A stretch of DNA of 64,000 nt from Aquimarina intermedia (GCF_008124785.1 NZ_VNHU01000002.1:186001-250000); one strand, 5' to 3'. Positions 1 to 64,000 are shown, numbered from the stretch's first letter. The notes: generated from the letters alone by a model not told the origin. Program-made: numbers and translations.

Positions 1-2
1 AA

Positions 3-254
3 GAAGACAACATCAAAATCCTCGCAATAGAACAGGCAGAACAAGCGATTATGTTGAATGATTTTGCTCCAGAAGTCAATCAGAAATATGCCGTTGTTTT
101 TGGTAACGAAGTTAAGGGGGTACAACAAACCGTAGTTAACCAGAGTGACGCAGTCATCGAAATTCCGCAATATGGCAGTAAGCATTCCTTAAATATTTCA
201 GTAAGTGCCGGAGTTGTTTTATGGGATTTGTTTTGTAAGTTTAAAGCGTTGTAA
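3..254 (+). CDS. SpoU/TrmH-family RNA methyltransferase, C-terminal part
   Basis: The gene begins before the window; codons are in frame from base 3. About 83 residues remain. They contain two late motifs of the SPOUT methyltransferase fold: VVFGNEVKGV and IPQYGSKHSLNISVSAG, which in this family form the knotted S-adenosylmethionine pocket and bind the RNA substrate. The family 2'-O-methylates a ribose in tRNA or rRNA. The specific target cannot be told from this fragment. The end, about 10 residues after the knot motif, is the normal C-terminus, so the gene is cut by the window edge and not broken. Confidence 0.85.
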   Translation, partial: EDNIKILAIEQAEQAIMLNDFAPEVNQKYAVVFGNEVKGVQQTVVNQSDAVIEIPQYGSKHSLNISVSAGVVLWDLFCKFKAL

Positions 255-276
255 CAACCACTTAACATCTCTATTT

Positions 277-1587
277 ATGAAAAATCTTGTGCTTTTTGCT
301 ACAATTATCCTGTTCTTTCTTTCGTGTAAACAAGAGAAAAACAACACAGGAGAACAGAAAGATCCCTTGTACTCAAAAGCAAAAGCTATTCATGAAAAAG
401 TAATCACATTGGATACACACTGTGACATCAATGTGGATAATTTTACAACGCTAAAAAACTATACTCAAAATCTGGATACTCAGGTTACCTTGCCCAAAAT
501 GAAATCCGGAGGATTAGACGTGGCATGGTTTATCGTGTATACTGGACAAGACAGCTTGACTACCCAAGGCTATGAGAAAGCGTATAAAAATGCAATTTCA
601 AAATTTGAAGCTATCCATAGACTAGTGGAAGATATTGCTCCTAATGAAATTGAGTTAGCCGTAACCTCTGCTCAGGTTCGTGAGATTCATAGCAAAGGCA
701 AAAAAGTCGCTATGATAGGAATCGAAAATGGATATCCCGTGGGTACCGAGATCGAAAATGTACAACGGTTTTATGACTTAGGCGGGCGCTATATGTCATT
801 ATCGCATCAAGGACACAGTCAGTTATCAGATTCGAACACCGGTGAGAATGATAGCATCTGGTTGCACAATGGTTTGAGTGAACTAGGTAAAGAAGTTATT
901 GTCGAGATGAATCGTGTCGGAATGATGATTGATATCTCTCATCCATCCAAAGAGGCTATGAGACAAATGATTGAACTCACCAAAGCTCCAATCATCGCCT
1001 CACACTCCTCGGCTAGAGCACTTTGTGATCATAGTCGAAATCTTGATGATGAGCAATTGCAATGGATGAAAGAAAATGGTGGCGTGGTTCAAACCGTAGC
1101 ATTTCGCACCTATTTGAATACTGAAAAATCTGATCTGCGAATAGCCAAAGAAAAAGAAATTGCAAAAGAAATCGCTGATTCGATGGGCGGTACTTGGTTA
1201 GAGCGTAAAGAGGTAGCAGCCCTAAAACAGGAAGAAAAAGATGCTTACCTGAAATTCATAGAAAAACTACGCCCTATACATCTGAAAAAGATGAATTCTA
1301 TGAAAAATCTTCCTCCCAAAGTGGATGTTGTCGATTATGTAAATCACATTGACTACCTGATTGAGAAAATGGGGATTGATCATGTAGGTATCAGCTCAGA
1401 TTTTGATGGTGGCGGTGGTATTGAGGGTTGGAGCGACGCATCAGAAACGTTTAATGTTACACTCGAACTTGTCAAAAGAGGCTATACCGAAGCGCAAATT
1501 GAAAAGTTATGGAGTGGCAATTTGTTAAGAGTGCTGGACGAAGTACAACAAGTCGCTAAAGAAATACAATCCAAAAAATCAGTTTAG
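277..1587 (+). CDS. M19 membrane dipeptidase, lipoprotein
   Basis: Predicted zinc dipeptidase of peptidase family M19 (renal dipeptidase type), 436 residues. Metal-ligand motifs are visible in order: THCDIN (His48, Asp50), IGIENGYP (Glu150), LSHQGHSQ, DISHPSKEAM, ASHSSAR and HVGISSDFDGG. The start at 277 is chosen because it gives a short hydrophobic stretch ending in the lipobox FLSC. The open frame extends upstream to 205, but that part overlaps the preceding gene and has no export signal. The protein is therefore probably a lipoprotein acting on dipeptides in the periplasm or at the outer membrane. Its stop overlaps the convergent folK-type gene by 4 bases, and no terminator is visible between them. 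Confidence 0.93.
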   Translation: MKNLVLFATIILFFLSCKQEKNNTGEQKDPLYSKAKAIHEKVITLDTHCDINVDNFTTLKNYTQNLDTQVTLPKMKSGGLDVAWFIVYTGQDSLTTQGYEKAYKNAISKFEAIHRLVEDIAPNEIELAVTSAQVREIHSKGKKVAMIGIENGYPVGTEIENVQRFYDLGGRYMSLSHQGHSQLSDSNTGENDSIWLHNGLSELGKEVIVEMNRVGMMIDISHPSKEAMRQMIELTKAPIIASHSSARALCDHSRNLDDEQLQWMKENGGVVQTVAFRTYLNTEKSDLRIAKEKEIAKEIADSMGGTWLERKEVAALKQEEKDAYLKFIEKLRPIHLKKMNSMKNLPPKVDVVDYVNHIDYLIEKMGIDHVGISSDFDGGGGIEGWSDASETFNVTLELVKRGYTEAQIEKLWSGNLLRVLDEVQQVAKEIQSKKSV

Positions 1588-2711
1588 GCTAATATTTTCT
1601 CTAGAATCCAAATATAATCGGATCGGTTGCTCACAAAATCACGATCAGAGATATCGATAATTTTTACATTGCGATCTTTTTGAGATTTTATGAATTCAAA
1701 ATAACCTTTGTTTATCTTTTCAAGGTACTCCGGAGCGATGTCTTTTTCGTAAACACGCCCTCTTTTCTTGATGTTCTCAAGTAATCGCTCAGTGTTTTGA
1801 TATAAGTAAACGTATAAGCCGGGTTTAGGGAGGTTTGAATACATAATATCAAACACCTTTTTATACAGACCATACTCTTCTGGTTGCAGCGTTACTTTGG
1901 CAAAAATCAAGGATTTGTAAATATCATAATCACTCACCACAAAATCTTTAAACAAATCTAATTGCCCAATATCATCCTGAAGTCGTTGGTATCGATCTGC
2001 TAAGAAGGACATTTCTAACGGAAATGCATAGCGCTCCATATCCTCATAAAACTTTGGCAAAAATGGATTATCTGCAAAGCGCTCAAGTACGAGTTTGGCA
2101 TTAAACTCTTCGGCAATCTGATTCGACAAGCTCGTTTTACCTGCACCAATATTTCCTTCAATAGTAAGATATTGAAAAGAAGATAGTGCAAATTTAGATT
2201 TGGGTGCAAGCAGCGTATCCTCTACCTTTTTAATGATGGATGTGTCCGAAGTGCTTTTTAAGAGTTCACCTATTTCTTTGTTAAAAATTGGGTGTAAAGC
2301 GGATGAGGCAATTTCATTTAAAGGTACCAACACAAATTTGCGATCCTGCATTCTGGGGTGTGGTACAATCAAATCGTTTGTAGCTACATTCCCTTCGGTC
2401 GACAAAATAATATCTAAATCGATAGTTCTTGCCTCGTAATCTCCTCCCACACTACGATGACGTCCTAATTGTTTCTCAATACTTAAAAGTTTGTCCAGCG
2501 TTTCTTGAGTAGTCAAATACGTAGTCACTTCGATACAGCTATTGTAAAAGTCATCGCTCTTAAAACCTAAGGCAGGTGTCTGGTATACTCCCGATATAGT
2601 AATGACAGCGCCCACACGAGTAAATATTTCATCTACCGCTTTTTGTAAAAAACTTAGCCTATCGCCCTTATTGCTCCCGAGGGAGATATAAATTGTGTTT
2701 GGTTTACTCAA
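1584..2711 (-). CDS. folK: Fusion: HPPK (folate synthesis) plus deoxynucleoside kinase
   Basis: A 375-residue, two-enzyme fusion. Residues 1 to about 150 are 6-hydroxymethyl-7,8-dihydropterin pyrophosphokinase, with LGSN near 11-14, the Mg/ATP motif RTIDLDII (DLD at 98-100) and PHPRM at 117-121. Residues about 180-375 are a deoxyadenosine/deoxyguanosine-type kinase, with P-loop GNIGAGKT at 186-193 and the substrate motif ERFADNPFLPKFY. The first makes a folate precursor and the second salvages deoxynucleosides. The linker is short and both halves look intact. The start codon is TTG; no in-frame ATG exists before the LGSN motif, and a promoter lies 29 bases upstream. The same fusion is known in other Bacteroidota. 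Confidence 0.92.
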   Translation of the reverse strand: MSKPNTIYISLGSNKGDRLSFLQKAVDEIFTRVGAVITISGVYQTPALGFKSDDFYNSCIEVTTYLTTQETLDKLLSIEKQLGRHRSVGGDYEARTIDLDIILSTEGNVATNDLIVPHPRMQDRKFVLVPLNEIASSALHPIFNKEIGELLKSTSDTSIIKKVEDTLLAPKSKFALSSFQYLTIEGNIGAGKTSLSNQIAEEFNAKLVLERFADNPFLPKFYEDMERYAFPLEMSFLADRYQRLQDDIGQLDLFKDFVVSDYDIYKSLIFAKVTLQPEEYGLYKKVFDIMYSNLPKPGLYVYLYQNTERLLENIKKRGRVYEKDIAPEYLEKINKGYFEFIKSQKDRNVKIIDISDRDFVSNRSDYIWILEKILA

Positions 2712-2739
2712 AATGAATGTTCGAAATAATTTAAGAATG

Positions 2740-2747
2740 CAAAAGTA
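2740..2747 (-). promoter_or_regulatory. Promoter -7 element of the folK fusion gene
   Basis: The minus strand reads TACTTTTG, a perfect match to the Bacteroidota -7 consensus TAnnTTTG. It lies 29 bases before the TTG start at 2711. I see no clear -33 TTTG. Confidence 0.6.
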
Positions 2748-2838
2748 ATGAAACCTTTATCATTTCCACGACTGAATGTACATCCGTTGTCGATCATTTT
2801 TCAGTATATATAAGATTTATTTATAAAACGATTTCAAG

Positions 2839-3627
2839 ATGATTATTGTTTTGAATAAAAACTATAAAGCATCTCATTATATTTGTCTTAATTTTAAACG
2901 AGTATTATTGGAACTGTCCGTATTATCACAAAAAAAAGCATTTGATGCCTACCGCATCTACCTTATCTTCAGCGCGCTATTTATTGCCTCTCTGGTAGTT
3001 TCTAATTTAATTTTTCAAAAATTCTTCTATTGGGATTTTTTTGGCCTGTACACTTTTGAGATTTCTGTGGGCATACTTCCTTATCCTATAACTTTTTTAA
3101 TAACCGATTTGATAAGTGAAATTTATGGCAAAAAGAAAGCCAACCAAGTGGTTACCGCAGGCATATTTGCTTCTTTTTTTTCATTATTGATCGTTTATGT
3201 AGCCGGGGAAGTTCCGGCGACTTCATGGTCTCCAATTGGGAATAAGTTATTCGATCAAGTTTTTGGCGCGACAGCCATAGCTGTTTTTGCATCCATGATG
3301 GCGTATCTTCTGGCTCAGTACATTGATATCCAGATTTTTCATTTTTGGAAACGTCTTACCAAAGGAAAACATCTATGGTTGCGAAATAATTTTTCTACCT
3401 TTTTGTCACAATTTGTAGATACGGCTACAGTGTTATTGTTGCTTTGCAGTTTTGGCAAAATTGAATGGGACTTGTTCGGAACGCTACTTTTGGGAGGATT
3501 TTTATTCAAAGTATTAATTGCTATACTAGATACTCCCTTACTGTATCTTGGTGTTTACCTTCTAAGAAAACGATTTGGCCTTTCTGAAGGTGAAGAATTA
3601 CTCCTACATTCGAATTCTAACAAATAG
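2839..3627 (+). CDS. yhhQ: Queuosine precursor transporter, YhhQ/VUT family
   Basis: An integral membrane protein with about six hydrophobic segments, beginning RIYLIFSALFIASLVVSNLI and containing ILPYPITFLITDLISEIYGKK, the pattern of the YhhQ (vitamin uptake/VUT) family that imports preQ0 or preQ1 for queuosine synthesis. The length of about 240-262 residues is normal for the family. The start is uncertain. The ATG at 2839 gives an unusual polar N-terminus of about 30 residues, and a TATATTTG box at 2879-2886 lies inside it, so transcription may begin within the annotated gene and translation at TTG 2908. Confidence 0.85.
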   Translation: MIIVLNKNYKASHYICLNFKRVLLELSVLSQKKAFDAYRIYLIFSALFIASLVVSNLIFQKFFYWDFFGLYTFEISVGILPYPITFLITDLISEIYGKKKANQVVTAGIFASFFSLLIVYVAGEVPATSWSPIGNKLFDQVFGATAIAVFASMMAYLLAQYIDIQIFHFWKRLTKGKHLWLRNNFSTFLSQFVDTATVLLLLCSFGKIEWDLFGTLLLGGFLFKVLIAILDTPLLYLGVYLLRKRFGLSEGEELLLHSNSNK

Positions 3628-3773
3628 TTAACCAATTTAAAATACGTAAGTTTTTAATAAATCGTTATTTTGCTATTGTATATCTTTAACAGCCATATTC
3701 AAATATGGTATTAAATTAAAAAGACCCTTCAAGCTTATTGCTAACTAACAGGATTACTAATTGTACTATAAAA

Positions 3774-6425
3774 ATGAAAAAAGCCCTTAAAATAATCGGA
3801 ATTGTCATTGTTGTGATCATCATTGCTTTAATTTCGATTCCTTTCTTATTTAAAAATACTATCAAAGATAAAGTTCGCTATGCGATAAATAGAGAAGTCA
3901 ATGCCACTGTCGATTTTAGCGATATTAGTCTCAGCCTATTTCGTAGTTTCCCACAGGCATCAGTCATTGTTAACGAACTCTCAATAATTACAGCTGCACC
4001 TTTTGCAGGTGACACCTTAGTATTTACTGATCAGCTAAGTTTAGAAATGTCTGTAAAAGAATTATTCAAAGATGCTTCAGAACCTATTGCTATTAATCAA
4101 ATTAAAATAGACAAAGCCTTCATCAATATCAAAATCGATTCGTTGGGAAGGTTTAATTATGACATTGCCAAAAAAGATAGTATTGTGGCTTCACAAACAC
4201 CCCAAGATACTCAGGGAAAACCCTTTATTTTCGATTTGCAAAATCTTGAGATAAACTCAAGTAGGTTTGTGTATGATGATCAAGTAGCAAAAACCCTTTT
4301 TACACTTGATAGTTTACAACTTACCGGTAGTGGCGACATATCAGAACAACAATCAGAAGTGACCTTGGAAGCTTATTCAAAAATAGCTATGGCAATTAAC
4401 GGTGTGGAGTACTTATCTAATAACAACTTGGCACTTGAGGCAGTGGTAGGTATTGATTTAGAAAAACAACGGTATACCTTTAAAGAAAATACCGGTTATA
4501 TCAATCAATTACCCCTCACTTTTGATGGGTATGTAGAAGTTCATGACAAGGATACCGAAGTTGATATACAATTTAAAACACCAAGTTCGGATTTTAAAAA
4601 TTTTTTAGCGGTAATTCCACAGACCTATTCTAAAAATCTGGACGGAATTACAACAACCGGTGATTTTATGGTAGATGGTAAAGTGAAAGGAACGGTAGAT
4701 GAAACCACTATTCCAACCATGGATATTAAAATAACCTCTACTAATGCTTCTTTTAAGTATCCGGATTTACCTAAAAGCGTTCGTAACATTAATCTTAAAA
4801 CAAGTTTGATGAACACTACGGGCAAGGTAGATGACACCTATATCAACCTGGATCAATTAGTATTTACCATTGATCAGGATGTATTTTCAGCAAAAGGTAA
4901 TTTTAAAAACATTACAAAAAATATGCTGGTTGATATGGCTGTTAATGGCACGTTGAATCTTGCCAATTTGGAGCAGGCCTATCCTATTCAATTAGAAGAA
5001 AAGCTTCGAGGAGTTGTAAAAGCGAATATAATTACAGCTTTTGATATGGAATCGCTGGAAAAAGAAAATTATGAAAAAATTAAAACTAGCGGAAAAGCTA
5101 CACTTTCAAATTTTGAATATACAACACCTGAGTTACCTGATGCAATAAAGGTAAACGAAGCTTTGGTAAACTTTAAGCCTGGAACCATTACATTGGATAA
5201 GATGGATATCGCCTCAGGAAAATCTGATATCAAAGCCACAGGTACCATTAATAATTTACTTGGTTTTATATTCACAGAACAAAAGTTAAAAGGAAATTTC
5301 AACGTCCAGTCGAATACTTTTTATGTTAGCGATTTCATGAGTCAGGAAGAAGCTGCCTCTTCAACAACAAAAAAAGCGGCTGAAAAAGAGAGTTCCTCTT
5401 CTTCTCCTTCATCTTCGGACTTTAAGATCCCTTCATTTTTGGATGCAACCTTAGCTTTTACAGCAAATACGGTTGTATATGACAATCTCAATCTCAAAAA
5501 CGCTAAGGGCGTTGTTAAAATTAAGGAAGAAACTGCTTCTCTTGAAAACGTAACCTCAAGCCTTTTTGATGGTGTTATTTCATTAGACGGAAACGTTTCT
5601 ACTAAATCCCAAACTCCAACATTTGGCATGAAGCTAAACCTGGATAATATAGACATTGCAAAATCATTTGAAGGAATGGAACTTCTAAGAAGCCTGGCGC
5701 CCATAGCAAAAGCACTTACCGGTATGCTCTCAACGGATTTAGAACTTAAAGGAAATCTAACCTCGGATCTTAGTCCGCAATTAAACACTTTAAAAGGAAA
5801 CGCTTTAGCAGAGATTCTCAATGCAAAGGTCAATAGCAGTGAGACCAAGTTATTGTCAAAACTTGACGGAGCATTGAGTTTTATTGACCTAGATAATTTA
5901 GATTTAAAAGATATTAAAACCGCACTCAACTTTGATGATGGGAAAATCAATGTCAAGCCTTTTAATTTTGAGGTTAAGGGTATAAAAATAACCGCACAAG
6001 GAAATCATAGCTTTACTAACGAGATGAATTATACAGTTGCCTTAGACTTGCCTGCCAAATATTTAGGAGATGATCTTGGTAGCACCATCAGTCAATTAAG
6101 TGAAGAAGATTTATCAAAAATGACGGTAGCCTTACCGATAGGAATTAGTGGAAATTTTTCAGATCCCGTTATCAATCTTAACACAAAAGCTGCAGTAAAA
6201 CAATTAACACAGCAAATTGTAGCAACGCAAAAGGACAAAGCAAAAGACAAACTTGTTAATAAAGGAAAAGGTGTACTTTCTGATGTTTTAGGAGGCGCAT
6301 CCACAAAAAAGGATTCTACCACAAGCACACCGGTTAAAGTCGAAGATAAGGTGAAGGAAGCAGCTAAAGATATTTTGGGAGGTTTTTTTGGCAAAAAGAA
6401 AAAGAAGGATACGGTAAAAAATTAA
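3774..6425 (+). CDS. AsmA-like outer-membrane biogenesis protein
   Basis: A predicted 883-residue envelope protein with one N-terminal membrane anchor (MKKALKIIGIVIVVIIIALI) followed by a long periplasmic region rich in beta strands. The N-terminal motif around FKNTIKDKVRYAINREVNATVDFSDISLSLF is characteristic of AsmA proteins, and the C-terminal third resembles the AsmA/TamB C-terminal domain (GISGNFSDPVIN). The family is thought to bridge the membranes and move phospholipid to the outer membrane. The tail is Lys/Ser-rich and low in complexity (GFFGKKKKKD). I chose ATG 3774 over 3738, because the 12 extra residues would precede the anchor with a polar stretch. The gene stands alone and is followed by a terminator at 6532-6566. 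Confidence 0.85.
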   Translation: MKKALKIIGIVIVVIIIALISIPFLFKNTIKDKVRYAINREVNATVDFSDISLSLFRSFPQASVIVNELSIITAAPFAGDTLVFTDQLSLEMSVKELFKDASEPIAINQIKIDKAFINIKIDSLGRFNYDIAKKDSIVASQTPQDTQGKPFIFDLQNLEINSSRFVYDDQVAKTLFTLDSLQLTGSGDISEQQSEVTLEAYSKIAMAINGVEYLSNNNLALEAVVGIDLEKQRYTFKENTGYINQLPLTFDGYVEVHDKDTEVDIQFKTPSSDFKNFLAVIPQTYSKNLDGITTTGDFMVDGKVKGTVDETTIPTMDIKITSTNASFKYPDLPKSVRNINLKTSLMNTTGKVDDTYINLDQLVFTIDQDVFSAKGNFKNITKNMLVDMAVNGTLNLANLEQAYPIQLEEKLRGVVKANIITAFDMESLEKENYEKIKTSGKATLSNFEYTTPELPDAIKVNEALVNFKPGTITLDKMDIASGKSDIKATGTINNLLGFIFTEQKLKGNFNVQSNTFYVSDFMSQEEAASSTTKKAAEKESSSSSPSSSDFKIPSFLDATLAFTANTVVYDNLNLKNAKGVVKIKEETASLENVTSSLFDGVISLDGNVSTKSQTPTFGMKLNLDNIDIAKSFEGMELLRSLAPIAKALTGMLSTDLELKGNLTSDLSPQLNTLKGNALAEILNAKVNSSETKLLSKLDGALSFIDLDNLDLKDIKTALNFDDGKINVKPFNFEVKGIKITAQGNHSFTNEMNYTVALDLPAKYLGDDLGSTISQLSEEDLSKMTVALPIGISGNFSDPVINLNTKAAVKQLTQQIVATQKDKAKDKLVNKGKGVLSDVLGGASTKKDSTTSTPVKVEDKVKEAAKDILGGFFGKKKKKDTVKN

Positions 6426-6531
6426 CAGTCATCCCAATGTTCATGGCAAAAAAGAGATCTCATTTATTCTAATACCATGCATCACTTACTAGTAAGTAAG
6501 TAAGTCAAAGTTATTACCATTTATTTTTCAG

Positions 6532-6566
6532 AAAGCATCTCTTCGCAAAATGACGAGATGCTTTTT
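6532..6566 (+). terminator. Rho-independent terminator after the asmA-like gene
   Basis: A perfect 10-bp stem, AAAGCATCTC with GAGATGCTTT, encloses a 13-base loop and ends in a T run. The A run on its left also lets it work on the other strand. Confidence 0.8.
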
Positions 6567-6718
6567 CTATAGTTATCCACTTAGTATGAGCTTCACAACA
6601 ATCTGATACAAAATAAACTACACATAGCTACAGATTATTACAAGTATAAAAATCAACATAATTTGTTGTTTGCCAACCAACTAGACCTCCTTAAAATGTA
6701 AGAAAAGTAATGTTAATT

Positions 6719-6726
6719 TATCTTTG
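6719..6726 (+). promoter_or_regulatory. Candidate promoter -7 box for the 6858 gene
   Basis: TATCTTTG matches TAnnTTTG exactly. It would give a leader of about 125 bases containing the 6812-6832 hairpin. No strong -33 element is visible, so this is moderate evidence. Confidence 0.45.
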
Positions 6727-6857
6727 AAACACACAAAACATCGATAAACGTACAAATTTTACGGTAAACACGTAAGTTTTTCTGAAAAAAGCTTTGTAAT
6801 TTAGTAGACCCAAAAAAGAAAAGTTCTTTTTTATATGTAAACCCCAAAATACATATT

Positions 6858-8126
6858 ATGAAACGTTTTCGTTTTATTATCGTTCTGTTTTTAATTCAAT
6901 CATCATTATCTTATGCTCAAGATTTCAACATTAATGATGATAAATGGGCTCGTGGCTGGACGAATTTTGAACCCAACGCTACAAATTATCCCGATGCAGA
7001 GGAGCGCATCCCGAACATCATCGTTGAAAACACCTTTTTAAGAAGTGATATCGTATATAAATTATCAGGTGATGTATATGTAAGTAATGGAGCAACGCTT
7101 ACGATACAGGAAGGAACCATCATACGATGTGATCATAAAAATATTGGAAATTTAATTATATCAAAAGGTTCAAAATTAATTGCAGAAGGCTCAAAGGTAA
7201 ATCCTATAGTATTCACCTCTGATAAAGCTGCTAAATCACGCACAAGAGGAGATTGGGGTGGTATCGTAATTATTGGCTCCGGAAAAGTAAATACGGTTTC
7301 AGGTAATGGTATCATCAAAGGTAACTACAATCCTCAATTCTCAATGTATGGTGGAAAAGCTTACGATGAGCAAACTTCAATTATGAAGTATGTGCGTATT
7401 GAGTTTGCCGGCAATAAAACCAAAAGAACCGAAGGTGCCAACGGGCTTTCCTTATATGCAGTCGGTAAAAAATCGATCATAAACAACATCATGATCAGTC
7501 ACTCAGGACAAGATTCCTATAGTTTTAACGGCGGAACATTGAAAACTCAAAATTTAATTTCTTACAAAGCTAAAGATGATGATTTTGAAATTTCGGAAGG
7601 TTTTAAAGGAACCTTAAATCAACTTATAGCGATACGTCATCCTTTTATCACCTGTGCCATTGGTTCCTATGCACTTGAAATTAACGGATATCACAAAGAA
7701 CTGGGTTATGTGAATGCAGAGGATATCACTGACGTTACAATCACAAATGCTACATTAGTCAACTTGTCTGACAAATCAAATTATAAGCACACAACTTCAG
7801 CCATATCAGCGCGTAATACAGCAAGGGTCTATATTCATAATTCAAAGATTTCAGGGTTTTCTGATGTCGTTCGTTTTGATCGCTCTTACACAGCTTTAGC
7901 TATGATTGAAAAATCCTTTATGATGGACAACAGCTTTTTTAATATCCATGGAGATGGTGTTAGAGCCTCTCGAAAAATCAGCGAGAATGTTGTAAATATT
8001 CTCAAGTACAATAAGTTTACCAAAGAATTTATCGCGGCCAATGAGCTTTTTCAAGATCCGGATAATAAAGTGATACCTAAATTTCACCTCAAAAAATCAT
8101 TAAACAACTATATGGTTATGCAGTAA
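6858..8126 (+). CDS. Secreted protein with beta-helix-like repeats, function unknown
   Basis: A 422-residue protein with a signal peptide (MKRFRFIIVLFLIQSSLSYAQ). The mature part resembles Bacteroidota surface proteins with a right-handed beta-helix: LSGDVYVSNGATLTIQEGT, then GNLIISKGSKLIAEGS, NPIVFTSD, RGDWGGIVIIGSG and IMKYVRIEFAG. This chain of short strand-turn units is common in secreted adhesins and polysaccharide-active proteins. No catalytic motif is recognisable and no T9SS C-terminal sorting domain is present. The upstream leader is long and contains a hairpin. The neighbour at 8202 is also secreted but has its own promoter. Confidence 0.75.
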   Translation: MKRFRFIIVLFLIQSSLSYAQDFNINDDKWARGWTNFEPNATNYPDAEERIPNIIVENTFLRSDIVYKLSGDVYVSNGATLTIQEGTIIRCDHKNIGNLIISKGSKLIAEGSKVNPIVFTSDKAAKSRTRGDWGGIVIIGSGKVNTVSGNGIIKGNYNPQFSMYGGKAYDEQTSIMKYVRIEFAGNKTKRTEGANGLSLYAVGKKSIINNIMISHSGQDSYSFNGGTLKTQNLISYKAKDDDFEISEGFKGTLNQLIAIRHPFITCAIGSYALEINGYHKELGYVNAEDITDVTITNATLVNLSDKSNYKHTTSAISARNTARVYIHNSKISGFSDVVRFDRSYTALAMIEKSFMMDNSFFNIHGDGVRASRKISENVVNILKYNKFTKEFIAANELFQDPDNKVIPKFHLKKSLNNYMVMQ

Positions 8127-8146
8127 TACGTATATTTTCTACTTTT

Positions 8147-8174
8147 TTTGCCCCTAATCAATACATTTAATTTG
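8147..8174 (+). promoter_or_regulatory. Promoter of the small secreted protein gene
   Basis: TTTG at 8147-8150, a 16-base spacer, then TTAATTTG at 8167-8174 (one mismatch to TAnnTTTG). It overlaps the upstream extension of the next reading frame, which supports ATG 8202 as that gene's start. Confidence 0.6.
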
Positions 8175-8201
8175 CATAACCATATAAATTTTACACCTAC
8201 C

Positions 8202-8642
8202 ATGCGTCATTTATGCCTATCCTTTATTTTGTTTCATTTTGTAACAGCAATTTTTGCGCAACAAAATAATGATGCTGTTTTCTTTACTCAAAAAGCACAC
8301 ATTGATCAATTTCATACCATTGACGATTTAGAAGAATTAAAAAAAGGAGAGTTGATCGAACTATATGCCGATCGCGTTACGGAAATATTAACCGTACTAC
8401 CTTTACTTTCTCTATCCTATGAACCCGGAGTGCGTTTATCAGATGTGGGAATTAAAGAAGATTCCCATCATCTTAAAATTTTAAAGAAGGCAAAGGACTC
8501 GCAACAAGAAAACATAGAGAAAACCCATGAAACGGTCGAAGAACTAATTCCATACGCTGATACTGATCAAATCGTTTGGACCATATTATATTTTGAAGAA
8601 GTGATCAAAAAAATGAGGATGGGAGTTAAGGGTAACTTCTAG
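8202..8642 (+). CDS. Secreted protein, 146 residues, unknown function
   Basis: I do not recognise this family. A signal peptide (MRHLCLSFILFHFVTAIFAQ) precedes a mainly helical, charged domain of about 125 residues with no cysteines or obvious active-site motif. The frame is open from 8148, but a promoter covers that extension and the signal peptide begins at the ATG at 8202, so the shorter start is used. The gene is a single unit closed by a strong terminator at 8668-8692. It is probably a small periplasmic protein. Confidence 0.7.
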   Translation: MRHLCLSFILFHFVTAIFAQQNNDAVFFTQKAHIDQFHTIDDLEELKKGELIELYADRVTEILTVLPLLSLSYEPGVRLSDVGIKEDSHHLKILKKAKDSQQENIEKTHETVEELIPYADTDQIVWTILYFEEVIKKMRMGVKGNF

Positions 8643-8667
8643 TTTTTAGATCCTACATGACGATTAG

Positions 8668-8692
8668 AGAGAGGCTAACACCTCTCTTTTTT
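8668..8692 (+). terminator. Rho-independent terminator
   Basis: AGAGAGG and CCTCTCT form a 7-bp stem around the loop CTAACA, followed by a T tract. It follows the 8202 gene by 25 bases. Confidence 0.85.
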
Positions 8693-8767
8693 AATTTCTA
8701 ACCACATTAAAATCATTTTATACCGAAATTCTGTGTATTTATCCAAGTACAATCTATCACATTGTAG

Positions 8768-8775
8768 TAATTTTG
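8768..8775 (+). promoter_or_regulatory. Promoter -7 box of the decarboxylase gene
   Basis: TAATTTTG is a perfect TAnnTTTG match located 19 bases before the ATG at 8795. The -33 element is weak. Confidence 0.55.
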
Positions 8776-8794
8776 CATCGCTAAATCAAGCGTC

Positions 8795-10258
8795 ATGCAA
8801 AAAGATCCTAAAAACCTCAACACTACCTTAGAACTATCAAAAGAAGATATGCGCGCCTATGGGTATAAAGTAATTGACCATATAGTAGCACATTTTGATA
8901 CGCAAAACGACAAAAAGCCCGTTACGCAAGCCTCAAGAGCAGAAATGGATGATTTGCTAACAGAGGATATTCCACTCTTCCCTTCGCAACCCGATGATGT
9001 GCTTGATTTTGTGATGCGAGATATCATACCTAATAGTAATATTGTATCGCACCCAAAATCCTATTCTTTTGTTCCGGGACCAAGTAATTATGTAAGTGTC
9101 ATGGCCGATACCATTGCCACAGGTTTTAATATTTTCTCAGGAGGTTGGGCAGCATCACCCGCGGCAGCCGAATTAGAAATTGTAACCATGAACTGGTTAT
9201 TAGAGATTTTTGGTTTTCCGACCAAGCAAGGTGGTGGCATTTTTACAAGTGGTGGCTCGATGGCAAATCTTACTGCTCTGGTAACTGCAAGACGTATAAA
9301 ATGTAAGGAGGATTTTTCTAAAGCGGTGATTTATTTATCGGATCAAGCGCACTCTTCTAATATAAAAGCTATAAAAGTTATTGGTTTTAAAAAAGAGCAA
9401 ATCCGAATCATTCCTACAGATCTTGAATTTAAAATATCGCTCAATAAACTTAAAAATGCGATTGCAAAAGATCGCCTTGAAGGACTGCAACCCTTCTGTA
9501 TCATCGCATCAGCAGGAACCACGAATACGGGAACGGTAGATCCATTGGATGCTATCGCTACAATTTGTGAAGAAGAATCGCTCTGGATGCATGTAGATGG
9601 TGCGTATGGCGGTGCTGCGATTTTATCAGCTTCAGGAAAACAAACACTTAAAGGTATTGAACGTGCTGATTCCCTTACCGTAGATCCTCATAAATGGTTT
9701 TTTCAGCCTTATGAAATGGGTTGTTTATTAGTTAAAAATCACAATTGGTTGAGTGGTACCTTTAGTGAAAAACCGGAGTATTTACGAGATATAGAGGGTA
9801 ACGAATCCGAAATTAATTTTTATGATCATGGTATTCAATTGACCCGACGCTTTAGAGCGCTTAAATTCTATATGAGTTTAAAAACATTTGGTTTAGAAGC
9901 ATTTAAAACCGCAATCACCTACAATATTGATCTTGCCAACTCAGTAGAAAAAATTCTGCGTAAAAGTGCTTTTTGGGAAGTTGTTTCTCCCGCAACCTTA
10001 GGTATCATAAACTTTAGATACCATCCTCTGGGACACAATCTAACCGAAAAAGAATTAGATCACATCAATCAAAATATATCTCGACAAGTAGTAGATTCCG
10101 GAGAAGCCTTATTGGTCACGACGGTGTTACTCGGTCAGGTTGTTTTACGTATGTGTTTGATTAATCCGCGTACACAGCTCAAAGACATAACCGATACCTT
10201 AGCCTTGTGTGAAAAATTTGGTGAAAAGGAAATCGAAAAACTATCAAACAACGTGTAA
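8795..10258 (+). CDS. PLP-dependent group II amino-acid decarboxylase
   Basis: A 487-residue pyridoxal-phosphate enzyme of the group II decarboxylase family (aromatic amino-acid, glutamate and diaminobutyrate decarboxylases). Visible signatures are FTSGGSMANLTAL (phosphate binding), MHVDGAYGGAAILS (the Asp that contacts the pyridine ring) and SLTVDPHKWFFQPY, whose Lys300 should form the internal aldimine. The N-terminal YKVIDHIVAHFD segment is typical of the family. The substrate cannot be fixed from sequence alone; in this lineage close relatives are usually called aromatic-L-amino-acid decarboxylases. It is transcribed alone and ends 2 bases from the convergent DUF2797 gene. Confidence 0.9.
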   Translation: MQKDPKNLNTTLELSKEDMRAYGYKVIDHIVAHFDTQNDKKPVTQASRAEMDDLLTEDIPLFPSQPDDVLDFVMRDIIPNSNIVSHPKSYSFVPGPSNYVSVMADTIATGFNIFSGGWAASPAAAELEIVTMNWLLEIFGFPTKQGGGIFTSGGSMANLTALVTARRIKCKEDFSKAVIYLSDQAHSSNIKAIKVIGFKKEQIRIIPTDLEFKISLNKLKNAIAKDRLEGLQPFCIIASAGTTNTGTVDPLDAIATICEEESLWMHVDGAYGGAAILSASGKQTLKGIERADSLTVDPHKWFFQPYEMGCLLVKNHNWLSGTFSEKPEYLRDIEGNESEINFYDHGIQLTRRFRALKFYMSLKTFGLEAFKTAITYNIDLANSVEKILRKSAFWEVVSPATLGIINFRYHPLGHNLTEKELDHINQNISRQVVDSGEALLVTTVLLGQVVLRMCLINPRTQLKDITDTLALCEKFGEKEIEKLSNNV

Positions 10259-10260
10259 CA

Positions 10261-11055
10261 CTATTCAATCCCAAAATTCACCACATACCCCTCATGGTTA
10301 CGAACATTAAAAACAGTATTATCTTCAAAAATAAGATATTGCCCTTTGATCCCTTTTAAGACACCTGTATACTCAGGTGTTTTTTCTAAGGTAAGACTCT
10401 TTACTTTTTTAGGATACGCTAACACTGGAAAGTGAAGTTCAGTCTCGGTATTATTATCTATAAAATACGGTTGTGCTTCTTCGGGTAAGAATTCTTTTAA
10501 TTTATGTTTGACAGCATTTAAGTCCTCATCTACCACCTCATTTTTAAGCATGGTACGCCAATTGGTTTTATCACCTACATGATCTTTTAAAGCTACTTCA
10601 GCAATTCCGGCTAAATAGCGATTAGGAACTTCGACCACTTCTATCGCTTCATGCGCCCCCTGATCGATCCACCTTGTAGGCACCTGAGTTTTGCGGGTAA
10701 CTCCTACTTTTATATTACTAGAATTGGCCAAGTATACAATATGCGGTTGTAACTGTACTCTTTTCTCATAGTCCAGATCGCGATCCTCAACATCCAGGTG
10801 TGCCGTGCTAAGTTCAGGTCGCATGACCCAGTCTCCTACCTGCGGCTGATTATAAAAATCATCGTAACAGTACCCTTGTCTAAAAATTTTTTTATCCTTA
10901 CCACAGGCGAGACATTGATAATGGTCAAACTGAATAGTAATTTTTTTATCCAAAAGTTGGTTTATGTGTATAAAATCATTCTCAAACACTAAAAAGTACT
11001 GAATAGGATCTCCGATTTCGGTTTTCATTTTGGTAAGTACGCCGGTATACTGCAT
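10261..11055 (-). CDS. DUF2797 family protein
   Basis: A 264-residue cytosolic protein that matches what I know of DUF2797. It has a CLACGKDKKIFRQGYCYDDF segment with a possible CxxC...C zinc site, an HIVYLANSSNIKVGVTRKTQVPTRWIDQGA motif reminiscent of a GIY-YIG-like core, and NWRTMLKNEV. The function is unknown. The frame opens at a TTG (11088), but homologues begin at a Met-x-Tyr-x-Gly-x-Leu sequence, so ATG 11055 is chosen. The gene is divergent from the GH3-family gene, with about 118 bases between the two starts. Confidence 0.85.
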   Translation of the reverse strand: MQYTGVLTKMKTEIGDPIQYFLVFENDFIHINQLLDKKITIQFDHYQCLACGKDKKIFRQGYCYDDFYNQPQVGDWVMRPELSTAHLDVEDRDLDYEKRVQLQPHIVYLANSSNIKVGVTRKTQVPTRWIDQGAHEAIEVVEVPNRYLAGIAEVALKDHVGDKTNWRTMLKNEVVDEDLNAVKHKLKEFLPEEAQPYFIDNNTETELHFPVLAYPKKVKSLTLEKTPEYTGVLKGIKGQYLIFEDNTVFNVRNHEGYVVNFGIE

Positions 11056-11173
11056 AAATGGTAAGCTATCTTTTAAATCAGTAAACAAAATGTAATTTTT
11101 TTATTACTTTAGATTTTTTGAGGACTGATCATCTTTAAATTAGTAATATTACAGCATAAAGATACATTAAAAA

Positions 11174-12694
11174 ATGCCAATCCCACTAGTCAACTCTATT
11201 GCCAGTTGGTTCTTAAAAAAGCGGTTTCATCAGATGGAACTATTTTTAAAGTACCCCAACGAAGTTCAGCAGGAACTCCTTCACATCTTGCTAGAAACTG
11301 CCAAAAACACCGAAGTCGGTAAGGCTTACGACTTTAACACTATTAATGACTATGAGACTTTCAAAAATCGAGTGCCGATTCGTTCCTATGAGGAGTACGA
11401 GCCCATGATTGAACGTAGCCGATTGGGAGAGCATAATATTTTTTGGCCTACCCCAATTAAGTGGTTTGCCAAGTCCAGCGGAACCACCAATGCCAAAAGT
11501 AAGTTTATTCCGGTAAGCCAACAGTCGCTCGAAGATTGTCATTTTGCAGCAGGCAAAGATCTGTTGTGTATGTATCTCAATAACAACGAAAACTCCAAGC
11601 TGTTTACAGGCAAAAGCTTACGCTTGGGCGGAAGTAAAGAATTGTATAAAGAAAACGGTACCTCGTTTGGTGACTTATCGGCAATTATTATTGATAATAT
11701 GCCGTTCTGGGCAGAGTTCAGTTCGACACCCAGTAATGAGATCTCGCTAATGAGTGATTGGGAGACTAAAATGCAGGCGATTGTGAATGAAACCATTCTG
11801 GAAAATGTAACCAGCTTGGCCGGCGTACCTTCATGGATGTTGGTATTGCTCAATCAAGCGATGGAAACAACCGGAAAATCACATCTTTTTGAAATCTGGA
11901 ATAATCTCGAAGTATATTTTCATGGCGGAGTTAGTTTTGAACCCTATCGTGAACAGTACAATAAGATTTTACCTCGTGAAAACTTTAGATACTACGAGAT
12001 TTATAATGCCTCTGAAGGATTTTTTGCTATTCAGGATCAGAATAGCTCCTCAGAATTATTGTTAATGTTGGATTACGGGATCTTCTATGAATTTATCCCG
12101 ATGACCACCTACGGTACCGAAGGTGCCACTGCTATCCGTTTGAGCGAGGTTGAAGTTGGTGTCAACTATGCAATTGTTATCACGACGAATGCCGGTTTAT
12201 GGCGCTATAAAATTGGAGATACCGTGCGCTTCACTTCTGTTGCTCCCTACCGTATCAAAATTACGGGAAGAACTAAGCATCATATCAATGTTTTTGGCGA
12301 AGAACTTATTATTGAAAACGCTGAAGCCGCCCTACGCAAAGCTACGGCAGAAGTTCCCTGCGAAATTGTAGATTATACGGTTGCCCCTATTTTTATGCAA
12401 GGCAAAGAAAAAGGTGCCCATGAATGGATCATCGAATTTAAGAATGCTCCCGGCGATTTACAAGCTTTTACGCAAAGTTTAGATCTCAATTTGCAAGCAA
12501 TCAACAGCGATTATGAAGCTAAACGTTATAATAACACGACTTTAAATGAACTCACCATTCATCAAGGACGTAGAAATCTCTTTTATGACTGGCTCAAACA
12601 ACGCGATAAACTGGGTGGTCAACATAAAATTCCGCGTTTATCCAACACGCGTAAATATGTTGAAGAGCTGTTACTACTAAACCGCACTGCTTAG
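11174..12694 (+). CDS. GH3-family acyl-adenylating protein
   Basis: A 506-residue member of the GH3 family, named after plant GH3 enzymes, which adenylate a carboxylic acid and conjugate it to an amino acid. The ATP-binding motif appears as WFAKSSGTTNAKSKFIP, followed by VYFHGGVSFEPY, YNASEGFFAIQ and ANAGLWRYKIGDTVRF-like segments typical of the ANL superfamily as GH3 proteins carry it. The bacterial substrate is unknown. The protein is cytosolic, with no signal peptide. It has no operon partners, and a 246-base gap separates it from the next gene. Confidence 0.9.
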   Translation: MPIPLVNSIASWFLKKRFHQMELFLKYPNEVQQELLHILLETAKNTEVGKAYDFNTINDYETFKNRVPIRSYEEYEPMIERSRLGEHNIFWPTPIKWFAKSSGTTNAKSKFIPVSQQSLEDCHFAAGKDLLCMYLNNNENSKLFTGKSLRLGGSKELYKENGTSFGDLSAIIIDNMPFWAEFSSTPSNEISLMSDWETKMQAIVNETILENVTSLAGVPSWMLVLLNQAMETTGKSHLFEIWNNLEVYFHGGVSFEPYREQYNKILPRENFRYYEIYNASEGFFAIQDQNSSSELLLMLDYGIFYEFIPMTTYGTEGATAIRLSEVEVGVNYAIVITTNAGLWRYKIGDTVRFTSVAPYRIKITGRTKHHINVFGEELIIENAEAALRKATAEVPCEIVDYTVAPIFMQGKEKGAHEWIIEFKNAPGDLQAFTQSLDLNLQAINSDYEAKRYNNTTLNELTIHQGRRNLFYDWLKQRDKLGGQHKIPRLSNTRKYVEELLLLNRTA

Positions 12695-12874
12695 TTTGTT
12701 CATGTATAAAAATTAGTCCTTTTTAGTTAGAAATTAGTCTTTTACCTTCACAAAAACTATCAAAATATACGGTTTCCCCTTCAAAAAGTTACGTAAGAAT
12801 CCGTCTTTTTTGCCGAAAACTGAGTAGTTCATCGGTCAAAAAAAACGCTTTATCTAAAAATTAAAGAATCTCTT

Positions 12875-12903
12875 TTTGGCTAGAACGTTTCGTATTAAAT
12901 TTG
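12875..12903 (+). promoter_or_regulatory. Strong promoter upstream of the 12941 gene
   Basis: TTTG (12875-12878), a 17-base spacer and TAAATTTG (12896-12903) form a near-ideal Bacteroidota housekeeping promoter. The expected leader is about 30 bases. Confidence 0.8.
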
Positions 12904-12940
12904 TTACCAGTAAGTTATAAAACTGTTAACGTCCCATCTT

Positions 12941-13246
12941 ATGAAAAAGTTGATTACAGGTTTCGCATTTTTACTTTCGGTTGTAGCTGTTAACGCACAA
13001 GACGCAGTAACACCTACCACGGCCGAGCAAGCTGTCACACAATCATCTAGCGATATAACAAACAAATCAATCGATCAGGATAAAGTTTGTTATAGTGAAG
13101 TCTCCAAAATAGCTTTTTATGAGGCGTTAATCAGTCATAACGAATTGAATATTCATCTTAAGGATAGCGACCGCGTAGCGATCAAAAATACTGAAGAAAT
13201 TATTTCAAATAGCGGAAAACAAACACTGTATACTGATAACAATTAA
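12941..13246 (+). CDS. Small secreted protein, unknown function
   Basis: A 101-residue protein with a signal peptide (MKKLITGFAFLLSVVAVNAQ) and a short Thr/Ser-rich mature N-terminus. One cysteine lies in DKVCYSEVSKIAFYEALIS. No family is recognised. The near-ideal promoter and an efficient terminator (13289-13317) make it a self-contained, probably highly expressed unit. It lies directly before the surface/toxin locus; whether it belongs to that locus is not evident. Confidence 0.7.
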   Translation: MKKLITGFAFLLSVVAVNAQDAVTPTTAEQAVTQSSSDITNKSIDQDKVCYSEVSKIAFYEALISHNELNIHLKDSDRVAIKNTEEIISNSGKQTLYTDNN

Positions 13247-13288
13247 TTTTTCAGGAATATACTAAGCTAACCAACCAGAATTAGATAG

Positions 13289-13317
13289 CCGATCTTAACT
13301 TTAGATCGGTTTTTTTG
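13289..13317 (+). terminator. Rho-independent terminator
   Basis: CCGATCT and AGATCGG form a 7-bp stem around a 7-base loop and are followed by eight T. It separates the 12941 gene from the surface/toxin locus. Confidence 0.9.
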
Positions 13318-13409
13318 TGATAAAAGTGTATTGTATCAAACACATTAGAAGCATAATTCAATTATAAGTATATTCATAACATATTTTACAAAAAAATTAA
13401 CGCTCTGAA

Positions 13410-13439
13410 TTGTAGATTGTTAATTTTATCTTAATTTTG
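13410..13439 (+). promoter_or_regulatory. Promoter of the surface/toxin locus
   Basis: TTG at 13410-13412, a 19-base spacer and TAATTTTG at 13432-13439. The -7 box overlaps the first codons of the open frame, so the start must lie downstream. This is the only clear promoter before the whole 13.4-34.4 kb locus. Confidence 0.65.
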
Positions 13440-13460
13440 GTCTCAGTTAAACCAACGCTA

Positions 13461-15902
13461 TTGAAACCAACTTTACTCCTTCTATTTTTTAGTATTTCAT
13501 TATTAACTTTTGGGCAAGACTTAACTCAGATAGGAAAAGCCCCTTTGTTAAAGGTCAACGGGGGAGTTTCTGCCAACGGGATTTACTATGATGGTTCAGC
13601 CAACAGAGAACCTTTTACCTATTTCTTAAATGGTAATCTTAATTTCAATATTAGTGGCATCTATAATATCCCACTATCCTTTTCCTACACCAATCAGGAG
13701 TTTGGATATAGCACGCCTTTCAAGATAAACCGTTTAAGCATCCACCCTTCTTATAAATGGGTAGCTACTCATATTGGGGATGTCTCTATATCGTTCTCTC
13801 CCTATACGGTAAGTGGTCATCAATTTACAGGCTTTGGAGTAGATCTTACTCCAAACAAACCTTATAAATTGAGCGCTTTTTATGGTCGATTGCTCAAAGC
13901 TACAGAATACAATGATGAATTTCCGGAAGCACTACCCGCCTATCGGCGTATGGGATATGGCGCTAAGGCTTCGTATGAACTTGATAGAGTAACGGTTGGA
14001 GTCATTGCATTTGGAGCCAAAGATGATGAGGAATCTATTGAACTTCCCGTTCCTTCAGATTTAAATCTTACACCTAAGCAAAATATAGTACTTAGCTTAG
14101 AATCATCTATTCAAGCTACCAAAAATTTAAACTTTCATGTAGAAATAGCGCAAAGCGCCATTACAGAAGATACCGAGGATCAAGGCAGTTCGAATAAAGG
14201 TAATGCCATGAATATTCTGATTAATGATAATAGCTCTACTTCATATTACACAGCTTTGAACGCAAATTTCACCTACGCCATTGGTAAAGGTACTGTTGGT
14301 GCCGGCTACGAACGTATCGATCCTGAGTATCGTACTTTTGGTGCTTATTATTTTAATAATGATCTCGAAAATATAACATTAAATGCATCCCAAACCTTAT
14401 TTGGTGGAGTAGTTTCATTGGCGGCTAACGTAGGACTGCAACGTGATGATTTGAAAGATAAAAAAGATACGCAATCCAATCGCGTAGTATCGTCATTTAA
14501 TAGCACCATAAATGCTTCCGATCGGTTCAATATTGCTGCCAGCTATTCGAACTTTCAATCATACACCAATATTCGTAGTGTATTTGATGAAATCAATGAG
14601 GTCGATCCTTTAGAAAATCTGGACACCTTGGATTTTAGACAGATTTCTCAAAATGCTACCCTTCAACTGGGATATATCCTTTCGCAAGATCCACAAAAAC
14701 AACAAAATGTGGCACTGAGCTTAACCTATCAAACCACAAAAGATGAACAAGGCACGGCTGCAAGCACCAACACCCAATCGAATTTTTATAACGTCGGCGC
14801 CAACTATAGCATTGGCTACCCGGAGCATGCACTTACCATTAGTAGCGCATTGAACGCTGCTTATAATGAACTGGAAGAGAACAGAGGCTTAACTATAGGT
14901 CCTACTATTAATGCGAATAAACAATTCTTCAACAAACAACTTAGAACCGGACTTTCTGCTTCTTATAATGAGACGCTCAACAATGGCACTTCTCAAGGAA
15001 GTGTAACCAGTATAAGAGCCAATGCCGGTTATACGTATAAAGAAAAGCATAATGTTATGCTGAGTGCCCTTTCGCAATTGCGCAAAACCGAAACAAGCGA
15101 CACCAAAAATGATTTTACCCTTACTTTTGGCTACTCGTATTCATTCGATATCAAAAAGGCTGAGATTCGTTTTCAGAAGCGCACTAAAGCTCAGGGGAAC
15201 CAAGTGCTCGATTCAATATCCAAGCAAAACTTCACACGCTTTAGATATCGTGATAAGATTTATGAAGGCAACCCGGTAGTCATCGTAGAACAATTAGAGA
15301 CTCTTACCAAAAAAGAATACCTTGACGAGGAGAAAGCTTTTTCAAAAGAGCTGATCAAAAGCCAGTTAGCAAACCTTAAAATAAAAGCTATCAAATCCGT
15401 TGATTTAAAAAACCTGGCGCTGGATTATCTTGATAGCCTATATGTGCGCAAAGATTTTATACCTACCTATCGCGAATCGCTATTATTTGTAACCTTAACA
15501 CTTAAAAAAGAGCTGTTTGAAAAAGAGGAGGTAATGAAGGAGCGTTTTAGTTATGCCAAAAGTCAAATGGAGCAACACAAATTGCATACTGTACCTAAAG
15601 ATGAACAGATAGTTGCAACAACAGATGAGCAAACTCTTTACAATGAACTTCAAACCAAGTATACCGAAGAGGCTGATCGTATGGAAGCGTATTTATATTT
15701 GAGAGTTGCTGTAGAGGAGCTGCGCAAAGCGGTATTATCGCAAGCAAAATCACACCAACCACTACTCCAACTACAGGCTCAAACAGCTGAATCTGTGTTT
15801 GATATCGCGCAAAAAACTAAGAATTTAGAAAAAATTAACATATATTTAGAGGAACAAATCATTGCCTTTTTTGATGATCGTTATCAAAACGGAATCGATT
15901 AA
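13461..15902 (+). CDS. Outer-membrane beta-barrel protein with helical C-terminal domain
   Basis: 813 residues from a TTG start. MKPTLLLLFFSISLLTFGQ is a good signal peptide, and the only earlier candidate (TTG 13437) lies inside the -7 promoter box. Residues about 30-570 are alternating short strands with aromatic ends (for example LNFNISGIYNIPLSFSYTNQ, YSYSFDIKKAEIRFQKR), as in a 16- to 22-strand outer-membrane barrel. Residues about 600-813 change to charged, mostly helical sequence with heptad-like character, which is unusual after a barrel. No named family is recognised. It is followed after 25 bases by the TANFOR toxin-like gene, so the two are probably cotranscribed; a role in exporting or displaying that protein is inference. 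Confidence 0.75.
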   Translation: MKPTLLLLFFSISLLTFGQDLTQIGKAPLLKVNGGVSANGIYYDGSANREPFTYFLNGNLNFNISGIYNIPLSFSYTNQEFGYSTPFKINRLSIHPSYKWVATHIGDVSISFSPYTVSGHQFTGFGVDLTPNKPYKLSAFYGRLLKATEYNDEFPEALPAYRRMGYGAKASYELDRVTVGVIAFGAKDDEESIELPVPSDLNLTPKQNIVLSLESSIQATKNLNFHVEIAQSAITEDTEDQGSSNKGNAMNILINDNSSTSYYTALNANFTYAIGKGTVGAGYERIDPEYRTFGAYYFNNDLENITLNASQTLFGGVVSLAANVGLQRDDLKDKKDTQSNRVVSSFNSTINASDRFNIAASYSNFQSYTNIRSVFDEINEVDPLENLDTLDFRQISQNATLQLGYILSQDPQKQQNVALSLTYQTTKDEQGTAASTNTQSNFYNVGANYSIGYPEHALTISSALNAAYNELEENRGLTIGPTINANKQFFNKQLRTGLSASYNETLNNGTSQGSVTSIRANAGYTYKEKHNVMLSALSQLRKTETSDTKNDFTLTFGYSYSFDIKKAEIRFQKRTKAQGNQVLDSISKQNFTRFRYRDKIYEGNPVVIVEQLETLTKKEYLDEEKAFSKELIKSQLANLKIKAIKSVDLKNLALDYLDSLYVRKDFIPTYRESLLFVTLTLKKELFEKEEVMKERFSYAKSQMEQHKLHTVPKDEQIVATTDEQTLYNELQTKYTEEADRMEAYLYLRVAVEELRKAVLSQAKSHQPLLQLQAQTAESVFDIAQKTKNLEKINIYLEEQIIAFFDDRYQNGID

Positions 15903-15927
15903 GCTTTGATGCCCCCAAAGAAACCTT

Positions 15928-18900
15928 ATGAAAAAACAACTACTCTTTTTCCTATGTCTGCTTCAGGTTGCACTTGTATTTTCTCAAAATTATCCTGTAC
16001 GTGTTACGCCGCAAGGTATTCCTCCTTATCCAAATAGCTTATCCGCATATGATAATACCGATCAGTTAAGAAGTCCGATCAACCTGCTGATAGAGTTTAA
16101 CGATTTGACCGCTGCAAGTCGTGCCGTGCAGTTAAAAATTTCTATCGAGGGCACCAACATTACAGCAACAAGTAAAGCTGTGATCACAGGTGTCCCCAAT
16201 ATAATACTCGATGCCGGATTTCCATTACGTCTAACCAATGCAGAGCTTGCCCCCTATTTTGCCTTACAAAATTTACAAGGCGTTTCTGCACAGCAATACA
16301 ATAATACACTGCCCGACGGTCTCTACCGTATTTGTTTTGAAGTTTTTGATGCTTTTAACGGTAACAAGTTATCCAACACAGGCTGTACAAACATCTTTTT
16401 AGTGAGTAGCGATCCTCCGTTTCTTAACAGACCGGAGAACCGCACGAATCTAACCGAACAGAATCCTACCAATATCCTCTTTCAATGGACACCAAGACAT
16501 GCCGGAGTCCCAAATGTATCTTATGAATTTAGTCTGGTAGAAATTTGGGATCGCTATGCCGATCCTCAAGCAGTATTTTTAGCCTCTCCGCCGATATATC
16601 AGGATATTACCACCGCGACTAATTTATTGTATGGTCCTATACAACCACTCTTACTACCCGGTAAACGTTATGCTTGGAGAGTACGGGCGATAGCTACCAA
16701 TGCCGGTGAAGAGGTATCTGTTTTTAAAAATAACGGCTATAGCGAAATCTTTTGGTTTGATCACGCCAGTGATTGTACACCGGTCACGGCTGTCCAAGTA
16801 CAGGATGCTACGCTAACCACGGCAACTATCAGTTGGATTGGACAACCAGAGCATCTAGATTATACTATCAAGTACCGCGAAAAAGACGGCAACCGTTGGT
16901 ATACTAAGACTACGCCTCGAGATTATATTACCATAGAAGAGTTTAGGCCGGATACTGTGTATGAATTTGTGGTGTTGGGTAATTGTGATAGTGAGAGCTA
17001 TGGCGAATCTCCGCTAAAAGAATTTAGAACCCTCACCCAAGAATTGGCAGAATATACGGATTGTGGCATCGCACCAGAGGATGTGGATCTATCCAACCAG
17101 GAATTGCTTACTGAGCTGCGTAAAAACGATGTCTTTACCGCAGGAGATTTCCCGGTATATGTCAAAAAAGTATCCGGCTCAACCACCTTTAGCGGAGAAG
17201 GATATATTAGCACCCCCTGGCTGGCAACCGTACGTATCCCGGTGACCTTTGATAACATTAAAATAAATACAGATAAGAAACTGGTCGATGGATTTGTCAT
17301 TACTACCTATGACCCTAATTGGGGGAGTATTCTGGATGCAGATGCGGTGATCGAAGAGGCTACCGGAGATCCGGGAGACAAAAACGTGATCAAAGTTGAT
17401 TTTGATATTATTGATGTTCAAGTCAGTAAAGATGGTAAAACAGTTACACTGATAGGTAGCGACGGACAAGAGGTTGTACGCGAAGGCGGCAAAGATGTTG
17501 TATATCAAGATAGCAAAGGTGAGAACTGGGAAGTTAGCGCAGATGGTACGGTAAAAAATAGTCAACAAGCTGATGGCGGTCCTGCAACTAAGGAAACTAC
17601 CGCAGGTATGGGCGGCAGTGGTGTGAACGAAATAACCTCGACCGATGTACGTGTTGATTTTGAAAAAGGAAACGGTTATTATGCCTTTGATCCCTATCCA
17701 ACGGTCACCACCGGTACGTTGAAGGATGCCTATACTACGATCGATATTGCGGGTGGTGGCACCTATTACCCTCCGTACAAAGCAATCTCCAACCTGCCCG
17801 GACATCCAACAGATATCCTTCTTGCTACAGCTACCTTTCAAAATAGCGAGTATACTACCGAGGATATTGTTTTTAAGACTAAAGAGGGAACAGAGATCCC
17901 GGCCGAATGGGTGGATACTACAGCGACACTTACGTTAGAAAAGAAATTTGATTTTGTTAAAGAAGAGATCATTGCTACCGTAAAACCTAAAGATACTACT
18001 CAACAATATACAATCGCAGGTACGGCGAATTATTGGCATTTGGCCTCGCAAGAAGTAACTGATATCAACGTAAAATTAATTTCTGTAAATGGCGCCAGTT
18101 TAGATGGTATTAGAGAGCGTATCAACCAGATTTATAATCCTGCAGGAATTAATTTTGAAGTGACTGAGGCTTCTACTTTAGCTATATCAGACCCGACCAT
18201 TGATGTGGGTAACAGCACCTTATTATCCCAATATACAGACGGAGAAAAAGCCTGGATTGAACAGTTTAAGGCACTCGGTACCTATGAACGCGACACCTAT
18301 TACTTATTTGTAACGGACATCCCTCCTACAGATGCTGATACAGATGGTTTTATGCCATTAAAACGGCAGTTTGGATTTGTATTTGCCGGACAGGACAAAG
18401 GTCGAACGGCGGCACACGAATTAGGACACGGAGTTTTCGGACTAGAACACACCTTTACCGAATATAACACCGATCAAGCAGCTACCAATCTTTTGATGGA
18501 TTATGGCAATGGTACAGCGTTTACCCATATGGATTGGGAAAAAATGCACGCGCCAGGTTTACAACTTTATTGGTTCCAGGGGGATGAGGATGGGGAAAAC
18601 AGAATTAACGATGGTATTGATATTCTTGGTAATATAATTACTAAAGTCGAATACGATAAAAGTAAAATTAAATTAATTGGTGTTACAAGTAATACGTATC
18701 CTTATTTGAGAGGTGGCTATCGTTCATTTTCAATTGATAAAGAAGAACTAATTGATGAATACAAACCAAAAACTAAAGGAAATAAAGTTGTTTATGTAAA
18801 TTCAGAAGGAGAACTAATGCCATATTCTGTGTTAACAACTACTTCCGGTGTAGCTAAAATTAAAGTACTGAATGATAATTGCTCCTACAATGCCGCTGAA

Positions 18901-21132
18901 TTATACTGGGAAAAAGATCAAATCTCTGGTGTTGAAAAAATTATTAATAAAATAAAACAAGAGATAACAAATCAAAAACCTAAATGGAAATCCTATCCTC
19001 TTTATAAACCAGATCCCTCTTGTTTGGTTGTCAATTCGCTAACAGACTTAATAAAGAAAGACCGTGACCAGTCAAAATGTTCCCCAGAGTATATTAAAGA
19101 AGGAGTAGAAAAGCTCGGTAGTCTTTTTTCAAATCCAGATTACGAAATCGAAGACCTGGTTAGCTTAATAGCTGAAGAAGGATTGTGCATTTCATCCATT
19201 AGAGCAGTTATAACTCAGGATAAATTTTCTGCTATAAGTAAAATTGGAAATTCTGACGAATTTTTCTGGGAAAATAAGGAAATAGCCATTTTAAGATTAA
19301 TGGCAGCAATTAGTAGTCAAGATTATAAAGAATTCATTTCACTATTAGGAGAAGACGATAATCAGCTCTTATTAAATCTCATTGATAAGATTCAGGATAG
19401 AAGTATTAACCCTTGGGATGGTGATAATTTCACCTCGTTTATTGGAGCTTTATGTAGTATATACGCAGTTTATCCTGATGTATGGAAAAGTAAAGTTGCA
19501 AATGAAGAAAATAATAAAATTTTTGGTCAGATTATATCTTTAAATCCTTTTGAATTTAAATATGAGAGTTATGGTAATTCTATTCCATTGCTAACCGCTT
19601 TGAATAAAGCAAGATTTGAAGGAAAGTTTAATAGTGTAAAGGATATAGAAATAACAAGATGGAAATATTTCTTACCTTCTAGATCTATACCAACGTGGGC
19701 CAAAGATACAGATTTTGAACCTATACTTCTAGACCCGTTAGATCCAGTAATTATCTATACTGATAATAATCTACTTCTTGTGTCCACTGTTTTAGACTCT
19801 TCAGCAGAAATAGGAAATAATATATATATAGTTCCTGCCTTATTCTTAGAGTTTAAAGATCAAAAAGAATTTAACGATGCAGTAGAAAAAGGTTCAATAA
19901 TTACTCTTGACGTAGCAACTATTTTTCTAAGTGGTGGAACTGCTTTGGCAACAAAAGTACATTGGGCAAGAAGAGTTTGGGCTTCCATGGAGGTAGCTGG
20001 TGCTATTGGTAGTATTGCAACCAACACTATTCCTAACTTATCACCAGAAGCAAAAAAAGCAGTTGATGCCTATAACATAGCAATGTCTCTAATAGGTTTT
20101 AAAAACTTAGGTAAAGGAATTTATAATTATTCCAAAACATTACCAACTACTATTAAAGAAGCCTTTAAAAACAATAAAAATATAAGGGCTATAGTATTGG
20201 CGAAATACTTGGACTGGAAAACAGCTACAAAAAATCTAGACAATCTTAGCTCTGCAGAAAGAGAGTTGATTTCTGATCAGGCTAATGTATGGAAGTCCCT
20301 AGGTTTTGTAGATGATATTGATGATTTATTAAAAAGAATTGATGACTTCAAAACTCGAATTAAAGGGCTTAATGAAGGTCAAGGTTTACCCAACTTAGTC
20401 AACAAATTTGACGATTTAGATGATATTACAAAAAGTAAGTTCTTAGGTGATTTTGAAAATGCTTCTGATTGGGCACTTAATGAAATTAACAAAAGTAGTT
20501 CTTCCGCATTTGAGGGATGGAAAAAATATGCCTCAGAAATTAAGGGAAGACGTCAATACACCGCTCCAAATGACAAAGATATCTCAGATGTAAAAAAATC
20601 ATTAACTGACCCTCAGGAAATTAGGTTGGTAGAAAACGTTGATGATATTGAGATGCCATTTAAAGACTCGTCTTTTGTGTGTGCAGGAGGTTACCATCCA
20701 AGCATTGATAGTGGAGAAATTATCACCCATTATAATCTTAAGGGAGTAGAAAACGAATATGTTGCAACACAGAAGTATAAAACTTTCTTAGAAAATGAAC
20801 TAACATCTTTTATAATATCAGAAAAAATTGATCTTTTAAACTTGATAAGAACGGACAAAAGTAAAGGTGGAGAATTGTATAAAAAAATATATGAAATAAT
20901 TCCAGAAAAATTTAGTAAAATAGATGGTGCTAGCCAAGCAGGAAGTCACGCCGAAGTTAGAGTTTTTAATGAAATTCTTAAAAAAATGACTGCCAATGGT
21001 ATTCCACTTAATGATACTGAACTAAGTAAAATCAGAATATTCATTAAAAATAAAAATGGAAGAAACATGTGCCGTTGTCCACATTGTTATTATTTAATTG
21101 GTGATAAGGTAAAAATCATTGGAAATGAGTAG
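15928..21132 (+). CDS. TANFOR/Fn3/metalloprotease-like protein with C-terminal deaminase toxin domain
   Basis: 1734 residues, signal peptide (MKKQLLFFLCLLQVALVFSQ). Order of parts: a TANFOR-type domain at about 22-170 (IPPYPNSLSAY, LPDGLYRICFEVFDA); a second beta domain with the WTPRHAGVPNVSYEFSLVE repeat; Fn3 at about 282-369; a beta-rich stretch; a metzincin-like site HELGHGVFGLEH at 830-841 with a possible Met-turn (LLMDYGNG); an AT-rich region of unknown fold; a hydrophobic segment at about 1322-1400; and from about 1540 a domain holding SHAEV (His1674, Glu1676) and CRCPHC (Cys1717, Cys1720). The HAE...CxxC pair is the zinc site of the nucleic-acid deaminase superfamily, common in bacterial polymorphic toxins. 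Base composition changes near 18590. No T9SS sorting domain is seen. Toxin function is inferred from architecture and neighbours. Confidence 0.85.
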   Translation: MKKQLLFFLCLLQVALVFSQNYPVRVTPQGIPPYPNSLSAYDNTDQLRSPINLLIEFNDLTAASRAVQLKISIEGTNITATSKAVITGVPNIILDAGFPLRLTNAELAPYFALQNLQGVSAQQYNNTLPDGLYRICFEVFDAFNGNKLSNTGCTNIFLVSSDPPFLNRPENRTNLTEQNPTNILFQWTPRHAGVPNVSYEFSLVEIWDRYADPQAVFLASPPIYQDITTATNLLYGPIQPLLLPGKRYAWRVRAIATNAGEEVSVFKNNGYSEIFWFDHASDCTPVTAVQVQDATLTTATISWIGQPEHLDYTIKYREKDGNRWYTKTTPRDYITIEEFRPDTVYEFVVLGNCDSESYGESPLKEFRTLTQELAEYTDCGIAPEDVDLSNQELLTELRKNDVFTAGDFPVYVKKVSGSTTFSGEGYISTPWLATVRIPVTFDNIKINTDKKLVDGFVITTYDPNWGSILDADAVIEEATGDPGDKNVIKVDFDIIDVQVSKDGKTVTLIGSDGQEVVREGGKDVVYQDSKGENWEVSADGTVKNSQQADGGPATKETTAGMGGSGVNEITSTDVRVDFEKGNGYYAFDPYPTVTTGTLKDAYTTIDIAGGGTYYPPYKAISNLPGHPTDILLATATFQNSEYTTEDIVFKTKEGTEIPAEWVDTTATLTLEKKFDFVKEEIIATVKPKDTTQQYTIAGTANYWHLASQEVTDINVKLISVNGASLDGIRERINQIYNPAGINFEVTEASTLAISDPTIDVGNSTLLSQYTDGEKAWIEQFKALGTYERDTYYLFVTDIPPTDADTDGFMPLKRQFGFVFAGQDKGRTAAHELGHGVFGLEHTFTEYNTDQAATNLLMDYGNGTAFTHMDWEKMHAPGLQLYWFQGDEDGENRINDGIDILGNIITKVEYDKSKIKLIGVTSNTYPYLRGGYRSFSIDKEELIDEYKPKTKGNKVVYVNSEGELMPYSVLTTTSGVAKIKVLNDNCSYNAAELYWEKDQISGVEKIINKIKQEITNQKPKWKSYPLYKPDPSCLVVNSLTDLIKKDRDQSKCSPEYIKEGVEKLGSLFSNPDYEIEDLVSLIAEEGLCISSIRAVITQDKFSAISKIGNSDEFFWENKEIAILRLMAAISSQDYKEFISLLGEDDNQLLLNLIDKIQDRSINPWDGDNFTSFIGALCSIYAVYPDVWKSKVANEENNKIFGQIISLNPFEFKYESYGNSIPLLTALNKARFEGKFNSVKDIEITRWKYFLPSRSIPTWAKDTDFEPILLDPLDPVIIYTDNNLLLVSTVLDSSAEIGNNIYIVPALFLEFKDQKEFNDAVEKGSIITLDVATIFLSGGTALATKVHWARRVWASMEVAGAIGSIATNTIPNLSPEAKKAVDAYNIAMSLIGFKNLGKGIYNYSKTLPTTIKEAFKNNKNIRAIVLAKYLDWKTATKNLDNLSSAERELISDQANVWKSLGFVDDIDDLLKRIDDFKTRIKGLNEGQGLPNLVNKFDDLDDITKSKFLGDFENASDWALNEINKSSSSAFEGWKKYASEIKGRRQYTAPNDKDISDVKKSLTDPQEIRLVENVDDIEMPFKDSSFVCAGGYHPSIDSGEIITHYNLKGVENEYVATQKYKTFLENELTSFIISEKIDLLNLIRTDKSKGGELYKKIYEIIPEKFSKIDGASQAGSHAEVRVFNEILKKMTANGIPLNDTELSKIRIFIKNKNGRNMCRCPHCYYLIGDKVKIIGNE

Positions 21133-22396
21133 CAATTATTATAAGTTTCAAAGAAAAAACGAATTAGTTTTTAACAACCTGAATCTTCATGAGTCAGTTT
21201 CGCCAAAGAAATATTTGGACACTTTGTTCTCTGGCGTTCTAGAAGAGAAATATAATAGTGGCGAAATGATTTCAAGGAGGACTTATGTTGCAGGCTATTT
21301 ATATGGTTTATATATCTACGAAGACTCCTTTGAAAGAGTATATGGTTCGATGTGTTTTGAATACTATAATGGATATTTATTAAGGTATTATAAGAATACT
21401 AACAGCGTTTCTTTTGAAGTTTATGATATGGGGTTCCCATTGGAATCTGTTTATAACGATAAGGGTAAAACAATAGAAGCTAGGAAAATTGAAGTTAACG
21501 ACACATTTCAGAATAAAAATATTGCAGATTTTAATTCTATTGTTGAAGATATGGAAAAAACATATGATGTAGCCATAGACGATGCGGACTCTATATTGGG
21601 ATGGACACTTTCGAATTACGTTACTGATGAGATAAGCATAGAAGATCTTCAAAAAGGAATTTGGAAAATTTATAGAAAGGATAAAATGGAAAAAGGCTTG
21701 TATAACGACGATTTTTTAAAGTTCTATTCTGAACAAGAAAAACTCAAAAATAGAATAATAAAAGAAGATCAATTTGAGAATAAAGTAAAGCTTATAGCTG
21801 GAGTGGATGTAGCTTATAATGAAATGGAACAAACAATGGTCGGAGCGATTGTCGTTCTAAATATTGATACACTTGAGGTAATAGAACAAGCTCATCATAA
21901 AATGAATATTACATTTCCGTACGTGCCAGGTTTGTTTTCTTTTAGGGAAGTTCCTCCCATAATCGAAGCCTTTAATAAATTAAAAGTAAAACCAGACTTA
22001 ATAGTTTGCGATGCTCAAGGAGTTGCTCATCCAAAAAATGTTGGAATGGCGACACACTTAGGAATCCAATTGAATATTCCCACTATTGGATGTGCAAAAA
22101 AAAGACTTGTTGGATATTATGATAAAGAAAAGCTTGGAAGTAAAAGAGGAGATAGGCAATCTTTAATCTGGAATAGTGAAGAAGTCGGAGTTGCATTAAT
22201 AACTCAAGATGATATAAAACCAATGTTTGTTTCAATTGGTCATAAAATTAATCTGGGAACAGCTGTCGATTGGGTGCTTAAATTAACTCCAAAATATAGA
22301 TTACCTGAGACAACAAGACAAGCCGATCAACTAGTTAATAAAATTATCAAAAACAGGACTGAGTTTGATTTTTTATATGATAATGATTCCGAATAA
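21125..22396 (+). CDS. Candidate immunity protein: unknown N-terminal domain fused to endonuclease V
   Basis: 423 residues. Residues 1 to about 195 match nothing I recognise (YVAGYLYGLYIYEDSFERVY, SILGWTLSNYVTDE). From about 205 the sequence is a full endonuclease V: GVDVAYNE, FPYVPGLFSFREVPP, DLIVCDAQGVAHPKNVG, IGCAKKRLVG, SIGHKINLGTAVDW. The catalytic acids Asp228, Glu275 and Asp296 are all present, with spacing close to the Escherichia coli enzyme (35, 89, 110). Endonuclease V cuts next to inosine. ATG 21125 overlaps the toxin stop by 8 bases, the usual place for an immunity gene; a TTG at 21119 is less likely. Free-standing endonuclease V is about 220 residues, so the fusion is unusual. 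I infer that the N-terminal half binds the deaminase and that the nuclease handles inosine damage. Confidence 0.88.
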   Translation: MSSNYYKFQRKNELVFNNLNLHESVSPKKYLDTLFSGVLEEKYNSGEMISRRTYVAGYLYGLYIYEDSFERVYGSMCFEYYNGYLLRYYKNTNSVSFEVYDMGFPLESVYNDKGKTIEARKIEVNDTFQNKNIADFNSIVEDMEKTYDVAIDDADSILGWTLSNYVTDEISIEDLQKGIWKIYRKDKMEKGLYNDDFLKFYSEQEKLKNRIIKEDQFENKVKLIAGVDVAYNEMEQTMVGAIVVLNIDTLEVIEQAHHKMNITFPYVPGLFSFREVPPIIEAFNKLKVKPDLIVCDAQGVAHPKNVGMATHLGIQLNIPTIGCAKKRLVGYYDKEKLGSKRGDRQSLIWNSEEVGVALITQDDIKPMFVSIGHKINLGTAVDWVLKLTPKYRLPETTRQADQLVNKIIKNRTEFDFLYDNDSE

Positions 22397-22403
22397 AATT
22401 CTC

Positions 22404-22428
22404 GCTAGCACCCCCCGCTCGTGCCGGT
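22404..22428 (+). repeat. REP-like element, left copy next to the RAYT gene
   Basis: It holds GCTAGC (22404-22409), a C run and CGCTCGTGCCG (22416-22426). The last 11 bases recur inverted at 23047-23057, on the other side of the transposase gene. Its GC content stands out against the AT-rich island. Confidence 0.65.
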
Positions 22429-22467
22429 AAGAGTAAGAAGATTGAGATAAAATAGAATAATAAAACC

Positions 22468-23034
22468 ATGAGCAGAAAATATAAATTCCATAATCCATCA
22501 GCAGCGTATTTCATAAGCTTCGCTACTGTGTATTGGATGGACGTGTTTACGCGTCAGGAATACTTTTCTGAATTAGCTGACAGCTTAGCGTATTGTAGAA
22601 AAGAAAAAGGAATGGAAGTTTTTGCATATTGTTTTATGCCAAGTCATGTGCATTTAATTTTTAGATCATCGAAGGAAGATCCTTCTGGTTTACTAAGAGA
22701 TTTTAAAGGATTTACTGCTAAAAAATTAATCAAAACTATACAAGAAAATCAACAAGAGAGCCGAAAAGAATGGTTACTATGGATGATGGAAAAAGCTGGA
22801 AAAAAGAATAGTAATGTAACAAAATATCAATTATGGCAACAACATAACAAACCGATTGAATTATGGACAGATAAAGTCATACAACAAAAGATCGATTATA
22901 TTCATAAGAATCCTGTAGAATCAGGTTTTGTAACTGATGCTGTAGATTGGAAATATAGCAGTGCAAGAAATTATCAAGATGATCATACAATTTTAAAAAT
23001 TGACAGCGATGGATTTTTACTTGGATTGGCATAA
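22468..23034 (+). CDS. REP-associated tyrosine transposase (RAYT, Y1 family)
   Basis: A 188-residue Y1/HUH transposase of the RAYT group: FHNPSAAYFISFATVYWMDVF at the N-terminus, the HUH metal motif in FMPSHVHLIF, and the C-terminal KIDYIHKNPVESGFVTDAVDWKYSSARNY block that carries the nucleophilic tyrosine region. RAYTs are linked to the spread of REP sequences by cutting single-stranded DNA at palindromes; here REP-like sequences lie on both sides. It appears intact. It is a passenger in the toxin cassette region, sitting between the immunity gene and the orphan toxin fragment. Confidence 0.93.
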   Translation: MSRKYKFHNPSAAYFISFATVYWMDVFTRQEYFSELADSLAYCRKEKGMEVFAYCFMPSHVHLIFRSSKEDPSGLLRDFKGFTAKKLIKTIQENQQESRKEWLLWMMEKAGKKNSNVTKYQLWQQHNKPIELWTDKVIQQKIDYIHKNPVESGFVTDAVDWKYSSARNYQDDHTILKIDSDGFLLGLA

Positions 23035-23046
23035 CAATATAGAAGT

Positions 23047-23078
23047 CGGCACGAGCGAGACGCTCGCGCTAGCGGGGG
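23047..23078 (+). repeat. REP-like element, right copy next to the RAYT gene
   Basis: CGGCACGAGCG (23047-23057) is the inverted copy of the left element. CGAGCG-AGA-CGCTCG forms a 6-bp hairpin (23052-23066), followed by GCTAGCGGGGG. The orphan toxin reading frame begins inside its right edge. Confidence 0.7.
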
Positions 23079-23444
23079 AATGTAATTAACATTAAAGGTC
23101 AGACTGCTGAAGTTTTTGAAGATTTTATTGAGCTAAATTTAAACCTATCTCAAGTTAGTGGAAAAGGAGTAGGTAAAATAATTTTTGAGGATGCAATAAG
23201 ATATTATGACAACACTGGGATTCCCAATAAGGGCTTTAGAGGGCGGTGGGAAGGAAATGATCCTCAATATAATAATGGAAGTTCTGACAATTTTAAGAAA
23301 TATTGGGAGTATAGGGAAACATTGGCTGATGTGGAAGCGGCTAAAAAGACCTGGTCAGGAAAACGTGCTGTTGAAAATGGTTACGAAACCGCAAAAGTAG
23401 TAGAAGAGTCAGAAAGTTTAATTTTGGTAGAATTCACAAAATAA
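23073..23444 (+). pseudogene. Orphan polymorphic-toxin C-terminal fragment, no start codon
   Basis: An open frame of 123 residues from a stop at 23070 to TAA 23444. It has no ATG, GTG or TTG in its first two thirds, so it is not an independent gene. It reads NVINIKGQTAEVFEDFIELN, then GKGVGKIIFEDAIRYYDNTG, RGRWEGNDPQYNNGSSDN, KKYWEYRETLADVEAAKKTW and SGKRAVENGYETAKVVEE. The compact, charged end and the gene that follows 4 bases later fit a displaced toxin tip with its immunity gene, as stored behind many polymorphic toxins. I do not recognise the toxin family. Its upstream part is cut off by the REP/RAYT element. Confidence 0.65.
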
Positions 23445-23448
23445 GCCT

Positions 23449-23880
23449 ATGAGCAGAAATTGTTATAATGAGCTGGATATTTTTTTTGAAGCAACTAAGA
23501 ATCGTTGTTATTTGATTTTTCAACAATTATATATTCTTAGAGAAAACATCCAAAAGCATGATGAAATAGAAGAAAGTATAATCAAGTTAAAAAGCCTCTT
23601 TTTTGAAGAGAGAAAAAAATTTTCTAGTGATAGTTTTTCGATTAACGATAAAAATTCTATAAATGAAAAATGTGATCTTTTTTTTGAATCCTATTGGATT
23701 TCTAGAGGACAAGTAAGTAAAGGCAATGTAAATTTCTTTGAATATTCAATTGAAAACATTGAACACTTAGGAGTAATTGAAAATTATTTGTCAAAAATGA
23801 GAAGAACAATGGAAATTGCTTGGTACGGCTTTTTACAACAATATGGAAGGTTAATTATAAAATCTTCCAAGGAAATATAA
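23449..23880 (+). CDS. Candidate immunity protein of the orphan toxin fragment
   Basis: 143 residues, cytosolic, predicted almost entirely helical and acidic-to-neutral (NELDIFFEATKNRCYLIFQQ at the start, IENYLSKMRRTMEIAWYGFL near the end). No known family. The ATG lies 4 bases after the stop of the startless toxin-like frame, matching the tight toxin-immunity spacing of polymorphic toxin loci. It is as AT-rich as the rest of the island. The immunity role is inferred only from position and size. Confidence 0.6.
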   Translation: MSRNCYNELDIFFEATKNRCYLIFQQLYILRENIQKHDEIEESIIKLKSLFFEERKKFSSDSFSINDKNSINEKCDLFFESYWISRGQVSKGNVNFFEYSIENIEHLGVIENYLSKMRRTMEIAWYGFLQQYGRLIIKSSKEI

Positions 23881-23908
23881 CAATTATTTTTTAATCTATC
23901 GAGAATAA

Positions 23909-24361
23909 ATGAATGACCTTTTAACCATATTGATCATATCCAGTTTAATGGGAGTTTTCTTTACCTACAAGGTATTGAAGGGAATCATAAACCATATAGA
24001 TTTTAAAAATGGTACAATGATAAAGGCAAAAGTTATTAAAACAGAGTGGATAAAAACACCACTTATTAAGTTTAGTTATTTATTCCCTGACAAGCAATTG
24101 AGAATATTATATCGTTTTGTTTTAGATAGTGATATATATGAAAAAGAAGATGATGATATACATTTTGCATTTAAAAGATTTGGTCCGAAACCTATACCAA
24201 ATAAGAATGATGAAATAAATGTATTTGTTCCAAAAAGTAAAAACCCAAATAAAGTAACATTTAATGAAAGTAGTAATACAATCAAGCCTATAATTGGGTT
24301 TGCTTTTTTAGCCATTCTTAGTTTTGGCATTACATCATTAATCATTTACAATTGGAAATAG
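23909..24361 (+). CDS. Small membrane protein, DUF3592-like
   Basis: 150 residues with one transmembrane segment at each end (LLTILIISSLMGVFFTYKVL and IIGFAFLAILSFGITSLIIY) around a beta-rich soluble part of about 100 residues with FKNGTMIKAKVIKTEW and NDEINVFVPKSKNPNKVTF. This layout resembles DUF3592-type proteins, which also occur as immunity proteins in polymorphic toxin loci. It begins 28 bases after the 23449 gene. It may be another stored immunity gene whose toxin fragment has been lost, or a second protein protecting the membrane. Confidence 0.6.
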   Translation: MNDLLTILIISSLMGVFFTYKVLKGIINHIDFKNGTMIKAKVIKTEWIKTPLIKFSYLFPDKQLRILYRFVLDSDIYEKEDDDIHFAFKRFGPKPIPNKNDEINVFVPKSKNPNKVTFNESSNTIKPIIGFAFLAILSFGITSLIIYNWK

Positions 24362-24435
24362 ATTTATAAAGATTCAAAAAATAGTTAACTAAGTGTTAAA
24401 ACTATTAATCAATAGCATGACCAATCCCTCTGGCG

Positions 24436-24540
24436 CTCGTTTAAGCAAAGCGAAAACGAGTGACAAAACAAAAAAAAGCGTTTGTAACGCGATAAGTGAT
24501 GAAAAATAATTAAGTAAAAAAGGCACTCGTTACAAACGAG
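24436..24540. repeat. Hairpin-rich intergenic repeat, copy A
   Basis: It contains three small hairpins: CTCGTTT/AAACGAG (24436-24460), GCGTT/AACGC (24478-24490) and CTCGTT/AACGAG (24526-24540). AACGAGTGAC (24455-24464) and CGTTTGTAA (24479-24487) recur with the same 24-base offset at 34426 and 34450. Confidence 0.55.
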
Positions 24541-24592
24541 CATCAGAAAAGAAAAAGATAAAAAACCAACATACCAACAAAGCCCAATACGC

Positions 24593-27500
24593 ATGAAACA
24601 CTTCTACCTACTTATACTTACCTTACTTCTTACGTACACTACGTTTGCCGGTATTGGTGATAAAGAAAAAACGAAATCCAGCACAGCCACAACCACTACG
24701 CCAGTATTACCGCCGGTGCAGTTACAACGGTCTTTTGGAGCGTTAGATCTGGCAGTGGACACCCAACTTAAAGAGTTGTCCGCAGCGCCAACGGTTCGTG
24801 ATTTTGCACAGAGCGAATTATATACCCGCTTTGAGATGGATACGACGGTCAACGCCTTACGATCAGAAGCAAAAACAGTGATTGATGAGTTGGTTGCAGA
24901 AAATAAGTTTTTGGAGAGTTTAACCGATTATTTAACCGGAGAAACTCCGGTTACCCTCCCCATAGGAATCAAAAAAGAGATTGGTAGCTCTGAGTTTATT
25001 ATGGGGGTGAGTAAAATCAAATTGGGTAAGGACTATTCGGAGTTAGAAATTTTTGTACGTCTTAAACTGCCTCAAATTGATGAAACCGGGCAACAAAAAG
25101 AATTATTTTTCGGTGCCAGCGGCGTAAAACTATCCCACAAAGGTGGGTTGTTTGGTTCGGCAGATTTAGTGCTACTGGGTGATTTTCCGGTACGACTACA
25201 GGGTAAAAGTGTATTGATGGTCTTACAAGGTGGGTATGATCTTAAAACCAGTAACCTTAATAAAAAAACCTATGTAACCATTGATTGCAATGGTTTTAAA
25301 GAATTAGGAATTGCCGCAAATGTAGAGTTTTCCAGAGAAAAAATACTCCCTGTTACCGCAGCTAATGAGATTGACCACTCCACTATTGGTAAAACCAACA
25401 TAAAAAAGAAAGTTACTACTAGCTTTGAACTCGTAGCCAGTGACTGGAACGATATTTTGGTAGAGATCAACTTACCAAGATTTCAAATCCCTTCTTTAAA
25501 AAATACCATTTTTGAGGTAAATACCGCCGTATTGGATTTTAGTGACGTACGTAACTCAGCTGCTATAAAATGGCCGGAGGGCTATCAGGAAAAGTATATG
25601 ATTTCGGGAGAAGAGGATATCTGGCAAGGAGTATATGTCGAATCTTTGACTGTGGTACTTCCCAAACAATTTGAAAAACAAAATAACAGCGAACGTATCA
25701 GCTTTGGTGCCGAAAAATTGATTATTGATAATAACGGAGTGTCGGGTACTTTTTCTGCCAATAACGTCTTACCGTTGGATAAAGGAACCGCCGGAGGATG
25801 GCAATTCTCGGTAGATAGTTTTAAAGTAATATTTGTAGCCGGCACCTTTGCCGGTGGTGGTTTTGGAGGTAAAATGGTACTTCCTGTTTCTACTTATCAA
25901 GGAGGAAGTTCTGATAAAAGTGACACCACTGCCTTAGACTATACCGCATTAATTGACGCATCAACTAATGAATATACCTTGACCGCCAGTCCGACAGAAT
26001 CTTTAGGATTTGACCTCTTTAAAGCGCGGGCAACCATTACCGAGAATAGTATCATTGAGCTTAAACTAGACGATGGTAAATTTCGCCCAAAAGCTGTTTT
26101 ACATGGAAATTTAGCGATTAAGGGCTCCAACAACGGATCCAGATCATCAACCGCAACCGCCGATTTTGAGGGTATTCTCTTTGAACACTTTCAACTACAA
26201 ACCGTTAGTCCAAAACTAAAAATTGGCTATGCGGGCTATAAAGGCGAAGTAAAAGTAGGGAGTTTCCCTGCATCGATATCAGAAATTGCGATTCGAGCCG
26301 ATGGCGAAATTGCAGCATTGGACTTTACTATTGCCATCAATTTGATGGATAGTGATGGTGGTTTTAGCGGTGCAACAAGCCTCTCTGTAGAAGGTGAGCT
26401 CGGTGAAAATCAAGGCCTGGAAAAATGGAAATTTAAACGTATTAGATTACGCCGTATTGACATCGCTGCCGATGTCGGTTTTTTAATCGAAGGCTTTGTT
26501 GAGTTTAGAGAAAATGATCCGGTTTATGGCGATGGTTTTAGCGGACAAGTTAAAGCTACGTTTAAAGGAGGTATTGCGGTTACTATTAATGCAACTTTTG
26601 GTAAAACAACCTTTAGGTATTGGTATGTAGATGGATTAGTAGAAGGGCTGCACTTAGTTATACCCACCGGGTTTGTCGTCACCGGATTTGGCGGCGGCGC
26701 TTCGTATCGTATGCGTAAAGATGGGTATAGTTCCAATATGGGCATCGGTACTTCTGGTGTAAAATATGTTCCTGATGAAAACAGTGGTCTGGGCGTTAAA
26801 GCGATGATGTTATTTGAAGTCACAGGCGGTGGTAATGCTGTCAACGGTGGTTTTGGATTCGAAATTGCCTTTAACCGTCATGGCGGTATCAATAGAATAA
26901 GCTTGTATGGCGAAGCGCATATGCTGCAAACCCCGGGCTACGATGATGCAGGTGATGAAATGGGCGAAAATCTTGGAGGTATTGTAGAAAATGAATCTCA
27001 ACTTCCTGATGGTGTTGAAAATCAACTGAAGGAATCAAACTTAATCGAAGCTTCTAAAGCAATATATCCGGCTACTATGACCGGTCAAAAAGGGTTAAAT
27101 GCCTATGTCGCTATAGAATTTGACTTTACGCAAGATACTTTTCACGGTACTTTTGAATTATACATTGATGTTTTTGGTGGAGTGTTCAAAGGTGTGGGTG
27201 CCGGCGGACGTGCCGGTTGGGCAGTAGTTCATTTCGGTCCGGGCGAATGGTATATCCATGTGGGAACCCCCACTGATCCTATTGGTTTAAAAGTAGGAAT
27301 TGGTAGCGTAGCTCTTAGGGCCGAGAGTTACTTTATGATGGGAGATTATATGCCGGCTTCTCCTCCACCTCCAGCTCAGGTTGCTAAAATTTTAGGTATG
27401 GACGCCGCAGAGTTGGATTATATGCGTGATGAAAATGCCTTACGCGGGGGACGCGGAATCGCATTTGGATCCAGCTTTGATTTTGATACCGGCGACATGA

Positions 27501-29320
27501 CGTTTTTGTTCTTGTATGCACGTTTTAATGCAGGATTTGGTTTTGACATTATGGTAAAAGATTATGGAGATACCATCTGTAGAGGCAGCGGTCAGATCGG
27601 TGTCAATGGATGGTATGCTAATGGTCAGAGTTATGTCTACCTACAAGGATCGATGGGTATAAAATTTAAACTTTTTGGAAAACGTAGACGAATTCCGATT
27701 ATCGAAGCCGGTGCCGCAACGCTGATGCAAGCAAAACTACCTAACCCGGTTTGGATCAAGGGCTATCTAGGTGGTTATTACAACGTCTTAGGAGGTCTCA
27801 TAAAAGGACGCTTTAGATTTGAAATGCAGTTTGGAGAAGAGTGTGATATCATTAGTGGAGGATCACCCCTTGGTGATATCAAAATAATTGCTGATGTGAA
27901 ACCTAGAAAAGATATGCGCGATATCGATGTATTCGCTGTACCGCAAGTATCTTTTAATATGGCGGTAGGGAGTACCATTCGTATTGAAGATGAAGAGTAT
28001 AAAGTGCATGAATATCGTTTTAAACTAGATGATTTTTGGTTAAAAGATAATTCCGGACGTATTTTGAGAGGTGAACAATCCTGGAATGAATACAATGACT
28101 TGCTCAGTTTTACTTCGACAGAAGTATTACCGCCGGAAGAACAACTAAGTTTATTTGTATCGGTAGCCTTTGAAGAAAAAATAAATGGCAGATGGACACC
28201 GGTAACACATAACGGGGAGCTTTTAAAAGAAGAAGAAAGTTTAAGTTTTACGACGGGTACAGCCCCTGATTACATTCCGTTAACCAATATTGAGTATTGT
28301 TATCCGGTAATTGAACAGCAATACTTTTTACCAAAAGAACATCCAAATGGGTATATCAAATTAAAACGAGGACAAGGGTATCTCTTTCAATTACAAGCCG
28401 GATGGGCACAACGTGCTTATCTTATTGACGACAATGAAAAAGCTACAGAGAGTAATCTATCGTATAATGTAGGACAAAAGCAAGTTAATTTCAGCTTACC
28501 TGAAATGTCAAACTCGATGCAGTACCAAGCAGTGCTTCTCACCTTACCCCCTGCGGCAGCCAAAGGAAGTGTAAATAGTAATTATAAAAGTAAAGATGTA
28601 GGTAACGGAAACACTGTAGAAACCAAAAGCAATACGATTGAAGGATTAACTACCAATCCTGAGACCATAGAAATGCTTAGCTATAGTTTTGCTACCAGCG
28701 AACACGATTCGTTTAGCGCAAAAATGAAAGATAAAAAGTTTCGTTCTCCCTTACGTGAAATAATTTACGCAGATGTACACAAGCTAAAAGCAGTGGTGCG
28801 TAAAAGTGAACCTTTTGATAAAGTTGAATTATCAGGCACTCAATATTCAGGTGGTAAGGCATTGGTAAAAGTAGAAGCCATCCTTTCGAACAACACCTAT
28901 TATGAGGAAGAGGTGTATCCACTAGTTTATAAGGATTATCCGATCAATGATTCATTAACCGTGGATCGGGACATCTCCCTCATGGGATTACCTCCCAAAA
29001 AAGGGATGGATCAATTAACCTGGTATCATTCGTATCTCGAGAGTCAGCCAAGCAGTGACTACTTGGATACCCGAATGCCACATACCTATAATTTACCCAT
29101 TTATTTTAAAAGAGATTTTATTGATATACAATATAAGGTGGTGAATGCCTACTTAAATGATCCGGACACCTATGCGACACAGGTTGCAAAATATGATTAC
29201 ATCATCAATGGTCGTTTTCCTTATATAAAGAAAGGCAACTACAACTCCAAATACCAATATGTACTGCCGGGCGGAAAAGCAGGAACGCGAAGCAACTTTA
29301 TGTATGTGAATCCAAATTAA
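24593..29320 (+). CDS. Giant secreted/outer-membrane protein of the surface locus, unknown family
   Basis: 1575 residues with a signal peptide (MKHFYLLILTLLLTYTTFAG). Residues about 45-120 are helical (LDLAVDTQLKELSAAPTVRD). A very long beta-rich, glycine-rich region follows (for example FAGGGFGGKMVLPVSTYQGG, GGIAVTINATFGKTTFRYWY, VFGGVFKGVGAGGRAGWAVV), then from about 1100 a set of smaller beta domains. No enzyme motif or sorting domain is recognised. The gene starts a block of three closely spaced genes (gaps of 10 and 4 bases) after the toxin island. Its base composition and style match the toxin carrier and barrel proteins rather than the island, so it looks like part of the conserved backbone. 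A scaffold or passage role is speculation. Confidence 0.7.
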   Translation: MKHFYLLILTLLLTYTTFAGIGDKEKTKSSTATTTTPVLPPVQLQRSFGALDLAVDTQLKELSAAPTVRDFAQSELYTRFEMDTTVNALRSEAKTVIDELVAENKFLESLTDYLTGETPVTLPIGIKKEIGSSEFIMGVSKIKLGKDYSELEIFVRLKLPQIDETGQQKELFFGASGVKLSHKGGLFGSADLVLLGDFPVRLQGKSVLMVLQGGYDLKTSNLNKKTYVTIDCNGFKELGIAANVEFSREKILPVTAANEIDHSTIGKTNIKKKVTTSFELVASDWNDILVEINLPRFQIPSLKNTIFEVNTAVLDFSDVRNSAAIKWPEGYQEKYMISGEEDIWQGVYVESLTVVLPKQFEKQNNSERISFGAEKLIIDNNGVSGTFSANNVLPLDKGTAGGWQFSVDSFKVIFVAGTFAGGGFGGKMVLPVSTYQGGSSDKSDTTALDYTALIDASTNEYTLTASPTESLGFDLFKARATITENSIIELKLDDGKFRPKAVLHGNLAIKGSNNGSRSSTATADFEGILFEHFQLQTVSPKLKIGYAGYKGEVKVGSFPASISEIAIRADGEIAALDFTIAINLMDSDGGFSGATSLSVEGELGENQGLEKWKFKRIRLRRIDIAADVGFLIEGFVEFRENDPVYGDGFSGQVKATFKGGIAVTINATFGKTTFRYWYVDGLVEGLHLVIPTGFVVTGFGGGASYRMRKDGYSSNMGIGTSGVKYVPDENSGLGVKAMMLFEVTGGGNAVNGGFGFEIAFNRHGGINRISLYGEAHMLQTPGYDDAGDEMGENLGGIVENESQLPDGVENQLKESNLIEASKAIYPATMTGQKGLNAYVAIEFDFTQDTFHGTFELYIDVFGGVFKGVGAGGRAGWAVVHFGPGEWYIHVGTPTDPIGLKVGIGSVALRAESYFMMGDYMPASPPPPAQVAKILGMDAAELDYMRDENALRGGRGIAFGSSFDFDTGDMTFLFLYARFNAGFGFDIMVKDYGDTICRGSGQIGVNGWYANGQSYVYLQGSMGIKFKLFGKRRRIPIIEAGAATLMQAKLPNPVWIKGYLGGYYNVLGGLIKGRFRFEMQFGEECDIISGGSPLGDIKIIADVKPRKDMRDIDVFAVPQVSFNMAVGSTIRIEDEEYKVHEYRFKLDDFWLKDNSGRILRGEQSWNEYNDLLSFTSTEVLPPEEQLSLFVSVAFEEKINGRWTPVTHNGELLKEEESLSFTTGTAPDYIPLTNIEYCYPVIEQQYFLPKEHPNGYIKLKRGQGYLFQLQAGWAQRAYLIDDNEKATESNLSYNVGQKQVNFSLPEMSNSMQYQAVLLTLPPAAAKGSVNSNYKSKDVGNGNTVETKSNTIEGLTTNPETIEMLSYSFATSEHDSFSAKMKDKKFRSPLREIIYADVHKLKAVVRKSEPFDKVELSGTQYSGGKALVKVEAILSNNTYYEEEVYPLVYKDYPINDSLTVDRDISLMGLPPKKGMDQLTWYHSYLESQPSSDYLDTRMPHTYNLPIYFKRDFIDIQYKVVNAYLNDPDTYATQVAKYDYIINGRFPYIKKGNYNSKYQYVLPGGKAGTRSNFMYVNPN

Positions 29321-29330
29321 TTAAATAAAC

Positions 29331-31412
29331 ATGTCAATTTTTAAATTATCATATAAAACATCCGTCCTTCTTGTCCTTTTAGTACTGGGTACTCAGTACT
29401 TCACATTTGGCCAGACCAAAGAAGCTACGCACGAAGTAAAAGTGATCTCCAGACCTCAAGAAGATCGAATCATGTTACGATGGGTTGCCAATACACCCAT
29501 CTCATGGATCAAAGGAAATCGTTACGGGTATACATTAGAGCGTTATACCATTTCGCGAGATCGAAAAACGTTGCCTAAACCGGAAAAACTAATTATAGGA
29601 CAAAATTTTAAACCTGTGCCGATGATGGAATGGGAAAGTTTATCCGAAATTAATGATTTTGGTGCTACGATGGCACAAGCCTTATGGGGAGAAAGTTTTG
29701 TAGTACAAGGCGGGGGTGGTATGGCTTCGATAATTAATAAAGCCGAAGAAACACAACAACGTTTTGCTTTTGGATTGTACGCAGCAGATCAAGACTTTAA
29801 TATCGCACAAAAAGCCGGATTAGGGTATATTGATACTGCTGTAAAGCCTAATGAGAAATATCTTTATAAAGTAATCGCCAATACACCAACTACGGAGTTA
29901 AAAATAAAAGAAGGTGGTGTGTTTACAGGTATTATAGATTATGAACCTTTACCGGAACCTGTAGATTTTGTTGGTATTTTTCAGGATAAAAGCACTCTGT
30001 TATCGTGGAATTCTACCTTGTTAAAGAACACTTATAACAGTTATATTATCGAACGCTCAGAAGACGGCGAGCGGTTTAGCAAACTAGGAGATCTACCATA
30101 TACAGCTATTCAAAAAGAAAAATCTGAAAATGATCGAACGATCTATATTGATTCTATCGCTAATGACAAAGCATATTTTTATAGAATTAAAGGCGTATCC
30201 TCTTTTGGAGAAGTAGGCCCTATGTCCAATGTGGTAACCGGAGAAGGAAAGAAAGTACTAAAGTTTGTACCCCATTTACTCTCAAAAACATTCAAATCTG
30301 AAAGTGAAGTTGAACTCACCTGGGAGTTTCCTGAAGAAGGAAATGTAGATATAAAAGGATTTACCTTAAAACGATCCGATACAGATCGTGGAGCCTATAT
30401 TCCTGTAGTCGAAAACATTCCTCCTACTGCTCGTAAAATTAGTTATACAAAACTTCGGGCTTCAAATTATTTTAAAATTACGGCGAATGGTAAAAATAAT
30501 AATTACCGTGATTCTTTTACCATGCTGGTACAACCCGTAGATTCAATTCCGCCGGCGAAACCTGAAAAATTAGAAGGTCGTGTAGATAGCACGGGAGTTG
30601 TTACCCTACAATGGAAGGCAAACAATGAAGAAGATTTGCTGGGATATCGCGTTTTTCGCGGAAACTTAGCTAAGGAAGAGTTTTCTCAGCTCACACAATC
30701 TCCGCAAATGAATCCGACCTTTGTGGATACAGTTAATATAAAAAGTCTAAACAGTAAGGTGTTTTACAAAATTGTAGCGGTGGATCAACGCTACAACCTG
30801 TCTCCGGCTTCTGAGGTATTAGTGTTGAAAAAACCGGATATCATTCCGCCGACCCCACCGGTATTTAAAACCTTTACTACAGATGAGGGAACCGTAGAAT
30901 TAAGCTGGGCAAATAGTTCCAGTGATGATGTAGCTGCACATTACATTTATCGCAAACAATTAAGCGATCCTACTTGGCAATTAGTTTTTCAAGCCGATGA
31001 CCTTACAGACCGTTCCTATGAGGATACCAATGTTGAGGAAGGGAATTCGTATAGTTATATTATTATTGCCAGAGATGAGAGCGGCTTAGAATCTCAACCG
31101 GGATCGCCGGTTTCTTTGCGTGTTTCTAGTACTGGGCCAAAAAATAGTATTCGTGGTTTATACGGGGCGATAAATACTTTTGAAAAATCAATTGTTTTGA
31201 GTTGGGGAGCAAAAGGAGAGCAAATTACCTCGTACGAACTCTATCGTAAAGTAAATGACGCCCCCCTTACCTTGTACAAAGTTTTACCCAAAGGCACCAA
31301 ACTATTCACCGATACGAAGCTCACCATTAACTCTACCTACACCTATAGGATTCGTGCGATTTTTGAAGATGGAAGGTATTCTAAGTGGAGCTCGGTTAAA
31401 TTAAAATATTGA
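29331..31412 (+). CDS. Secreted protein with tandem fibronectin type III domains
   Basis: 693 residues, signal peptide (LSYKTSVLLVLLVLGTQYFTFGQ). At least four Fn3-like domains cover about residues 205-693. Each has the tryptophan-bearing strand (for example STLLSWNST, VVTLQWKANNEEDLLGY, VELSWANSSSDDVAAHYIY, IVLSWGAKGEQITSYELY) and the Tyr-rich strand near its end (YFYRIKGVSSFG, YSYIIIARDESG, YTYRIRAIFEDG). The first 200 residues are a different beta domain (IMLRWVANTPISWIKGNRYG). Fn3 arrays usually serve as spacers or for protein contact outside the cell. It is coupled to both neighbours. Confidence 0.82.
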   Translation: MSIFKLSYKTSVLLVLLVLGTQYFTFGQTKEATHEVKVISRPQEDRIMLRWVANTPISWIKGNRYGYTLERYTISRDRKTLPKPEKLIIGQNFKPVPMMEWESLSEINDFGATMAQALWGESFVVQGGGGMASIINKAEETQQRFAFGLYAADQDFNIAQKAGLGYIDTAVKPNEKYLYKVIANTPTTELKIKEGGVFTGIIDYEPLPEPVDFVGIFQDKSTLLSWNSTLLKNTYNSYIIERSEDGERFSKLGDLPYTAIQKEKSENDRTIYIDSIANDKAYFYRIKGVSSFGEVGPMSNVVTGEGKKVLKFVPHLLSKTFKSESEVELTWEFPEEGNVDIKGFTLKRSDTDRGAYIPVVENIPPTARKISYTKLRASNYFKITANGKNNNYRDSFTMLVQPVDSIPPAKPEKLEGRVDSTGVVTLQWKANNEEDLLGYRVFRGNLAKEEFSQLTQSPQMNPTFVDTVNIKSLNSKVFYKIVAVDQRYNLSPASEVLVLKKPDIIPPTPPVFKTFTTDEGTVELSWANSSSDDVAAHYIYRKQLSDPTWQLVFQADDLTDRSYEDTNVEEGNSYSYIIIARDESGLESQPGSPVSLRVSSTGPKNSIRGLYGAINTFEKSIVLSWGAKGEQITSYELYRKVNDAPLTLYKVLPKGTKLFTDTKLTINSTYTYRIRAIFEDGRYSKWSSVKLKY

Positions 31413-31416
31413 TGGT

Positions 31417-34383
31417 ATGAAGAAGGTAGTATGTTTTTTAGTGTTTTTATTGTTTTGTTTGAGTGGAATAGCACAAGATTACACCTTAAACTTGAAAGGC
31501 ACAATAAATAATAGTAGAACTAAAGGAGGAAGCGTAAATATTGTCATTAACAATTCTTCTCCTAATTTCCGAACATATCAAAATAGTTTTAATGAGACAG
31601 TAATAATTTCAGGTTTTAATAATTTAGATTTAATAGAATCTTCATATGAAAATATTGGAGGATTGCCGGTGGAATGTCAGTCAAGAAATACAGATCTTAA
31701 CAACACTCTCGAACATTGTATACGAGGCATCCAATCTGTTTCAGGATGTGCAACATCAGCAGAAGTTACATTAATTCCAAACATGAGAATATCTCGAGGT
31801 TCCTTAGGAGTATCTCCAGATGCTAGCACCTTATGTATGGGCGATCAATTAATATTAAATGGTTTACCTACCTCTGGTAATGGACGTTTTCCTATTGAAG
31901 CTTATCATTGGGAATATTCGTTGGATAATGTAGATTGGACAAGTGTACCTACTAATTATAATAATACTTATAGCCTATCGGCGACCATGCAGGAGATTAT
32001 AGGAGCTAATCATCGAAATTATTTGCGTAAAAACATTTATTTTAGATTAGGACGCGGCAGGGCGTTTTCCTCAACCTATACGATTTTATACTCTCCATGT
32101 GCTCCCCTTTTAGAACTGGTAGAGCCCAAAGATGTAAGTTGTCCGGGAAATGATGATGGATGGTTTGGCTTATACTTTGATGAGTTAATTGACACAAATG
32201 ATAGTATCGATCTTTCATTGTATCCAATAGAGAGCAACGGTATTTTAGGTCCTCAACATCAAACAGAGATTAAAAGAGGTCAGTTTAGACAGGTAGGAAC
32301 ACGTTTTGTGTATGATTGGAAACCAACGGTTATTGATACATCTTATGAAGTATTTGCTAAAACATACCGTATCAGATATCAATATCGAAAAAATGGAAAC
32401 CAACCGCAGGGCTTTGAAACCTATCCAAGTGATATAACAGTTGGTACACCCAACCCATTAACTTTTTCTACCACTTCTTCTGATGCACCTTGTGTAAATG
32501 GCCAGGGATCAGAAACCAAAGGAAGTATTACCATTACAGTACCTAATCAAGCCGGAACTCCGCCCTATCGATATATAATTGATGGCGGAAATGAGGTTGC
32601 GTTTTCGGGAAATACTGTTACCATTGATAATATTGATGTGGGAACTTATACGATTCAGCTAACAGATGCCGGTGATTGTGAAGGAACATCTGGAGGCAAT
32701 CCGTCTACTACAGAAACCATCAGGCCTGCCACTCCTATTGTTATAAACGGACTTACCAAGGATGCTACTTATGCAGGACGTGCTAATGGAGCTATCATCG
32801 CAACTGTGCAAGGCGGCACTCCCGTGAGTAGCGGACCTACCTATACGTACAGCTGGCGTAGTGATCCTGTGGTTACTATCCCGCCTGCAACTACGGCAAA
32901 TCCCGATACCGCTACCTTTGAGATCTATCTTGAAGATTTGCCTGCAGCTACCTATACGCTCGACATTACCGATGGGAAAGGATGTACTGAAAGCTCCGAA
33001 TTTATTGTAAGTGAGCCTCCACCACTAGTTTTTGATACACTACTTAAAACCGATGTGATTTGTGGAGATAATAATACTTCTAATGATGATGGTACGATTA
33101 GCGCCAAAGCTATCGGAGGGATTCCGCCTTATCAATATCAACTACTACGTAAAAACGAACTAGACGTCTTTGAAGCTTATGGAGCGCCTGTACTCCTTGA
33201 TGAAACGCAAACTTTTGAAGCAACCATGCTTTCCGGTGGCAACTATCAAGTACAGCTTGCTGATAATACGGAAGATCCGCAGAATACCAATCCTGTGGTA
33301 TTGTCAACCGAAATCGAGATTATACAACCGCAACCTTTCTTTATTCAAAACATCACGCTGGAGGAAGCTCGTTGTATCGGACAAGCCTCAGGAAGTATGA
33401 CTTTTGATATTCTGGGGGGAACCGGTACCTATACTCTCGAACTTCTTAAAGAGGGAGATCCTGCTTTTCAACAAGTGTTAGAGAACATTCCTCATAATAG
33501 CACGGGCGTTACGGTGGATGATTTAAGTCGCGGAGTGTATACCTTAAATATTATTGATGAAAATCGATGTGCACTGATCAATCCCTTTTTAGAACGTATT
33601 GTAACCATCAGTGATCCTTCGCTGCTCTATACTATTGACTTGGGCGATAACAAAGTATTATGTAAAGATCAAACCCATACAGTCGATGCTTTTATTACCG
33701 ATCCAATGGCTCGCTATGTATGGCAGGCTGATAACGGGTTTAGCAGTCAAAACTCACAAATCACTATAGACAAAACCGGACTTTATAGTGTTACGGTAAC
33801 TACAGCGCTAGGGTGCGAAATAAATAGTAGTATTGATGTAGTCGTATTAGACCAGGCTATTCTACCGGAATTTGTCGTGCCATCTGACCTTTTTGCTACA
33901 GAAAGCTTTATCCTGGTCGATGTAAGTAACCCCTTGCCGGATACCGTAGAATGGCTATTACCCAAAGAAGTGATCATTACAGAAAGTACAGAAGGTTATG
34001 CAGAAATTGCTTTTGAAAAGGCAGGGACGTATGAGCTGATCATGAAAACAACCATTGGCGCATGTGAAGCTTTCGCTACGAAAACTATCGAAGTACATGC
34101 CGCTTCTTTTGATAAAAAAAATAATGGAAACGCCGAGCTAAGTCTCTACCCTAATCCCTCACAAGGAGATTTTACAATCGACCTGACCTTTGAGAAAGAA
34201 GCACCGGTGGATATCAAACTGTTCAGCATGGTAAATAATTCGTTGCTTTACTCCGCATCCAACACAGGGAGCAAAGCATATACCATTCCGATCAATCTTA
34301 AAGGAAACTTAGCAACAGGAGTCTACCTCTTACTTATACAATCTCCTGAAAAAAATTATGTACGAAAGATTGTGGTGGAATGA
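31417..34383 (+). CDS. Surface protein with SprB repeats and T9SS type A sorting domain
   Basis: 988 residues with a signal peptide (MKKVVCFLVFLLFCLSGIAQ). The middle holds several SprB-type repeats, for example TKGSITITVPNQAGTPPYRY...TIDNIDVGTYTIQLTDAGDC, DGTISAKAIGGIPPYQYQL and SGSMTFDILGGTGTYTLELL. The last 80 residues (AELSLYPNPSQGDFTIDL ... ATGVYLLLIQSPEKNYVRKI) are a type A C-terminal sorting domain, which directs export through the type IX system and attachment to the cell surface. It is the only gene of this locus with such a domain. It starts 4 bases after the Fn3 gene. An adhesin or recognition role is likely by analogy with other SprB-repeat proteins. Confidence 0.88.
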   Translation: MKKVVCFLVFLLFCLSGIAQDYTLNLKGTINNSRTKGGSVNIVINNSSPNFRTYQNSFNETVIISGFNNLDLIESSYENIGGLPVECQSRNTDLNNTLEHCIRGIQSVSGCATSAEVTLIPNMRISRGSLGVSPDASTLCMGDQLILNGLPTSGNGRFPIEAYHWEYSLDNVDWTSVPTNYNNTYSLSATMQEIIGANHRNYLRKNIYFRLGRGRAFSSTYTILYSPCAPLLELVEPKDVSCPGNDDGWFGLYFDELIDTNDSIDLSLYPIESNGILGPQHQTEIKRGQFRQVGTRFVYDWKPTVIDTSYEVFAKTYRIRYQYRKNGNQPQGFETYPSDITVGTPNPLTFSTTSSDAPCVNGQGSETKGSITITVPNQAGTPPYRYIIDGGNEVAFSGNTVTIDNIDVGTYTIQLTDAGDCEGTSGGNPSTTETIRPATPIVINGLTKDATYAGRANGAIIATVQGGTPVSSGPTYTYSWRSDPVVTIPPATTANPDTATFEIYLEDLPAATYTLDITDGKGCTESSEFIVSEPPPLVFDTLLKTDVICGDNNTSNDDGTISAKAIGGIPPYQYQLLRKNELDVFEAYGAPVLLDETQTFEATMLSGGNYQVQLADNTEDPQNTNPVVLSTEIEIIQPQPFFIQNITLEEARCIGQASGSMTFDILGGTGTYTLELLKEGDPAFQQVLENIPHNSTGVTVDDLSRGVYTLNIIDENRCALINPFLERIVTISDPSLLYTIDLGDNKVLCKDQTHTVDAFITDPMARYVWQADNGFSSQNSQITIDKTGLYSVTVTTALGCEINSSIDVVVLDQAILPEFVVPSDLFATESFILVDVSNPLPDTVEWLLPKEVIITESTEGYAEIAFEKAGTYELIMKTTIGACEAFATKTIEVHAASFDKKNNGNAELSLYPNPSQGDFTIDLTFEKEAPVDIKLFSMVNNSLLYSASNTGSKAYTIPINLKGNLATGVYLLLIQSPEKNYVRKIVVE

Positions 34384-34892
34384 ATTATAAATTATCACCT
34401 TCAGCGTCAATTCAAACAGAACAGAAACGAGTGACGAGATATCATTATACGTTTGTAAAGCACAAAAAAATGAGCACTTCTCGTGAACGACCCTTTAAAA
34501 TAAGATTAAATCATTAGAATACCCCCTGTTATACTAGCTGTATATAGCACATAAGTAATGCGAAGCGTTACATTACTGCTTCAAAGCAGTTGATTAAGGG
34601 CTAAGAGGCTCCAAAATTGAGTAAGAAAGCGATAATTTAAGCCTCCAAGGGCTGCTATATATTCAAATAACCGCTTGTTATAAGGCTAACACCCTTAATT
34701 GTGATCCATCGAAGTATTTAATCGATCCTTATATCTACCTCATTAAGGGGTAACACCTATTGACGCATGGCTAACTCTCAATTGCAGAAGGTCTTTTAGC
34801 CATCAATTAAGAATGTATCTACTGTAAAACAAAAAAACGAAAGCTCTGGCTTTCGTTTTTTTAAATGGGTATAATATAGTTAAATCAAGTAC
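34384..34892. other. Inverted-repeat-rich intergenic region between the surface locus and clpX
   Basis: 509 bases without a gene. At 34426-34458 it carries copy B of the 24436-24540 repeat. From about 34540 to 34780 there are several inverted repeats: TATATAGCA with TGCTATATA, ACTGCTT with AAGCAGT, GAGGCT with AAGCCTC, and the similar strings GGCTAACACC and GGGTAACACC. A bidirectional terminator closes it. It could be a structured RNA or the remnant of a mobile element; I cannot name it. Confidence 0.45.
34831..34862. terminator. Bidirectional terminator between convergent transcripts
   Basis: An A-rich arm with ACGAAAGC pairs with GCTTTCGT around the loop TCTG. There are T runs on both strands. 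It serves clpX (minus) and whatever reads out of the surface locus (plus). Confidence 0.85.
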
Positions 34893-36125
34893 TTAAGAAA
34901 CTGCTTTTAGTTTTTTAATTGTTGATTTATTTAACTTCTTATCTGCGTAATCTTTAGTTACTCTAAATTCTGTATCCTTGCTATCCGGCATTTCATACAT
35001 AGCATCTGTAAGGATTGCCTCGCAAAGCGAACGTAATCCACGCGCACCAAGCTTATACTCCACTGCCTTATCAACAATATAATCTAAAGCACCATCAGTA
35101 ACGGAAAACTCAATATTATCCATCTCAAACAGTTTTTGATATTGTTTGATGATTGCATTTTTGGGTTCTGTTAGAATAGAACGCAAAGTTTCATTATCCA
35201 AAGGATTCATATGCGACAATACAGGCAAACGTCCAATAATTTCTGGAATCAACCCAAAATCTTTTAGATCCTTAGGAATAATATATTGCAACATATTATC
35301 TTTTTCGATCACATCTTCACTTTTTGAAGCGCTAAATCCAACCGCTTGCATATTAAGACGTTTCTGGATGATCTTTTCGATCCCATCAAAAGCTCCTCCA
35401 GCTATAAAAAGTATATTTTCGGTATTTACCTCGATAAACTTTTGATCCGGATGCTTACGCCCACCTTTTGGCGGAACGTTTACTACAGTTCCTTCCAAAA
35501 GTTTCAGTAAGGCTTGTTGCACACCTTCTCCCGATACGTCACGTGTAATACTTGGATTATCACTTTTACGTGCTATCTTATCGATTTCATCGATAAATAC
35601 AATACCTCGTTGCGCTTTTTCCAGATTGTAATCTGCTGCTTGCAAAAGACGTGTCAAAATACTTTCTACATCTTCCCCCACATACCCGGCTTCAGTAAGA
35701 ACTGTAGCATCAACAATTGCTAAGGGTACATTTAACATTTTGGCAATAGTTTTGGCAATCAGCGTTTTTCCTGTACCGGTTTGCCCAACCATGACAATAT
35801 TACTTTTCTGGATTTCGATATCATCATCAGTTACCGGTTGTAATAAGCGTTTATAGTGATTATAAACCGCTACAGACATTACTTTTTTAGTAAACTCCTG
35901 ACCGATCACATAATCGTCCAAGAACTTTTTGATAGCCATTGGCTTACGTAGCATGAGTTCACTACTCAGCTCTCCTGTGTCTTCATCTTTAGCCTCTTCA
36001 ACCACAATCCCGTGAGCCTGCACGATACAACGATCACAAATGTGAGCATCTAATCCTGCAATAAGCAGATTGGTTTCAGGCTTTTTCCTCCCGCAGAATG
36101 AGCATTCTAAGTCTTCTTTCGGCAT
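34893..36125 (-). CDS. clpX: ClpX, ATP-dependent unfoldase of the Clp protease
   Basis: 410 residues, the normal length. The N-terminal zinc-binding domain has the [10 protein letters not shown] and HICDRC cysteine pairs. Walker A is GQTGTGKT, Walker B is [11 protein letters not shown], and sensor/arginine regions such as [11 protein letters not shown] and [10 protein letters not shown]-like [10 protein letters not shown] are intact. The loop that docks on ClpP (IGF-type) appears near PEIIGRLPV. ClpX unfolds tagged proteins and feeds them to ClpP, whose gene lies 72 bases upstream. The order tig-clpP-clpX on the minus strand is the usual one. Confidence 0.97.
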
Positions 36126-36197
36126 AATGTATTATTTCATTATTAGTGGTACTTTACTACTGTAACTTACACAACGTAGCAAAATAGCGCATATTTG

Positions 36198-36872
36198 TTA
36201 ATCTCTGGTAAGAATTTCGTCAATCATACCGTATTCTAATGCTTTGTCTGCCTTCATCCAGTAATCTCTATCACTATCTTCATATACCTTCTCATAGGTC
36301 TGACCAGAATGTTTTGCGATAATTCTATACAACTCTTCCTTCAACGTTAGGATTTCTCTTGCTGTAATTTCTATATCACTGGCTTGACCCTGAGCTCCTC
36401 CAAGCGGTTGATGAATCATCACACGACTATGAGGCAATCCGGAACGTTTTCCTTTTTCACCGGCACAAAGTAATACAGCTCCCATAGAAGCAGCCATACC
36501 CGTACAAATTGTTGCTACATCAGGTTTTATAAACTGCATCGTATCATAAATTCCAAGACCTGCATACACACTTCCTCCGGGAGAATTGATATAGATTTGA
36601 ATATCTTTTGCAGAATCTACACTTTCCAGAAACAATAGCTGCGCCTGAATAATATTAGCAACCTGGTCATTGATTCCTGTGCCCAAAAAGATAATTCTAT
36701 CCATCATAAGACGAGAAAACACATCGAATATCGCAACATTCATTTGACGTTCCTCGATAATATTTGGAGTCATCCCTACAGGATACATACTACTAACTAT
36801 TTGATTGTAATAGTTACTATTTATCCCGTGATGCTGGGTGGCATATTTTTCAAATTCTTTTCCGTAATCCAT
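36198..36872 (-). CDS. clpP: ClpP, proteolytic subunit of the Clp protease
   Basis: 224 residues. The serine protease triad is visible: the Ser in [11 protein letters not shown], the His in [10 protein letters not shown] and the Asp in the [12 protein letters not shown] region. The protein forms a double heptamer that degrades substrates delivered by ClpX. The N-terminus is about 30 residues longer than the minimal mature form, as is common for processed ClpP. A promoter box (TAGGTTTG on the minus strand, 36910-36917) lies 38 bases upstream, so it can be expressed separately from tig. Confidence 0.97.
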
Positions 36873-36895
36873 AGTATTTTTTTGAGTAATTTATT

Positions 36896-36934
36896 TTTAA
36901 AAAAAGGCGCAAACCTATACCGGTTAAACGCCTT
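36896..36934 (-). terminator. Terminator after tig, with the clpP promoter box in its loop
   Basis: On the minus strand AAGGCG and CGCCTT form a 6-bp stem followed by a run of T. The 19-base loop includes TAGGTTTG, the probable -7 box of clpP. Confidence 0.6.
36910..36917 (-). promoter_or_regulatory. Candidate -7 box of clpP
   Basis: The minus strand reads TAGGTTTG, a perfect TAnnTTTG match 38 bases before the clpP ATG. The -33 element is not clear. Confidence 0.5.
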
Positions 36935-36971
36935 AAATATAAGTATAAATTCTTATAGTTTGGTCGAAGAA

Positions 36972-38294
36972 TTATTTGTAAACCTCCTTAACAAACTCAT
37001 CAAAAGTAACCTCTTTTGTCTTTAATTTAGCATTCTCTTTGTAAAACGTTAACATTTTCTGACTCATTAATTGTTCAGAAATACGTTTTACCTCATCCTG
37101 ATTTGACAAAATACGTGCAGCAATATCTTCAAGCTCTTTATCCTCTGGAGACATTTGACCGAATTGTGCCATTTGAGACTTAATTAAATCCTTAGCAAAC
37201 GCTTTTAATTCATCAAAGGTAACCTGTAGGTTATTCTCATTAATAATTTTCCCTTCGATCAGTTGATAACGCAATCCTTTTTCGCTCTTTTCATACTCAT
37301 CTTTTGCTTCGTCCTCTGATAAAGCATTCTCCCCGGTTACCTGAATCCATTTTTTCAAAAACTCAGCCGGTAATTCAAATTTAGTATTCTCGAGCATACT
37401 CTCTGTCACAGCATTCAACAATTGTTGATCAGATTGCTGCTCAAACTGACGTTCAGCATCTGCTTTGATTTTGTCTTTAAGCTCTGAAACGGTTTTTACT
37501 GTCCCAGGACCATATAGTTTATCAAACAACTCCTGATCTAACTCAGCAAGCTCTTGCGTATTAACCTCAGTTACTGTAAATGTAACCTCAATATTCAAAT
37601 CATGTGCTTTGTCATGGTCTATTTTTAAAGCAGCGATAAGATCGTGATCATCTTCAAATAAACCTTTAGTCTTAACCGTAATCACATCGCCTACCTTAGC
37701 TCCGATAAATTTGTCCAGATTTTTCTTTCCTTTAATTTTATCAAGCTCTACAGTCGTAGTATTCTCAATAGCCTCTTCTTCATTCGCAAAAGTACCGGAT
37801 AAAACATCACCAGCCTCAGCAGCATCCTTAGCAATCAATTTTCCGTATTGTTTTTGCATAGTAGTTACCTGATTATCGATCATCTCCTCTGTAGGGACGA
37901 TCTTATAATGCGTGATAGCCTCTTTACCATTGATATTCACTTCAAAATCAGGAGCTAAGCCTAATTCAAATTGAAATGAATAATCATCTGCATCCCAATT
38001 AAAATCTTCTTGCTCCTTAGGTAAAGGATTTCCTAAGACGTCAAGTTTTTCTTCGGTAAGATATTTATTTAATGCATCCTGCAATAGTTTATTTACCTCA
38101 TCAACCAGCACTGCTTTACCGTACTGCTTCTTTACAAAGCCCATAGGCACATGTCCTTTTCTAAAACCAGGAATGTTAGCCGTCTTACGGTAGTCTTTCA
38201 ATATTTTTTCTACTTTATCACTGTAATCAGCTTTAGCAATATCTACAGTAACTACAGCATTTAATTCGTCTAATTGTTCTTTTGAAATATTCAT
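36972..38294 (-). CDS. tig: Trigger factor, ribosome-associated chaperone
   Basis: 440 residues. The N-terminal ribosome-binding part includes the signature TANIPGFRKGHVPMGFVKKQYG (GFRxGxxP). A weakly conserved PPIase-like middle domain follows (AGDVLSGTF, IGAKVGDVITVK), then a long helical C-terminal arm. It binds nascent chains at the exit tunnel. It is transcribed from a strong promoter at 38328-38358 and is followed by a terminator, with clpP and clpX next. The length and domain order are normal for the Bacteroidota form. Confidence 0.95.
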   Translation of the reverse strand: MNISKEQLDELNAVVTVDIAKADYSDKVEKILKDYRKTANIPGFRKGHVPMGFVKKQYGKAVLVDEVNKLLQDALNKYLTEEKLDVLGNPLPKEQEDFNWDADDYSFQFELGLAPDFEVNINGKEAITHYKIVPTEEMIDNQVTTMQKQYGKLIAKDAAEAGDVLSGTFANEEEAIENTTTVELDKIKGKKNLDKFIGAKVGDVITVKTKGLFEDDHDLIAALKIDHDKAHDLNIEVTFTVTEVNTQELAELDQELFDKLYGPGTVKTVSELKDKIKADAERQFEQQSDQQLLNAVTESMLENTKFELPAEFLKKWIQVTGENALSEDEAKDEYEKSEKGLRYQLIEGKIINENNLQVTFDELKAFAKDLIKSQMAQFGQMSPEDKELEDIAARILSNQDEVKRISEQLMSQKMLTFYKENAKLKTKEVTFDEFVKEVYK

Positions 38295-38327
38295 TATCTC
38301 TACTTTTTCTACTTAAAAATCGGGATG

Positions 38328-38358
38328 CAAAAGTAATACTTTTTTATATCCCAACAAA
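38328..38358 (-). promoter_or_regulatory. Promoter of tig
   Basis: On the minus strand TTTG (38358-38355), a 19-base spacer and TACTTTTG (38335-38328) give a near-ideal Bacteroidota promoter 34 bases before the ATG. Confidence 0.8.
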
Positions 38359-38386
38359 GTTTTAACTAACTGAATAACAGTTGCCT

Positions 38387-38728
38387 TTATTCTTTATTTA
38401 GAAGTGAATATAAAATAGATTGGAATATTGAGAGTAACACGCTAAAGATCAATGCCCACAACCACCCACTCACATTAAACCCTCCAATAAAGTGATCTGC
38501 GATTAGAATTATTGCGGCGTTTATTATTAACAAAAACAACCCAAGTGTCAGAATCGTAACCGGCAAGGTCAATACTACTAAGATGGGTTTGAGTACAGCA
38601 TTGAGGACTGCCAAAACTACAGCTACGATGATAGCACTTACATAATTTACAACCATAACGCCCGGAAGAATCTCTGCCAGTATCATAACAGCTAACGCAC
38701 TAAGAATAATTTTTAATATAAATTTCAT
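38387..38728 (-). CDS. Holin-4_2-family small membrane protein
   Basis: 113 residues with four transmembrane segments (LKIILSALAVMILAEIL, VSAIIVAVVLAVLNAVL, ILVVLTLPVTILTLGLFLLI, LWALIFSVLLSIFQSIL). The pattern, with NAVLKPILVVLTLPVTILTLGLF, is that of the widespread phage holin 4_2 (Mmc/YvlD-like) family. Despite the name, members are chromosomal proteins of unknown function, and nothing phage-like is nearby. It is a single gene upstream of tig on the same strand. Confidence 0.85.
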   Translation of the reverse strand: MKFILKIILSALAVMILAEILPGVMVVNYVSAIIVAVVLAVLNAVLKPILVVLTLPVTILTLGLFLLIINAAIILIADHFIGGFNVSGWLWALIFSVLLSIFQSILYSLLNKE

Positions 38729-38771
38729 GATATTGAATTTAAAAAAAACGAAAGATACAAAATCTGTCCAA

Positions 38772-38807
38772 TAAAAAAACCTGCTAAGAAAGTGTCTTAG
38801 CAGGTTT
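38772..38807 (-). terminator. Terminator after the SGNH lipoprotein gene
   Basis: CCTGCTAAGA and TCTTAGCAGG form a perfect 10-bp stem with a 5-base loop. The minus strand then has seven T. It ends the FadL-SGNH operon. Confidence 0.9.
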
Positions 38808-38829
38808 CATTATAAACTTAAGGAACGTT

Positions 38830-40416
38830 TTAGTTCACATCATTACTCACGGTAACCGTACCATATGTACCGGCTTTTACCTTAGGTACATTTGTTTTGT
38901 ACTTTTTCTTTAACACATCTAATATACCATTAGCCAATATTGCATGTGCACGCGGTGTTGGATGCACACCATCCAATGAAAAGGCGCCACCAGTTGCAAA
39001 CTGTGAAGTGATTACACCACCATCATAGGCAATACCACCATTTGCTATTTGTGATAAAGCAGCATTAGCATCGTAAAACGCCAAGTCGTTAGCATCTGCG
39101 ATTGCTTTTATCGTTGCGTTAAACGAAGCTTGCGCTGAAGAAACTAACGCTTGTTCTTCTGGCGTTAATACATACTGATCTGTTAATGGAAGCGTTACTC
39201 CATTCACTGAAAATTCACCTGCCATTTCCTCTGTCAATCCAAGACCTACTAATTCTGCTAACCTATCAGTGTTAACCTGTCCGATAATGCTAGAGCTAGT
39301 TAAAACTAGTAAATCTGCACTTGTAGCTTGACGCGCCTGACCAAACTGAGCTGCTAAGATCGGAGCTAATGGTCCGAACGAAGGTGTTAGCACCTGTGTA
39401 AGCTGAGCTGTTAGATCTGTAAGATTTTCATCTTTAACCACCACAGCACTAGCAGCAGTTTCAGAAAATACTATTGATCTTTCTGGAACACCTAAAAAGG
39501 CAAATGCTTGATTCAAGCCAGCATAAGTTTCATTAAGCGTCGGTATTTGAGGCCCAAAATTAGGGTCTAACGGACTTAAAGGCGCAAAAGGAACTGTTGT
39601 AAAATAAGGAATAGAAGTTACATCAGGTATATTTAATACCACACCTTCAGCTCCATTGGCTGTTAAACCAGCAACTAACTGACTGTATACACTCCCAAAA
39701 ACATTGATATTGGTAATATCGTTACTCCCATAAGTTGTCGGATCCAGGTTTCCTGTTTCATTATGATCTACACCCACACCTCCTGAGGTTGCATACCCAA
39801 GAATATCATTATTACCAATCCAAAGACTAAAAAACGTTGGGTTTTGTGATACAGCATCTCCAATAATAGAAGCGTTTGCACTTGAGGCAAAACGTGCATA
39901 ATACGGATTTGCTAAACCTGCTGCTACTCCGGCAACATTCCCATAGCCTTCAGCCACTAAATGAAAGCTTTTTGCTCCAGGGGCTCCAAGATTATTAAAG
40001 GGCCCGGTTAAAGTAGTCGAAACATCGGTCGAAGCCTGTCCGCCCGTATACACAGCAGGACCAGGGTTTCCTTCGGCATCAAAAGCCAACACCAATCGAT
40101 TGGGTTGAATTTGAGTTCCGCCCAAAAGCAATCCTCCTGTATTATCCGCCATTAACGGCTGTTTGAATTCGCCACCACCGGCAAACTCGAATTGCTGTGC
40201 CAAAATATTCGGATATGAATTTTCCTGACCTGTAATATACAATGAGGCATCAGCATAACCGGCTGTTAGAGAATTTCCTAAAGCTACATAGTTTGAGTAA
40301 TCAGCCTCTCCACTTACATATACGTCTGATTCTTCTATCGGATTGTCAAATTCTGGCTCACAAGCCACTATTCCAAGCGCTAGAATAGCAAGATATTTTA
40401 TATTATTTTTCATCAT
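38830..40416 (-). CDS. SGNH/GDSL hydrolase-like lipoprotein
   Basis: 528 residues with a lipoprotein signal ending LGIVAC. The SGNH blocks are present: block I YVALGNSLTAGYAD (nucleophile Ser), block II near NNLGAPGAKS, block III WIGNNDILGY and block V FSLDGVHPTPRAH (Asp/His). It should be an esterase or lipase anchored in the outer membrane. It follows a FadL-type porin gene after 17 bases, a pairing common in this family of bacteria, so the two may release and import fatty acids or hydrophobic compounds together. Either of two adjacent ATG codons may start it. Confidence 0.88.
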   Translation of the reverse strand: MMKNNIKYLAILALGIVACEPEFDNPIEESDVYVSGEADYSNYVALGNSLTAGYADASLYITGQENSYPNILAQQFEFAGGGEFKQPLMADNTGGLLLGGTQIQPNRLVLAFDAEGNPGPAVYTGGQASTDVSTTLTGPFNNLGAPGAKSFHLVAEGYGNVAGVAAGLANPYYARFASSANASIIGDAVSQNPTFFSLWIGNNDILGYATSGGVGVDHNETGNLDPTTYGSNDITNINVFGSVYSQLVAGLTANGAEGVVLNIPDVTSIPYFTTVPFAPLSPLDPNFGPQIPTLNETYAGLNQAFAFLGVPERSIVFSETAASAVVVKDENLTDLTAQLTQVLTPSFGPLAPILAAQFGQARQATSADLLVLTSSSIIGQVNTDRLAELVGLGLTEEMAGEFSVNGVTLPLTDQYVLTPEEQALVSSAQASFNATIKAIADANDLAFYDANAALSQIANGGIAYDGGVITSQFATGGAFSLDGVHPTPRAHAILANGILDVLKKKYKTNVPKVKAGTYGTVTVSNDVN

Positions 40417-40433
40417 CTTCTTAATATTTTCAA

Positions 40434-41696
40434 TTACAATTTATACGTTAATCCTAAACCAGGTGAGAATGCACTTGACTTATAAGTACCTTCAAACGGA
40501 ACTGCCTGTCCATTGGTATCTGCATTAAAGTCATAGCTCGCATCAACTTCTTCAAATCTCAAGTAGAAAAATGAGGCATCGATTGCTAGTTTAGGTGTGA
40601 TTGCAAAACTTAAACCTCCTGTAAATCCATCTGAATCATTACGTGGTGTTTCCGGAGCGAAATATCCAGGGCGCACAGGTGATTCATCACGATAGTATCC
40701 AGCTCGTAAAGTAATTTTTGAAGTTGCCTCGTACTGTAAACCAAAACGGTATACTGAAGAATCCTTATAGTTACGTGGATTTTTTGAATCCGGATTAGCA
40801 TCCGTATTTTTGAAATCTATATCTAATGATTCATACACACTCCAATATTGTCTGTTAAAATCAAAAGCAAATAACCATTTGTCACAGAATTCATACGCTA
40901 ATCCAACCGTTAACTCAGCAGGTAAAGGTAATTCTGCATCAAAAGTAGTAGTCCCGTTAGATGCCGGGACAGCCGGAGAGTTAGGCACGTTTTCAAAAAC
41001 AGCCTCTCCGTCTTCAGCTTTTAAAATGATTTCACTACGATACGAGAATCCTAAACGTAGTTTTTCTGATGGGTTAAACATGGCACTCACGCTCCATCCC
41101 CAATTATTCACTCCGCTATCATCAATGGTTACTTCAGATCTGTTTCCATCAATATCCGTTAGCGTTCTACTTAGATTACGGTTAAAATTCACCGAACCGG
41201 TCACAAAAATAGGTCCTCCACCAATACTAAAGTAGTCTGATAATTTAAACGATACTACTGGCTGAATATAAACTGCCGCAAGATCAATATTGTTTACTAA
41301 ATGTGATCCTGACCAATCATCTGGCCAAATTACTTCACTTCCGTAAGGTGTATACACACCTAAACCAAGTGCCATCCAATCATTCACTTTGTAAGAAGCA
41401 TATACGTTAAAAGGTGTTCCTACAGAATTATCTGTTTCTGAAGAAATACCCAGGGCTTCATTTTGATAAATAACATCGGTAAATACCCCACTGGCACCTA
41501 CACTAACATTTAATTTGTTTTCTAGATATACAAGACCCGCAGGGTTAAAAAACACTAATTCAGCGCTATTCACAACAGCCACTCCTGCATGACCCATGGC
41601 CATAGCTCTCTGTCCTTGCACACTAACTCTATATCCGCCGGCATAGGTAAGCGAGCTTACCAAAACGAATAGAACTAATAATAATAGTTTTCTCAT
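40434..41696 (-). CDS. OmpP1/FadL-family outer-membrane transporter
   Basis: 420 residues. The signal peptide is MRKLLLLVLFVLVSSLTYAG. The N-terminal plug motif (GQRAMAMGHAGVAVVNSAELVFFNPAGL) is the hallmark of FadL-type channels for long-chain fatty acids and other hydrophobic compounds, and the rest is beta-barrel ending in GLGLTYKL. The frame is open to 41762, but the start at 41696 gives the signal peptide and lies just downstream of the promoter at 41741-41770. It is the first gene of a two-gene operon with the SGNH lipoprotein. Confidence 0.92.
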   Translation of the reverse strand: MRKLLLLVLFVLVSSLTYAGGYRVSVQGQRAMAMGHAGVAVVNSAELVFFNPAGLVYLENKLNVSVGASGVFTDVIYQNEALGISSETDNSVGTPFNVYASYKVNDWMALGLGVYTPYGSEVIWPDDWSGSHLVNNIDLAAVYIQPVVSFKLSDYFSIGGGPIFVTGSVNFNRNLSRTLTDIDGNRSEVTIDDSGVNNWGWSVSAMFNPSEKLRLGFSYRSEIILKAEDGEAVFENVPNSPAVPASNGTTTFDAELPLPAELTVGLAYEFCDKWLFAFDFNRQYWSVYESLDIDFKNTDANPDSKNPRNYKDSSVYRFGLQYEATSKITLRAGYYRDESPVRPGYFAPETPRNDSDGFTGGLSFAITPKLAIDASFFYLRFEEVDASYDFNADTNGQAVPFEGTYKSSAFSPGLGLTYKL

Positions 41697-41740
41697 AATT
41701 GATCGGAATTGTTTTTTTGAATTTTGTAAAATAATAGTTT

Positions 41741-41770
41741 CAAATTTAATAGAAAATACCAATTATCCAA
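41741..41770 (-). promoter_or_regulatory. Promoter of the FadL-SGNH operon
   Basis: On the minus strand TTG (41770-41768), a 19-base spacer and TAAATTTG (41748-41741). It lies 45 bases before the ATG at 41696, which supports the shorter start. Confidence 0.75.
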
Positions 41771-41810
41771 CGAAATCAACAAAATATTATGCATACATAG
41801 CTTTTTAAAG

Positions 41811-42578
41811 CTATTTATTGACAAATTCCAATACTTCAATTAAAAAATCTTTGGGGTTCTCGGCATGCAACCAATGTCCTGACTTTGAGATTTCTTTGAT
41901 AACTGAGTTTGTAAAGTGTTTTTTAATACCTTCCTCATCAATGGGCAAGATATAATTGGAGCGATCTCCTTTAAGAAATAAAGTTTCTCCTGGATACTTG
42001 TATGCTGTCGGAAGCTCCTTACCAATCTCATTAATGTTTTTGGTAAGTGCTTCAAGGTTCATTCGTAACCCTAATCGTTCTTTTGACTTCCAGTATAAAT
42101 TCTTTAATAAAAATTGTCTTGTCCCCATTTCAGGAACAAACTCACTTAACATAGTATCCGCATCCGTTCTACTGGTCAACGCTGTCGTACGAAGGTTCTC
42201 TAATCCCATCAAAATATCCTGATGATGCTGCGGGTAAAATTTAGGCCCTATATCTGCAATAATCAACTTGCGTATTCTCACATGCGTTTCACTCGCAAAA
42301 AACATAGCCGTTTTTCCTCCCATGGAATGCCCCAATAAAATTATATCGTTCAGTTCGTTGTCATCACAATATTCTTCGAGATCCTGAGCTAAAATTGGAT
42401 AACTAAATTGATCACTATGGGGGCTTCTACCATGATTACGTTGGTCTATTAAATGAACCTCAAACCCATGACCAGCAATTTTCTTCCCTAGTGTTTTCCA
42501 GTTATCCCCCATTCCCAGGAAGCCATGCAGAATTATAAAAGGCTTTCCGGATCCGATGATATTAGCGTATAATTTCAT
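41811..42578 (-). CDS. Alpha/beta hydrolase, YbfF-like esterase
   Basis: 255 residues of alpha/beta hydrolase fold. The oxyanion motif is LHGFLGMGDNW, the nucleophile elbow LLGHSMGGK, and the catalytic His is in KSGHWLHAENP. The DQRNHGRSPHSD segment is characteristic of the YbfF/abhydrolase-11 group, cytosolic esterases acting on short acyl esters and possibly thioesters. It lies 40 bases downstream of pdxJ on the same strand, probably cotranscribed. Confidence 0.88.
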   Translation of the reverse strand: MKLYANIIGSGKPFIILHGFLGMGDNWKTLGKKIAGHGFEVHLIDQRNHGRSPHSDQFSYPILAQDLEEYCDDNELNDIILLGHSMGGKTAMFFASETHVRIRKLIIADIGPKFYPQHHQDILMGLENLRTTALTSRTDADTMLSEFVPEMGTRQFLLKNLYWKSKERLGLRMNLEALTKNINEIGKELPTAYKYPGETLFLKGDRSNYILPIDEEGIKKHFTNSVIKEISKSGHWLHAENPKDFLIEVLEFVNK

Positions 42579-42618
42579 ACCGTATTTGGTTTACAAGTTT
42601 ATAAGTGAATGCGCACCC

Positions 42619-43332
42619 TTATTTGAGACGGTGTAAATACATATTAATTACATTTTCTATCCCAAGATATAAAGCTTCACAAATTAAAGCATGTCCGATG
42701 GAGACCTCTAAAAGTTGCGGGACATTTTCTTTAAAGAATTTAATGTTATCCAAAGACAAATCGTGTCCTGCGTTTATACCTATCCCCAGTTCAATCGCTT
42801 TTTCTGCACAAATCGTGTAGGGTTCCACGGCTTCCTTATTCCCTTTTTTAAATTCTTCTGCAAACATTTCGGTATATAACTCTATGCGATCTGCACCAGT
42901 CGCTTTGGCTCCCTCAACCATTGCAATATCGGGATCAACAAATATGGATGTTCGAATGTCATTACGCTTAAACTCCTGAATAACTTCTTTTAAAAAGGAT
43001 ACGTGTTTAATTGTGTCCCAACCTGCATTACTCGTGACCGCATCAACTGCATCAGGCACCAACGTTACCTGAGTTGGTTGTATTGCCAGTACCATATCCA
43101 CAAATTTTGGAATGGGATTTCCCTCAATATTATATTCTGTAGTCACAATAGGTTTCAAATCGTAAGCATCCTGATACCTGATATGACGTTCATCGGGTCG
43201 GGGATGGATGGTAATACCTTCGGCACCAAATCGCTGTACGTCTGTTGCTACTTTTAACAAATCGGGAGTGTTGCCTCCACGCGAGTTACGCAATGTGGCA
43301 ATCTTATTTATATTAACACTTAACTTTGTCAT
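42619..43332 (-). CDS. pdxJ: Pyridoxine 5'-phosphate synthase
   Basis: 237 residues, the normal PdxJ length. Signatures are LSVNINKIATLRNSRGG, GITIHPRPDERHI, ITLV-type NIEGNPIPKF, GADRIELYTE and the phosphate site GINAGHDLSLDN. It condenses 1-deoxyxylulose 5-phosphate with 3-amino-2-oxopropyl phosphate in vitamin B6 synthesis. Start 43332 is used because the 10 residues before it are hydrophobic and not part of the family. The probable promoter (TATTTTTG, minus strand, 43367-43360) sits between this gene and the divergent CBS gene. Confidence 0.96.
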   Translation of the reverse strand: MTKLSVNINKIATLRNSRGGNTPDLLKVATDVQRFGAEGITIHPRPDERHIRYQDAYDLKPIVTTEYNIEGNPIPKFVDMVLAIQPTQVTLVPDAVDAVTSNAGWDTIKHVSFLKEVIQEFKRNDIRTSIFVDPDIAMVEGAKATGADRIELYTEMFAEEFKKGNKEAVEPYTICAEKAIELGIGINAGHDLSLDNIKFFKENVPQLLEVSIGHALICEALYLGIENVINMYLHRLK

Positions 43333-43359
43333 AGTTTTTGATGTAATTATGGTAATTAA

Positions 43360-43367
43360 CAAAAATA
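43360..43367 (-). promoter_or_regulatory. Candidate -7 box of pdxJ
   Basis: The minus strand reads TATTTTTG, a perfect TAnnTTTG, 28 bases before the ATG at 43332. It supports that start. Confidence 0.55.
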
Positions 43368-43430
43368 CAAAGTTGAAGCCGCCACGGTTACATTTTTTTG
43401 ATTATTTTGCATGAAATAGCGCTATCAAAT

Positions 43431-44087
43431 ATGAAAACAGAATTTTACATAGTGAAGGAAATTGCCCCGCTGTCTACCACATCAACTGTAAAAGAAGCGC
43501 AGCAGTTATTTAATCAACTCACCTACACCCATTTTCCTGTTGTAAAGAACTCTATTTATTTGGGTTGTGTATCTGAGACGGATATTCGTTGTTTTGAAGT
43601 TGACAAGTCATTGGATTTCTATCAATACGCCTTGGAGGGTTTTTACACCAGAGAAGATGCAAATTGGCTGGATATCTTAGAACTCTTTGCACAAAATGAC
43701 AGCAATATCATGCCTGTACTTGATCAAAATAATGCATTTTTGGGCTTTTACGAACTTAATGATATTATGAGCATGTTTAATGAAACCCCATTCTTAAGTG
43801 AACCGGGTAACATTCTGGTAGTAGAAAAAGGAACTAAAGACTATAGTTTTAGCGAAGTTGCTCAGATTATAGAGTCCAATAACGCAAAAATATTAGGTCT
43901 TTTTATTTCCAGTTTCACGGATGATCGTGTTCAGGTTACAGTTAAAATTAATGATACCGACCTCAATAATATTGTACAAACCTTTAGAAGGTATAGTTAT
44001 GAGATTGTTTCAAAACATAGTGAAGATAGTTTTTTGGAAAATTTAAAAGAGCGTTCTAAGTACCTTGAGAAATATTTAAACATTTAA
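43431..44087 (+). CDS. CBS-domain protein
   Basis: 218 residues. Two CBS motifs lie in the first 125 residues: TVKEAQQLFNQLTYTHFPVV...LGCVSETDIRC and WLDILELFAQNDSNIMPVLDQNNAFLGFYELNDIM. CBS pairs bind adenine nucleotides and act as sensors. The last 80 residues form a smaller alpha/beta domain that I do not assign. The start at 43431 avoids an 11-residue extension that overlaps the promoter zone. It lies 21 bases upstream of nadK, a pairing conserved in flavobacteria. Confidence 0.85.
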   Translation: MKTEFYIVKEIAPLSTTSTVKEAQQLFNQLTYTHFPVVKNSIYLGCVSETDIRCFEVDKSLDFYQYALEGFYTREDANWLDILELFAQNDSNIMPVLDQNNAFLGFYELNDIMSMFNETPFLSEPGNILVVEKGTKDYSFSEVAQIIESNNAKILGLFISSFTDDRVQVTVKINDTDLNNIVQTFRRYSYEIVSKHSEDSFLENLKERSKYLEKYLNI

Positions 44088-44108
44088 TTTTTAAACACCC
44101 TTCGCATA

Positions 44109-44993
44109 ATGAAGATTGGTATTTACGGTCAGTTTTATCATCCTAATTCGAGTATTTACATTCAGCAATTATTAGAAACATTAGACAAAAACAATGTAGA
44201 GGTTGTCATTGAAAAAAACTTTTTGGAGCTTATTCATCTTCATGAAGACATTGATAAATCGTATTCACATTTTAGCACCTTCGAAGAGCTGGATCATAGT
44301 TATGATTTATTTTTTAGTATTGGTGGCGATGGAACGATTTTAAAAACAATTACCTACGTGCGTGATTTAGGGATCCCCATTGCAGGTATAAATACGGGGC
44401 GCTTAGGCTTTTTGGCCACCATTCAAAAGGAAGAGATCAAAGATAGTATAGAGTTGATACTTAATCAGCGGTACTATATCTCTCCGAGAACTTTGGTGAC
44501 TATAAAAACCATACCCGAAACAGAGGAATTTGGTGTTCTTAATTTTGCAATGAACGAGATCGCGGTTAGTCGTAGAAACACCACCTCGATGATTACAGTA
44601 CACACCAGTCTTAATGAAGAATTTTTAACTTCTTATTGGGCAGATGGTCTTATTGTATCCACCCCAACCGGATCCACAGGTTATTCCTTGAGTTGTGGCG
44701 GACCGGTGATAATGCCTGATGCAGAGAGTATGGTTCTTACCCCTATCGCACCTCACAATCTTAACGCCAGACCCTTAGTTATACCTGATAATACAGAAAT
44801 CAAGTTACAGATATCAGGTAGAGAAGATGACTACTTAGTGTCCTTAGACTCGAGAATCCATACGCTACCCAATGATACTACGGTAATCATTAAAAAAGCC
44901 CCATTCAAGATAAATATGGTAGTTTTGGAAGATGATAATTTTCTAAAAACGTTGAGAAAAAAAATGCTTTGGGGAGAAGATAAACGTAATTAG
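44109..44993 (+). CDS. nadK: NAD kinase
   Basis: 294 residues. The nucleotide-binding motif is FSIGGDGTILKT, followed by GINTGRLGFLATI, NEIAVSRRNT and the SYWADGLIVSTPTGSTGYSLSCGGP block typical of bacterial NAD kinases. It phosphorylates NAD to NADP with ATP in the cytosol. It is cotranscribed with the upstream CBS gene, and porG downstream has its own promoter. Confidence 0.96.
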   Translation: MKIGIYGQFYHPNSSIYIQQLLETLDKNNVEVVIEKNFLELIHLHEDIDKSYSHFSTFEELDHSYDLFFSIGGDGTILKTITYVRDLGIPIAGINTGRLGFLATIQKEEIKDSIELILNQRYYISPRTLVTIKTIPETEEFGVLNFAMNEIAVSRRNTTSMITVHTSLNEEFLTSYWADGLIVSTPTGSTGYSLSCGGPVIMPDAESMVLTPIAPHNLNARPLVIPDNTEIKLQISGREDDYLVSLDSRIHTLPNDTTVIIKKAPFKINMVVLEDDNFLKTLRKKMLWGEDKRN

Positions 44994-45046
44994 ACAATAA
45001 ACTGAACTAAAAAATGTTTTAAAATCATACTATTTAGCACAAATTC

Positions 45047-45075
45047 TTGTGTCGTTGAGTTTATTGTTATATTTG
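45047..45075 (+). promoter_or_regulatory. Promoter of the porG-uppS-bamA-ompH operon
   Basis: TTG (45047-45049), an 18-base spacer and TATATTTG (45068-45075), 18 bases before the porG ATG. Confidence 0.75.
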
Positions 45076-45092
45076 CAAACTTTTGAAAATCT

Positions 45093-45770
45093 ATGAGATA
45101 CTTACTAGTCCTTATTTTCATGTCGTGTTTTACACACTTAAGTCTAGCTCAAACCTATGAGGTTGGCCTCATGGCGGGTGGCGCTAATTACATCGGTGAT
45201 GTCGGAGCTTCTACCTATATTGCTCCTAATGCTATTGGTATTGGAGCCATCGGAAAATGGAACCGGAGCAAAAGACATGCCTTTAGAGCATCTTTTTTAT
45301 ACGCTAGATTACAAGCCAATGACACAAAAGGTGATGATCGCCGGGCACAACGCGGCTATAGTTTTTCTAATACAGTAAAAGAACTCTCAGTAGGAATGGA
45401 ATATAACTTTTGGGAATGGTATCTTTATGATGGCAGACCCCAGTTCACCCCCTACTTGTATACAGGTATCACCGCCTTAAACTACAACAATTTGGCACTT
45501 AATACAGATGACCAAATCAATAAAATAAACGACGCCTGGACCTTTGCAATTCCTATGGTGCTTGGTATAAAGAAAACGTTAGGCCGTAAATTTGTTTTAG
45601 GAGCAGAAATTGGAGCGCGCTATACGTTTACAGATAATCTTGACGGAAGTAATCCTAAAGATGATATAGGAGCCAGATTTGGTAACCTTGATAATAATGA
45701 CTGGTATGTATTTACAGGATTGACATTGTCATTTACCTGGGGAAGAATGCCATGTTACTGTGTTTTTTAA
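45093..45770 (+). CDS. porG: PorG, type IX secretion outer-membrane protein (DUF6089)
   Basis: 225 residues, signal peptide MRYLLVLIFMSCFTHLSLAQ. The start of the mature part, YEVGLMAGGANYIGDVGAST, and the eight-strand barrel pattern (LSVGMEYNFWEWYLY, FTPYLYTGITALNYNN, GLTLSFTWGRMPCYCVF) match the DUF6089/PorG family. In Porphyromonas gingivalis PorG joins the PorK/PorN ring to the outer membrane and its gene also precedes uppS and bamA, so position supports the name. Presence of PorG implies a working T9SS, needed by the sorted SprB-repeat protein at 31417. Confidence 0.9.
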   Translation: MRYLLVLIFMSCFTHLSLAQTYEVGLMAGGANYIGDVGASTYIAPNAIGIGAIGKWNRSKRHAFRASFLYARLQANDTKGDDRRAQRGYSFSNTVKELSVGMEYNFWEWYLYDGRPQFTPYLYTGITALNYNNLALNTDDQINKINDAWTFAIPMVLGIKKTLGRKFVLGAEIGARYTFTDNLDGSNPKDDIGARFGNLDNNDWYVFTGLTLSFTWGRMPCYCVF

Positions 45771-45772
45771 AA

Positions 45773-46510
45773 ATGATTACAAAAGAACAACTATCCTCTA
45801 ACATCCCTAAACACGTCGCCATCATCATGGATGGCAATGGACGTTGGGCCAAAAAGAAGGGGCTTTTTAGAGCAATAGGTCATGAAAATGGCACGAAAGC
45901 GGTACGAGAAGCGGTAGAAGGCGCTGCAGAAATTGGAGTAGAAAATCTTACACTATACGCCTTTTCTACAGAAAACTGGAACCGACCTAAACTTGAAGTA
46001 GACACCTTAATGAAGTTGTTGGTGAGCGCATTGAAGAAAGAAATAAAAACGCTTCAAAAAAATAATATTAGTTTATGCGCTATCGGGAACTTAGAATCCT
46101 TACCCGATAAAGCGAGACACGAATTGCTCGAAGTTATTGAAAAGACTAAGGATAACAACCACATGAAGCTCACCTTAGCACTCAGTTATGGAAGCCGAGA
46201 AGAGCTTATAAAAACTATCCAAGAAATAAGCATTAAAGTTAAAAATAATGTAATTTCGCCACATCTCATAAATGAAGCCGTCATTAATGAGCATTTGTAT
46301 ACTAAAAACTTACCAGATGTTGATCTGTTAATTCGCACCAGCGGAGAACAACGCATCAGTAATTTTTTACTTTGGCAGATTGCTTATGCAGAACTGTATT
46401 TCACAGAAATACTTTGGCCGGATTTCAAAAAGCCACATTTATTTGAAGCTATTTACAATTATCAACAAAGAGAAAGAAGATTTGGAAAAACTAGTGATCA
46501 GCTTAGTTAA
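45773..46510 (+). CDS. uppS: Isoprenyl transferase, undecaprenyl diphosphate synthase
   Basis: 245 residues. The catalytic and substrate motifs are IPKHVAIIMDGNGRWAKKKG, LTLYAFSTENWNRP, LALSYGSREE and DLLIRTSGEQRISNFLLWQ, all complete. It makes the C55 lipid carrier for cell-wall and polysaccharide synthesis. The ATG at 45773 follows the porG stop directly; the frame also contains an earlier ATG at 45752 that overlaps porG and lacks family similarity. The 3' end overlaps bamA. Confidence 0.96.
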   Translation: MITKEQLSSNIPKHVAIIMDGNGRWAKKKGLFRAIGHENGTKAVREAVEGAAEIGVENLTLYAFSTENWNRPKLEVDTLMKLLVSALKKEIKTLQKNNISLCAIGNLESLPDKARHELLEVIEKTKDNNHMKLTLALSYGSREELIKTIQEISIKVKNNVISPHLINEAVINEHLYTKNLPDVDLLIRTSGEQRISNFLLWQIAYAELYFTEILWPDFKKPHLFEAIYNYQQRERRFGKTSDQLS

Positions 46511-49154
46511 CAAGAAGACAAAAAAATTACCGGTTACGTATTTTGTATTACTTACCTTTTTATTAAGTACATTATCATTGTCAGCACAAAGCTTACCCGG
46601 AATTAACGGGAAAGAATACACCATTGGAGACATCACAGTCACAGGAACTACTACCTATAATGAAAATACGGTAATTACCTTTACCGGTTTAAAAAATGGA
46701 GAACGTATATTCTTGCCCGGTGACCGCATTAGTAAAGTCATTAAAAAATTATGGGATTTAGAACTTTTTAGTGATATTAATTTGTTTATCACTAAAATAG
46801 AAGGTGATGTGGCGTATCTTGAATTAAATATTCAGGAAGTGCCGGAACTCAACAATGTACGTCTTGAAGGTGTCAAAAAACGTAAAGCTGAGGATCTTAA
46901 AAAGGACAATGGCCTAAATAAAGGTATAAAGGTTACCGAAAACCTTATTACCACTACGCGTAATTTTATCATTAACAAATACAAGAAAGATGGTTTTCTC
47001 AACACTAAGGTAGTTGTTAACACCACCCCCGTTGAGGACACAGTGCCAACTAACAAAGTGAATATGCTTGTAAGAATTGATAAGGGCGACAAAGTTAAGG
47101 TCGATAACATCAATATTGTTGGTAATGAGCAGCTAAGTGACGCTAAGTTAAAGCGTGCAATGAAAAATACGAAAGAGAAAAAGTTTTGGAGGTTATGGAA
47201 GCGTTCAAAATTCATTCAGTCCGATTATCAAGACGATAAGGATGCTTTAGTTTTAAAATATAAGGAGAAAGGCTACAGGGATGCCCGAATCATTTCTGAT
47301 ACACTAATTGTTGAAGATGATGATGACATCACCCTTAATCTTACCGTAGAAGAGGGAAACAAGCATTACTTTGGAGATATTAGATTTTTAGGTAATAGTG
47401 TTTACACAGATGCTCAACTGGCGAGACAGCTAGTTATACAAAAAGGCGACGTGTACAACGGCGTATTGCTTGAAAAACAAATTGCGGACAATACAAAACC
47501 CGATGCAAATGATCTCACGAATTTATATCAGAATAACGGATATCTTTTCTCAAGTATAGATGCGGTAGAAACCAAAATTCAAAATGACACTATTGATTTT
47601 GAGATCCGTATCAGAGAAGGTAAACTAGTACACTTTGACAAAATTACCGTTACCGGAAACGATAAAACCAATGATCATGTAGTATATCGTATTTTGCGAA
47701 CTAAACCGGGAGAACGATATAGCAAGGAATTGGTAGTGCGTACTGTTCGAGAAATTGGTCAACTGGGATTCTTTGATCCGGAGCAATTGGAGCCACAATT
47801 TCAAAATCCGGATCCTAATGCAGGAACTATTGACATTAATTATCCAGTAGTAGAAAAAGGAGCCAGCCAAATAGAATTACAAGGTGGTTTTGGTGGTGGT
47901 GGATTTGTTGGAACGCTCGGATTAGCTTTTAATAACTTCTCCATTAAAAATATTTTCAATAAAGAAGCTTATAGCCCATTACCGATGGGAGATGGACAAA
48001 CGCTGCGTTTGCGAGCACAGGCCAGTAGATTTTACCAAACCTATAGTTTATCTTTTATAGAGCCTTGGCTCGGGGGCAAAAAACCATATCAGTTTTCTAC
48101 TTCGTTTTCTCATACGATCCAGTTTTTATTTGATCAAAGAACACGAGACGTAAGTAAAGATCAAAAATTCTTTATTACAGGTGGATCAATTGGTATTGCA
48201 AAACGTTTAAATTGGCCGGACAACTACTTTACCTTGTCACAGGCAGTAAGCATACAGCACTACAATTTACAAAATTACAATACAGGCTTATTTACCTTTG
48301 GTAATGGATCAGCGAATAACTTAGCGTATACTATCGGTATTAATCGAAATAACACCTCGGTAAACCCAATTTTCCCAACTGGTGGATCTGAGTTTAATCT
48401 GGTCGCTAAACTAACACTGCCCTACTCACTTTTTGATGGAGTAGATTACAGTGAATTGGCTGAAGAAAGAAATACAATTGAAAGTGAACAGGACGCTCTA
48501 AGAGACCAAGGAAACACTGAGCAAGCTAATATTGGTATTTCCCTGTTGCAAGATAGAATCGGAGAAATCGATCAGGAGCGTTTTAAATGGTTAGAATATT
48601 ATAAAATTAAATTCGATGCTTCCTGGTACACGGCCTTGTTTAGAATCGGAAATCAACCTTTAGTACTTAAAACAAGTGCCGAATACGGTTTCCTAGGAGC
48701 TTATAATAACAATAGAGGAAACGTTCCTTTTGAACGTTACTATTTAGGTGGTGATGGTCTTGGAGCTACGAGCCTGGATGGTAGAGAAGTTGTAGCCCTA
48801 AGAGGGTATCCAAATCAATCTTTAATACCATTGAGTCGAGCTAATTCGACTGATTTTGAAAATGATGGGGCAACAATCTATAATAAATATTCGTTAGAGC
48901 TACGTTATCCGATAACCTTGAAGCCCTCGGCTTCAATTTATATGCTTGGTTTCTTAGAAGGTGGTGCGTCTTATGATAGCTTTAGAGGATTTAACCCTTT
49001 TCAACTTAATAGATCTGCCGGAGCAGGACTAAGAATTTTTATGCCTGCCTTTGGACTTTTAGGTATTGACTTTGGATATGGATTTGATCCAATTCCAGGA
49101 ACAAATGACTCAAATGGATGGGAAACACATTTCATTATCGGACAGCAATTTTAA
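46494..49154 (+). CDS. bamA: BamA, outer-membrane protein assembly factor
   Basis: About 886 residues. After a signal peptide (PVTYFVLLTFLLSTLSLSAQ), five POTRA-type repeats can be followed (IGDITVTGTTTYNENTVITF, VKVDNINIVGNEQLSDAKL, HYFGDIRFLGNSVYTDAQL, VHFDKITVTGNDKTNDHVV), then an Omp85 barrel with PVRGYP-like EVVALRGYPNQSL and a C-terminal phenylalanine (HFIIGQQF). It folds proteins into the outer membrane. There is no ATG before the signal peptide except 46380, deep in uppS. GTG 46494 or TTG 46482 are the plausible starts, so it is translationally coupled to uppS. Confidence 0.93.
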   Translation: MISLVNKKTKKLPVTYFVLLTFLLSTLSLSAQSLPGINGKEYTIGDITVTGTTTYNENTVITFTGLKNGERIFLPGDRISKVIKKLWDLELFSDINLFITKIEGDVAYLELNIQEVPELNNVRLEGVKKRKAEDLKKDNGLNKGIKVTENLITTTRNFIINKYKKDGFLNTKVVVNTTPVEDTVPTNKVNMLVRIDKGDKVKVDNINIVGNEQLSDAKLKRAMKNTKEKKFWRLWKRSKFIQSDYQDDKDALVLKYKEKGYRDARIISDTLIVEDDDDITLNLTVEEGNKHYFGDIRFLGNSVYTDAQLARQLVIQKGDVYNGVLLEKQIADNTKPDANDLTNLYQNNGYLFSSIDAVETKIQNDTIDFEIRIREGKLVHFDKITVTGNDKTNDHVVYRILRTKPGERYSKELVVRTVREIGQLGFFDPEQLEPQFQNPDPNAGTIDINYPVVEKGASQIELQGGFGGGGFVGTLGLAFNNFSIKNIFNKEAYSPLPMGDGQTLRLRAQASRFYQTYSLSFIEPWLGGKKPYQFSTSFSHTIQFLFDQRTRDVSKDQKFFITGGSIGIAKRLNWPDNYFTLSQAVSIQHYNLQNYNTGLFTFGNGSANNLAYTIGINRNNTSVNPIFPTGGSEFNLVAKLTLPYSLFDGVDYSELAEERNTIESEQDALRDQGNTEQANIGISLLQDRIGEIDQERFKWLEYYKIKFDASWYTALFRIGNQPLVLKTSAEYGFLGAYNNNRGNVPFERYYLGGDGLGATSLDGREVVALRGYPNQSLIPLSRANSTDFENDGATIYNKYSLELRYPITLKPSASIYMLGFLEGGASYDSFRGFNPFQLNRSAGAGLRIFMPAFGLLGIDFGYGFDPIPGTNDSNGWETHFIIGQQF

Positions 49155-49190
49155 ATTTGGCATGATTATTTCAATAACACAAACCAAACT

Positions 49191-50000
49191 ATGAAAACTA
49201 AAGTTCTCGGATTAGCGACAGTAATTATCTGGTTATGTTTTTCTACACCTGTACAAGCTCAAAAAGGTGTTCGTATCGGTTATATTGATATGAATTATAT
49301 TTTAGAAAATGTTCCTGATTATAATGAAGCGGCTGCAGAACTTGAGTCTAAAGTGCAAAAATGGAAAGTTGAGATCGAAGCTGAGCTTAAGGTGGTAGAT
49401 CAAATGCGAGTTGATTTAAATAATGAACGCGTGCTATTGACTAAGGAGTTGATTGAAGAACGCGAAGAAGATATACTGTTTAAGGAAAAAGAAATTTTAG
49501 AATATCAACAAAAACGTTTTGGACCTAATGGTGATTTATTCTTGCAAAAAAGAAGGTTAGTGCAGCCAGTACAGGATCAAGTATTTGTTGCTGTTCAAGA
49601 AATTGCAGAAAATAAAAAGTATGATTTTATTTTTGATAAATCTTCAGATTTATTAATGTTGTACTCTGCTGATCGTTGGGATGTAAGTGATCAAGTACTG
49701 TTAAGGATCAACAGAGCGGCTAAAAGGAAACAACTAACAAGTAAAAGGGAAAAACAAGCCGTACAACAAGCTGATGATCGAAGTGTCGAACAGGAAAACG
49801 AGGTGAGTGACCGTGAAAAAGCGATTCAGGAAAAGCAGGAAGAACGAGAAAAACTGATTGAAGAACGCAGAGCACTGCGTGATTCATTGAGAAATATAAA
49901 GAAAAAAGAGTTTGAAGCGAGACGTGCAAAATTAATTGAAATGCAAGAACGCAAAAAAGATTCTTTACGGAATCTAAAAAAAGATAATAATAACGATTAG
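49191..50000 (+). CDS. OmpH/Skp-family periplasmic chaperone, long form
   Basis: 269 residues, signal peptide ending PVQAQ. The family opening GVRIGYIDMNYILENVPDYNEA precedes a long coiled-coil with many Glu, Lys and Arg. Residues about 180-269 are an extra, highly charged helical tail (EKQEEREKLIEERRALRDSL) not found in ordinary Skp. Skp carries unfolded outer-membrane proteins to BamA, whose gene is 36 bases upstream. A second, shorter copy follows after 40 bases, the usual duplicate arrangement in Bacteroidota. Confidence 0.9.
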   Translation: MKTKVLGLATVIIWLCFSTPVQAQKGVRIGYIDMNYILENVPDYNEAAAELESKVQKWKVEIEAELKVVDQMRVDLNNERVLLTKELIEEREEDILFKEKEILEYQQKRFGPNGDLFLQKRRLVQPVQDQVFVAVQEIAENKKYDFIFDKSSDLLMLYSADRWDVSDQVLLRINRAAKRKQLTSKREKQAVQQADDRSVEQENEVSDREKAIQEKQEEREKLIEERRALRDSLRNIKKKEFEARRAKLIEMQERKKDSLRNLKKDNNND

Positions 50001-50040
50001 AAAATAAATTTTAAATTAAACACCCTTAATATTACTAGAA

Positions 50041-50550
50041 ATGAAACAATTTAGAACCTTATTAGTAGCTTGTGCATTGTTTATTGGAGCAACAAGTTTT
50101 GTGAATGCACAGTCTAAAGTAGCACATATAGCGTCTCAAGAATTAGTTGAAGCCATGCCTGCTTTTAAAGCTGCCAAAAGCGAAATAGAAAAATTGAATA
50201 AAACCTATGATGCCGAAATTAGAAATATGGTGTTAGAACTACAAAATACCATCAAAAAATATTCTCAAGAAGCAGAAACCAAAACTGACGAAGAGAATAT
50301 GAAGAGACAACAGGAAATTCAAACTACAGAGAAAAGCATCAACGATTATAGAACTAACGCTTTACAAGATCTTCAAAAGAAAGAGATTGAGTTGATGAAG
50401 CCTATTTATGAAAAAGCGCGTACTTCTATTCAAAAGGTTGCTAGAGCTCAAGGCTTTCAATATGTGTTAGATTCTACTACTGGTACCGGTGTTATCATGG
50501 CAGACGGAAAAAACTTAATGGCAGATGTTAAAAAAGATTTAGGTATTTAA
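50041..50550 (+). CDS. OmpH/Skp-family periplasmic chaperone
   Basis: 169 residues, the standard Skp length. Signal peptide MKQFRTLLVACALFIGATSFVNAQ; then SKVAHIASQELVEAMPAFKAAK, a central coiled coil, and the C-terminal strand segment ARAQGFQYVLDSTTGTGVI that completes the body of the trimer. Last gene of the porG operon, ended by a terminator at 50579-50609. Confidence 0.93.
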   Translation: MKQFRTLLVACALFIGATSFVNAQSKVAHIASQELVEAMPAFKAAKSEIEKLNKTYDAEIRNMVLELQNTIKKYSQEAETKTDEENMKRQQEIQTTEKSINDYRTNALQDLQKKEIELMKPIYEKARTSIQKVARAQGFQYVLDSTTGTGVIMADGKNLMADVKKDLGI

Positions 50551-50578
50551 TCATTTTTATATCTCCATAAAATTTTGA

Positions 50579-50609
50579 AAAAACAGTGACATTGCGTTCA
50601 CTGTTTTTT
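50579..50609 (+). terminator. Terminator of the bamA operon
   Basis: AACAGTGA and TCACTGTT form an 8-bp stem extended by A-T pairs and followed by T. The tail runs into the TATTTTTG box of murI. Confidence 0.8.
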
Positions 50610-50616
50610 ATTTTTG
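50609..50616 (+). promoter_or_regulatory. Candidate -7 box of murI
   Basis: TATTTTTG matches TAnnTTTG exactly, starts in the T tract of the preceding terminator and lies 18 bases before the ATG at 50635. Confidence 0.55.
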
Positions 50617-50634
50617 GACAAACCCTATTTTATT

Positions 50635-51423
50635 ATGCAGTATCCCATTGGTATTTTTGATTCCGGAATCGGTGGAACCTCGATATGGAAAGCGATAACC
50701 ACATTGCTTCCTAATGAGGATACTATATATTTGGCCGATAGCTATTACGCACCCTATGGCAAAAGAAGTAAAGATGAAATTGTAGCGCTTAGCATAAAAA
50801 ACACGGAAAAGCTGATTGCCTTGGGTGCCAAAATGATAGTTGTAGCATGTAATACAGCCACTACAAATGCTATCGAATATCTACGTACTTCGTATGATGT
50901 ACCTTTTATTGGTATTGAACCTGCCATCAAACCGGCTGCGCTGCGCACTAAAACAAAAAATATAGGTATCCTTGCTACCAAGGGAACTTTATCCAGTGAT
51001 CTGTTTGCTAAAACCTCAAACAAATACTCTGATACGATTAACATCCATGAAATTACTGGCTCCGGCTTGGTAGAGCTTATAGAAGAGGGATCTATCAATT
51101 CACCCGAAATGGAAGTCTTACTTCACTCCTATACCGATTCTTTTATCGAAAAAAATATTGATTGTCTCGTTTTGGGATGTACCCACTACCCTTATTTGAT
51201 ACCGCAGCTAAAGAAGTTGCTTCCTGACCATATAGATATCATTGATTCGGGAGAGGCCGTAGCAAGACAAACTAAAACTATCTTAAACGAGCATACACTA
51301 CTATCAAAATCAGCCTCGTTTGAAAGGAACTATCAGTTTTATACGAATGGCAAAGTTGAACCGCTTACACAAGTTCTTACTGCGTACACAAATAAAGTAA
51401 CAATTGAATACATGAATTTTTAA
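50635..51423 (+). CDS. murI: Glutamate racemase
   Basis: 262 residues. Both catalytic cysteines are present, in VVACNTATTNA and VLGCTHYPYL, with IGIFDSGIGGTSIW at the start and DSYYAPYGKRS. It makes D-glutamate for peptidoglycan. The frame opens at TTG 50614, inside the promoter box, so ATG 50635 is used. Confidence 0.96.
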   Translation: MQYPIGIFDSGIGGTSIWKAITTLLPNEDTIYLADSYYAPYGKRSKDEIVALSIKNTEKLIALGAKMIVVACNTATTNAIEYLRTSYDVPFIGIEPAIKPAALRTKTKNIGILATKGTLSSDLFAKTSNKYSDTINIHEITGSGLVELIEEGSINSPEMEVLLHSYTDSFIEKNIDCLVLGCTHYPYLIPQLKKLLPDHIDIIDSGEAVARQTKTILNEHTLLSKSASFERNYQFYTNGKVEPLTQVLTAYTNKVTIEYMNF

Positions 51424-51453
51424 AACAATGCGTCTTTAATGTACAGGCAAGTC

Positions 51454-52476
51454 TTAATTAACCGCAGGACAATTACAGTTCCATCGTTCTTTTCTTTTAC
51501 CAAAATCATAGCCCAAGGTCAATTGATGAAACCCTCCATCTGATAAGACGACAGAATTAGATTGATAACTATAGGTGTACCCAAACATAAATTTCTTATA
51601 ATTTCCGCCTATAAAAGGAGTAATATATTGCAATTTCTGATTTTGAACGGTACTGCCATCTGAAGAAAATTGAGCACCATCTAAACTTCTTCGATACGAT
51701 AAACCACCCCATACTTTAAAAGTTTCAAAACTATGATACAGCTTCAAATTTGTATCAAATGAGCTTTCCATAGTGCCATCGGTTGCCTGATATAAAATAG
51801 AAGGTTCGATTTGCCAATCCGGCATAAAACCAAGTTCAAAAACATATCCCAAAGAAAAAACATAACGTCTTTGATTATTGGATTCTCTTATGGGAGTAGG
51901 GTTATCAAAAATTTTGCGAGTACTCGGCAAAACATTCTTTACGGTAAAATGCGCATACCATTCTAAAAAGTGATAAGAGAAACCAAGATCTATATTAAAA
52001 TATCCCTCTTTTTGCTCGCGATCAAGTACAACAGGATCAGGATCAGATCCTAATGGATCCTGTAAACCTCTTAAGTCGACATTAGATTGAATAAAAGCGG
52101 TGCTCAATCCAAAAGACAGCATATTGAGGTCTGTTCGATCCCTGGAGAACAGTAAGTGATAGGCCATGGTTGTATAGATTCCTGTTTGCGAAAAATTGCC
52201 ATTGGCATCCTTATAGATTAAAGCACCAAAGCCAAGCTTATCCCCTGATCTAAAATTTGCGTTTAGTGTTTGCAAATTTGGTGCGTTGTCTACATCAAAC
52301 CATTGTTTACGCGCAGTCAATCTAATTTTATTAGCATTAGAAGCTCCGGCCATTGCCGGATGCACAAGATATAAGTTATCAGATAAGTAATCCGTGTATA
52401 CCGGTATTCCCTCTTGCGCACAAAGTATACGACAAAAAATGATACCTATAAAAAGGATAAGCGATCTTATGTTCAT
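51454..52476 (-). CDS. PorP/SprF-family type IX secretion membrane protein
   Basis: 340 residues. Signal peptide MNIRSLILFIGIIFCRILCAQ, then PVYTDYLSDNLYLVHPAMAGASNANKIRLTARKQW, the defining PorP/SprF opening. The remainder is an outer-membrane barrel ending DFGKRKERWNCNCPAVN. Family members are usually encoded next to very large surface proteins with type B sorting domains, which they help secrete and attach; no such partner is adjacent here, so it is an orphan copy. The frame extends to 52515, but the signal peptide sets the start at 52476. Confidence 0.9.
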   Translation of the reverse strand: MNIRSLILFIGIIFCRILCAQEGIPVYTDYLSDNLYLVHPAMAGASNANKIRLTARKQWFDVDNAPNLQTLNANFRSGDKLGFGALIYKDANGNFSQTGIYTTMAYHLLFSRDRTDLNMLSFGLSTAFIQSNVDLRGLQDPLGSDPDPVVLDREQKEGYFNIDLGFSYHFLEWYAHFTVKNVLPSTRKIFDNPTPIRESNNQRRYVFSLGYVFELGFMPDWQIEPSILYQATDGTMESSFDTNLKLYHSFETFKVWGGLSYRRSLDGAQFSSDGSTVQNQKLQYITPFIGGNYKKFMFGYTYSYQSNSVVLSDGGFHQLTLGYDFGKRKERWNCNCPAVN

Positions 52477-52732
52477 TGTATAATAAAATTTGGGGGCGTA
52501 CACAAAATCTATCACAAATTCTTATACATACGTATAGTTTCAAGATGAAATCGCATTACGTATCAAATATATAAATTTTTACTTCAACTCGCTTTATAAA
52601 ACTCAGAACATACTTAATATGTATGAAATAAAGAATACATAACCAGATCATTACTGTATTAAACTTTGATTTCTTAACGTTCATCAACTAAACAAGCACT
52701 CTATTATTTAGCTAAGTCCTTATCTAATTTAG

Positions 52733-52740
52733 TAAATTTG
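52733..52740 (+). promoter_or_regulatory. Promoter -7 box of the NifU gene
   Basis: TAAATTTG is a perfect match, 15 bases before the ATG at 52755. A TTTAG at 52708-52711 may be the -33 element (21-base spacer). Confidence 0.6.
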
Positions 52741-52754
52741 CAAAAATTAAAGTC

Positions 52755-53666
52755 ATGGAAAAAAATTTTGAGATAAAAATTGAAAGTACCTCAAACCCAA
52801 GTATCATAAAATTTGAAGCTAACTATTTTTTGACGCAACATACAAGTTACGAGTTTGACAATATAGACCAAGCGAAAAATGCCCCGCTTGCGCAGCAATT
52901 ATTTTATTTACCCTTTGTAAAAAAAGTATATATCTCACAAAATTTTATTGCTATAGATAAGTACGACATCGTAGCCTGGGAGGATGTGCAACAAGAAGTA
53001 GCAGCCCAAATTGAAGATTATTTAAACAGTGGAGATCCGTTGATCATTGAAGATGCTGCTACGACAACTAAAAAGTCTCCAATTACTGTCTACGCAGAAA
53101 GCACCCCGAATCCTGCTGTTCTTAAATTTGTAGCCAATAAAAAACTGATTGGATCTGTACACGAGTTTAAAAACATTGATGAGGCAACCGATGCACCGCT
53201 CGCTAAGGCACTCTTTCATTTTCCCTTTGTAAAAGAAATTTTTATTGATGAAAATTATATTTCCATTAGCAAATATGACATGGCGCAATGGGAGGATATT
53301 ACCCTCGAGTTACGAGAGTTTATTAAAACCTACTTAGAGGACGGCAAAGAGGTTCTTTCTGCTAATGCCACAGTTTCAAAGAAAGAATCAGAAGCAGTGG
53401 CTGACAGTTCCTTTGAACAGCTAGACGACGTGTCCAAAGAGGTAGTTAATATAATAGAGGAATATGTAAAACCGGCGGTAGCAAGCGATGGTGGAAATAT
53501 TATGTTCGATTCCTATAATCCAGACACCAAGGTGGTTAAAGTTATTTTACAGGGAGCTTGTAGTGGTTGTCCTTCATCTACTTTTACACTCAAAAACGGT
53601 ATCGAAAATATGCTGAAAGAAATGCTAAACGGTAAAGTGGAATATGTAGAAGCAATAAACGGTTAA
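52755..53666 (+). CDS. NifU-family Fe-S scaffold protein with duplicated N-terminal domain
   Basis: 303 residues. Two tandem copies of the Nfu N-terminal domain lie at about 1-95 and 110-205 (ESTSNPSIIKFEANYFL...LAQQLFYLPFVKKVYI and ESTPNPAVLKFVANKKL...LAKALFHFPFVKEIFI). The C-terminal NifU domain carries the cluster-binding CSGC in VILQGACSGCPSSTFTL. It carries and transfers Fe-S clusters in the cytosol. Most Nfu proteins have one N-terminal domain; the duplication is known in this phylum. It stands alone. Confidence 0.93.
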   Translation: MEKNFEIKIESTSNPSIIKFEANYFLTQHTSYEFDNIDQAKNAPLAQQLFYLPFVKKVYISQNFIAIDKYDIVAWEDVQQEVAAQIEDYLNSGDPLIIEDAATTTKKSPITVYAESTPNPAVLKFVANKKLIGSVHEFKNIDEATDAPLAKALFHFPFVKEIFIDENYISISKYDMAQWEDITLELREFIKTYLEDGKEVLSANATVSKKESEAVADSSFEQLDDVSKEVVNIIEEYVKPAVASDGGNIMFDSYNPDTKVVKVILQGACSGCPSSTFTLKNGIENMLKEMLNGKVEYVEAING

Positions 53667-53777
53667 TCAACCATAAAGCTATGAACCACTAGCTGCTATA
53701 ATTGTGTAATTATTTTATTAACCCAATAAGATCTTGTATCTTAGGGTAACAATAAATATTAATTAAATTTTCACACA

Positions 53778-53978
53778 ATGGCAATAGTTAAAGTAATCGA
53801 AGTGCTTTCGAGCTCAGAAAAAAGTTGGGAAGATGCGACTAAGAAAGCAGTCGCACAAGCGTCAAAAACTGTCAAAAACATTCGTTCGGCTTATGTAAAA
53901 GAACAAAGTGTTGTGGTTGATAATAGTCAAGTGACACAATTTAGGGTGAATGTCAAGATTTCTTTTGAGATTAGTTAA
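53778..53978 (+). CDS. Dodecin-family flavin-binding protein
   Basis: 66 residues, the standard dodecin size. VKVIEVLSSSEKSWEDATKKAV and the closing FRVNVKISFEIS strand fit the family, whose members assemble into hollow 12-mers that store or buffer flavin. It has its own terminator at 54004-54030. Confidence 0.93.
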   Translation: MAIVKVIEVLSSSEKSWEDATKKAVAQASKTVKNIRSAYVKEQSVVVDNSQVTQFRVNVKISFEIS

Positions 53979-54003
53979 TCAGGAAGCATCCAACAAATGC
54001 ATT

Positions 54004-54030
54004 AGCACCTCTTCTCGAGGTGCTTTTTTA
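54004..54030 (+). terminator. Terminator of the dodecin gene
   Basis: GCACCTC and GAGGTGC form a 7-bp stem (8 with the flanking A-T pair) around a TTCTC loop, followed by six T. Confidence 0.9.
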
Positions 54031-54351
54031 TTTCAGCTTATACGTTGCCTCGTAACAGTCTCTATCATTAGGAACAATTGAAGCTCTTCACTACCATAGA
54101 CCTTTTAATTTGAATGAAAATTTAAACATTCCTACTTCGTAATTTCCTGTAAATAAGCAAAAAAACATTGTATAGGTGGTTTAGCCGTAAAAATTCGATG
54201 CGAAATACTCATCAAAAAGTATTATAATTGAATTATTTGATAAATAAACTACGTTTTTTTATCAAATAATTATTTTTTTAACAAAAATTTAGTGATGTTT
54301 TTTGTTTGAGTTGATTTTAGTTAGTTTTACTCTATTCCTAAATCACTTATT
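54031..54351. other. Gene-free AT-rich stretch
   Basis: 321 bases between the dodecin terminator and the next gene, very A/T rich near 54230-54300. I see no clear promoter, repeat or gene in it. Confidence 0.4.
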
Positions 54352-55053
54352 ATGAAGAAATTACTACTCCTCAGCTTTGTACTATGTTCTTCCATACTGC
54401 AAGCACAATTGCCAACCTCCTTGATAAAACCAGTTCAACGTGTATTTATTTTTGATGATTATGAAGGATCGCTCTACATTAATTCTTCACTAAAAGATGC
54501 AAGTGTCATAGATGAAAAATCAGGCACCTTTCAAGCCAAACTCCGTTATAATATATATAATGATGCCATAGAATATAAAGTTAATCAAGATCTTTTTGAA
54601 CTCGATAAGCGGGTTTCTATGAATGTTCGTATAGATGACGATTATTTTTATTATTGTAATTTTGAAACCACTCGTGGTCAAGAACGTTCAGGGTATTACA
54701 TTTTAGTAGATTTAAACGATTCCTATAGAATTTATAAACGCTATAGTCTAAACATTACTGAACCACAAAAATCAAAAGCTTATGCACCGACTGTGCCTGG
54801 CAAACTTACACCTGAATTAACGTATTATCTTGAAGAGAAAAATATGATTTTGGAAATTCCAATAAACAAAAAGGAACTTCTAGCCGTGTTTAGTGATAAA
54901 GAAGACGGCCTAAAATCATACATAAAAAAAGAAAAGATTCGGCTGCGTAAAGAAGAAGACCTTATACGCTTGGTTTCTCGCTATCACGCCTTGAAAAACA
55001 TGGATACTAGCCCGTCACGAAGTCTTTTAAGTAATAGGGATCGAAATAGGTGA
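54352..55053 (+). CDS. Secreted protein, unknown function
   Basis: 233 residues with a signal peptide (MKKLLLLSFVLCSSILQAQ). The next 130 residues look beta-rich (GSLYINSSLKDASVIDEKSG, YKVNQDLFELDKRVSMNVRI), and the end is basic and helical (LKSYIKKEKIRLRKEEDLIR). No family recognised. Its 3' end overlaps the convergent tsaB gene by 47 bases, so one of the two tails may be less constrained. Confidence 0.72.
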   Translation: MKKLLLLSFVLCSSILQAQLPTSLIKPVQRVFIFDDYEGSLYINSSLKDASVIDEKSGTFQAKLRYNIYNDAIEYKVNQDLFELDKRVSMNVRIDDDYFYYCNFETTRGQERSGYYILVDLNDSYRIYKRYSLNITEPQKSKAYAPTVPGKLTPELTYYLEEKNMILEIPINKKELLAVFSDKEDGLKSYIKKEKIRLRKEEDLIRLVSRYHALKNMDTSPSRSLLSNRDRNR

Positions 55054-55672
55054 CATCCTCAAAATCTTGTTGTTTAAATTTGCTATAACTTTGTAATGCC
55101 ATCTCCTTTGTTGACGGCATTGCATTTTTAATAAAAATAGCATTGGGATGATCGCAAATCTCAGCAAATTTTGCCACTCCACTGCCTATAAAGCATACTA
55201 TTCCTTCATTTAAATACCCGAGATAAGAAGTTGGATCTAAAATTTCTGCACGTGTTTCTCTTATTTCATGATAATCATGCGTATATACCGAAGCATATAC
55301 CTCCATGCGTCTTGCATCTATCATAGGAATGATTGTGGATACTTCTTTTTTATCGGCAACCTGAAGTGCTAATAATGCTAAGGTGGGAATCGCTATAAGA
55401 GGAATGTCAAGTGCAAAACACAGTCCTTTTGCTGCAGCCACACCTATGCGTAATCCAGTGTAAGAACCTGGTCCTTTACCCACTGCAACGGCATCCAACT
55501 CTGAAGCTTTAACCCCTGTCTCCGTTAATACTTCCTCAATAAAAACATGAAGACGTTCGGCATGCGAATAACCACCGTCTATATCTTCGCGTATAGCTAT
55601 AACTTTTCCATTTTTAGTTAACGCTACAGAACAATTAGTAGTTGCAGTTTCTAAGCAAAGTATGTATCCCAT
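55007..55672 (-). CDS. tsaB: TsaB, partner subunit for tRNA threonylcarbamoyladenosine synthesis
   Basis: 221 residues of the ASKHA fold: ILCLETATTNCSVAL, VGKGPGSYTGLRIGVAAAKGL and IPMIDARRMEVYA. TsaB forms the TsaBDE complex that adds threonylcarbamoyl to A37 of ANN-reading tRNAs. It is the last gene of a minus-strand series after the efflux operon, 43 bases behind the adaptor gene, and may be read by run-through. Confidence 0.95.
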   Translation of the reverse strand: MGYILCLETATTNCSVALTKNGKVIAIREDIDGGYSHAERLHVFIEEVLTETGVKASELDAVAVGKGPGSYTGLRIGVAAAKGLCFALDIPLIAIPTLALLALQVADKKEVSTIIPMIDARRMEVYASVYTHDYHEIRETRAEILDPTSYLGYLNEGIVCFIGSGVAKFAEICDHPNAIFIKNAMPSTKEMALQSYSKFKQQDFEDVTYFDPYYLKDFVTG

Positions 55673-55715
55673 TCCACAAATTTAGACTACAAAGATATTG
55701 AAATAGGAGAAAGTA

Positions 55716-56987
55716 TTACTTGGTATTTTCTTTGTTTTCAATCTTTACTTTATCTCCATTTTTGAGAGATTTTGTCACTAAAGTATAAGGCCCTGTAATT
55801 ACTTCATCTCCTTCACCTAAACCACTTGTAATTTCGATATTTGAGTCGTCCTGAATACCGGTTTTCACAACTCTTAGCTTAGCCACCTCTCCTTCTTTAA
55901 CAAAAACACACTCGAATTTTTTATCACTGTCTGAAGTGAGCGCTTTATCGTTAGAAGGTTTTCCTGAAGTAGTATCGTTCTTTATAACGATTGCGCTTAT
56001 CGGAACTCCAATACTCTTAACACGTTGATCTGTTATTATATCAACCGTGGCGGTCATTCCCGGTCGAAAAGGTGAATAGAATTCTGATTTTCCTTCCGTT
56101 AAATCCTGATAAGATGATTTTAAAACACGCACCTTTACTTTAAAATTGGTCACCTGATCAGCACTCAGTGTATTTTCAGCAGAGTTAGCGATTTCAGTTA
56201 CCAGGCCTTTAAATTCTTTCTTTAGATACGCATCAACTTCAACGATGGTTGAGTCTCCAACTTCTATCTTAACAATGTCATTTTCATTAACATCTACCTC
56301 AACCTCCATATTGTCCAAATTGGCCACACGCATAATTTCCGTACCGGCCATTTGCTGTGTTCCTACCACACGCTCCCCTAGCTCGACATCTAATTTAGAG
56401 ATGGTCCCACTCATCGGTGCGTAGATCGTTGTACGATCCAAGTTATCCATAGCTTCATTAACCGTAGCTTGTGCACTACGCACACTATAAAATGCAGATT
56501 GCTTTGCGGCTTCTGCCACTTCATAAGCCGATATACTACGATCCCATTCTGCTTTTGATATTACACCTTTGTCGAACAATGCCTTGTTTCTCTCATAATT
56601 TGCTTGCGCCTCCTTCAAACTAGCTTCTGCTTGTTGCAACCCTGCTTTTACATTGAGTAAGGCAGCTTGTGAACGATTTAATCCTGATTGAATAATGTCC
56701 GGGTTTATTCGAACTAATAAATCCCCCTTATTAACCTGCTGCCCTTCAGTGACCGGTAAATCAATGATTTCACCAGATACTTCAGAAGACAGTTTTACTT
56801 CCACTTCCGGCTGAATTTTACCGGTTGCGGCAACAGTTTCAGTAATGTCAATTCTGCTGATTTCTGTAACCTCTACAGTTTTATAATCGCCTCCTTTACC
56901 GAACCAACCTGCTTTTTTTCCGTAAATCAACCCTCCAATAAGTAGGATTACAATAATAACGATGAAAATGATGGTCTTTTTACTCAT
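55716..56987 (-). CDS. Efflux periplasmic adaptor protein, second copy
   Basis: 423 residues, with an N-terminal membrane anchor (TIIFIVIIVILLIGGLIYG) and the HlyD/MacA layout: a lipoyl-like half (VKLSSEVSGEIIDLPVTEGQ), a helical hairpin (SQAALLNVKAGLQQAEASLK), the other half (TIYAPMSGTISKLDVELGER) and a beta-barrel domain. It should join an inner-membrane ABC transporter to the TolC channel encoded just upstream. There is a second adaptor in the same operon at 58509, so the system either uses a mixed adaptor ring or serves two pumps. Confidence 0.92.
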   Translation of the reverse strand: MSKKTIIFIVIIVILLIGGLIYGKKAGWFGKGGDYKTVEVTEISRIDITETVAATGKIQPEVEVKLSSEVSGEIIDLPVTEGQQVNKGDLLVRINPDIIQSGLNRSQAALLNVKAGLQQAEASLKEAQANYERNKALFDKGVISKAEWDRSISAYEVAEAAKQSAFYSVRSAQATVNEAMDNLDRTTIYAPMSGTISKLDVELGERVVGTQQMAGTEIMRVANLDNMEVEVDVNENDIVKIEVGDSTIVEVDAYLKKEFKGLVTEIANSAENTLSADQVTNFKVKVRVLKSSYQDLTEGKSEFYSPFRPGMTATVDIITDQRVKSIGVPISAIVIKNDTTSGKPSNDKALTSDSDKKFECVFVKEGEVAKLRVVKTGIQDDSNIEITSGLGEGDEVITGPYTLVTKSLKNGDKVKIENKENTK

Positions 56988-57006
56988 AATTCTGTAGCTA
57001 TGATAA

Positions 57007-58458
57007 TTATAATTTTATATCGGCTAGTTTGATTCCAAAATATAGTTCAAGTACTTTAATCTTAAATATATAATCAAACTTTGCTTGTACTGCATTACTC
57101 TGTGCGTTTTCTAACCTAAATTTTGACTGACTAAAATCAAAGGCATTTGTTAAGCCTACATCATAGCGATCCTTGGCATATTCGTATGCTCTTTCTTGAG
57201 CATTCACTGCCACCTGAGAAGCTTCAAATGCTTCTGCAGCTCCCTTTGCATCCAAATAAGCCTGATACACATTACTATCCAGATCTAAGGCAGCTTGCTC
57301 AAATTGAAAAGCAGTACGTTCAACATTTATCTTACTACGTTTTACATTATTTCTGGCAGCAAAACCATTAAAGATAGGTACTGACAACGAAAACCCATAG
57401 GATATTCCGTCATTTAAATACAATTGTTCAATAAAAGGAGTGGGTCCAGACTCAACCAATAGTAAATTTGGTCTACTTGAAAATACTGACTCTCCTGTGC
57501 TCCCAACAAACCCGATCTCTTCTGTAGTTACGGGATTATCCGGATCAATACCACCACTTGAAAAGGTGTTATTACCCACTTCACTGGTTCCATAATTAAA
57601 AGATCCATTTAATGTAGGATAATACGCCCCTCTTGCAATTTGCAAATCCTTTTCGGCTAATATTTTATTTTGTTCGGCTATTTGAACTTCGTATCTAGAT
57701 TCTCTAGCTGTGGAACGAATCTCTTCGATGGATTTATTTAAAATTTCTGCGGAAGGCACTAAATATTCCTGTTCGGCTATATCAAAATTTTCATAATCCT
57801 TAATCAACAAAGTTTGTGCAAGACTTACTCTTGCAATTAAAACTGCATTTTCTGCCTGCACAATTCGCGTTAATTCATCAGCTGAAGTTGCCTGAATCTC
57901 CAAAAGATCCCCCTGAGGTAATACTCCTGCATCTACCAAATCTGTGGTTCGTTTTAACTGTTCCAACGTAATTTCATGCTGCTTTTCTATGACTTTAAGG
58001 GACTCCTTATTCAGTAACACCTGCAAATAACTGTTCGCCACAAACAGTGCTATATCATCTTTGGATTTACCGAGGTTATATTGGCTTAAGACACTATTTA
58101 TTTTTGCTCGTTGTAATTGATAAATATTTCGTAATCCATCGAACAACGTTACGCCAACGTTCACTCCGTAACTTGATGTTCTAAAAGTTTGTGTACTGTT
58201 TACATTCGTAATTGGGTCGGTTGCCAAACCTGATCTCCACGTATTTGAGGCAGAAGCGTTAAGTGATGGAAGAAAATTACCAATTGCATCGCTTTTTTCA
58301 ATATCAGCAGCTGCTGCATTGAGCTCAGACTGTTTAATGGTAATATTATTTTCTAATGCATATTCTACACATTCTCTCAGTGTCCATTGTTTTTCTTGTG
58401 CTTGAGAAGCAAAAAGCCCAAGAACACCACAGCATAAAATTAAAAGCTTTATTTTCAT
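57007..58458 (-). CDS. TolC-family outer-membrane channel
   Basis: 483 residues, signal peptide MKIKLLILCCGVLGLFASQAQ. The repeated halves of the family are visible: WTLRECVEYALENNITIKQ...NYGTS and the second outer-membrane-efflux repeat with KDRYDVGLTNAFDFSQSKFRL. It forms the outer-membrane exit duct of the MacAB-like pump encoded around it, lying between the two adaptor genes. Confidence 0.93.
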   Translation of the reverse strand: MKIKLLILCCGVLGLFASQAQEKQWTLRECVEYALENNITIKQSELNAAAADIEKSDAIGNFLPSLNASASNTWRSGLATDPITNVNSTQTFRTSSYGVNVGVTLFDGLRNIYQLQRAKINSVLSQYNLGKSKDDIALFVANSYLQVLLNKESLKVIEKQHEITLEQLKRTTDLVDAGVLPQGDLLEIQATSADELTRIVQAENAVLIARVSLAQTLLIKDYENFDIAEQEYLVPSAEILNKSIEEIRSTARESRYEVQIAEQNKILAEKDLQIARGAYYPTLNGSFNYGTSEVGNNTFSSGGIDPDNPVTTEEIGFVGSTGESVFSSRPNLLLVESGPTPFIEQLYLNDGISYGFSLSVPIFNGFAARNNVKRSKINVERTAFQFEQAALDLDSNVYQAYLDAKGAAEAFEASQVAVNAQERAYEYAKDRYDVGLTNAFDFSQSKFRLENAQSNAVQAKFDYIFKIKVLELYFGIKLADIKL

Positions 58459-58508
58459 AATATCTATTTGTATCGTATTTAATGTTGTTGTTACATGAAT
58501 TTGAAAAA

Positions 58509-59621
58509 TTAATTTGAAAACTCTGGTTTTTTAATTTGATTCCACACTTTTATTTCATCATCCTTGGTTATTCCACTTTTAACCTCAACATTTATCCCGT
58601 CACTAATACCGAGCTCTACCTCCTTTTTCTCAAACTCTTGTTCCCCCGTTGCCACTTCGACAAATGGTTTTTGCGTTTTTGAATCATACTGTATCAAGGC
58701 TTCTTTGAGTGCTACTACACTGTCTACCTTAGCCAAAATAATTGAAGCATTTGCACTAAGTCCTGCGCGTATAAACGTTGTATCTCTGTCATCTAACGTT
58801 CCTTTTATTTCAAACTGAATGGCTCCGTTCTCTTCTTTTCCTTTTGGTGCAATATAGTCTAAGGTCGCATCAAATGTTTTGTTTTCTATAGCTCCTATAG
58901 TAATTTCTAACGGCAATCCTTCTTTAATTTTACCAACTTCACTTTCATCTACATTACCTTCAAATATCATATGACCTACATCTGCAATAGCAGCTATAGT
59001 TGTTCCGTCGTTAAAGTTATTAGATTCAATTACTTGGTTCCCTACTTTTACCGGAACTTCTAGCACCATTCCAGCGACCGTAGAACGAATCATAGTATTA
59101 GCAGCACTGCCTAAACCTCTCGCTGTTCCGGTTTTTACAATTTGATAATTTTGTTTTGCTGATTCATACTCTTGCTCTGCTTGTTTGTAATTTACATCCA
59201 CTGCATCAAACTCGTTAGCAGAAATGACACCTTTATCAAAAAGCTCTTTTTGTCTTGCATAGACTTTCTTCTGATTCTCCAGAAGAATTGACGCCGATTG
59301 CACAGCATTTTTTGCGCTTTGCAAGGAGGAAACATTTGGAATTACTCTAATTTTGGCAATAAGATCTCCTGATTTGATGATCTCTCCCGCTTCTATATAA
59401 ATCTCATCGATAATTCCTGAGATATTAGGCTTAATAAGTACTTCTTCTTTAGGAACTATACTTCCGGTCGCTACTGTCTTTTTAACTATACTTTCTGTCG
59501 AAGGCTTTTCTGTTTTATAAGTCACCGGATCTTCTTGGTTTTTTTGATACAACCAATATAGTGAGCCCATAAAAACGGCGGCCACAAAAAGCAATATTAA
59601 GATGGTAATTGTTTTCTTCAT
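58509..59621 (-). CDS. Efflux periplasmic adaptor protein, first copy
   Basis: 370 residues with an N-terminal anchor (ITILILLFVAAVFMGSLYWL). The MacA/HlyD order is lipoyl half (VLIKPNISGIIDEIYIEAGE), coiled coil (LQSAKNAVQSASILLENQKK), lipoyl half (MIRSTVAGMVLEVPVKVGNQ) and barrel. It is shorter than the second adaptor. It follows the two permease genes by 40 bases. Confidence 0.92.
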   Translation of the reverse strand: MKKTITILILLFVAAVFMGSLYWLYQKNQEDPVTYKTEKPSTESIVKKTVATGSIVPKEEVLIKPNISGIIDEIYIEAGEIIKSGDLIAKIRVIPNVSSLQSAKNAVQSASILLENQKKVYARQKELFDKGVISANEFDAVDVNYKQAEQEYESAKQNYQIVKTGTARGLGSAANTMIRSTVAGMVLEVPVKVGNQVIESNNFNDGTTIAAIADVGHMIFEGNVDESEVGKIKEGLPLEITIGAIENKTFDATLDYIAPKGKEENGAIQFEIKGTLDDRDTTFIRAGLSANASIILAKVDSVVALKEALIQYDSKTQKPFVEVATGEQEFEKKEVELGISDGINVEVKSGITKDDEIKVWNQIKKPEFSN

Positions 59622-59661
59622 GATGATGTACTATTTATTTATTCTTTAAATATGATTTAGG

Positions 59662-60927
59662 TTACTCTGTGCGCAAGGCATCTATTGGTTTTGTCCTAAT
59701 TGCCACCTGCGCCGGTATGAGTCCCGCCAATAGTCCGCTTGTGATCAAAATCAACAAAGCAATACATACAACCATAAGATCTACACTTGGATTGGCAAAC
59801 ATTGTTTCATTAGTATCCGGCATGCCATCAAGTATTGCATTGACCACATAAATAACTCCTGTCGAGGCCGCTATCCCTGCCATTCCCGATACAATCGTCA
59901 AAAAAATTGATTCTAATAATATTTGCCCCCGTATAGCCCATGGTGCCGCACCCAATGCTCGTCTAATACCTATTTCTTTGGTGCGCTCTTTTACCACAAT
60001 AAGCATAATGTTACTAATTCCAATAATACCCGACAGTAGCACAAGCGTACCTACAAAATATGCTACTCCTTTCAATGCCACAAAAAGTCCATTTACCTTA
60101 TTAAACTCTTCATAGAGATCAAAATTCCCCACAGCGCGGTCATCGTCAGGGTCTATTGTATGATTTGTCTTCACAACTTCGATCACATCCTTTTTTAAGC
60201 TCGTAATGGAGTTATGATCTTCGGCGGTTATAGCCATCCAACCTACACGGTCTCCTGAATTGAAGGCTTGAGAAAAAGAAGTAAAGGGTACAAAAATTTC
60301 TTTTTGTCCTTGTTCTCTATCTCCGTTGTTAGACTTCTTAGTATAAGTACCTATAACCATAAAACTAACTCCTTGTATTTTGATATAATCTCCTATAGGA
60401 TCCTCGTCAGGTTTAAATAGTTCTTTTTTTACACCATCTCCAATGATGGCCACTTTTCTCTTTTCATCGATATCACCATAATTCAGAAATCTCCCCGAGG
60501 TGATAGTAATCGGATCCTGTTTTATGATTTCTGGAAAATCTCCATACACGTTGAATGCACCGGTATTCAAACCTCGTACTACATTATTAGCACCTCCAAA
60601 ACCTCCTAGTTGATTACGCGGAGAGATATAAAGTAAGCCCGGAACTTGCTGTCGTATAGAAGGGACATCGGTAATCTTGAAGTTGTACCTTCTCCCTTTT
60701 GGTAAACCCTTATACGGCTTAGAGATTGTTTGTGTCCACATAAACATGGTATTGGTTGCAATGTCCCCAAAACCTTTCTTAACTCCATTTTCCAAACCTT
60801 TACCTGCCGCTAGAAGAATTACCAAAATGAAAATTCCCCAAAACACTCCAAACGCAGTCAATACAGTTCTAAACCAATTGGCAGTTAGCGCTTCAATAAT
60901 TTCGTTCCACTGATCTTTATTAATCAT
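59662..60927 (-). CDS. ABC transporter permease, MacB/FtsX type, second copy
   Basis: 421 residues with four transmembrane segments: one near the N-terminus (TVLTAFGVFWGIFILVILLA) and three near the end around SNIMLIVVKERTKEIGIRRALGA, the FtsX-domain signature. A large periplasmic domain lies between. It lacks a fused ATPase, unlike Escherichia coli MacB. It begins 1 base after the first permease gene, which suggests a heterodimeric pump. Confidence 0.93.
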   Translation of the reverse strand: MINKDQWNEIIEALTANWFRTVLTAFGVFWGIFILVILLAAGKGLENGVKKGFGDIATNTMFMWTQTISKPYKGLPKGRRYNFKITDVPSIRQQVPGLLYISPRNQLGGFGGANNVVRGLNTGAFNVYGDFPEIIKQDPITITSGRFLNYGDIDEKRKVAIIGDGVKKELFKPDEDPIGDYIKIQGVSFMVIGTYTKKSNNGDREQGQKEIFVPFTSFSQAFNSGDRVGWMAITAEDHNSITSLKKDVIEVVKTNHTIDPDDDRAVGNFDLYEEFNKVNGLFVALKGVAYFVGTLVLLSGIIGISNIMLIVVKERTKEIGIRRALGAAPWAIRGQILLESIFLTIVSGMAGIAASTGVIYVVNAILDGMPDTNETMFANPSVDLMVVCIALLILITSGLLAGLIPAQVAIRTKPIDALRTE

Positions 60928-60928
60928 C

Positions 60929-62176
60929 TTATTCGTCTCTAAGTGCTACAATGGGTCTAATTCGTGCTGCTCGCCAAGCCGGAAAGAAACCGGCAATCGC
61001 TCCTGCCAAAATTAAAATGATAACCGTAGTTAATGCTACATTAAAATTCACAGAAGGATTTGCTATAAATTCGGTCTCTACAAAGGGTCCTACAAGTTCC
61101 AAGAGTAAAAGTCCTCCAATGAGTCCTGTGAAACCGGCAATAGCTGTTACAAAAATAGCTTCGTGTAAAATCATTCCAATAATGGAAATCGGATAGGCTC
61201 CTAATGCCTTGCGAATGCCAATCTCTTTGGTCCTTTCTTTTACTATAATCAACATAATATTGCTTACCCCTACTACACCGGCTATGATTGTACATACACC
61301 AACCCACCAGAAAAAGGCTTTGATCATAAAAATCAATGCATAAAAACGTTTAGCGTTTTCTAAAGAATTATTAACACCTATAGCGCGCTCATCTTCGGGT
61401 GCTATGACATGTTTTGACTTAAGATAGGCAGTCATCGAAGCTACAAACTCTTCGGATTTTGCAACCGTAGCTTCAAAATTGTCTTCAGGTTGAAGTGTAT
61501 AGGATAGATTGCTTATCGTTTGCCCCCGATTGAATACTTGTTGCGCAGTGGTAGATGGAATAAACACACGATCTTCTTCACGCTCTCCTCCTTTATCAGA
61601 ATACACACCTACTACTTTGAAAGGGATATTATTTAATTGAATAAAAAGTCCCGTGGGATCCTCAATCGTTTTGAATAAGTCCTTTTTAATTTTATAGCCA
61701 ATAATAGCGACTTTACCTCGCTCCTCTATATCGTTCTGATTTATATATCTACCGGATACCATATCCTCATTCTCAATTAGCTGAAAATCAGGGAAAATTC
61801 CTTCGATCGAATAACTACCTGATTCCTTTTTATGAGAGACTACAGCACTCCATATCCTTACTCTTGAGGATTGAAACTCGATTTGATCTTTATGCTTACG
61901 CTGAATAAAATCATAATCATCATTTGTTAACGTAAACATACGTCCGGGATTTAACCCTTTGTACTCAACTGAAGTAGGTCGTGTCCAAACCCAAATACTA
62001 TTGGAGGCATCATCTTCGAACTCTTTAGAAATACCATTTTGCATCCCTTGCCCGACTCCAAGAAGCACTACCAGTATAAATATACCGGAAGCCACAGACA
62101 GACCCGTCAAAAAAGTACGTAGTTTATTCTTGCGAATTGTGTCAAAAATCTCTTGCCAGCGCTCTATATTAAACAT
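60929..62176 (-). CDS. ABC transporter permease, MacB/FtsX type, first copy
   Basis: 415 residues of the same layout as its neighbour: TFLTGLSVASGIFILVVLLG at the start, the periplasmic domain, then SNIMLIIVKERTKEIGIRKALGAYP and two last segments ending AWRAARIRPIVALRDE. The two permeases are clearly related but diverged. Its start overlaps the ATPase gene by 8 bases. Confidence 0.93.
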   Translation of the reverse strand: MFNIERWQEIFDTIRKNKLRTFLTGLSVASGIFILVVLLGVGQGMQNGISKEFEDDASNSIWVWTRPTSVEYKGLNPGRMFTLTNDDYDFIQRKHKDQIEFQSSRVRIWSAVVSHKKESGSYSIEGIFPDFQLIENEDMVSGRYINQNDIEERGKVAIIGYKIKKDLFKTIEDPTGLFIQLNNIPFKVVGVYSDKGGEREEDRVFIPSTTAQQVFNRGQTISNLSYTLQPEDNFEATVAKSEEFVASMTAYLKSKHVIAPEDERAIGVNNSLENAKRFYALIFMIKAFFWWVGVCTIIAGVVGVSNIMLIIVKERTKEIGIRKALGAYPISIIGMILHEAIFVTAIAGFTGLIGGLLLLELVGPFVETEFIANPSVNFNVALTTVIILILAGAIAGFFPAWRAARIRPIVALRDE

Positions 62177-62870
62177 AAGACTTTGCTCTTACTTGTTCAA
62201 CTCGTCTATCGTCAATGATCAATCCATCCTTTAAATTCACGATCCGTTTGGTCATTTGTGCTATATCCGGTTCATGAGTAACAATCAGAATAGTTTTGCC
62301 TTCATCATTAATCCCTTGTATTAACTCCATAACCTCATAAGATGTTTTGGTATCCAAGGCCCCCGTTGGCTCATCGGCAAGTAATACTTTGGGGTCAGAT
62401 GCCAAAGCTCGCGCAATTGCTACTCGCTGTTTTTGACCCCCTGATAATTCGTTTGGTAAGTGTGTGGCCCAATCTGCCAGCCCAACTTTCTCTAAGTAGT
62501 GCATAGCACGCTCATTACGTTCTTTGCGCTTTAATCCCTGATAATATAATGGTAACCCTACATTATCAATTGCATTCTTATACGTAATTAGATTAAAGGA
62601 TTGAAAGATAAAACCCAGAAATTTATTGCGGTAGCGGGCTGCTATTTTTTCATTTAGATTCTTGATTTGTACGCCATCCAAGGTATAGGAACCCTGATCA
62701 GCCTCGTCCAGCATTCCGAGGATATTAAGAAAGGTTGACTTACCTGAACCTGATGAACCCATAATGGATACCAGTTCCCCTTGACTCACCTTAAAATTAA
62801 TTCCTTTTAACACATGGAGCGAATTGCTCCCCATTTGGTAAGACTTATGAAGATCTGTAATTTCAATCAT
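62169..62870 (-). CDS. ABC transporter ATP-binding protein, MacB/LolD type
   Basis: 233 residues. Walker A GSSGSGKST, signature LSGGQKQRVAIARAL and Walker B VLLADEPTGALD are complete; HEPDIAQMTKRIVNLKDG holds the switch His. First gene of the efflux operon (ATPase, permease, permease, adaptor, TolC, adaptor). The ATG at 62870 is chosen over 62900 because the family starts MIEITDLHKSY. Confidence 0.95.
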   Translation of the reverse strand: MIEITDLHKSYQMGSNSLHVLKGINFKVSQGELVSIMGSSGSGKSTFLNILGMLDEADQGSYTLDGVQIKNLNEKIAARYRNKFLGFIFQSFNLITYKNAIDNVGLPLYYQGLKRKERNERAMHYLEKVGLADWATHLPNELSGGQKQRVAIARALASDPKVLLADEPTGALDTKTSYEVMELIQGINDEGKTILIVTHEPDIAQMTKRIVNLKDGLIIDDRRVEQVRAKSYV

Positions 62871-63016
62871 GGTTAGTAGTTTTTGAGCTATAATAAACAA
62901 CTTACACAGTAAAGAACCTAATATTCAGTTTACTGCCAAATGCAAACACAACTCGTTTTCCTACTATAAGACCTATCTATTAAAATTAAGTTACAGTCAT
63001 AAATGTTATAGAAATG

Positions 63017-63256
63017 TTAAACCGTAGTGTTTTTACTGTTTTTTTTGCTTCGATATATAAAATAGCCTACTCCCGCAATTAAAATATAAGGGATTATCAT
63101 AAGGTATACGATACCGTTATTAATTCCTTCAGCAGCTTTTTGACCTTCTTCACTTTCTAAAACCGCACGACACATAGCGCATTGCGCATAGGCGTCTGTA
63201 AATGAGACATACACCACAAGGATCCAAACGATATATTTTTTGAAACAAATCATCAT
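63017..63256 (-). CDS. Small membrane protein with CxxC, unknown function
   Basis: 79 residues: a signal-like hydrophobic start (MICFKKYIVWILVVYVSFTDAYAQ), a CAMCRAVLES motif, then one membrane segment (IVYLMIIPYILIAGVGYFIY). The start overlaps the stop of the DUF420 gene as ATGA, so they are coupled. The CxxC next to DUF420 and SCO genes suggests a part in cytochrome oxidase or copper handling, but that is inference. Confidence 0.75.
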   Translation of the reverse strand: MMICFKKYIVWILVVYVSFTDAYAQCAMCRAVLESEEGQKAAEGINNGIVYLMIIPYILIAGVGYFIYRSKKNSKNTTV

Positions 63257-63801
63257 TGTGCGTAATAAGGAGAAATCATCAGATATACTACAACCCCGGT
63301 GATTGCCACATATAACCATATCGGGAAGGTAATTTTTGCTATTTTACGATGCAACTGAAACCTACCGGTTATAGCACGTACATACGTTACCAAAACAAAA
63401 GGAATAACTACAATGGACAATAAAATATGGGAAATCAATATAAAATAATATACATAACGTATTGCTCCGATTCCTCCATACACGGTGGAATCACTAGTCA
63501 TGTGATATGCGACATACATAACTAAAAACAGTACTGAACAACCAATCGCAAGTTTCATCAAGCGCTCATGAAGTACGATCTTTTTATTTTTAACGGCCCA
63601 CAGGGCTGTAATTAGAAGTATTGCTGTAATACCGTTAATCGTAGCATAAATTGGAGGTAAAAAAGTTAAAGGCGCTACATCAAAACCAAGTTTTCTTAAG
63701 TTAACACTAAATAGTAGTGCTACGGCTAAAGGAATAGCAATGGAAAGTAGTATAATCCACCCCTTATATTTACTACCTGCATCTTCTGTTATCTTATTCA
63801 T
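63253..63801 (-). CDS. DUF420 membrane protein
   Basis: 182 residues with five hydrophobic segments. KIVLHERLMKLAIGCSVLFL, YVAYHMTSDSTVYGG, YFILISHILLSIVVIPFVLV and RKIAKITFPIWLYVAITGVVVYLM match DUF420, a family usually encoded with cytochrome c oxidase genes and SCO proteins. Conserved His residues (HERLM, YHMT, SHILLS, LHRKI) could bind haem or copper. It overlaps the SCO gene by 8 bases. Confidence 0.9.
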   Translation of the reverse strand: MNKITEDAGSKYKGWIILLSIAIPLAVALLFSVNLRKLGFDVAPLTFLPPIYATINGITAILLITALWAVKNKKIVLHERLMKLAIGCSVLFLVMYVAYHMTSDSTVYGGIGAIRYVYYFILISHILLSIVVIPFVLVTYVRAITGRFQLHRKIAKITFPIWLYVAITGVVVYLMISPYYAQ

Positions 63802-64000
63802 CTTTTTCTAGTAATTTTTTAATATCCTCTAACAAGATAGAAATTTGTTCTTCTTCACCATTTTCATCTTCCTTCACCTCAATACCGATAGTCCCTCTAT
63901 AATAAATCAACGGATTCCCTGAAGCATCGTAGCGAGATCGGATATATCCATCTTGATCAATCAATGCAAAGAACCCATTATGTTCAAAACCTCCAGGTAA
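63794..64000 (-). CDS. SCO-family copper chaperone, C-terminal part
   Basis: The last 68 residues of a gene that starts beyond the window (minus strand). GGFEHNGFFALIDQDGYIRS and GNPLIYYRGT match the C-terminal part of Sco1/SenC thioredoxin-like proteins, which help load copper into cytochrome oxidase. The copper-binding CxxxC would lie outside the window. The 3' end overlaps the DUF420 gene by 8 bases. Confidence 0.88.
   Translation of the reverse strand, partial: LPGGFEHNGFFALIDQDGYIRSRYDASGNPLIYYRGTIGIEVKEDENGEEEQISILLEDIKKLLEKDE

What the first reader, a model, noticed from the sequence alone, without database searches (positions are those of the whole stretch)
20540..22396. Deaminase toxin tip paired with an endonuclease V fused to an unknown domain
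Seen: the large protein ends in a domain with HAE (His1674, Glu1676) and CPHC (Cys1717-Cys1720), the zinc site of nucleic-acid deaminases. The next gene overlaps it by 8 bases and encodes about 200 unfamiliar residues followed by an endonuclease V with all three catalytic acids (Asp228, Glu275, Asp296). Known: endonuclease V recognises inosine/deoxyinosine, the product of adenine deamination; immunity genes sit directly behind toxin tips. Inference: the toxin deaminates adenine in DNA or RNA, and self-protection combines a blocker domain with a nuclease that starts repair of, or destroys, inosine-bearing nucleic acid. Immunity by product clearance would be an unusual principle. I cannot exclude that related pairs have been described.
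Basis: partly seen in the sequence, partly recalled or inferred. Interest (0 to 1): 0.93.

Follow-up and report, generated by a model that had tools for sequence, protein, structure and literature searches.

The report
Deaminase toxin with MORN–EndoV immunity fusion
A large secreted bacterial toxin ends in a probable base-deaminating domain, and the gene behind it fuses a probable toxin-blocking domain to a repair enzyme that cuts nucleic acid at deaminated bases; related toxins keep this repair enzyme beside them in unrelated bacteria, which suggests that self-protection includes cleaning up the toxin's damage.

Summary
The "unknown" residues are largely a MORN-type sheet like YwqK immunity proteins, so the partner is in effect a YwqK–YwqL fusion beside a YwqJ-type deaminase tip. 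In Bacillus subtilis ywqJ (toxin), ywqK (antitoxin) and ywqL (endonuclease V) already share an operon, so the pairing is known; the fusion and the wide recurrence are what this adds. Of 80 loci chosen only by EndoV similarity, 15 (11 genus-level groups, three phyla) carry a homologous HAE/CxxC tip or remnant, all within 914 bp of EndoV (chance about 2e-9, one per group). Twelve of those genomes have exactly one such tip genome-wide. The few CAE-type relatives examined use SUKH or other immunity genes without EndoV. Five fused EndoVs have lost the catalytic Asp; four of them are followed by an intact EndoV. Best reading: two-tier immunity, a blocker plus product clearance. That adenine is the target is not shown: B. 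subtilis EndoV cuts uracil and hypoxanthine DNA about equally. Against EndoV being required: YwqK alone neutralises YwqJ in B. subtilis, and one locus has a decayed EndoV beside intact toxin and MORN genes.

The parts
15928..21132 (+). Large polymorphic toxin, 1734 aa, with an apparent Sec signal peptide, an fn3 domain, a metallopeptidase-like motif and a C-terminal deaminase tip
   Evidence: ORF; fn3 PF00041 E 8.4e-8; TANFOR TIGR02542 E 3.9e-6 but below its cut-off; a region upstream of the tip is shared with 1.5-2.5 kaa proteins in 18 other genomes of the genus, with homology ending before the tip
20578..21132 (+). Deaminase tip (residues 1551-1734)
   Evidence: PF14431 YwqJ-deaminase E 1.2e-4, below the gathering score; homologous by profile to tips that pass PF14431; AlphaFold2 pLDDT 83.5, pTM 0.83
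20947..20955 (+). HAE motif, residues 1674-1676 (predicted zinc ligand His and catalytic Glu)
   Evidence: Sequence; H and E invariant in 12 HAE-type tips
21076..21087 (+). CPHC, residues 1717-1720 (predicted zinc ligands)
   Evidence: Sequence; both Cys invariant
21125..22396 (+). Immunity partner, 423 aa: MORN-type domain, helical linker, endonuclease V
   Evidence: ORF with 8 bp overlap; AlphaFold2 pLDDT 78.4, pTM 0.80
21212..21487 (+). MORN/YwqK-like domain (residues 30-121), predicted toxin-binding immunity domain
   Evidence: Profile of YwqK-like immunity genes, E 7.5e-7; consecutive antiparallel strands; aligns with the N-terminal domains of fused relatives
21500..21691 (+). Helical linker (residues 126-189)
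   Evidence: AlphaFold2, lower confidence
21710..22345 (+). Endonuclease V domain (residues 196-407) with Asp228, Glu275, Asp296, Lys325, His373
   Evidence: PF04493 E 3.5e-72; NCBIfam deoxyribonuclease V above cut-off; Foldseek to 3goc E 1.7e-23 and E. coli EndoV 4xpu E 2.0e-22

Best explanation
A polymorphic, probably antibacterial toxin carries a YwqJ-type deaminase tip acting on nucleic acid or nucleotides. Its partner is a fused two-tier immunity protein. The MORN (YwqK-like) half binds and blocks the tip before export. The EndoV half cuts nucleic acid at bases that were deaminated anyway, starting repair or turnover. Shown by sequence: the architecture, the EndoV family with intact catalytic residues, and the recurrent linkage of HAE-type tips with EndoV across three phyla. 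Inferred: the deaminase activity, blocking by the MORN half, and that EndoV clears the tip's product.
For: (1) Of 80 loci picked only by EndoV similarity, 15 carry a homologous tip or remnant, all within 914 bp; chance 2.6e-13, or 2e-9 with one per genus-level group. (2) Twelve of those genomes have exactly one tip genome-wide, the one beside EndoV. (3) Layouts differ: fusion behind the tip in Bacteroidota; EndoV convergent with an immunity gene and the toxin in Bacillota and Pseudomonadota, so inheritance of a single arrangement is not the whole reason. (4) In G375 two EndoV fusions each directly follow a broken tip remnant. (5) The genus mostly lacks a full EndoV: none of 33 other species sampled has more than a weak 29-39 bit match; the window's is the only one in its genome. 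(6) Five distinct fused EndoVs lost the catalytic Asp (to Ser or Cys) and the wedge Tyr; four of them have an intact EndoV directly behind them. (7) Immunity genes beside linked tips in L087, L101, L145 and L162 are MORN_2 proteins by Pfam. (8) In B. subtilis, YwqJ is toxic and YwqJ with YwqK is not (PMC8321402); the operon continues to ywqL.
Against: YwqJ induction stops growth in B. subtilis, and adding YwqK alone is enough, so EndoV is not shown to be needed and native EndoV does not suffice. L162 has intact toxin and MORN beside a decayed EndoV, although that genome keeps an intact EndoV about 19 kb away. G560 has tip and MORN but no EndoV found (81% complete, 610 contigs). L093's fused EndoV has Asp110 replaced by Asn and no other EndoV was found in that genome. 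One dead fusion in G375 has no adjacent intact EndoV. YwqJ induction had no visible effect on chromosome or rRNA, and its authors suggest small-molecule targets. Most EndoVs in the set have no tip nearby.
Confidence: 0.6

Rival explanations
1. The tip deaminates cytosine (as DddA and SsdA do) and EndoV clears uracil or AP sites.
For: B. subtilis EndoV cleaves U, hypoxanthine and AP sites about equally (PMC6364969). The characterised interbacterial DNA deaminase toxins DddA and SsdA act on cytosine (PMC9990079).
Against: Uracil-DNA glycosylase normally handles uracil, so recurrent recruitment of EndoV would be harder to explain (inference; linkage of UDG genes was not tested).
Confidence: 0.25
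2. The tip deaminates free nucleotides (for example dATP to dITP), and EndoV removes hypoxanthine after it has been incorporated into DNA.
For: YwqJ induction left chromosome and rRNA apparently intact, and its authors suggest small-molecule targets (PMC8321402). EndoV acts on hypoxanthine in DNA.
Against: The gel assay would not detect base changes, so it does not exclude nucleic-acid targets. No metabolite evidence here.
Confidence: 0.2
3. The EndoV fold is used as a binding or decoy module, and catalysis is not important.
For: Five distinct fused EndoVs have lost the catalytic Asp and wedge Tyr, and L093 has Asp110 to Asn.
Against: Catalytic residues are intact in the window, L066, L068 and L076 fusions and in nearly all stand-alone linked EndoVs; four of the five dead copies have an intact EndoV beside them.
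Confidence: 0.12
4. The immunity half is cognate, but EndoV is a bystander, joined because toxin cassettes insert near an EndoV gene.
For: Many EndoVs have no tip nearby, and the linkage label changes about 12 times on the EndoV tree.
Against: The genus mostly lacks EndoV, layouts and orientations differ among phyla, and the linkage recurs in 11 genus-level groups.
Confidence: 0.08

Closest known systems
Bacillus subtilis ywqH-I-J-K-L (LXG toxin YwqJ, antitoxin YwqK, EndoV YwqL)
   Same: Deaminase-like toxin, antitoxin and endonuclease V genes in one operon (PMC8321402; PMC6364969); PF14431 and PF04493 both ring in B. subtilis
   Different: Three separate genes and an LXG toxin. Here a Bacteroidota polymorphic toxin with the MORN and EndoV parts fused, and a tip below the PF14431 cut-off
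Bxa with Bsi and BAH (Bacteroides stercoris prophage)
   Same: Two-tier immunity: one protein blocks the toxin, one enzyme reverses its damage (PMC11699363)
   Different: ADP-ribosyltransferase toxin and two separate immunity genes; here deamination is inferred and the tiers are fused
DarT/DarG
   Same: Antitoxin enzymatically removes the toxin's DNA modification (PMC9967889)
   Different: ADP-ribosylation removed by a macrodomain; intracellular toxin-antitoxin system, not a polymorphic toxin cassette
DddA and SsdA interbacterial deaminase toxins
   Same: Deaminase-fold polymorphic toxin tips (PMC9990079)
   Different: Other deaminase families, acting on cytosine; EndoV linkage not examined for them here

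Membership tests
YwqJ-like deaminase (PF14431) | Score above the curated gathering cut-off | tested here: not met
   22.7 bits against 25.9. EndoV-linked relatives L087, L145, L101, L138 and L092 pass, and a profile holding the window tip finds them
YwqJ-like deaminase (PF14431) | Zinc motif [H/C]AE plus CxxC | tested here: met
   HAE 1674-1676, CPHC 1717-1720
Deaminase fold | Structural match to solved deaminases | tested here: inconclusive
   Good model, but no significant PDB match; best sensible hit is M. tuberculosis cytidine deaminase 3ijf, probability 0.30
Deaminase fold | Deaminase activity | not testable with these tools
   No assay
Endonuclease V | Family profile, fold and catalytic residues | tested here: met
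   PF04493 E 3.5e-72; Asp228, Glu275, Asp296, Lys325, His373; Foldseek E 1.7e-23 to 3goc
YwqK-type MORN immunity | Match to a profile of YwqK-like immunity genes | tested here: met
   E 7.5e-7 over residues 29-128 (ORF from 21119) with a four-sequence profile built here
YwqK-type MORN immunity | Pfam MORN_2 (PF07661) | tested here: not met
   No MORN_2 match in the window's partner, though four neighbour immunity proteins pass
Polymorphic toxin | Conserved upstream region joined to different C-terminal tips, immunity gene directly behind | tested here: met
   Pre-tip region shared in 18 genus mates with homology ending before the tip; partner overlaps by 8 bp
TANFOR polymorphic toxins | TIGR02542 above cut-off | tested here: not met
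   26.8 bits against 67, E 3.9e-6
Two-tier immunity (Bxa/Bsi/BAH-like) | One component blocks, one reverses toxin damage | not testable with these tools
   Inferred from domains only

The most novel reading that the evidence does not exclude
HAE-type YwqJ tips are natural adenine deaminases of DNA or RNA, and bacteria survive their own toxin by pairing a blocker with repair of inosine-bearing nucleic acid, here welded into one protein.
Probability: 0.35. Interest if true: 0.88.

Novelty: new variant of a known kind. Interest (0 to 1): 0.7.

Why it matters
The substrate of YwqJ-type toxins is unknown in the papers read. Conserved EndoV linkage predicts that HAE-type tips make deaminated bases that end up in nucleic acid, and makes this directly testable in laboratory strains. 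A natural adenine-acting nucleic-acid deaminase would also interest base editing. Immunity by repair of the product, alongside a blocker, would extend to deaminases a principle known for ADP-ribosylation.

Tried and rejected
A first genome-contig scan with the tip found no relatives, plasmid searches with the tip or the N-terminal domain found none, and a viral scan found none. Searches failed because I used a wrong frame. Other EndoVs in large open frames (G164, G165, G286) were fetched to look for fusions; no obvious tip was seen in the output, part of which was cut, and they were not pursued. Housekeeping EndoVs of Bacteroidota (L028-L056) had no tip hit, but only about 1.4 kb of flank was held. 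PADLOC found nothing. Iyer et al. 2011 (PMC3239186), which may discuss EndoV beside deaminase toxins, is not held, so a prior description cannot be excluded. A chance or hot-spot origin of the pairing was considered and judged unlikely.

Full report
Check of the observation. The toxin ORF is 15928-21132 and the partner runs from ATG 21125 to a stop ending at 22396, overlapping by 8 bp. EndoV is unambiguous by Pfam, NCBIfam and Foldseek.

What the "unknown" domain is. No Pfam family passes its cut-off in residues 1-195. A profile made from four small genes that lie next to EndoV in other bacteria and look like YwqK matches residues 29-128 at E 7.5e-7. Several of these and related genes (L087, L101, L145, L162) are MORN_2 proteins by Pfam. 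AlphaFold2 predicts consecutive antiparallel strands from about 37 to 121, then helices, then EndoV. I therefore read it as a YwqK-like MORN domain. The profile was small and made here, so this is good but not independent evidence.

The tip. PF14431 (YwqJ-deaminase) matches below its cut-off, but tips of the same homologous group beside EndoV in Brevibacillus, Aneurinibacillus, Vibrio, Pseudoalteromonas and a gammaproteobacterium pass it. The model is confident (pTM 0.83) but has no significant PDB match, so the deaminase assignment rests mainly on sequence.

Linkage. The 80 loci L066-L145 were selected only by similarity to an EndoV alignment. Searching them with a tip profile, iterated three times, found tips or remnants in 15 loci from 11 genus-level groups, each within 914 bp of EndoV and none elsewhere in those loci. 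Two of the six seed tips (L067, L093) came from these loci; the first-round profile found L068, L069, L087, L092, L096, L098, L101, L106, L129, L138 and L145 at E below 1e-3 without having seen them. A position test gives 2.6e-13 overall and 2e-9 with one locus per group. Twelve of 15 genomes searched whole have exactly one tip, the linked one. The EndoV tree needs about 12 changes of the linkage label, at least 7 forced by supported branches.

Layouts. Bacteroidota: tip followed by fusion (window, L093, G375), tip followed by another immunity gene and a separate EndoV (L067), or mixtures of these (L068, L069). Bacillota and Pseudomonadota: EndoV mostly convergent with an immunity gene and toxin. 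In a sample of genomes not chosen by EndoV, one HAE-type tip (L162) had MORN and a decayed EndoV, and three CAE-type tips had no EndoV nearby. CAE-type tips of Flavobacteriaceae have SUKH-like neighbours, one confirmed as SUKH-3. The HAE/CAE split is suggestive; the numbers are small.

Dead and live copies. Of 116 EndoV domains, six rows (five distinct genes, since L039 and L057 hold the same one) have Asp35 (E. coli numbering) changed to Ser or Cys together with Tyr80 to His; Glu89, Asp110 and Lys139 remain. All five are fusions in Flavobacterium or G375. Four are directly followed by an intact stand-alone EndoV; the second G375 copy is an orphan. L093 carries Asp110 to Asn; Asp110Asn and Glu89Gln Thermotoga EndoV were used for inosine-DNA complexes in the PDB. 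I read this as selection to keep one active EndoV, but it also leaves a binding role open.

Mechanism. Blocker plus product clearance is my preferred reading (0.6). That the partner is the cognate immunity gene I put near 0.9; that catalytic EndoV activity matters, about 0.6; that adenine is the target, about 0.35-0.4. The B. subtilis experiment shows that YwqK is enough to neutralise YwqJ and that a wild-type background does not rescue overexpressed YwqJ, so EndoV is probably a second line for leaked or low-level toxin. B. subtilis EndoV biochemistry does not identify the base.

Novelty. B. subtilis already has the three genes in one operon. Zhang et al. 2012 list SUKH and Imm6 as partners of YwqJ deaminases; in the part of the text held, the EndoV passages shown concern EndoVII, and MORN does not occur. 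No paper found in the open library describes EndoV as immunity to a deaminase toxin, but the key 2011 paper is not held. Hence "new variant of a known kind".

Noticed in passing
window 22468-23034: A Y1 (IS200-like) transposase, PF01797 E 5e-9, lies directly behind the partner gene; related transposases (50-55% identical) lie directly behind two toxin-immunity cassettes in G375, so they may help move cassettes.
   Followed up: partly
window 18415-18450: Toxin residues 830-841 read HELGHGVFGLEH, a metallopeptidase-like motif; Reprolysin models match weakly below cut-off. It may process the toxin.
   Followed up: no
L057 1-20000 and L058 1-2500 (G375): An array of short toxin and immunity cassettes with repeated N-terminal segments, including two EndoV fusions behind broken deaminase tips.
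   Followed up: partly
L163, L164, L165, L011-L013, L015: CAE-type relatives of the tip have SUKH or other immunity genes and no EndoV nearby, unlike HAE-type tips.
   Followed up: partly
L067 8466-8960 and L068 7825-8283: Two small genes between tip and EndoV have no Pfam match; they look like a further immunity family.
   Followed up: no
L092 9675-10571, also L085, L098, L114: Pseudoalteromonas has a 298-aa protein with only a weak MORN match next to EndoV, sometimes without a recognisable tip; possibly orphan immunity.
   Followed up: no
L016 3753-5612 (Paenibacillus plasmid pART37): A short deaminase-tip remnant lies about 1.1 kb before an intact EndoV, with a DNA polymerase IV gene behind it.
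   Followed up: no
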